A stretch of DNA of 22,989 nt from Ruminococcus sp. UBA3800. GTDB lineage: Bacteria; Bacillota; Clostridia; Oscillospirales; Ruminococcaceae. The position numbers and the translations under genes are program-made. Below the pieces are notes generated by a model. It had not been told where the DNA came from. It ran no database searches and saw only the letters and a list, made by a program, of their open reading frames with translations. Of the stretch, positions 1 to 22,989 are shown piece after piece. The stretch is taken from contig DFEO01000061.1 in assembly GCA_002368715.1 (NCBI GenBank), forward strand, positions 1 through 22,989. The letters run 5' to 3'. Numbering within the stretch: position 1 is the first letter of the stretch; each line of letters starts with the position of its first letter.

Positions 1-1158
1 CAGCAGGTAATAAAGATAGTTAACGAAGAGCTCATAAAGCTCATGGGAGAGGCAAACTCCAAGATAAACTTCCCCAACAAGCCGCCCTGCGTTGTTATGA
101 TGTGCGGTCTTCAGGGTTCCGGTAAGACCACCCATGCCGCAAAGCTTGCGAAGATGTTCAAGAGAGAGGGCAAAAGACCTCTGCTCATCGCTGCGGACGT
201 TTACAGGCCGGCAGCTATCGATCAGCTGAAGATCGTCGGCGAAAGAGCCGAGGTAGCTGTGTTCGAGATGGGGCAGATAGACCCCAGAAAGATCGTCAAG
301 GAAGGTCTGAGGCACGCCAAGGACTACGGCAATGATCTTGTTATCATAGATACTGCCGGACGTCTTCACATTGATGAAGAGCTTATGGACGAGCTGAAGG
401 ATATAAAGAAGATAGCAGAGCCGAACGAGATAATGCTCGTTGTCGATGCGATGATCGGTCAGGATGCCGTCAAGGTGGCTTCCGCTTTCGATGAGGCACT
501 GGGTATCGACTCCGTTATCCTGACAAAGCTCGATTCCGACACCCGTGGCGGTGCTGCGCTTTCGGTGCTGGCTGTAACAGGTAAGCCGATCAAGTTTGTG
601 GGTATGGGCGAAAAGCTCGACGAGTTTGAAGCCTTCCACCCCGAGAGAATGGCTTCCCGAATTCTCGGAATGGGCGATATGCTGACTCTTATCGAGAAGG
701 CTCAGCAGACCTATGACGAAAAGGAAGCAAAGAAGCTTGCAGATAAGATGCAGGAGAAGGGCTTTGACCTTGAAGACCTTCTTGAGCAGATGAAGCAGAT
801 ACAGAAAATGGGCTCTATGGGCTCGATAATCAAGCTGCTGCCGGGCGCCAATAAGGTGACCGACGAACAGCTGGAGGCAGGAGAGGCACAGCTCAAAAAG
901 ACCGAGGCCATGATAAACTCCATGACCAAAGCAGAGCGTGCAAAGCCCTCGATCATCGACCCTAAGAGAAAGAGAAGGATAGCTGCCGGAAGCGGTACTC
1001 AGGTATCCGATGTGAACCAACTGCTCAAGCAGTTCGATCAGATGCAGTCCATGATGAAGAAGTTCGGCATCGGCGGAAAGCTCCACTCGAAGAAGGCAAA
1101 GATGAACAGAAAAGCTCTGCTCAGAGGCCTGGGCGGCGGAATGCCGGGACAGATGTAA
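1..1158 (+). CDS. ffh: Signal recognition particle protein Ffh, 5' end missing
   Basis: This is the GTPase of the signal recognition particle, which binds signal sequences of nascent membrane proteins together with 4.5S/6S RNA and delivers ribosomes to FtsY at the membrane. The reading frame is open from base 1, so the N domain lies outside the window; 385 codons remain of the usual 440-460. The G domain shows the P-loop GLQGSGKTT, the DTAGRLHID switch motif, TKLDSDTRGGAALS and FVGMGEKLDEF. The M domain follows, with methionine-rich helices and the RNA-binding stretch around KPSIIDPKRKRRIAAGSG, and ends in the usual Gly/Met-rich tail (GGGMPGQM). The ATG at 43 is internal and is not the start. 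rpsP and khpA follow on the same strand, as in many Firmicutes. Confidence 0.97.
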   Translation, partial: QQVIKIVNEELIKLMGEANSKINFPNKPPCVVMMCGLQGSGKTTHAAKLAKMFKREGKRPLLIAADVYRPAAIDQLKIVGERAEVAVFEMGQIDPRKIVKEGLRHAKDYGNDLVIIDTAGRLHIDEELMDELKDIKKIAEPNEIMLVVDAMIGQDAVKVASAFDEALGIDSVILTKLDSDTRGGAALSVLAVTGKPIKFVGMGEKLDEFEAFHPERMASRILGMGDMLTLIEKAQQTYDEKEAKKLADKMQEKGFDLEDLLEQMKQIQKMGSMGSIIKLLPGANKVTDEQLEAGEAQLKKTEAMINSMTKAERAKPSIIDPKRKRRIAAGSGTQVSDVNQLLKQFDQMQSMMKKFGIGGKLHSKKAKMNRKALLRGLGGGMPGQM

Positions 1159-1220
1159 GTCCTTCTCCGGCAGAGAAAAGACCAAGCGAAGCGAAACTAC
1201 TTTATAGTTTGCATAAATGT

Positions 1221-1287
1221 ATCCCCCTCCCCTCCGTGGGAGGGCAAACGCCGGAAAAAGCTCATGCAGTTTTTGGCGGGGTGGGGG
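1221..1287. repeat. G/C-rich nested inverted repeat between ffh and rpsP
   Basis: Three pairings can be drawn. CCCTCC at 1230-1235 pairs with GGAGGG at 1239-1244 across a GTG loop. CCCCCTCCCC at 1223-1232 pairs with GGGGTGGGGG at 1278-1287, with a single T-T mismatch. Between them, CGCC..AAAAA faces TTTTTGGCG. The first two pairings share bases, so they exclude each other. No U-tract follows, so this is not a standard terminator. It lies 25 bases upstream of the rpsP start. Confidence 0.6.
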
Positions 1288-1312
1288 AATTATAAAAGGA
1301 GGTGACACAGAC

Positions 1313-1555
1313 ATGGCAGTAAAGATCAGACTCAGAAGAATGGGTGCCAAGAAGGCTCCTTTCTACAGAATAGTTGTTGCTGATTCGAGATACCCCAGAG
1401 ACGGACGTTTCATCGAGGAGATCGGTTATTACGATCCCACTAAGGAGCCTTCCGTTATCAAGGTAAACGAGGAGAAGGTAAAGAGCTGGATCGCTAACGG
1501 CGCACAGCCCACCGATTCCGTAAAGGCTATCCTCAAGAAGAACGGTACTCTTTGA
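1313..1555 (+). CDS. rpsP: 30S ribosomal protein S16
   Basis: An 80-residue protein that matches ribosomal protein S16 over its full length. It starts [20 protein letters not shown] and carries the family stretch [17 protein letters not shown], followed by the lysine-rich C-terminal half. S16 binds 16S rRNA and helps early assembly of the small subunit. The ATG at 1313 was chosen because an AAAGGAGGTG ribosome binding site lies 9-10 bases upstream and because family members begin at this residue; the longer frame from 1217 runs through a repeat and is not coding. It is part of the ffh-rpsP-khpA unit. Confidence 0.98.
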
Positions 1556-1567
1556 TCCGCAAAACCA

Positions 1568-1626
1568 TCGGTAAGGCTCTTATCCCACCACTCGCCTTAC
1601 CGAGCTGACGGTGGGGTCACCCGCCG
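1568..1626. repeat. Two tandem stem-loops between rpsP and khpA
   Basis: The first stem is a perfect 10-base pairing, TCGGTAAGGC at 1568-1577 with GCCTTACCGA at 1594-1603, and has a 16-base loop. The second pairs CGGTGGG (1609-1615) with CCCGCCG (1620-1626), one pair being a T-G wobble, around a GTCA loop. Neither is followed by a U-run, so they may control mRNA processing or stability rather than end transcription. The 10-mer TCCGTGGGAG just downstream (1631-1640) also occurs in the ffh-rpsP gap at 1233-1242. Confidence 0.6.
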
Positions 1627-1655
1627 CATTTCCGTGGGAGAATGGAGGATCTCTT

Positions 1656-1889
1656 ATGAAAGAATTACTTGAGACCATCGTATCCGAGCTTGTCGAGGAC
1701 AAGAGCGCAGTTGAGGTGACTGTGGACGAGCCCAATGATGAGGGAGTCATCGTTTATCACCTTCACGTTGCTCCCGATGACATGGGACGTGTTATCGGAA
1801 AGCAGGGCAGGATAGCAAGAGCTATCCGTGTCGTTATGAGAGCAGGCGCTTCCAGACACGATCAGAAGATCATGGTGGATATAGATTAG
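1656..1889 (+). CDS. khpA: KH-domain RNA-binding protein KhpA (YlqC family)
   Basis: A 77-residue single KH-domain protein, the usual length for the KhpA/YlqC family. The GXXG RNA-binding loop is visible in the stretch RVIGKQGRIARAIR. In other Firmicutes KhpA pairs with KhpB/EloR to bind RNA and influence cell elongation and division; that role is family knowledge, not shown here. The ATG at 1656 is preferred because a GGAGG site sits 7-11 bases upstream. Its position directly after rpsP is the conserved arrangement. The unit ends here at a terminator, so rimM and trmD, which often follow, are elsewhere. Confidence 0.93.
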   Translation: MKELLETIVSELVEDKSAVEVTVDEPNDEGVIVYHLHVAPDDMGRVIGKQGRIARAIRVVMRAGASRHDQKIMVDID

Positions 1890-1901
1890 GCTTTGTTCTT
1901 T

Positions 1902-1946
1902 AAAAGCGGTATGCTTCCCCTTTGCGGGAGGTGTACCGCTTTTTTT
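1902..1946 (+). terminator. Intrinsic terminator of the ffh-rpsP-khpA unit
   Basis: AAAAGCGGTA and a few inner pairs (TTCCC/GGGAG) fold back on TACCGCTTTT, which runs into seven T residues. It starts 13 bases after the khpA stop. Confidence 0.9.
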
Positions 1947-1992
1947 GTTTAAGGCAAAAAGAATAAAGGATAAAATATTTTTCAAAAAACTC

Positions 1993-2021
1993 TGTACAAA
2001 TTGTGAAAAGTATGGTATACT
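1993..2021 (+). promoter_or_regulatory. Promoter for the HD-GYP signalling gene
   Basis: The -35 box is TGTACA (1993-1998) and the -10 box is TATACT (2016-2021), with a 17-base spacer. A TG at 2013-2014 makes an extended -10. It is the only promoter-like sequence between the khpA terminator and the next start, and implies a leader of roughly 70 bases. Confidence 0.65.
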
Positions 2022-2095
2022 GATTGTGATATGTGTTCGCCATGAGCGTTTTTTTGATAAGCTCTGCGGCGGTATTTTGAAAAGAGGTGCTTTGT

Positions 2096-5000
2096 ATGTT
2101 CAAAAAGCATAAGCTGTTATCCGTTTGTCTGCTTTTGGTGTGCATAGCTGTGAACTTCGGCGGCAGATACCTTTCCGATACTATGGAACTGCCTGTCTGG
2201 CTCGATTCCTGCGGAACGGCAATGTCTGCCTATGCACTGGGACCCGTGGTCGGAGCTGTGGTCGGGCTCGTGTCAAATGTTGCATTCGGATTAGTATTCA
2301 ATATGAACGCGCTGTATTATTCGCTGACTGCTGTCGCTGTCGGCTGTATTATCGGTATCAGCGCAAAGAAGGGACGCTTTGATTCTCTGTTTGAGACGAT
2401 AAGCGTAAGCGTTATGCTCACAGTTGCCGCTGTCGTGCTCTCGGTACCGGTCAATTATCTCATAATGAACGGCAGGACAGGAAATGTCTGGGGCGACGGC
2501 GTTATCAACTATCTCTCGGAGAGAAATGCCCCAACGGTGATATGCAGGGTAATGGGACAGTTCTATGTGGACTTTGTTGACAAGGTGCTGCTGCTGGTGG
2601 CGCTGCACGGAGTTATCAGGACAATAAGAAAAATAAAGAAAATAAAAGGAGAGACCGGAGACGGCGAGAGCGAAGGCAGCAGCGCAGTTAAGACCGCAAG
2701 CCTGCTGGCGGCACTTGTGATGTCGGTATCTGTTTTGCAGGCGCTGCCTGTGAGAGCCGAACAGGCAGCCGAGGAGCAGCAGCCTGCCGTTACAGCTTCT
2801 GCCAAGACCTCGGAGTATGACTCCTACATACAGACCCTTTACAGCAAGGCCGAGGGGCTTGAGTGCGGAGAGGCTAATGACATAGCCGAGACCGAGGACG
2901 GAGTTATGTGGATAGGCACCTATGCAGGGCTTTACCGCTATTCCGGAAAAGAGTTTACGATGCTAAGCGACTATTCGACAGTCAAGAACGTGAACAGACT
3001 TTATGTTGACAACGAAGACAGACTGTGGATAGGGACCAATGACAACGGTCTTGCGGTGGCAAAGGACGAAAAGGTCGTGGCTACCCTCGATGAAAAGGGC
3101 GGACTCAGTTCAAGCTCGGTAAGAAGCATATCACGGACCGACGACGGCCTTTATTATGTAGGTACTGCCGGAACACTTATGATACTGGAGATGGACCACA
3201 ACAATAAGATAACCGTTTCCGGCGAGATAAAGGAGATAGGCACAGGTGACTGCGTCGTGTCTCACGGTGAAAGAGCAGCCTGCGTTAATTCGGGCGGTGC
3301 GATCTTCCTTATGAAGGATAAGCAGATCACCGACTCGATCTATCCCGAGAGCGAAGAGGACGTTGACTTTGCAAGCTGTAATTTCGTTGACGATCTGCTT
3401 TATGCGGGAATGAGCGACAACACCATAAGAGTGTATGATGTTTCGAGCGACAAGCTGGTGGAAAAACAGGTGCTCGATATCGGTGACCTTTCCTTTGTTA
3501 ATTCGCTGGAACAGTCGGGAGATAAGGTGTTTGTGTGCGCCGACAACGGAGTGGGCTATTTTGATGCCAAGGGTGAGTTCTTTAAGATAAACACCAACTC
3601 TTTCAACAACTCGATAGACAACTTCCAGATAGACTATCAGGGCAACCTGTGGTTCACATCTTCAAGGCTTGGTCTTCTCAAGCTCTCGAAGTCGGTGTTC
3701 ACCGATATCTTCACCACCTACGGCATACCCAGCGCCGTTGTCAATGCGGTGGAGCGCTCCGACGGAAAGCTTTATTTCGGAACGGACAACGGCCTTATCA
3801 TACTGGATGAGGGCACGTCAAATACAATTCAGAACGAGCTGACAGAAACACTTGACGGTGTGCGTGTGCGCTGTGTAAAGACCGACAAAAACGGCAACCT
3901 CTGGGTGAGCAGCTATGGCAAGGGACTTGTTGCCTGCACACCGGATGGCGAGATAAAAGTATTCGACTCTGCCGCAGGCGCATCAGGAAACTGGGCAAGA
4001 GTAACGGTAATGATGAATGACGGCACCGTGGCCTCTGCGAGCGACACGGGCATATCCTTTATCAAGGACCTCGAGATCACTAACAACATAATCTACGGCG
4101 ACGACTTTACTTCATCTGCTGTGCTGTGCCTGCTGGAGGGCGAGGACGGCCAGCTGTGGGCAGGAAGCGACGGCGAAGGCATATACATCCTTGAAGACGG
4201 CAAGGTGACGGGCCACCTGACAAGAGAAAACGGCCTTACATCCGGCGTTATACTCAGGATAACGAAGTGCTCGCTGGGCGGCTATTTCGCTGTGACGAGC
4301 AACGGCCTGTGCTTCATCGACAAAGACCACAGCATAAAGGCTATTTCAAACTTCCCTTACTCAAACAACTTTGATATCTGCGAGGACGGCAACGGCAATA
4401 TGTTCGTTCTGGGAAGCGCAGGCATCTATGTGGTCGACGAGAAGAGCCTGCTTGATAACAAAAAGGATATCAGCTTTGACAAGCTCGATGCAAAGCGTGG
4501 CCTTACCGCATCCATAACAGCAAACTCCTGGAACTATACAGGCGAAGACGGCAATATATATCTCAGCTGCGACACGGGCGCATTTATGTTCGATATGAAC
4601 AACTATAAAAACAGCGCCGAGCTTTTCAAGATGAAGCTTTCGCATATGAAGACAGACAAAAAAAATGTGACCATGGAAAGCGGCTCGGTCATTAACGTTG
4701 CAAGAAACGTAAAGAGGATAGAGCTGTATCCCGAGGTGATAAACTATTCGATAGAGGACCCCACCATAAGCTATAAGCTGGAGGGCTTCGATACCGAGCC
4801 CACTGTGCTCTCGAACAGCGAGCTTGACGTTATCACCTATACGAACCTGCCTGTGGGAGAATACACCTTCAGCCTGAAGGTGCTCGACACCAACGGAAAA
4901 ACTGTCGATGAGATGCGAGTTAAGCTTATAAAGGACAAGGAGATCTACGACAGGACATATTTTACCTTCTATATGCTCAGCGTTGCTGTGCTGGCTATCG

Positions 5001-5686
5001 TCTGGCTGACCTGGTATATAGCAAAAAGACAGACACAGAAGGTGCTCGAACGCCAGAGAGCTCAGCTGGAGCTCGCAGAGAAACAGGTACAGATGGGCAA
5101 CGAGACCATTATGGCAATAGCAAAGACGGTGGACGCCAAAGACGGCAACACCAGCCGACACTCCTTCCGTGTTTCCGAATATGCTGTTATGATGGCCAAG
5201 GAGCTTGGCTGGAGCCACCAGGAATGCGAGAACCTGAGAAAGGCAGCTCTGCTGCATGATATCGGAAAGATAGGTATCCCCGACAGCGTGCTGAACAAGC
5301 CTTCACGTCTGACCGATGAGGAATACAAGGTGATGAAGACCCACGTTACGAGAGGTGCAGAAATACTCAAGGACTTCACGCTTGTGGACAATGTTGTGGA
5401 CGGCGCCCTTTATCACCACGAGCGCTATGACGGAAGCGGCTATAATTCGGGGCTCAAGGGCGAAGAGATACCTGTTTACGGCAGACTGATCGGCGTTGCG
5501 GATGCCTTTGATGCGATGACCGCAAACAGAGTATACCGCAAGCAGCTGGATATGGACTATGTAAGAAACGAGTTTGCCGAAGGACGAGGCAAGCAATTCG
5601 ACCCGAAGATGGTGGACGTTCTGTTGAAGCTTATCGACAACGGCACCATAGATGTGGAAAAGCTCTATAACAAAAAAGAAGACTAA
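2096..5686 (+). CDS. Membrane sensor: ECF-S-like domain, beta-propeller, Y_Y_Y and HD-GYP phosphodiesterase domain
   Basis: A 1196-residue fusion. Residues 5-175 form about five membrane spans resembling ECF-transporter S components (LDSCGTAMSAYALGPVVGA, then NVAFGL). A basic linker leads to a further span (about 199-220). Residues about 240-840 carry repeated propeller blades such as DGVMWIGTYAGLYRY and DRLWIGTNDNGL, followed by a Y_Y_Y-type domain (about 845-950). A last span (955-976) and a short coiled stretch lead to the HD-GYP domain (about 1008-1180). Metal ligands are present: HD at 1054-1055, HH at 1107-1108 and D in ADAFDAMT. HD-GYP domains normally hydrolyse cyclic di-GMP, but the GYP triplet here reads GYN (1115-1117). 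The ATG at 2096 has AAGAGG 8 bases upstream; a GTG at 2087 lies within that site. I infer that the external propeller senses a ligand, perhaps a carbohydrate, and controls the internal enzyme. Confidence 0.9.
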   Translation: MFKKHKLLSVCLLLVCIAVNFGGRYLSDTMELPVWLDSCGTAMSAYALGPVVGAVVGLVSNVAFGLVFNMNALYYSLTAVAVGCIIGISAKKGRFDSLFETISVSVMLTVAAVVLSVPVNYLIMNGRTGNVWGDGVINYLSERNAPTVICRVMGQFYVDFVDKVLLLVALHGVIRTIRKIKKIKGETGDGESEGSSAVKTASLLAALVMSVSVLQALPVRAEQAAEEQQPAVTASAKTSEYDSYIQTLYSKAEGLECGEANDIAETEDGVMWIGTYAGLYRYSGKEFTMLSDYSTVKNVNRLYVDNEDRLWIGTNDNGLAVAKDEKVVATLDEKGGLSSSSVRSISRTDDGLYYVGTAGTLMILEMDHNNKITVSGEIKEIGTGDCVVSHGERAACVNSGGAIFLMKDKQITDSIYPESEEDVDFASCNFVDDLLYAGMSDNTIRVYDVSSDKLVEKQVLDIGDLSFVNSLEQSGDKVFVCADNGVGYFDAKGEFFKINTNSFNNSIDNFQIDYQGNLWFTSSRLGLLKLSKSVFTDIFTTYGIPSAVVNAVERSDGKLYFGTDNGLIILDEGTSNTIQNELTETLDGVRVRCVKTDKNGNLWVSSYGKGLVACTPDGEIKVFDSAAGASGNWARVTVMMNDGTVASASDTGISFIKDLEITNNIIYGDDFTSSAVLCLLEGEDGQLWAGSDGEGIYILEDGKVTGHLTRENGLTSGVILRITKCSLGGYFAVTSNGLCFIDKDHSIKAISNFPYSNNFDICEDGNGNMFVLGSAGIYVVDEKSLLDNKKDISFDKLDAKRGLTASITANSWNYTGEDGNIYLSCDTGAFMFDMNNYKNSAELFKMKLSHMKTDKKNVTMESGSVINVARNVKRIELYPEVINYSIEDPTISYKLEGFDTEPTVLSNSELDVITYTNLPVGEYTFSLKVLDTNGKTVDEMRVKLIKDKEIYDRTYFTFYMLSVAVLAIVWLTWYIAKRQTQKVLERQRAQLELAEKQVQMGNETIMAIAKTVDAKDGNTSRHSFRVSEYAVMMAKELGWSHQECENLRKAALLHDIGKIGIPDSVLNKPSRLTDEEYKVMKTHVTRGAEILKDFTLVDNVVDGALYHHERYDGSGYNSGLKGEEIPVYGRLIGVADAFDAMTANRVYRKQLDMDYVRNEFAEGRGKQFDPKMVDVLLKLIDNGTIDVEKLYNKKED

Positions 5687-5695
5687 GACCTTCCG

Positions 5696-5730
5696 AAAAC
5701 ACCTCTGCCTTTTTGCGGCAGGGGTGTTTT
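5696..5730 (+). terminator. Intrinsic terminator after the HD-GYP gene
   Basis: AAAACACCTCTGCC pairs with GGCAGGGGTGTTTT (one T-G wobble) around a short T-rich loop. It lies 9 bases after the stop codon and ends in TTTT. Confidence 0.88.
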
Positions 5731-5754
5731 GATATATGATGCGCAAATTATGTA

Positions 5755-5783
5755 TTGACGAATGAGCACAACAATGGTATAAT
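5755..5783 (+). promoter_or_regulatory. Near-consensus promoter for the serine hydrolase gene
   Basis: The -35 is TTGACG (5755-5760) and the -10 is a perfect TATAAT (5778-5783), with a 17-base spacer and TG at 5775-5776. The start codon lies 54 bases downstream of the -10. Strong constitutive-type housekeeping sigma promoter. Confidence 0.87.
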
Positions 5784-5837
5784 ATATTGATAGCCGGGTT
5801 TATCGGCACAGATGTCAGAAGCACGGAGGACATAAAA

Positions 5838-6995
5838 ATGTTTGACAGAAAAAAACTTACAGAGATAATAAACAGGTTCGTCGATAACAGCATTGAGACC
5901 GGAGCTGCCGCTGTGGTAACAAAGGACGGCGAGCCGGTATTCAGATATTCATACGGCCTTGCCGATGTGGACAAAGGCACAGCCTTTAAGGAAAACACTA
6001 TCTGCAAAGCGTTTTCCTGCTCGAAAGTGATAACCTCGGTGGCCGCTATGCAGCTGCTGGAGCGTGGACTCATACAGCTGGACAACCGTCTTGAATGGTA
6101 TTTTCCGGAGTTTTCAGATGCTCATTACATAAAGGACGGCAAAAAGACAGCTGTCAGCCGTCCCCTTACCCTGCGTGACCTGCTGAATATGACCTCGGGT
6201 ATCTCTTATCCGGGTGACGGCAGAGAGGGCGGAGAGCAGATGTCCTCGCTCTGGGGCGAGCTGGATGCTTCCACCAAGGCGGGCAAACAGATGACCACCT
6301 CAGAATTTGCACACAAGGCAGGAAAGTGCGCCCTGATGTATGACACAGGCGCAGAGTGGTGCTATGGGTCGGGAGCCGATATTTTCGGCGCAGTTGCTGA
6401 GGCCGTTACCGGAAAGCGCTACGGCGACTATCTCAGAGAGAATGTTTTTGAGCCTCTCGGAATGAACGACACAGCCTTTTACTGTCCGAAGGAGAAGCTT
6501 GACCGCCTTGCCGTGCTTTATGAAGGCGCAGGCGAGAACAGAAAGGTACTTGACTGGGTGAACCTGTGTATCTATGACTACACCGAAGACCCTGCATTCC
6601 AGTCGGGCGGAGCCGGGATATTCACCACCGCCGAAGACCTTGCAAAGCTTGGTACTGCCCTTTCAAACGGCAGCTATAAGGGAGTTTCTGTGCTTGGCAG
6701 AAAGACCGTAGACTTTATGAGGACAGGCGCTCTGACAGACTCTCAGAAAAGCACATTCAACTGGGATTCGTGCAGAGGCTATGACTATGCTAATTTCGTA
6801 AGGACCTTAGTTGACCCAAACAAGGCAAGCACGCTTGCAGGAAAGGGCTGCTTTGGCTGGGACGGCTGGACAGGGACCTATATCCTGAATGACCCTGACG
6901 AGAAGCTTTGCACGGTGCTGTTCGTTCAGCGTGCAGGAGCAGGCACAACAGAGCTTTCGAGGGCGCTGGTGAACGCAGTTTATTCTATGATATAA
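5838..6995 (+). CDS. Beta-lactamase-related serine hydrolase
   Basis: A 385-residue member of the class C beta-lactamase/esterase/DD-peptidase superfamily. The SxxK active-site motif is S60-C-S-K63, followed by the helix VITSVAAMQLLERG. A Tyr motif follows at Y176-G-S (WCYGSGADIFGAV), then the family stretch VFEPLGMNDTAFY. The third motif region reads GWDGWTGT (about 340-347) where many relatives have HxG or KTG. No signal peptide or membrane span is visible, so it is probably cytoplasmic. The substrate cannot be read from the sequence; esterase or amidase is more likely than antibiotic resistance. The ATG at 5838 was chosen over upstream starts because CGGAGGA lies 8-14 bases before it. The next gene starts 19 bases after the stop and is probably cotranscribed. 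Confidence 0.87.
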   Translation: MFDRKKLTEIINRFVDNSIETGAAAVVTKDGEPVFRYSYGLADVDKGTAFKENTICKAFSCSKVITSVAAMQLLERGLIQLDNRLEWYFPEFSDAHYIKDGKKTAVSRPLTLRDLLNMTSGISYPGDGREGGEQMSSLWGELDASTKAGKQMTTSEFAHKAGKCALMYDTGAEWCYGSGADIFGAVAEAVTGKRYGDYLRENVFEPLGMNDTAFYCPKEKLDRLAVLYEGAGENRKVLDWVNLCIYDYTEDPAFQSGGAGIFTTAEDLAKLGTALSNGSYKGVSVLGRKTVDFMRTGALTDSQKSTFNWDSCRGYDYANFVRTLVDPNKASTLAGKGCFGWDGWTGTYILNDPDEKLCTVLFVQRAGAGTTELSRALVNAVYSMI

Positions 6996-7014
6996 GATCG
7001 GAGGCTTACAGAGC

Positions 7015-8265
7015 TTGAGACGAAAAAAGCGGTTTGTGAGGTGCCCCGGCTGCGGCAGCAAGATCTTTGCCACAAGAACGGTGTGCCCGGGCTGCGGAAG
7101 ACAGATGACCGAGGCTGTGAACAGGAAAAAGCGAAAAAAAGCGCTTCTTGTCGGGACTGCGCTGGCTTGTGTGCTGGTGGTCGCTATCATCCTCGGAGCA
7201 AGGTATATCATAAAACGCCGCACCGAGATATCTCTGGACGTTCATATAAAGGCGGACGCCGGGATATACGGTGTAACAGGCAGCTCGGGGTTTGAAAGGC
7301 TGAGCACGGAGCAGAAGAAAAAGGAGCTTGAAGGCTGCTTTAAAAAGCTTAAAGAAGATGACCTTGTGGACAGCTTTGAGTATAACGAGAAAGAGCAGAT
7401 ATATGAGTTTACCTATGAGGACGGTTCACTCGGGGCGGCGGCTCTTTGCAGCTTTGACAAGCAGCTGTGTGCAATAGACAAAAGCTATATGACCGAGGAG
7501 AGCGACGGCTCTGTGGTCATAGACAGTACGCTTGACATCGGAGCGCTTGGGTATAGCTATGAAAAAGCGCCAAAGGCAAAGGTGTTCGGCTTCTATGCAA
7601 CGGATGAACTTAAAAAATGGGCAGAAAAGCGCTCTGAGATATGGGAGCGAAACGGGATGAAGACCGAGCTTGACACCAAGGTGACAGCCAAAAAGCTCGA
7701 AAGCGGGCTTTCGGGAGCTGACCTTGTCATCCTTGACGGCCACGGCTTTGGTTTTCGCAAGGACACTGCGCTGTGCTTTGGCGAGAGTGCCACAAAGACA
7801 GCGCTCGGGAAGTATTCAAAGGAGCTGCGCTCGGGACAGATGATAGAGCTTATAACGCCCGAGGGCAAATTTCTCTGCGTTATGCCGGGGCTGTTCAGGA
7901 CGCATTATGCACAGGGGGCGCTCGACAAAACAGTTATCGTTCTGGGGGCCTGCTGCTCGGGCGACACCCAAGAGCCTGCAAAGGCGATCCGTGAGCTTGG
8001 CGCAAAGGCAGCGGTGGCTGTGAACGGACGCATCTTCGGAAGCTATCTTGCACAGTTTGAGGATGCCTTTGTCTATTCCCTGCTCTGCGGCGACACCGTG
8101 GGGGATGCTGTGGATTTTGCAAAAAGTGTTTACGGAGCTGACGACGCCGAATGGTCAAGGACATTTGACGGCACGCCTGATGCTTCAAGAAAAGGCGAAA
8201 AAGGCAGCGTTTTTGCTGTAAGCGGCGCAGACAAGACACTAGTCGTTCTTAAAAGTATTTCATAA
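7015..8265 (+). CDS. Membrane-anchored zinc-ribbon protein with a caspase/CHAT-like peptidase domain
   Basis: A 416-residue protein starting at TTG; GGAGG at 7000-7004 gives a proper spacing, and no ATG or GTG exists in frame upstream. The N-terminus has a zinc ribbon (C10-P-G-C13 and C24-P-G-C27), then a basic patch, one membrane span (43-62) and about 350 further residues. The C-terminal half has a hydrophobic strand ending DG-H243-G, then about 70 residues later VIVLGA-C313-C-S-G-D. After that come ELGAKAAVAVNGRIFGSY and LLCGDTVGDAVDFAKSVYG, which resemble the end of CHAT domains. His-Gly plus Ala-Cys after strands is the clan CD cysteine peptidase signature; C313 would be the nucleophile. 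With the ribbon inside the cell, the peptidase domain would face outward. The peptidase assignment rests on motifs seen by eye. It follows the serine hydrolase gene in one transcript. Confidence 0.68.
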   Translation: MRRKKRFVRCPGCGSKIFATRTVCPGCGRQMTEAVNRKKRKKALLVGTALACVLVVAIILGARYIIKRRTEISLDVHIKADAGIYGVTGSSGFERLSTEQKKKELEGCFKKLKEDDLVDSFEYNEKEQIYEFTYEDGSLGAAALCSFDKQLCAIDKSYMTEESDGSVVIDSTLDIGALGYSYEKAPKAKVFGFYATDELKKWAEKRSEIWERNGMKTELDTKVTAKKLESGLSGADLVILDGHGFGFRKDTALCFGESATKTALGKYSKELRSGQMIELITPEGKFLCVMPGLFRTHYAQGALDKTVIVLGACCSGDTQEPAKAIRELGAKAAVAVNGRIFGSYLAQFEDAFVYSLLCGDTVGDAVDFAKSVYGADDAEWSRTFDGTPDASRKGEKGSVFAVSGADKTLVVLKSIS

Positions 8266-8306
8266 AAAAGCGGTATATCCCAAAACGTGTGGGATATACC
8301 GCTTTT
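8266..8306. terminator. Bidirectional terminator between convergent genes
   Basis: A perfect 17-base stem (AAAAGCGGTATATCCCA with its complement) and a 7-base loop, with T-runs on both strands. It begins at the base after the stop of the caspase-like gene and lies 11 bases beyond the end of tcdA, so it can end transcripts from both sides. Confidence 0.93.
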
Positions 8307-8316
8307 GTCTTTTGTT

Positions 8317-9045
8317 TTACGGCTGACAGATATCCCTGACGACCTCCCCTGCTATAAGCAGGCCTGCTGCCGACGGCACAAAGGCAAGCGACCCCGGAAC
8401 GGCACGTCTTGCCTCGTTTTCCCTGACAGCCTCTGTTTCACGCTCGTCAGGCTTTATCGGCACCTCGTCCGACCACACTGCCTTGACGCCCTTGATCCCT
8501 CGCTTTCTCAGCTCCAGTCTCATGACCTTTGCAAGCGGACACACAGATGTCTTTGATATATCCGTGACCCTGAAGCGAGAAGCATCGAGCTTGTTGCCTG
8601 CCCCCATCGAGCTTATGACAGGGACACCCGAAAGCTTTGCAAGCCTGATTATCTCAAGCTTGGCGCTCACCGTGTCCACCGCATCAACAACATAGTCATA
8701 TTGCGAAAAATCAAAATCTCCCGAGTTCTCGGGCATAAAAAACGTGTTGAAGACCCTGACCTTTGTTTGCGGACAGATGTCTGCTATGCGCTCCCTTGCG
8801 ACCTCGGTCTTCTGCCTTCCGAGGGTCGAGTGAAGAGCATATATCTGGCGGTTTATGTTTGAAAGCGACACCGTGTCGTTGTCGATAAGGTCAAGAGCCC
8901 CTATGCCGCTTCTTGCAAGCGCTTCCACTGTGTAGCCGCCCACACCGCCTATACCGAAGACAGCCACCCTTGCCGACATAAGCCGTTTGAGCCCCTCATC
9001 ACCGAGCACCAGCCTTGTTCTCGAAAACTGATCTGCCAAAGCCAT
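8317..9045 (-). CDS. tcdA: tRNA threonylcarbamoyladenosine dehydratase (TcdA/CsdL/YgdL)
   Basis: A 242-residue ThiF/E1-like protein. TcdA uses ATP to cyclise the t6A modification at tRNA position 37 into ct6A. The nucleotide-binding glycine loop is VAVFGIGGVGGYTVEAL near the N-terminus. It is followed by ALDLIDNDTVSLSNINRQ with the conserved acidic, Asn and Arg residues, and by YVVDAVDTVSAKL. The C-terminal part shows SMGAGNKLDASRF and CPLAKVMRLELRKRGI, typical of this subfamily rather than of ThiF or MoeB. The ATG at 9045 overlaps the TGA of the upstream protease gene (TGATG), which suggests translational coupling. A GTG at 9048 is an alternative start. Confidence 0.93.
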   Translation of the reverse strand: MALADQFSRTRLVLGDEGLKRLMSARVAVFGIGGVGGYTVEALARSGIGALDLIDNDTVSLSNINRQIYALHSTLGRQKTEVARERIADICPQTKVRVFNTFFMPENSGDFDFSQYDYVVDAVDTVSAKLEIIRLAKLSGVPVISSMGAGNKLDASRFRVTDISKTSVCPLAKVMRLELRKRGIKGVKAVWSDEVPIKPDERETEAVRENEARRAVPGSLAFVPSAAGLLIAGEVVRDICQP

Positions 9046-10100
9046 CACCCCTTGTAAAGAGGCTTGCCGCAGGACGAGCAGTAGAAGCTGTTATTGCGGC
9101 ACTGATTACCGCAGTAGGAGCAGAAGACCATACCCTGAGCAGGCTGCTGATAGACCGGCTGCTGATATGGCTGCTGATAGGCCTGCTGATAAGGCTGCTG
9201 CCGGTATGTCTGATATGGTGCCTGCTGATATGGCTGCTGATAAGAATAGCTATTCTGCTGCTGACTGTAAGTGTTCTGATAAGCGCCGTACTGCTGCTGT
9301 ACATATGGCTGCCGGGGCTGACCGAACTGTCCCCTCTGCGGAGCAGGCGCCGTGTAGGTATTCTGATACGATCCGACAAGATTGCTCTCCTGCATATACA
9401 GGTGTGGTCTTTCCTGCTTTGATGAACGGTTCACCCTGACAAAAGCCATTATATCCAGAACGATAACAAAGCCGAAGAAAGCAACGATATATATGACCTC
9501 CTTTGTCGAGGAAAACATCGAGATGCAGAAATCGTATGTGCCGTGGAGCAGAACAGCAACAAGAAGTCCCATTCTTCTCTTGGAAGCCGAGGTCTTTATG
9601 TAACCGATAGCTTCATAATACTTTGCCTGGCCGTAGTAATAGCCCATATAGATCGCAAAGTTGCAGTGACCCGGGATAGAGAGCAGAGCCCTTGCTATGG
9701 CTGTGTCGAAGCCCATACGGAAAACATAGAGGATGTTTTCCAGAGTCGCAAACCCAAGGGATGCGAACACCGCATAAACTATGCCGTCAAAGCGATAGTT
9801 GAAATTGCGGTTTTTCCATGTGCATATGTACAGAGCGAAGTATTTGACACATTCTTCGGAAAGACCGACTATGCCGTAAAACATTATAAGGTTATAAACA
9901 AAGGTGTCCCGGATGCCGAACTCTTTCAGCATCTCCTGACCGAAGCCCTCATACAGGGCAGCAGGGATGCACGAGATGACACCGCAGATAAAAATCTTTA
10001 TAAGAAGACCCATCGGTTCCTTTTCGTGGGGGTCTTTGGCATAAATGAATATCAACAGTATTAGAGGCGGTATTACCGCACCTGCTCCGAGAGCTATCAT
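9045..10100 (-). CDS. prsW: PrsW-family intramembrane metalloprotease with Q/Y-rich tail and zinc ribbon
   Basis: A 351-residue membrane protein with about seven or eight spans. PrsW proteins are site-1 proteases; in Bacillus subtilis PrsW cuts an anti-sigma factor. The family motifs are all present: the early KDPHEKEP segment, EExxK in GLSEECVKYFAL, FASLGFATLENILY with its Glu, and HGTYD near the last spans. After the membrane domain comes a tail of about 65 residues made of Gln, Tyr, Pro and Asn (YQQPYQQ-like units), then a C-terminal zinc ribbon with paired cysteines (FCSYCG and FYCSSCG). The ATG at 10100 is preferred, with GGAG 8 bases upstream; a GTG at 10109 would add three residues. 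No anti-sigma gene lies nearby, so the substrate is unknown. The tail would be cytoplasmic if it follows the usual fold. Confidence 0.88.
   Translation of the reverse strand: MIALGAGAVIPPLILLIFIYAKDPHEKEPMGLLIKIFICGVISCIPAALYEGFGQEMLKEFGIRDTFVYNLIMFYGIVGLSEECVKYFALYICTWKNRNFNYRFDGIVYAVFASLGFATLENILYVFRMGFDTAIARALLSIPGHCNFAIYMGYYYGQAKYYEAIGYIKTSASKRRMGLLVAVLLHGTYDFCISMFSSTKEVIYIVAFFGFVIVLDIMAFVRVNRSSKQERPHLYMQESNLVGSYQNTYTAPAPQRGQFGQPRQPYVQQQYGAYQNTYSQQQNSYSYQQPYQQAPYQTYRQQPYQQAYQQPYQQPVYQQPAQGMVFCSYCGNQCRNNSFYCSSCGKPLYKG
9120..9300 (-). repeat. Degenerate CTGCTGATA-type repeats coding the PrsW tail
   Basis: On the + strand the units read CTGCTGATATGG, CTGCTGATAGGC, CTGCTGATAAGG and similar. 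On the coding strand they give Tyr-Gln-Gln-Pro/Ala-Tyr units. The units are imperfect, about 9-24 bases long, and in frame, so length changes by slippage would keep the frame. Confidence 0.7.
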
Positions 10101-10131
10101 TTGCTTCACTCCATTCCTGACAATTTATATC

Positions 10132-10160
10132 ATTATAACATAAACAAAACAAAATGTAAA
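10132..10160 (-). promoter_or_regulatory. Promoter for the prsW-tcdA pair
   Basis: Read on the - strand: TTTACA (10160-10155), a 17-base spacer, then TATAAT (10137-10132) preceded by TG plus one base. The prsW start lies about 32 bases downstream of the -10. Confidence 0.82.
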
Positions 10161-10311
10161 GAAGTTATAACATTCAACCATTCCTGTTTCATATTTTTAA
10201 ATAAAACAATTACAATATACAGAGCAGGCAGAATTTTCCAGAAACACGGGGATTGTTGCATAAACGCAGGTTATGATTATTGTGTAAAGTAAATAAATGT
10301 GGTGTATGCTA
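10161..10311. other. A/T-rich divergent intergenic region
   Basis: The 315-base gap between the divergent prsW and glycoside hydrolase starts holds the two promoters listed separately, with this A/T-rich stretch between them. It carries no plausible gene. No clear operator palindrome or riboswitch was recognised. Confidence 0.5.
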
Positions 10312-10340
10312 TTGACAAAAGAGCGCAAAAGTGATATATT
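10312..10340 (+). promoter_or_regulatory. Promoter for the GH5 gene
   Basis: TTGACA (10312-10317, perfect), a 17-base spacer, then TATATT (10335-10340) with TG at 10332-10333. The leader to the ATG at 10416 is about 70 bases. Confidence 0.82.
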
Positions 10341-10415
10341 TTAAGTGTGTAAAAATATGTTTTTTATAAACGTCAAAAAGAATATTTTTATATTTCAGGA
10401 AAAGGAGAAAAAACT

Positions 10416-12230
10416 ATGTTCAAGAAAATATTTGCCGTAATGTCTACGGCTGCTCTTGCAGCATCGGTGATGAGCGCTGTGCCTGTAAACGCACAGGCTG
10501 CCGGTCTTGACAACAGCGATAAGACCGCACAGGAAGTTGTCAATGATATGGGAATGGGTATCAACCTCGGTAACACCTTTGAATCCTGCGGAAGCTGGAT
10601 AGATGCATCGAGCGTATCAAACTTTGAGAAGGCTTGGGGAAGCCCGATCATCACAAAGGAAATGATCGACGGCTATGCAGCAGAGGGCTTCAAGACACTG
10701 AGAGTGCCTGTGGCCTGGTCTAATATGATGGACGATGATTATACTATCGCTCCCGAGTATCTTGAAAGAGTTGCCGAGATCGTTGACTGGGCTATCGACA
10801 ACGATATGTATGTTATCATCAACGAGCACTGGGACAGCGGCTGGATCGAGGAGTATCCTGAAAAGCCCGAAGAGGTAATGAATCATTACCTTGCTATCTG
10901 GGAGCAGGTCGCTGATTATTTCAAGGATTTTGACGATCATCTCATTTTCGAGTCCCAGAACGAGGAGCTTGGCAACTGGTCCAAGGTATGGAACCGCTGG
11001 GGTTCATCCACTGAGGGCAAGCAGGACGTTTATGATTATGCGCTGGCTTTCAATCAGAACTTCGTTGACCTTGTCAGAGCAAGCGGCGGAAACAACGATG
11101 ACAGGCTTCTGCTTATCTCCGGTATCATCACTGATGTCGATCTTACCTGTGACGAGATGTTCAAGATGCCTAACGATCCTGCAAACAAGATGGCAGTCTC
11201 CGTTCACTACTATACTCCGTTTAACTTTGCACTTTCCGATAATGCTTCCTCCTGGGGAACACCGGAAGAGTATGTGGAGCTCAACGGCTATATGAGAAAG
11301 CTTTATACAAGGTTCGTTTCTCAGGGAGTTCCCGTTATCATAGGTGAGTGCTGCAACGGTGCCGAGATCATCAAAAAAGACGAAGGCGCTATGACCGAGT
11401 ATATGAGTGCTGTTTGCCAGCAGGCTTATGAGAGAGGTATGTGCCCTGTTCTCTGGGACACAAACTATACCGAAGACGGCAAGACCAATAACAGCATCTA
11501 TAAGAGAGAGCTTATGAAGATGACCGATCCTCAGCTCAAGGCAAATCTCGAGCTTTATATTCAGGAAGGTCAGAAGAAAGAGAGCGATCTCATTCCCGAA
11601 AAGTTCACCTTCACATATGGTGAGACTTTTGATCTGTCCAAGGAACTTGGAACAGAAGACTTTACTGTTTATGTAGATGAAGATGATCCTGTTGTTTCCG
11701 CTGATGCGTTTGGAAACGTTTCGGCACTTATGGCAAGCGACACAGATGTCATCATACATCGCTGGGCTACCGATACACAGACTGAGCTGTGGCAGAAGGT
11801 AAACATTGAGGTGCTTAAAGCAGCTGCTCCTTCAGTTAAGCCTGATGAGGAGATCGTCGTAAAGGGACCCAACTATAAGACCAACGAGGATGTAGCTCTT
11901 CCTGAAGGCTGGTCGTGGGCAGAAACTGTTGACCTTGTTGACGGCAAGACAGTTACAGCTAAGGCTATCTATAATGACAGGAACTATACTGACAGGATAA
12001 TGGAAGTAAAGATCACATGGTACAGTGTTGATGATTCCGATTCCGGCAGCAAGGCAGACGACAAGTCTTCTTCAAAGGCTGATACCTCTTCAAAGGCAGC
12101 AGCTGAGACCAAGACCACAAATACCGCTTCCACAGCAAACGCTTCAACAGGTGCTTCCACAGCTTCGGCTCTGGCACTTGCAGCAGTTGTCGGCGCAGTG
12201 GCAGTTGTGGCTAAGAGAAAGAATAAGTGA
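10416..12230 (+). CDS. Secreted, membrane-anchored GH5 endoglucanase-like enzyme
   Basis: A 604-residue protein with a signal peptide (MFKKIFAVMS..., likely cut after NAQA near 28). The glycoside hydrolase family 5 domain covers about 35-395: GINLGNTFESCG, FKTLRVPVAW, INEHWDSGW, the acid/base Glu at E183 in FESQNEELG, HYYTPF with H264, and the nucleophile E311 in PVIIGECC. The pattern is closest to subfamily 4, which cuts beta-1,4-glucans such as cellulose, xyloglucan or mixed-linkage glucan. Two small beta-rich modules follow (about 395-540), then a Ser/Thr/Lys-rich linker, NASTG, a hydrophobic span and a basic end (KRKNK). No dockerin or recognised cellulose-binding module is present, so the enzyme probably stays on the cell surface. 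AAAGGAG lies 9 bases before the ATG. Confidence 0.88.
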   Translation: MFKKIFAVMSTAALAASVMSAVPVNAQAAGLDNSDKTAQEVVNDMGMGINLGNTFESCGSWIDASSVSNFEKAWGSPIITKEMIDGYAAEGFKTLRVPVAWSNMMDDDYTIAPEYLERVAEIVDWAIDNDMYVIINEHWDSGWIEEYPEKPEEVMNHYLAIWEQVADYFKDFDDHLIFESQNEELGNWSKVWNRWGSSTEGKQDVYDYALAFNQNFVDLVRASGGNNDDRLLLISGIITDVDLTCDEMFKMPNDPANKMAVSVHYYTPFNFALSDNASSWGTPEEYVELNGYMRKLYTRFVSQGVPVIIGECCNGAEIIKKDEGAMTEYMSAVCQQAYERGMCPVLWDTNYTEDGKTNNSIYKRELMKMTDPQLKANLELYIQEGQKKESDLIPEKFTFTYGETFDLSKELGTEDFTVYVDEDDPVVSADAFGNVSALMASDTDVIIHRWATDTQTELWQKVNIEVLKAAAPSVKPDEEIVVKGPNYKTNEDVALPEGWSWAETVDLVDGKTVTAKAIYNDRNYTDRIMEVKITWYSVDDSDSGSKADDKSSSKADTSSKAAAETKTTNTASTANASTGASTASALALAAVVGAVAVVAKRKNK

Positions 12231-12237
12231 TACGATT

Positions 12238-12265
12238 AAAGCGGTCGGGCTTCCGGCCGCTTTTT
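12238..12265 (+). terminator. Intrinsic terminator after the GH5 gene
   Basis: AAAGCGGTCGG pairs with CCGGCCGCTTT (one T-G wobble) around a GCTT loop, followed by TT. It starts 8 bases after the stop. Confidence 0.9.
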
Positions 12266-12402
12266 ATGTGCTTTTTGGGGTTTAAAAATAAGAGAGCAAG
12301 GGGCTTTGTCGATATTGATATAATAAACGTTTGCAAATCTGACAGATAGGTGAAAGATGCCAAATCTTAGCCGATTTTTGAGAATGAATTCACAAAATGT
12401 TG

Positions 12403-12431
12403 TTGAATAAACCACAGCACTATGATATAAT
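12403..12431 (+). promoter_or_regulatory. Promoter for the surface-anchored hypothetical protein
   Basis: TTGAAT (12403-12408), 17-base spacer, perfect TATAAT (12426-12431) with TG at 12423-12424. The leader is about 45 bases. Confidence 0.78.
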
Positions 12432-12481
12432 TTGCTTGCTATTAGAGTATAGGTATTTTTTGAGAACTTGGGGGATATTTT

Positions 12482-13261
12482 ATGTTAAGGAGAATCGTTT
12501 CTGCTTTTGCAGCAGCTGCTGTTTCGGTTTCAATGCTGTGTTTAGGCGCCAGCGCCGAAGTGAGCGATGTCAAGATCGACTGCTCGAAGGCAAAGGAAGC
12601 ATCAAACTGGGGCAAGAGCATCTCAGTACCGGCCGAGACCTTTGAGCTTGGCAGGATAACAGAAAAAACACAGTTAATTGTGACCTTCGATGTCATTGAT
12701 ATGGGCGGCGAGGAGGACTTCCCTTCCAGCCCTGTAACACTTGCTATACAGGCGGACAAGGATCCCGAGAACATCAATGCCAATGATAACGGCGGTGTGT
12801 GGGTGGATATCTCGCCCAGCACCTATGACGATATGAGTGCTACTTTCTATTACTCCGATATCGTAAAGGGCTACGGAAGCAAGGATTTCAGCAAGGTCAC
12901 TTATTTCTATGCTGTCGCTCCGACAAAGGTGAATATCAAGGTAAATTCGATCTTTATCTCAGATTGCAATGATACGGTCCCCGAAACGACGACAACAACT
13001 ACGACCGCTGCTCCCGAGCAGACAACACCGGCTGAGGAGTCAACACCGGCAGAGACCACAACAGTGACTACCGCTGCTCCCGCCTCTCAGGCGCCTGCTG
13101 AAAGCAGCTCGTCCTCGAATGTTGTGCTGTTCGCAGTTATCGGCGTTGTGTGCGGTATAGCACTTGCGGTTGCAATAATCTTTATCATTGTAAGCAAGAA
13201 GTCAGACAAGGCGTTTGATACTCAGACAGGTAAGTTCGTTTCAAAAAAGAAGCTGAAATAA
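12482..13261 (+). CDS. Secreted membrane-anchored protein of unknown function
   Basis: A 259-residue protein I do not recognise by family. It has a signal peptide with a likely cut after GASA (25), then one domain of about 135 residues (27-163) that looks rich in beta strands, with motifs such as NWGKSISVPAETF, LIVTFDV and VTYFYAV. Two cysteines (34 and 162) bracket the domain and could form a disulfide. A Thr/Pro/Ala/Glu linker follows (about 164-212), then a membrane span (213-238) and a basic C-terminus (KKSDK ... KKKLK). The layout suggests a surface-displayed binding module, possibly carbohydrate-binding given the GH5 neighbour, but that is inference. A GGGGG stretch 7 bases before the ATG serves as ribosome binding site. 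It has its own promoter and terminator. Confidence 0.78.
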   Translation: MLRRIVSAFAAAAVSVSMLCLGASAEVSDVKIDCSKAKEASNWGKSISVPAETFELGRITEKTQLIVTFDVIDMGGEEDFPSSPVTLAIQADKDPENINANDNGGVWVDISPSTYDDMSATFYYSDIVKGYGSKDFSKVTYFYAVAPTKVNIKVNSIFISDCNDTVPETTTTTTTAAPEQTTPAEESTPAETTTVTTAAPASQAPAESSSSSNVVLFAVIGVVCGIALAVAIIFIIVSKKSDKAFDTQTGKFVSKKKLK

Positions 13262-13266
13262 AACAG

Positions 13267-13291
13267 CGGAGAGCTTCGGCTCTCCGTTTTT
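13267..13291 (+). terminator. Intrinsic terminator with TTCG tetraloop
   Basis: CGGAGAGC-TTCG-GCTCTCCG followed by five T residues, right after the stop of the surface protein gene and 16 bases before ruvX. No promoter was found between it and ruvX, so ruvX may depend on read-through. Confidence 0.93.
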
Positions 13292-13306
13292 GTTAGGGAG
13301 GATAAT

Positions 13307-13738
13307 ATGAGGATAATGGCTGTTGACCACGGAGATGTAAGGACGGGTGTAGCTGTCTGTGACAAGGGGGAGCTGCTGGCTTCGCCTGTGAAAACGATCA
13401 GACAGACCGACCAGGAAAAGCTTGCTGATGAGATAGCAGAGCTTGCAAAAGAGTACAGAGCAGAGATGTTTGTGGTGGGGCTTCCGGTAAATATGGACGG
13501 AAGCAGAGGCTATGCAGCCGAGGCCTGTGAAGCGTTTGCAAAGCTTCTCAGCGAGAAAACAGGGCTTGAAGCGGCGCTCTGGGACGAAAGACGAACGACG
13601 GTGACGGCTCACGAGATACTGAACAAGGTCAATGTTCGTGGGAAGGCCCGAAAGGCTGTTGTCGACACCGTGGCGGCAACGGTCATTCTGGATGGCTATC
13701 TTGATTACCGCAGGAAGCATAAAAGCGAACAGACGTGA
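13307..13738 (+). CDS. ruvX: RuvX/YqgF family putative pre-16S rRNA nuclease
   Basis: A 143-residue RNase H-like protein, the usual length for RuvX/YqgF, which acts in maturation of the 16S rRNA 5' end and in some bacteria has been linked to Holliday junction processing. The family motifs are in order: IMAVDHGDVRTGVAV at the N-terminus with the first catalytic Asp, FVVGLPVNMDGSRG in the middle, LWDERRTTVTA with the acidic pair, and VDTVAATVILDGYLD at the end. AGGGAGG lies 5 bases before the ATG. The gene follows directly on the terminator of the previous gene. Confidence 0.95.
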   Translation: MRIMAVDHGDVRTGVAVCDKGELLASPVKTIRQTDQEKLADEIAELAKEYRAEMFVVGLPVNMDGSRGYAAEACEAFAKLLSEKTGLEAALWDERRTTVTAHEILNKVNVRGKARKAVVDTVAATVILDGYLDYRRKHKSEQT

Positions 13739-13788
13739 CCCGGATATTTATTTGATCCCGGGACGGAACTTAGAAAGTATTATGGCTA

Positions 13789-13831
13789 GATCCTGCACAG
13801 CTGTTTATGAAAATGAGAGCTGTGCAGGATC
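13789..13831. terminator. Perfect 14-base stem-loop after ruvX, possible terminator
   Basis: GATCCTGCACAGCT (13789-13802) pairs exactly with AGCTGTGCAGGATC (13818-13831) around a 15-base loop. GCTTTTC follows, a weak U-tract. It may end the ruvX transcript. The long loop and perfect arms are less typical of a terminator than the others in this window. Confidence 0.55.
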
Positions 13832-13842
13832 GCTTTTCGGGG

Positions 13843-13871
13843 TTGCTTTTTTATCGGATCTGTGCTATAAT
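13843..13871 (+). promoter_or_regulatory. Promoter at the head of the surface-polymer cluster
   Basis: TTGCTT (13843-13848), 17-base spacer, perfect TATAAT (13866-13871) with TG at 13863-13864. The -35 is weak but the extended -10 is good. It lies about 65 bases before the first start of the cluster. Confidence 0.7.
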
Positions 13872-13936
13872 TTATGGTGATATTATAGGGACAGGTATGT
13901 ATCGACACTCCACGTCCCCGATTGGAAGTTGTTTTC

Positions 13937-16012
13937 ATGCCATTATTAAATCTGCTTTTGCGACCTATCTCCAGATCAAAGCTCTTCGGCATAGTATATA
14001 GTGTTTTGCTTATGCTCCTGTTTTGCGCATCGTCAGTTTTTATGGCCGTTTTCTTTGATCTTGCGCTGCCTGCGGTCATCATTGGGCTCGTGCTTCTTTG
14101 CTTCTTGTTTTACAGGATAAAGCTTGATACCATAATAATAAAGCTTCCTGTGATATACCATATTATAGCTTTACTCGCATTCGCTTATATGGCAAAAGGG
14201 TTTTATCGCTTTACCGATGGGACCGAACTTTTTATGATCGTTTCTTCAGCTGCCTGCGGAATGGTCTTTTTCTCGCTTATCGAGATAGTATCATCATCTT
14301 TACTCAGTTTTCTGTCTGACAAAGCACATCCGGAAAACTTTCCAATGGCTCTTGCTTCGGTCTTTCCATTGCTGTTTACTGTTATCATATACATTCCTTC
14401 GGAAACGTATTTTATAAACTCAAAGGATCTCCTTTTTGTATTCTTTGATTTTGCACCGTATATTATTATCAAAGCGGTCGTATTTACCCTGATAACATCC
14501 GTTGCTGCCTGCGCACTGAGCAGCAAAGCGTTCCGGGTCTTTTCTGCTTTAACAACAGGACTCACCTTGTGTGTGTACTGTCAGTATATTTTTATGAACA
14601 GTGACCTCCCGTCATTTCTCGGCACACCTCCGGATTGGAGTTCTATGCACGCTAAGATCGTGATAAACCTCGTTATCTGGATCCTGCTGCTTCTGCTGCC
14701 GTTAGCTTTTATTCTTCTGTCCGGGCGAATAAAGGCTATCAGCGGCAATAAGATCGCCTGTAACGCCCATGTGCTCGCAGCTCTGTTCATAGGCGGGATA
14801 CAGCTCATCTCACTTGTGACCCTGATCATAACGTCAGACCGCAGTCTTTCAAAACATGAAAAATATATGCTCGATAACAAAGAGCAGTTCGTTGTTTCCG
14901 GGAACAAAAATGTGATCACCTTTATCCTGGACGCATCGGACAGGCATTATTTTGATGATGTTTATGAGCAGGAACCTGAAAGATTTGACTTTCTTAATGA
15001 CTTTACATATTATAACAATGCCTGCATGATGTATGATGCAACATATCTGTCGATCCCACAGATGCTCTCAGGTGCCGTCGAACCTCCGGAATATGACATC
15101 AATACCTGGGTCAGGGAGTGCTGGTCGTCTGAATGCTGCTCCTCCTTTTATTCAAGACTTCACGATGCAGACTATAAAGTGAACGTGTTCGGAGATTTTG
15201 CATATGACTACAATGCCTTTTCTGAAAGCTTTGATAACTGTGAGTTTCAGACAGAGGATAGTATAAGAGTCGATTACGAAGATCTGTATACTAATCTTAA
15301 TGCACTAGCGGCTTATAGGTATATGCCAATGCTCTTAAAGTCCTCGTTTCTTAATGATGTTGAAGAACTGGACCGCACTATCGTTTATTCAAACGAGTGC
15401 ATCATGGATAACAAGCAGTATCTTTCGTCGCTGAAGCTGGAAAAAGCGAAGAACGATAAGAATTATTTTATCGTTGAACATCTGAACGGAACTCACGCAT
15501 TCTCCGATGGGACCGTTACTGAGCGTGTATATGACTGTCTGGATATATTAAAGGAGTATACGGATCAGCTGAAAGAGATGGGGCTTTATGACTCCTCTGT
15601 TATTATAATAACAGGAGATCACGGCGAACACTATGGGAAGGACAATGTTCCTATCTGGTATATCAAAGGCACAAACGAACACCACGACAGGATGCAGACA
15701 TCAAGTGCGCCGATACATCATACAGATTATCTGGCTACCTGTATCGATGCTGCCGGATTAAAACAAAGCGGCGACGACGATCTTTTCGGGCGGTCGATCT
15801 TTGATATCCCGGAGAACGAAAAGAGAAAGCGGCTCGTTTTTCAGCGCTATGGCTTTGAGTATGAGGGTGACATCGACTTTAAGCGATGTGTCGATCCGGG
15901 TCACAAAGGAGCCGCCTATGGGTATTATTTCACGGGAGACAGAGAGGATCTTGTCGAAAGAGAAAACGCAGGACCTCCGGATATTGTTCTTGAACTGAAC
16001 GATATGTATTGA
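13937..16012 (+). CDS. Alkaline-phosphatase-superfamily membrane phosphotransferase (LTA synthase/EptA-like)
   Basis: A 691-residue protein. The first 310 or so residues hold about nine or ten membrane spans; the rest is an external domain of the sulfatase/alkaline-phosphatase fold. Metal and catalytic residues can be followed: D332 in FILDASD, the likely nucleophile T369 in DATYLSIPQM, D561-H562 in ITGDHGEHYG, and H594/H595 in IHHTDYL. A Thr nucleophile and an ATxxSxP stretch fit phosphoethanolamine or phosphoglycerol transferases better than true sulfatases, which use CxPxR or SxPxR. I infer that it adds a phospho-alcohol group to a surface glycan or makes a polyol-phosphate chain from lipid donors. 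The ATG at 13937 has GGAAG 8 bases before it; the TTG at 13922 is less likely. It heads a cluster with teichoic-acid-like and choline genes. Confidence 0.78.
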   Translation: MPLLNLLLRPISRSKLFGIVYSVLLMLLFCASSVFMAVFFDLALPAVIIGLVLLCFLFYRIKLDTIIIKLPVIYHIIALLAFAYMAKGFYRFTDGTELFMIVSSAACGMVFFSLIEIVSSSLLSFLSDKAHPENFPMALASVFPLLFTVIIYIPSETYFINSKDLLFVFFDFAPYIIIKAVVFTLITSVAACALSSKAFRVFSALTTGLTLCVYCQYIFMNSDLPSFLGTPPDWSSMHAKIVINLVIWILLLLLPLAFILLSGRIKAISGNKIACNAHVLAALFIGGIQLISLVTLIITSDRSLSKHEKYMLDNKEQFVVSGNKNVITFILDASDRHYFDDVYEQEPERFDFLNDFTYYNNACMMYDATYLSIPQMLSGAVEPPEYDINTWVRECWSSECCSSFYSRLHDADYKVNVFGDFAYDYNAFSESFDNCEFQTEDSIRVDYEDLYTNLNALAAYRYMPMLLKSSFLNDVEELDRTIVYSNECIMDNKQYLSSLKLEKAKNDKNYFIVEHLNGTHAFSDGTVTERVYDCLDILKEYTDQLKEMGLYDSSVIIITGDHGEHYGKDNVPIWYIKGTNEHHDRMQTSSAPIHHTDYLATCIDAAGLKQSGDDDLFGRSIFDIPENEKRKRLVFQRYGFEYEGDIDFKRCVDPGHKGAAYGYYFTGDREDLVERENAGPPDIVLELNDMY

Positions 16013-16049
16013 TATATCATAAAACTTGAAATAAAGGTGATGCGATACT

Positions 16050-16352
16050 ATGAAAAAAACAGCTTTTAAATTGCTTCGTTTTGCTTTTTATGCCACCGGT
16101 GCCGCTGTTATTATGACGCCTACGGCCTATGCCTACATAGACCCGGCAACTACGAGCTATGTGATCCAGATAATTGCCGGAATAGTCATAGCCTGCGGAG
16201 CCGGTATCGGGATCTTCTGGAACAGGATAAGAAGAAAGCTGCGTAAGAAAGACGGTCCGACGGACAAGGCAGCACCCGAGAGAGAAACACAGGGCGGTGT
16301 TTTAACAGCAGAGGATCTTCTCGGAGATGACGATCCCGAGAAAAACAGTTAG
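16050..16352 (+). CDS. Small membrane protein with YIDPATTS motif
   Basis: A 100-residue protein. It has a signal-like N-terminus (KKTAFKLLRFAFY...), a likely cut after TAYA near 28, then YIDPATTSYVIQ, one membrane span, a very basic stretch (RIRRKLRKK) and an acidic tail. Similar small proteins with a YIDPGTGS-type start followed by one span occur beside surface-glycan genes; their function is not known to me. AAAGGTG lies about 11 bases upstream. The following insertase fusion starts 8 bases after the stop, so the two are likely cotranslated; it could be a partner or substrate of that protein. Confidence 0.75.
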   Translation: MKKTAFKLLRFAFYATGAAVIMTPTAYAYIDPATTSYVIQIIAGIVIACGAGIGIFWNRIRRKLRKKDGPTDKAAPERETQGGVLTAEDLLGDDDPEKNS

Positions 16353-16360
16353 GAAAACAA

Positions 16361-18397
16361 ATGTCATATATCATCAATTTTCTGTCCTGGATACTTGGCT
16401 ATGTGATGCGGGGCTGTTACTCGCTTATCGGAAACTATGGCTTGTCTATAATCCTGTTCACACTATTGACTAAGGTCATACTGTTTCCGCTCAGCATCAT
16501 CACTCAGAAAAATTCCATTAAGATGGTGAATCTTCAGCCAAAACTGGATGAGCTAAAAATTAAATATATTGACAACAAGGATAAGTATACTGACGAACAG
16601 GTAGCGCTTTACAAAAAATACAAGTATAATCCGTTTCTGGATATTCTTCCGCTGCTGCTGCAGATACCTATTATTCTTGGACTTATCGGTGTTATATACA
16701 GGCCGCTGAGCTATGTGCTTTCAGTCGGGAGCGAGACCGTGAGCAAGCTCAACAGCTGGCTTGTCAATATAGTCGGGATCTCGGACGCAGGCAGCACCTA
16801 TCAGATCACTATTGCCGAAAAGCTCAGGTCCGGCCTAAAGCCGCCGACAGGTGTCAGCAGAAGCGACATAGACTGTATTCTCGGGTTTGATATGTCTTTT
16901 CTTGGTATCGACCTTGGGAAGACCCCTTCGTTCAAGGGAGATCTTATTCTTCTGATCATCCCCCTCCTGGCCGGTTTGAGCGCCTGGCTGCTGTGCTTTG
17001 CACAGAACAGACTCAATGTTTTGCAGATCGCTCAGGGAAAGCTGAACAGGATCATCACGACTGTGATAATGGTGGCTTTCTCGACCTATTTTGCGTGCAT
17101 CGTTCCTTGCGGAGTCGGGCTTTACTGGATATTCGGAAATCTTTTTGCTATCTTACTGATGGCTGTGACAAACCTTGTGATACCTCCAAAAAAATACGTC
17201 GATTACGACAAGCTTTTAAGAATGAAACAGCAGAAAAAGATCAAGGAGGAAGAATACAGAAAGCACAGAAAAAGAGAGGCTGCTGATTATAAGCGCTTTT
17301 TCTCGAACAAGGATATGCAGCTGATGTTCTACTCCGAATCGAACGGCTTTTTCAAGTATTTCAAGGGTATGATCGGCTATATCTGTGAGCATTCGGATAT
17401 TGTGATACATTATGTTACAAGTGATCCAAACGACAATATCTTTTCTGATGAACGGCCGCAGATAAAACCGTATTATATCGCAAGCGACAGATACCTTATA
17501 CCTCTGTTCATGAAGCTGGAATGCGATATGTGCGTTATGACAATGCCCGATCTTGAAAAGTATCATATAAAGAGATCGCGTGTAAGAAAGGATATAGAAT
17601 ATGTTTTTGCCTGCCACGGTATAGGAAGCATATCGCTGTACCGCAAAGGTGCCCTTGATTGGTTTGACACTATCCTATGTCCCGGAAAAGATCAGTTTGA
17701 TGAGATCAGGGCGTATGAAAAGCTTTATTCAACACAGGAAAAGCTTATTGTTGAAACAGGGTATCCTCTTATCGATTCAATGATCGAGGAATATGAGAGC
17801 CTGGAGCATCCGGAAAATGAAAAGCCGCAGATAATGATAGCTCCATCCTGGCAGCCTGAAAATATAATCGAGCTTTGCGCCGAAAAGCTGCTTGATGAGC
17901 TTTCAAAGTGTGACTATAAGATCATACTTCGGCCTCACCCTCAGCAGGTAAGGCATGAGCCTGAACGTTTTGAGCAGCTGAAGGAAAAATACTCGTCATT
18001 TGATAACATCGAGATACAAACAGATTTTTCCGTGACAAATTCAGTGATGGAATCTGACATTCTGATAACGGACTGGTCAGACATATCCTGGGAATTCGCC
18101 TTTGTGACCAAGCGCCCTGTTGTTTATATCGATACACCTATGAAGATAATGAATACTGATTACGAACAGATAAACATCGACCCGATCAACAGATCGCTCA
18201 GACCGCTGATAGGTAAAGTGGTGGCTCTTGATGACCTTGACAGCATCAGCGAGATCATTGAAAAGATGCTTTCAAACAAGGAGCAATACAGCAGGTCTAT
18301 CGACAATGTGTTCCACGAACATATATACAACATAGGAAAAAGCGCTGACCTTTGCGGAAGATACATAATCAGATCAATAAACAAAAAGAGCAGATAA
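16361..18397 (+). CDS. YidC/Oxa1 insertase domain fused to TagB/TagF-like glycerophosphotransferase
   Basis: A 678-residue fusion with no interruption of the frame. Residues 1-285 are a complete YidC/Oxa1-type domain: GLSIILFTLLTKVILFPL, the charged hairpin around LQPKLDELKIKYI, KYNPFLDILPLLLQIPI, MSFLGIDLGKTPSF, and CGVGLYWIFGNLF. The groove Arg of Gram-positive YidC is Lys here (K38). A basic coiled linker follows (about 285-313). Residues 315-678 match CDP-glycerol:poly(glycerophosphate) glycerophosphotransferases: FACHGIGS with H419, ETGYPLID, LRPHP with H526, and LITDWSDISWEFAF. Both histidines used by TagF are thus present. TagB/TagF enzymes add glycerol phosphate from CDP-glycerol to a lipid-linked chain on the inner membrane face. 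The insertase half would tether the enzyme and may help insert a partner protein; that is inference. Confidence 0.88.
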   Translation: MSYIINFLSWILGYVMRGCYSLIGNYGLSIILFTLLTKVILFPLSIITQKNSIKMVNLQPKLDELKIKYIDNKDKYTDEQVALYKKYKYNPFLDILPLLLQIPIILGLIGVIYRPLSYVLSVGSETVSKLNSWLVNIVGISDAGSTYQITIAEKLRSGLKPPTGVSRSDIDCILGFDMSFLGIDLGKTPSFKGDLILLIIPLLAGLSAWLLCFAQNRLNVLQIAQGKLNRIITTVIMVAFSTYFACIVPCGVGLYWIFGNLFAILLMAVTNLVIPPKKYVDYDKLLRMKQQKKIKEEEYRKHRKREAADYKRFFSNKDMQLMFYSESNGFFKYFKGMIGYICEHSDIVIHYVTSDPNDNIFSDERPQIKPYYIASDRYLIPLFMKLECDMCVMTMPDLEKYHIKRSRVRKDIEYVFACHGIGSISLYRKGALDWFDTILCPGKDQFDEIRAYEKLYSTQEKLIVETGYPLIDSMIEEYESLEHPENEKPQIMIAPSWQPENIIELCAEKLLDELSKCDYKIILRPHPQQVRHEPERFEQLKEKYSSFDNIEIQTDFSVTNSVMESDILITDWSDISWEFAFVTKRPVVYIDTPMKIMNTDYEQINIDPINRSLRPLIGKVVALDDLDSISEIIEKMLSNKEQYSRSIDNVFHEHIYNIGKSADLCGRYIIRSINKKSR

Positions 18398-18405
18398 CAG
18401 CATAT

Positions 18406-18435
18406 CGTCTGCCGTTTTTTGCGGCAGACGGTTTT
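18406..18435 (+). terminator. Stem-loop terminator or attenuator inside the cluster
   Basis: CGTCTGCCG pairs perfectly with CGGCAGACG around a T6-G loop, followed by GTTTT. It lies 8 bases after the stop of the insertase fusion and 39 bases before the next start, where no convincing promoter is visible. Confidence 0.75.
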
Positions 18436-18474
18436 CAGGCCCCGTTGTTCATAATATCAAAGAAGGTGACGTTC

Positions 18475-20232
18475 ATGAACATTGTAGAAGCAGACATATT
18501 GAAAATCATAAAGAAATATGGCTATACAGACCAAAGAAGCCTTTCCTCATCAAGCGGTCATTCTCTGGGTACAGTCAACTGCGCTGTCAAAAAGCTTGTC
18601 AGTGACGGGTATCTTGACTGCGACATGATGCTTACTGATAAGGCAAGTATGCTGCTTGAACGATCAGCCCCGAAAAACGCAGTGATACTTGCTGCCGGAT
18701 ACGGGACCCGTATGATACCGATAAATTACTCTATACCAAAGGCTCTTCTTGAGGTGAACAATGAGCCGCTGATCGAGCGGCAGATAAAACAGCTTAATAA
18801 GGCAGGAATTTTTGACATCTCAATAGTTGTAGGATACCTTAAAGAAGCGATGGAGTATCTTATCGATAAATACGGGGTCAGGCTGATAGTCAATACCGAG
18901 TATTATTCAAAGAATAATCTCCATTCATTGCGCCTTGCTGAAAACATCATTTCAGACACATATATCGTTCCCTGCGATATATGGTGTGAGAATGATCCTT
19001 TTGACAAGTATGAGCTGTATTCATGGTATACCGTAAGTGACAGGAAAGACGCATCAAGCTCAGTCCGTATAAACAGAAAGCACGAGCTTATCAAAGCTGG
19101 CTCAGAAAACGCAGACGCTATGGTAGGTATCGCATATATAACAAAAGAAGATTCTGTCATATTACGACAGCAGCTGGCTGCCCTTGATGACTGCCCCGAC
19201 AACAATGACCTTTTCTGGGAATCGGCACTAATGCAGGACAATAAAATGATCATTCCGGGCAAGCTCGTCAGTTCAAAAGAGTTTATTGAAATAAACACCT
19301 ACGAACAGCTTCAGGAGCTTGACAGCTGTTCTGCGACCCTGCATTCAAAAACGCTTGACAGTCTTGCAAAAATAATGCACGCAAAGCCGAAGGATATAAC
19401 AGGCATACAGCTTCTGAAAAAAGGGATGACCAATCGTTCGTTTGTCTTTTGCTGCTTTGGGAAAAAATACATTATGCGCATCCCCGGAGAAGGCACGAGC
19501 AAACTGATAAACAGGGCTCAGGAAGCCGATGTCTATAAGACTATCTCGGGCAAAGGTCTTTGCGATGACGTTGTGTTCATAGATCCGCAGACAGGCTACA
19601 AGATCACAGAATATATAGAGGGAGCCAGGACCTGCGACCCGAATGATAAGCACGACCTTATAAGGTGTATGAAAAAACTGAGAAGCTTTCACGATCTGAA
19701 GCTCACTGTCAGCCACACATTTGATATCTTCGGGCAGATAAGGTTTTATCAGGAGCTCTGGGGTGGTGCGCCGTCTGTTTTCAAGGACCATACTGAAACT
19801 ACACACTGTGTTTTCTCTTTAAGAAGCTATATAGAATCTCACGCCGAGCCTTTTGTCCTTACACACATTGACGCAGTTGCTGATAACTTTATATTCAGCA
19901 CTCAAAGCGACGGGACCGAACAGCTCCAGCTGACCGACTGGGAATATGCAGGTATGCAGGACCCACATATAGATATTGCGATGTTTTGCATTTACAGCCT
20001 GTTTAACTTAAAACAAACTGATGAACTGATAGATATTTATTTTGAAGGCCGATGCCCAGAAGAAACCAGGATAAAGATCTACTGCTATATATCTGTCTGC
20101 GGACTGCTATGGAGCAACTGGTGCGAGTATAAGCGCCACCTCGGTGTGGAATTCGGCGAGTACTCATTAAAGCAATATCGCTATGCAAAGGACTATTACA
20201 GACTTGCGAAGGAGTTGATGGACAATGAATGA
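18475..20232 (+). CDS. HTH / LicC-like cytidylyltransferase / LicA-like choline kinase fusion
   Basis: A 585-residue three-domain protein. Residues 1-62 form a winged-helix-like module (ADILKIIKKYG ... LGTVNCAVKKLVSDGYL). Residues 67-285 are a nucleotidyltransferase with NAVILAAGYGTRMIPI, KALLEVNNEPLIERQI and the metal-binding region IVPCDIW. Residues 290-585 are a choline/aminoglycoside-kinase-like domain with NRSFVF, the Brenner motif THIDAVADNF (H464, D466, N471) and LTDWEYAG (D488). Together these would phosphorylate choline and activate it as CDP-choline, as LicA and LicC do in phosphocholine decoration of surface polymers. The substrate could also be ethanolamine. The ATG at 18475 with AAGGTG 6 bases upstream is chosen; an upstream in-frame start at 18352 overlaps the previous gene and the terminator. 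It overlaps the next gene by 8 bases. Confidence 0.87.
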   Translation: MNIVEADILKIIKKYGYTDQRSLSSSSGHSLGTVNCAVKKLVSDGYLDCDMMLTDKASMLLERSAPKNAVILAAGYGTRMIPINYSIPKALLEVNNEPLIERQIKQLNKAGIFDISIVVGYLKEAMEYLIDKYGVRLIVNTEYYSKNNLHSLRLAENIISDTYIVPCDIWCENDPFDKYELYSWYTVSDRKDASSSVRINRKHELIKAGSENADAMVGIAYITKEDSVILRQQLAALDDCPDNNDLFWESALMQDNKMIIPGKLVSSKEFIEINTYEQLQELDSCSATLHSKTLDSLAKIMHAKPKDITGIQLLKKGMTNRSFVFCCFGKKYIMRIPGEGTSKLINRAQEADVYKTISGKGLCDDVVFIDPQTGYKITEYIEGARTCDPNDKHDLIRCMKKLRSFHDLKLTVSHTFDIFGQIRFYQELWGGAPSVFKDHTETTHCVFSLRSYIESHAEPFVLTHIDAVADNFIFSTQSDGTEQLQLTDWEYAGMQDPHIDIAMFCIYSLFNLKQTDELIDIYFEGRCPEETRIKIYCYISVCGLLWSNWCEYKRHLGVEFGEYSLKQYRYAKDYYRLAKELMDNE

Positions 20233-20944
20233 GATCAAAAAAGCCGTAATTATGGCAGCAGGAAAAGGAGAACGTCTGCGCCCAATAACTTTGACCACAC
20301 CAAAGCCTTTGATCTGTGTGAACGGTAAATGCATGATCGAGACCGTTATAAACGGCTTGATGGAAAACGAGATTTCTGATATATGTGTTGTTGTTGGTCA
20401 TCTCGGCGAGCAGTTTACGAAGCTTAAACAAAAATATCCCGACCTGACGCTGATACAAAACCGATATTATGAAAGCTGCAACAATATTTCCTCCTTGTAT
20501 TCAGCCAAGGAATTTCTCGATGACTGTGTGATGCTGATAGACGGAGATCAAATGATAAATGACCCGTCTATACTCGGCAGAAGCTTTGACCGCTCGGGAT
20601 ACACGGCTGCTTGGACAGACAGCTACACGAATGAATGGCTCATGACACTGACAGATGATATAGTTTCCGGCTGCTCCCGAAACGGCGGAAAGCACGGCTG
20701 GCAGCTGTACGGTGTTTCACGCTGGACAAAGGAAGATGCAAAGAAATTAAGAACACACACGATCCTTGAGTTTGAGACTAAACAGAACAAGGATATTTAT
20801 TGGGACGATATACCTATGTTTTTGCACAGCAGCGAATATGAGCTGGGGATATCAAAAATCAAAGGAAATGAGATAAGAGAGATCGACACGATCGCAGAGC
20901 TTGCAGCAGCCGATCCAAAATACTCGGAATATATAAAGGACTAA
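20225..20944 (+). CDS. licC: Second LicC-like nucleotidyltransferase
   Basis: A 239-residue single-domain sugar-phosphate/choline-phosphate nucleotidyltransferase. The nucleotide-binding signature is AVIMAAGKGERLRPIT, followed by TPKPLICVNGKCMIE, VVVGHLGEQF and the metal-binding Asp in MLIDGDQMI; WDDIPMF near the end may supply the second metal ligand. The length and the NISSLYSAKEFL stretch fit LicC-type CTP:phosphocholine cytidylyltransferases. It overlaps the preceding kinase fusion by 8 bases, with GAAGGAG 10 bases before the ATG, and the transporter gene starts 5 bases after its stop. Why two cytidylyltransferases occur side by side is unclear; they may have different substrates, for example choline phosphate and ethanolamine or glycerol phosphate. 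Confidence 0.82.
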   Translation: MNEIKKAVIMAAGKGERLRPITLTTPKPLICVNGKCMIETVINGLMENEISDICVVVGHLGEQFTKLKQKYPDLTLIQNRYYESCNNISSLYSAKEFLDDCVMLIDGDQMINDPSILGRSFDRSGYTAAWTDSYTNEWLMTLTDDIVSGCSRNGGKHGWQLYGVSRWTKEDAKKLRTHTILEFETKQNKDIYWDDIPMFLHSSEYELGISKIKGNEIREIDTIAELAAADPKYSEYIKD

Positions 20945-20949
20945 CTGAT

Positions 20950-22515
20950 ATGAATAATGAACGAACGAATAAAAACAGGATCGACTGGATCATAACATTT
21001 GTTCCGCTCACCGCAGTGATCGGGATATCCATACTGTTTTTTGTATTCCCTAAGGGAGCAAATCATGTTTTGTCTAAAATAAGGTTTTTCTTTGGCGATA
21101 CGATGGGCGCATACTATCTGGTAATAGGACTGGGCTTCTTGATCCTTTCGGTATTGCTCTCGGTATCAAAATGCGGAGATATAGTTCTTGGGGCGCCGAA
21201 CGAAAAACCTAAATACTCCTTTTTTTCATGGGGAGCAATGATGTTCACCTGCGGTCTGGCAGCAGATATCCTCTTCTACTCTTTCTCAGAATGGGTGATG
21301 TATTCTGCCGAACCACATATCGAACAGATGGGGGGTGTGCAGGACTGGGCAGAGACCTATGCACTTTTTCACTGGAGCTTTATCCCATGGTCGTTTTACC
21401 TCGTACTGGCTGCCGCATTCGGCTTTATGATACACGTCAGAAAAAGAACAAGACAACGATACTCTGAAGCCTGCCGTCCTCTTCTTGGAAAGCGCACTGA
21501 CGGGATAACCGGAAGGCTGATCGACCTGCTAGCTGTGTTTGCACTGATCGCAGGCACAGCCACTACCTTCAGTGTTGCGACACCTCTTATGGCAAGTATG
21601 ATATCAAAGCTGTTCGGGATAACTCTCAGCAGACGTGCGGTAACTGTTATCATCCTGCTTATCACCTGTGCTGTATACACTTACTCACTGATGCATGGAC
21701 TTAAAGGGATAAGCATCCTTGCAAAGGTGTGCATATATCTTTTCTTCGGGCTGCTTCTTTTTGTTCTGCTTTTCGGAGGACAGACAAAGTATATAGTAGA
21801 AACGGGCCTTTCATCGTTTGGAAAAATGATAGGAAACTTTTTTGAATTATCGACTTATACTGACCCGACACGAAAAGACAGCTTTGCACAAAACTGGACT
21901 ATATACTACTGGGCATACTGGATGGTCTGGTGCGTTGCAGCTCCATTCTTTATAGGAAGCATCTCCCGTGGAAGAACAGTGCGCCAGCTGATCCTGGGAG
22001 GTTACATATTTGGAACAGGCTCAACTCTTGTAAGTTTCTTTGTTCTCGGCGGCGAAGGAATGGGGATGCAGATGAGCGGCAAGGCAGAACTGATCGAAGC
22101 ATACGGTAAGAATGGAGATATTTACGAGATCATAATAGATCTGATAGATAAAATGCCGTTCTCAACACTTATAATTATCCTTGTGCTGCTGACAATGATC
22201 GCCTTTTATGCGACATCGTTCGACTCGATAGCGCTGATAGCCTCGTGTTACAGCAGCAGAAAGCTTAACAGCGATGAACATCCGCATAAAGCGATCCAGC
22301 TCTTGTGGTGCATTCTTCTGATACTTCTGCCAATAGCTCTTGTCTTTTCTGAAAGCTCGATGAGCAATTTACAGACCGTCAGCATAGTGGCCGCATTCCC
22401 GATAGGTATCGTTATGGTTTTGATCGCAGCAAGCTTTATAAAAGATTCAAAAAACTATTTGAAACATAAAGGACCAGGTTTATCAACTCCCGAAAACCAA
22501 CAGGAAACAGAGTGA
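20950..22515 (+). CDS. BCCT-family choline/betaine/carnitine-type transporter
   Basis: A 521-residue membrane protein with about twelve spans, the usual size for the family. The BCCT signature is clear in IYYWAYWMVWCVAAPFFIG followed by SISRGRTVRQLILG, with the tryptophan-rich substrate box, and TSFDSIALIAS lies in a late span. The early glycine loop that reads GMGIG in sodium-coupled betaine carriers such as BetP is GLAAD here, so the coupling may differ. Given the kinase and cytidylyltransferases directly upstream, I infer it supplies choline, taking the place that LicB has in Haemophilus. AAAGGA lies 9 bases before the ATG. It is the last gene of the cluster. Confidence 0.9.
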   Translation: MNNERTNKNRIDWIITFVPLTAVIGISILFFVFPKGANHVLSKIRFFFGDTMGAYYLVIGLGFLILSVLLSVSKCGDIVLGAPNEKPKYSFFSWGAMMFTCGLAADILFYSFSEWVMYSAEPHIEQMGGVQDWAETYALFHWSFIPWSFYLVLAAAFGFMIHVRKRTRQRYSEACRPLLGKRTDGITGRLIDLLAVFALIAGTATTFSVATPLMASMISKLFGITLSRRAVTVIILLITCAVYTYSLMHGLKGISILAKVCIYLFFGLLLFVLLFGGQTKYIVETGLSSFGKMIGNFFELSTYTDPTRKDSFAQNWTIYYWAYWMVWCVAAPFFIGSISRGRTVRQLILGGYIFGTGSTLVSFFVLGGEGMGMQMSGKAELIEAYGKNGDIYEIIIDLIDKMPFSTLIIILVLLTMIAFYATSFDSIALIASCYSSRKLNSDEHPHKAIQLLWCILLILLPIALVFSESSMSNLQTVSIVAAFPIGIVMVLIAASFIKDSKNYLKHKGPGLSTPENQQETE

Positions 22516-22524
22516 GCAAATTTA

Positions 22525-22575
22525 AATGACCACAAACAAAACCACTTGCAAAAGCGTGTTTAGTTTGTGGTCATT
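22525..22575 (+). terminator. Terminator at the end of the cluster
   Basis: AATGACCACAAAC pairs perfectly with GTTTGTGGTCATT around a 25-base loop that can itself pair in part, followed by GTTTT. It begins 9 bases after the transporter stop. Confidence 0.78.
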
Positions 22576-22722
22576 GTTTTACTTGCCAAAAGCTGTTATT
22601 CCGAGCTTTCGGATAGGCATCGTAACAGCCCGGGAACAGGACAATGAGCTCTGTATCACCACGCTGAAAATGTATAACAACTGCGTGCTGATAAGATATA
22701 ATAAATAAGGGCAGTCAAGTAA
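22576..22722. other. Region without an intact gene
   Basis: A short open frame ends at 22708 (about the last 35 residues: ... IGIVTAREQDNEL ... LIRYNK) but has no start of its own outside the terminator stem and no ribosome binding site. It may be a decayed gene end. I recognise nothing else here. Confidence 0.35.
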
Positions 22723-22926
22723 AAATGGCAAGAGGAAAACACCGTTTCAGGCCGTGCAACAGGAACAGATCAGATCATCGCATCTGTTATTATTGAAGCC
22801 GAACAGGCTGACTCTGTACTAACAGTCAGAAATACATCTGGAAATGCTGCTGCCCTTACGATCACTCCCCTTGCAGGAGGAACACGTCCTGTTTCAGCTC
22901 ATCTTGTGATCCAGCAACTGGTATAA
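22723..22926 (+). pseudogene. 3' remnant of a collagen-like (BclA-type) surface protein
   Basis: An open frame of 67 codons beginning just after an in-frame stop (TAA at 22720) and having no usable start. Its translation contains NTVSGRATGTDQIIASVI, VLTVRNTSGNAAALTITPL and ends RPVSAHLVIQQLV. This strongly resembles the C-terminal domain that closes collagen-like repeat proteins of exosporium or cell surface in Firmicutes. The collagen repeats and N-terminus are absent, so the piece appears to be left from a deletion or recombination. The family call is from memory of the motif and was not searched. Confidence 0.6.
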
Positions 22927-22989
22927 TTAACGTTAAAATATGTCCGAGAGTAAGTCATGACAATGAAAAAAGTCCGCAGATGCATTATC

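Follow-up and report, generated by a model that had tools for sequence, protein, structure and literature searches.

A YidC insertase fold fused to a TagF-like transferase looks like part of a cell-surface tailoring machine in gut and rumen bacteria

The locus described here raises the question of what a membrane-protein insertase does when it is joined to an enzyme of the teichoic acid type. The window, which is the whole stretch of DNA that was analyzed (22,989 nucleotides from Ruminococcus sp. UBA3800, contig DFEO01000061.1), contains one open frame in which a YidC domain is followed by a TagF-like GT-B transferase domain, referred to below as GlyP. An earlier note on this DNA, made from the sequence alone, had suggested that the YidC half might be a membrane anchor that positions polymer synthesis, an aid to the translocation of a lipid-linked polymer, or a dedicated insertase for the neighboring membrane proteins. 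As set out below, the insertase fold seems to be an integral component of a machine for tailoring the cell surface and not a general inserter of proteins.

The YidC-GlyP fusion and its neighbors

The fusion and its neighbors have the following positions in the window.

13937..16012, + strand: Sulf, an alkaline-phosphatase superfamily membrane protein with about nine predicted spans and then an extracellular LtaS/EptA-like domain
16050..16352, + strand: YIDP, 100 residues, with a signal-like N terminus, a YIDPATTSY tip outside, and one span
16361..18397, + strand: YidC-GlyP fusion, 678 residues in one frame
16361..17206, + strand: YidC domain of the fusion, residues 1 to 282, with five spans and a hairpin at 49 to 94
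16472..16474, + strand: K38 of the fusion, the positively charged groove residue
17288..18394, + strand: GlyP, the TagF-like GT-B domain of the fusion, residues 310 to 678, cytosolic by prediction
18475..20232, + strand: LicCA, a triple fusion of a helix-turn-helix part, a LicC-like cytidylyltransferase, and a choline kinase
20225..20944, + strand: a second LicC-like nucleotidyltransferase
20950..22515, + strand: BCCT family transporter of the choline/betaine type (PF02028, 427 bits)

Both halves of the fusion are recognizable members of their families. The YidC domain scored 127.5 bits against PF02096 (gathering cut-off, 35), with the five-span core, the cytosolic hairpin, and the YidC fold all present, while GlyP scored 54.6 bits against part of the PF04464 profile (cut-off, 22.1) and has the GT-B fold and both His motifs. 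The earlier note had read the two halves as lying in one frame, and this proved correct: the homolog search that it proposed returned the same two-domain architecture in all 120 best-ranked database matches (one of them the window's own protein), and the halves were fused in 23/23 distinct loci of this type that were read (form A). These fused homologs rule out the frameshift or assembly join between two genes that the note had considered, and with the presumed catalytic residues invariant across 56 aligned fusions, the chance that the gene is an artefact or a decayed fusion without function is negligible. Other PF04464 proteins of the window genome barely match the fusion (best E value, 2e-5), and the GlyP half alone had no matches to PDB sequences at E <= 0.01. 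The predicted structure of the fusion reached a pTM of 0.60, at which the arrangement of the domains is uncertain. Carriers of the fusion are gut and rumen bacteria, and no description of YidC fusions was evident in the portion of the open-licence full-text literature covered. One form-A frame (L081:8556-10964) has about 130 additional residues before the YidC domain, with no Pfam match in the extension.

Upstream of the fusion, Sulf has a weak score of 23.1 bits against PF00884 (below the cut-off of 25) and 18.1 of 970 bits against the LtaS equivalog NF053595, whose cut-off it misses. Residues D337, T374, H525, D566, and H567 (numbered in the 696-residue frame from 13922, with an ATG at 13937) are conserved among 43 sequences, in at least 90% of form A and 85% of form B, the second form of the locus described below; by analogy, T374 would be a Thr nucleophile, and D337, D566, and H567 would be metal ligands. 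YIDP matches no Pfam family. Its cytosolic tail is first basic and then acidic and ends in a VLTAEDLL-type motif, and an alignment of 18 sequences showed A3, Y29, D31, P32, and I55 to be invariant.

Downstream, the start of LicCA was placed at 18475, behind AAGAAGGTG, and not at 18352. Its choline kinase domain scored 58.2 bits against PF01633, with NTP transferase domains alongside, and the substrates are assigned by family membership. The DNA-binding part of LicCA is a winged helix, and the same triple architecture occurs in locus L095. The gaps from Sulf through YIDP, the fusion, LicCA, and LicC to BCCT are 37, 8, 77, -8, and 5 bases. Promoter and terminator scans returned about as many sites as expected by chance, and the operon structure was therefore based on spacing and ribosome-binding sites. 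Directly after the fusion stop and before LicCA, a perfect hairpin (CGTCTGCCG/CGGCAGACG, 18406 to 18430) was seen by eye; the terminator scan did not report it. Elsewhere, the window encodes a 1,199-residue protein (2087 to 5686) with an ECF-transporter-like N terminus, sensor propellers, Y_Y_Y, and an HD_5 domain, and a 416-residue protein (7015 to 8265) without a Pfam match that has, by eye, a zinc-ribbon-like CxxC start and one hydrophobic stretch.

A four-part set joined in different ways

Sulf (an LtaS/EptA-like extracellular phosphotransferase), the single-span YIDP of about 100 residues, the YidC domain, and the TagF-like GlyP recur together as a set. Home-made profiles of the four parts were run on every frame of the fetched loci, many of which come from metagenome-assembled genomes. 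The profiles were iterated on those same loci, so their E values are optimistic, and a subset of the domain calls was compared with Pfam, which has no model for YIDP. Locus counts left out L101 to L103 (the same contigs as L018, L007, and L008), L088 (which overlaps L087), and L022 to L028 (repeats).

Among relatives, four covalent joins were seen: YidC-GlyP, YIDP-GlyP, YidC-Sulf, and YIDP-Sulf. YIDP was present at 20/23 form-A loci and Sulf at 14/23, and 11 of the 14 Sulf-holding loci have the order Sulf, YIDP, YidC-GlyP; at one form-A locus (L083), a YIDP-Sulf fusion adjoins YidC-GlyP. Form B exchanges the partners, with YIDP-GlyP (17 genes) and YidC-Sulf both found in all 16 distinct loci. 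These loci are few in genome origin (4/16 from G117) and belong to 11 genomes, ten in two families that also hold form A (f51 and f66) and one in the window's family (L054). The form-B YidC-Sulf family gave 4904 matches at E <= 1e-5 of 7999 scored; PF02096 was found in all 120 matches listed and PF00884 in most. For YIDP-GlyP, YIDP lay within the first 70 residues of 119 of the 120 proteins listed. The window GlyP and a form-B GlyP share 27% identity over 354 columns. Proteins that are fused in one organism and separate in another usually cooperate (the Rosetta-stone argument), and since gene fusions join the four parts in different ways, the conclusion that they belong together is well supported.

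Of the fusion-bearing genomes in the genus, including the window's, 5/6 had the window-type Sulf, compared with 0/13 fusion-free ones; for YIDP, the counts were 5/6 and 0/7 (the fusion-free genomes number 23, of which 13 were used for Sulf and 7 for YIDP). The parts need not be adjacent. Two genomes (G008 and G013) have the fusion standing alone (L007 and L008) and the Sulf-YIDP pair on another contig, and in G017 and G006 Sulf lies about 10 kb off and on another contig, next to PEP mutase. G007 has the fusion, with neither YIDP nor the window-type Sulf detected. The search for Sulf elsewhere in the genome left out L011, L012, L013, and L084. At three loci (L014, L019, and L020), YIDP and the fusion are preceded by three Sulf-like genes, which suggests several outer transferases per inner unit.

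Head-group genes beside the set

Genes for making activated head groups lie inside the stretch read at 14 of 39 loci, seven of the 23 form-A loci and seven of the 16 form-B loci. The count covered choline kinase, LicC-like cytidylyltransferase, PEP mutase, phosphonopyruvate-decarboxylase-like, aminotransferase-fused cytidylyltransferase, and LicD genes, and its form-B part includes one locus with a LicC-like gene only (L090) and one with a decarboxylase-like gene only (L100). In one Clostridia sample, PEP mutase (E <= 1e-40) was found in 10/14 set-bearing genomes (GlyP match at E <= 1e-15) and in 26/377 others (Fisher P value of 1e-8, which overstates independence because the genomes are related). 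PEP mutase or full-length LicCA was present in 18/21 set genomes; at the thresholds used, neither was found in G037, G194, or G215, the last of which has a cytidylyltransferase-aminotransferase fusion at its locus (L099). By hand count, 9/15 PEP mutases and 5/10 LicCA genes had a set gene at a distance of about 22 kb or less, and the count for PEP mutase has a probability of 7e-9 under an assumed chance of 5%. PEP mutase was not found in the window genome (80% complete, 175 contigs). One form-B locus (L095) shares its BCCT, LicC, and LicC-ChoK genes with the form-A window. The set is thus associated with genes for the synthesis of CDP-choline or CMP-aminoethylphosphonate, and the donor of GlyP may be of this type. 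Between the form-B genes of one locus (L087:10961-12976) lies a gene for a 671-residue protein that joins an NTP transferase to a second cytidylyltransferase-like domain and PEP mutase.

These genes bear on the teichoic acid and glycerophosphate label that the earlier note had given to the transferase, which finds no support in the form given. CDP-glycerol synthase (TIGR01518) passed its curated cut-off in 1/21 set genomes, with scores of 80 to 125 bits in four more, and none was found in the window genome at its 80% completeness, while the genes adjoining many sets make the other two donors. The same counts weigh against an ordinary teichoic-type polymerase, in which GlyP would polymerize glycerol- or ribitol-phosphate from CDP-glycerol or CDP-ribitol, LicD would add choline or phosphonate later, and YidC, YIDP, and Sulf would export and anchor the polymer. 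Against this reading, too, the window locus has choline import, a kinase, and two cytidylyltransferases and no LicD. LicD, a known phosphocholine transferase, does occur inside three related loci and as a single match in the window genome, on contig C1, so GlyP may do something other than phosphocholine transfer. We regard the polymerase as possible, if on the whole doubtful. Contig C1 also carries a second phosphopolymer locus (L056), where LicD is accompanied by two further PF04464 proteins and an enzyme that looked IspD-like by eye.

The YidC domain and the proposed machine

All 21 set genomes have a separate YidC with an open frame of 349 to 540 residues. In the window genome it lies on contig C170 between rnpA-like and jag-like genes (named by eye), which rules out the fusion as the cell's sole YidC. 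Across 56 form-A proteins, the YidC core without its outer loop has a mean column identity of 82% (53/168 columns invariant), compared with 74% for GlyP (83/369 columns invariant), and the polar residues S207, Q215, N219, and N260, in or near the spans, are invariant in form A. Pairwise comparison across four genomes gave 82 to 93% identity for the fusion YidC in three pairs (ordinary YidC from these genomes, 58 to 89%) and 55 to 57% in the three pairs with G017 (ordinary YidC, 55 to 73%). The alignment thus indicates purifying selection on the form-A domain; since the G017 pairs are equally or less alike than those of ordinary YidC, we do not claim unusual conservation. In the YidC tree, the 23 form-A rows made up one clade and the 20 form-B rows another, and the two were separated. 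Because a single clade of both was not rejected (AU test P value, 0.077) and form B stands on a long branch (2.88), we draw no conclusion on a shared origin.

The two forms differ at the groove. A Lys or Arg was found in 23/23 form-A, 0/20 form-B, and 16/19 ordinary YidC rows (distinct alignment rows recounted by eye, leaving out three form-A copies, two HK duplicates, and one truncated form-B piece). The three exceptions among ordinary-sized YidC (HK_L107, HK_L108, and HK_L109) belong to one family and have Asn at this position, said to be universally positive. According to PMC8920935 (2022), all YidC homologs carry the groove charge, which serves groove hydrophilicity; form B departs from this claimed rule, as do three ordinary YidC here. 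The same source states that in Escherichia coli YidC polarity rather than charge matters and can replace it. With 3/19 ordinary rows also lacking the charge and polarity able to substitute, groove charge was dropped as proof against insertase function. The assignment of the form-B domain to YidC is based on its scores of 75 to 94 bits against PF02096. YidC was not among the 50 Foldseek matches listed for the form-B model, whose YidC part has a block pLDDT of 52 to 87, so that this says little.

Our best explanation, to which we give about an even chance, takes the fusion to be the inner half of a membrane machine with four parts. The machine would decorate a surface polymer with zwitterionic phospho-groups, which would be phosphocholine in the window organism and aminoethylphosphonate in relatives. 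Going by family membership, BCCT would import choline, and LicCA and LicC would make CDP-choline. GlyP, with its fold and motifs in place, would at the inner face move the phospho-group from the CDP or CMP carrier onto a membrane lipid or a lipid-linked glycan. YidC and the single-span YIDP would together make up the core in the membrane, with one enzyme on either side, and let the polar head reach the outer face, where Sulf, with its conserved residues, would pass the group to the surface polymer. In this scheme, we infer both the donor and the acceptor as well as the step of translocation.

Several observations underlie the arrangement. GlyP is predicted to face the cytosol because it follows the fifth span and basic loops put that end inside. 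The catalytic domain of Sulf is predicted to face outward because it follows nine predicted spans and because its fold relatives LtaS, EptA, and PbgA act outside. A complex with YidC and YIDP between the two enzymes is suggested because each of them has the inner enzyme as its fusion partner in one form and the outer enzyme in the other. Related loci fuse YidC to the extracellular LtaS-like enzyme, which argues that the YidC domain belongs to the phosphotransfer machine. The anchor that the earlier note had envisaged is favored in the sense of positioning, but a mere anchor for a cytosolic enzyme fails to explain this fusion. Its idea of a translocation aid is also favored by the evidence, with YidC as the part that may translocate the lipid. 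A bolder reading, less likely than not, is that the YidC/Oxa1-fold domain no longer inserts proteins and serves, with YIDP as partner subunit, as the translocating core of a head-group relay, in which phosphocholine or aminoethylphosphonate would pass on a lipid from the inner GlyP through the YidC groove to the outer LtaS-like transferase. The core could pass a lipid carrying the phospho-group, since E. coli YidC, Oxa1, and Get1 are reported to scramble lipids in liposomes (PMC10491306). PptA-type enzymes, relatives of phosphoethanolamine transferases, are described as a precedent for outer phosphocholine transfer, possibly from a lipid donor (PMC10434233).

A serious rival to lipid translocation is that the YidC fold is a borrowed platform that docks YIDP and unites the inner and outer enzymes, while the groove passes nothing and an unlinked flippase does the flipping. 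Fusions by themselves show association and not transport, a MatE-family protein adjoins the set in one locus (L016), and the groove of form B lacks the positive residue in every row. On the other hand, that charge may be dispensable if polarity matters more, as reported for the E. coli protein (PMC8920935). The form-A groove has its Lys or Arg throughout, and spans and hairpin are conserved at least as well as the enzyme domain, where a plain anchor would be expected to drift. We consider the platform rather unlikely. Less probable still is the dedicated insertase, with the YidC domain inserting and folding the set's own YIDP and Sulf and the fusion coupling assembly to the enzyme. The domain does pass PF02096 with its hairpin, Lys, and five spans, and form-B YIDP has a tail of about nine residues followed by one span, without a signal peptide; short-tailed, single-span proteins of this kind are the type of substrate that YidC handles. 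Yet each of the 21 set genomes has another YidC, the form-B domain is joined to Sulf itself and has lost the groove charge, and insertases are rarely known to be tied covalently to a substrate.

The proposed tailoring machine can be set beside several known systems. Compared with YidC/Oxa1/Alb3 insertases such as Bacillus halodurans YidC (3wo7), the domain has a GT-B transferase as its fusion partner here, or an LtaS-like enzyme in form B; the fusion lies outside an rnpA-like/jag-like neighborhood and has a 79-residue outer loop, and form B is without the positive groove residue. Whether insertases move lipids in vivo would become directly testable in this system, where the enzymes that produce and consume the presumed cargo lipid would be joined covalently to the insertase fold. 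GlyP is about 19% identical to the TagF/TarL CDP-polyol phosphotransferases (PF04464) over the aligned part and differs from them in being held at the membrane by YidC or YIDP, with neighbors that supply CDP-choline or CMP-aminoethylphosphonate. As in the LtaS/EptA/PbgA group, Sulf has a Thr at the nucleophile position and Asp-His metal ligands, and the form-B model matched PbgA, LtaP, LtaS, MCR-1, EptA, and many sulfatases in Foldseek; in contrast to that group, Sulf falls short of the LtaS equivalog cut-off, and relatives have it joined to YidC or YIDP. Through gene fusions that occur in nature on either side of the membrane, an ancient insertase superfamily has a member connected with the chemistry of surface polymers.

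The Lic pathway (LicABC-LicD and TacF, as described in PMC13385700) is similar in that choline kinase and cytidylyltransferases adjoin the set, whereas the window has a BCCT importer and the YidC, YIDP, and LtaS-like parts, with no LicD and no TacF-like flippase among the genes scanned at the locus. The Pnt phosphonate-tailoring pathway (PMC6697681) is similar in that PEP mutase, cytidylyltransferase-aminotransferase fusions, and decarboxylase-like genes adjoin related sets. That paper, in which the phosphonate cytidylyltransferase PntC was defined, covers activating enzymes of the same kinds and calls the later steps enigmatic; its main text contains no occurrence of YidC, insertase, or glycerophosphotransferase. 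In common gut and rumen bacteria, the set described here offers a candidate for these late phosphonate-tailoring steps and also for a phosphocholine route that does not depend on LicD.
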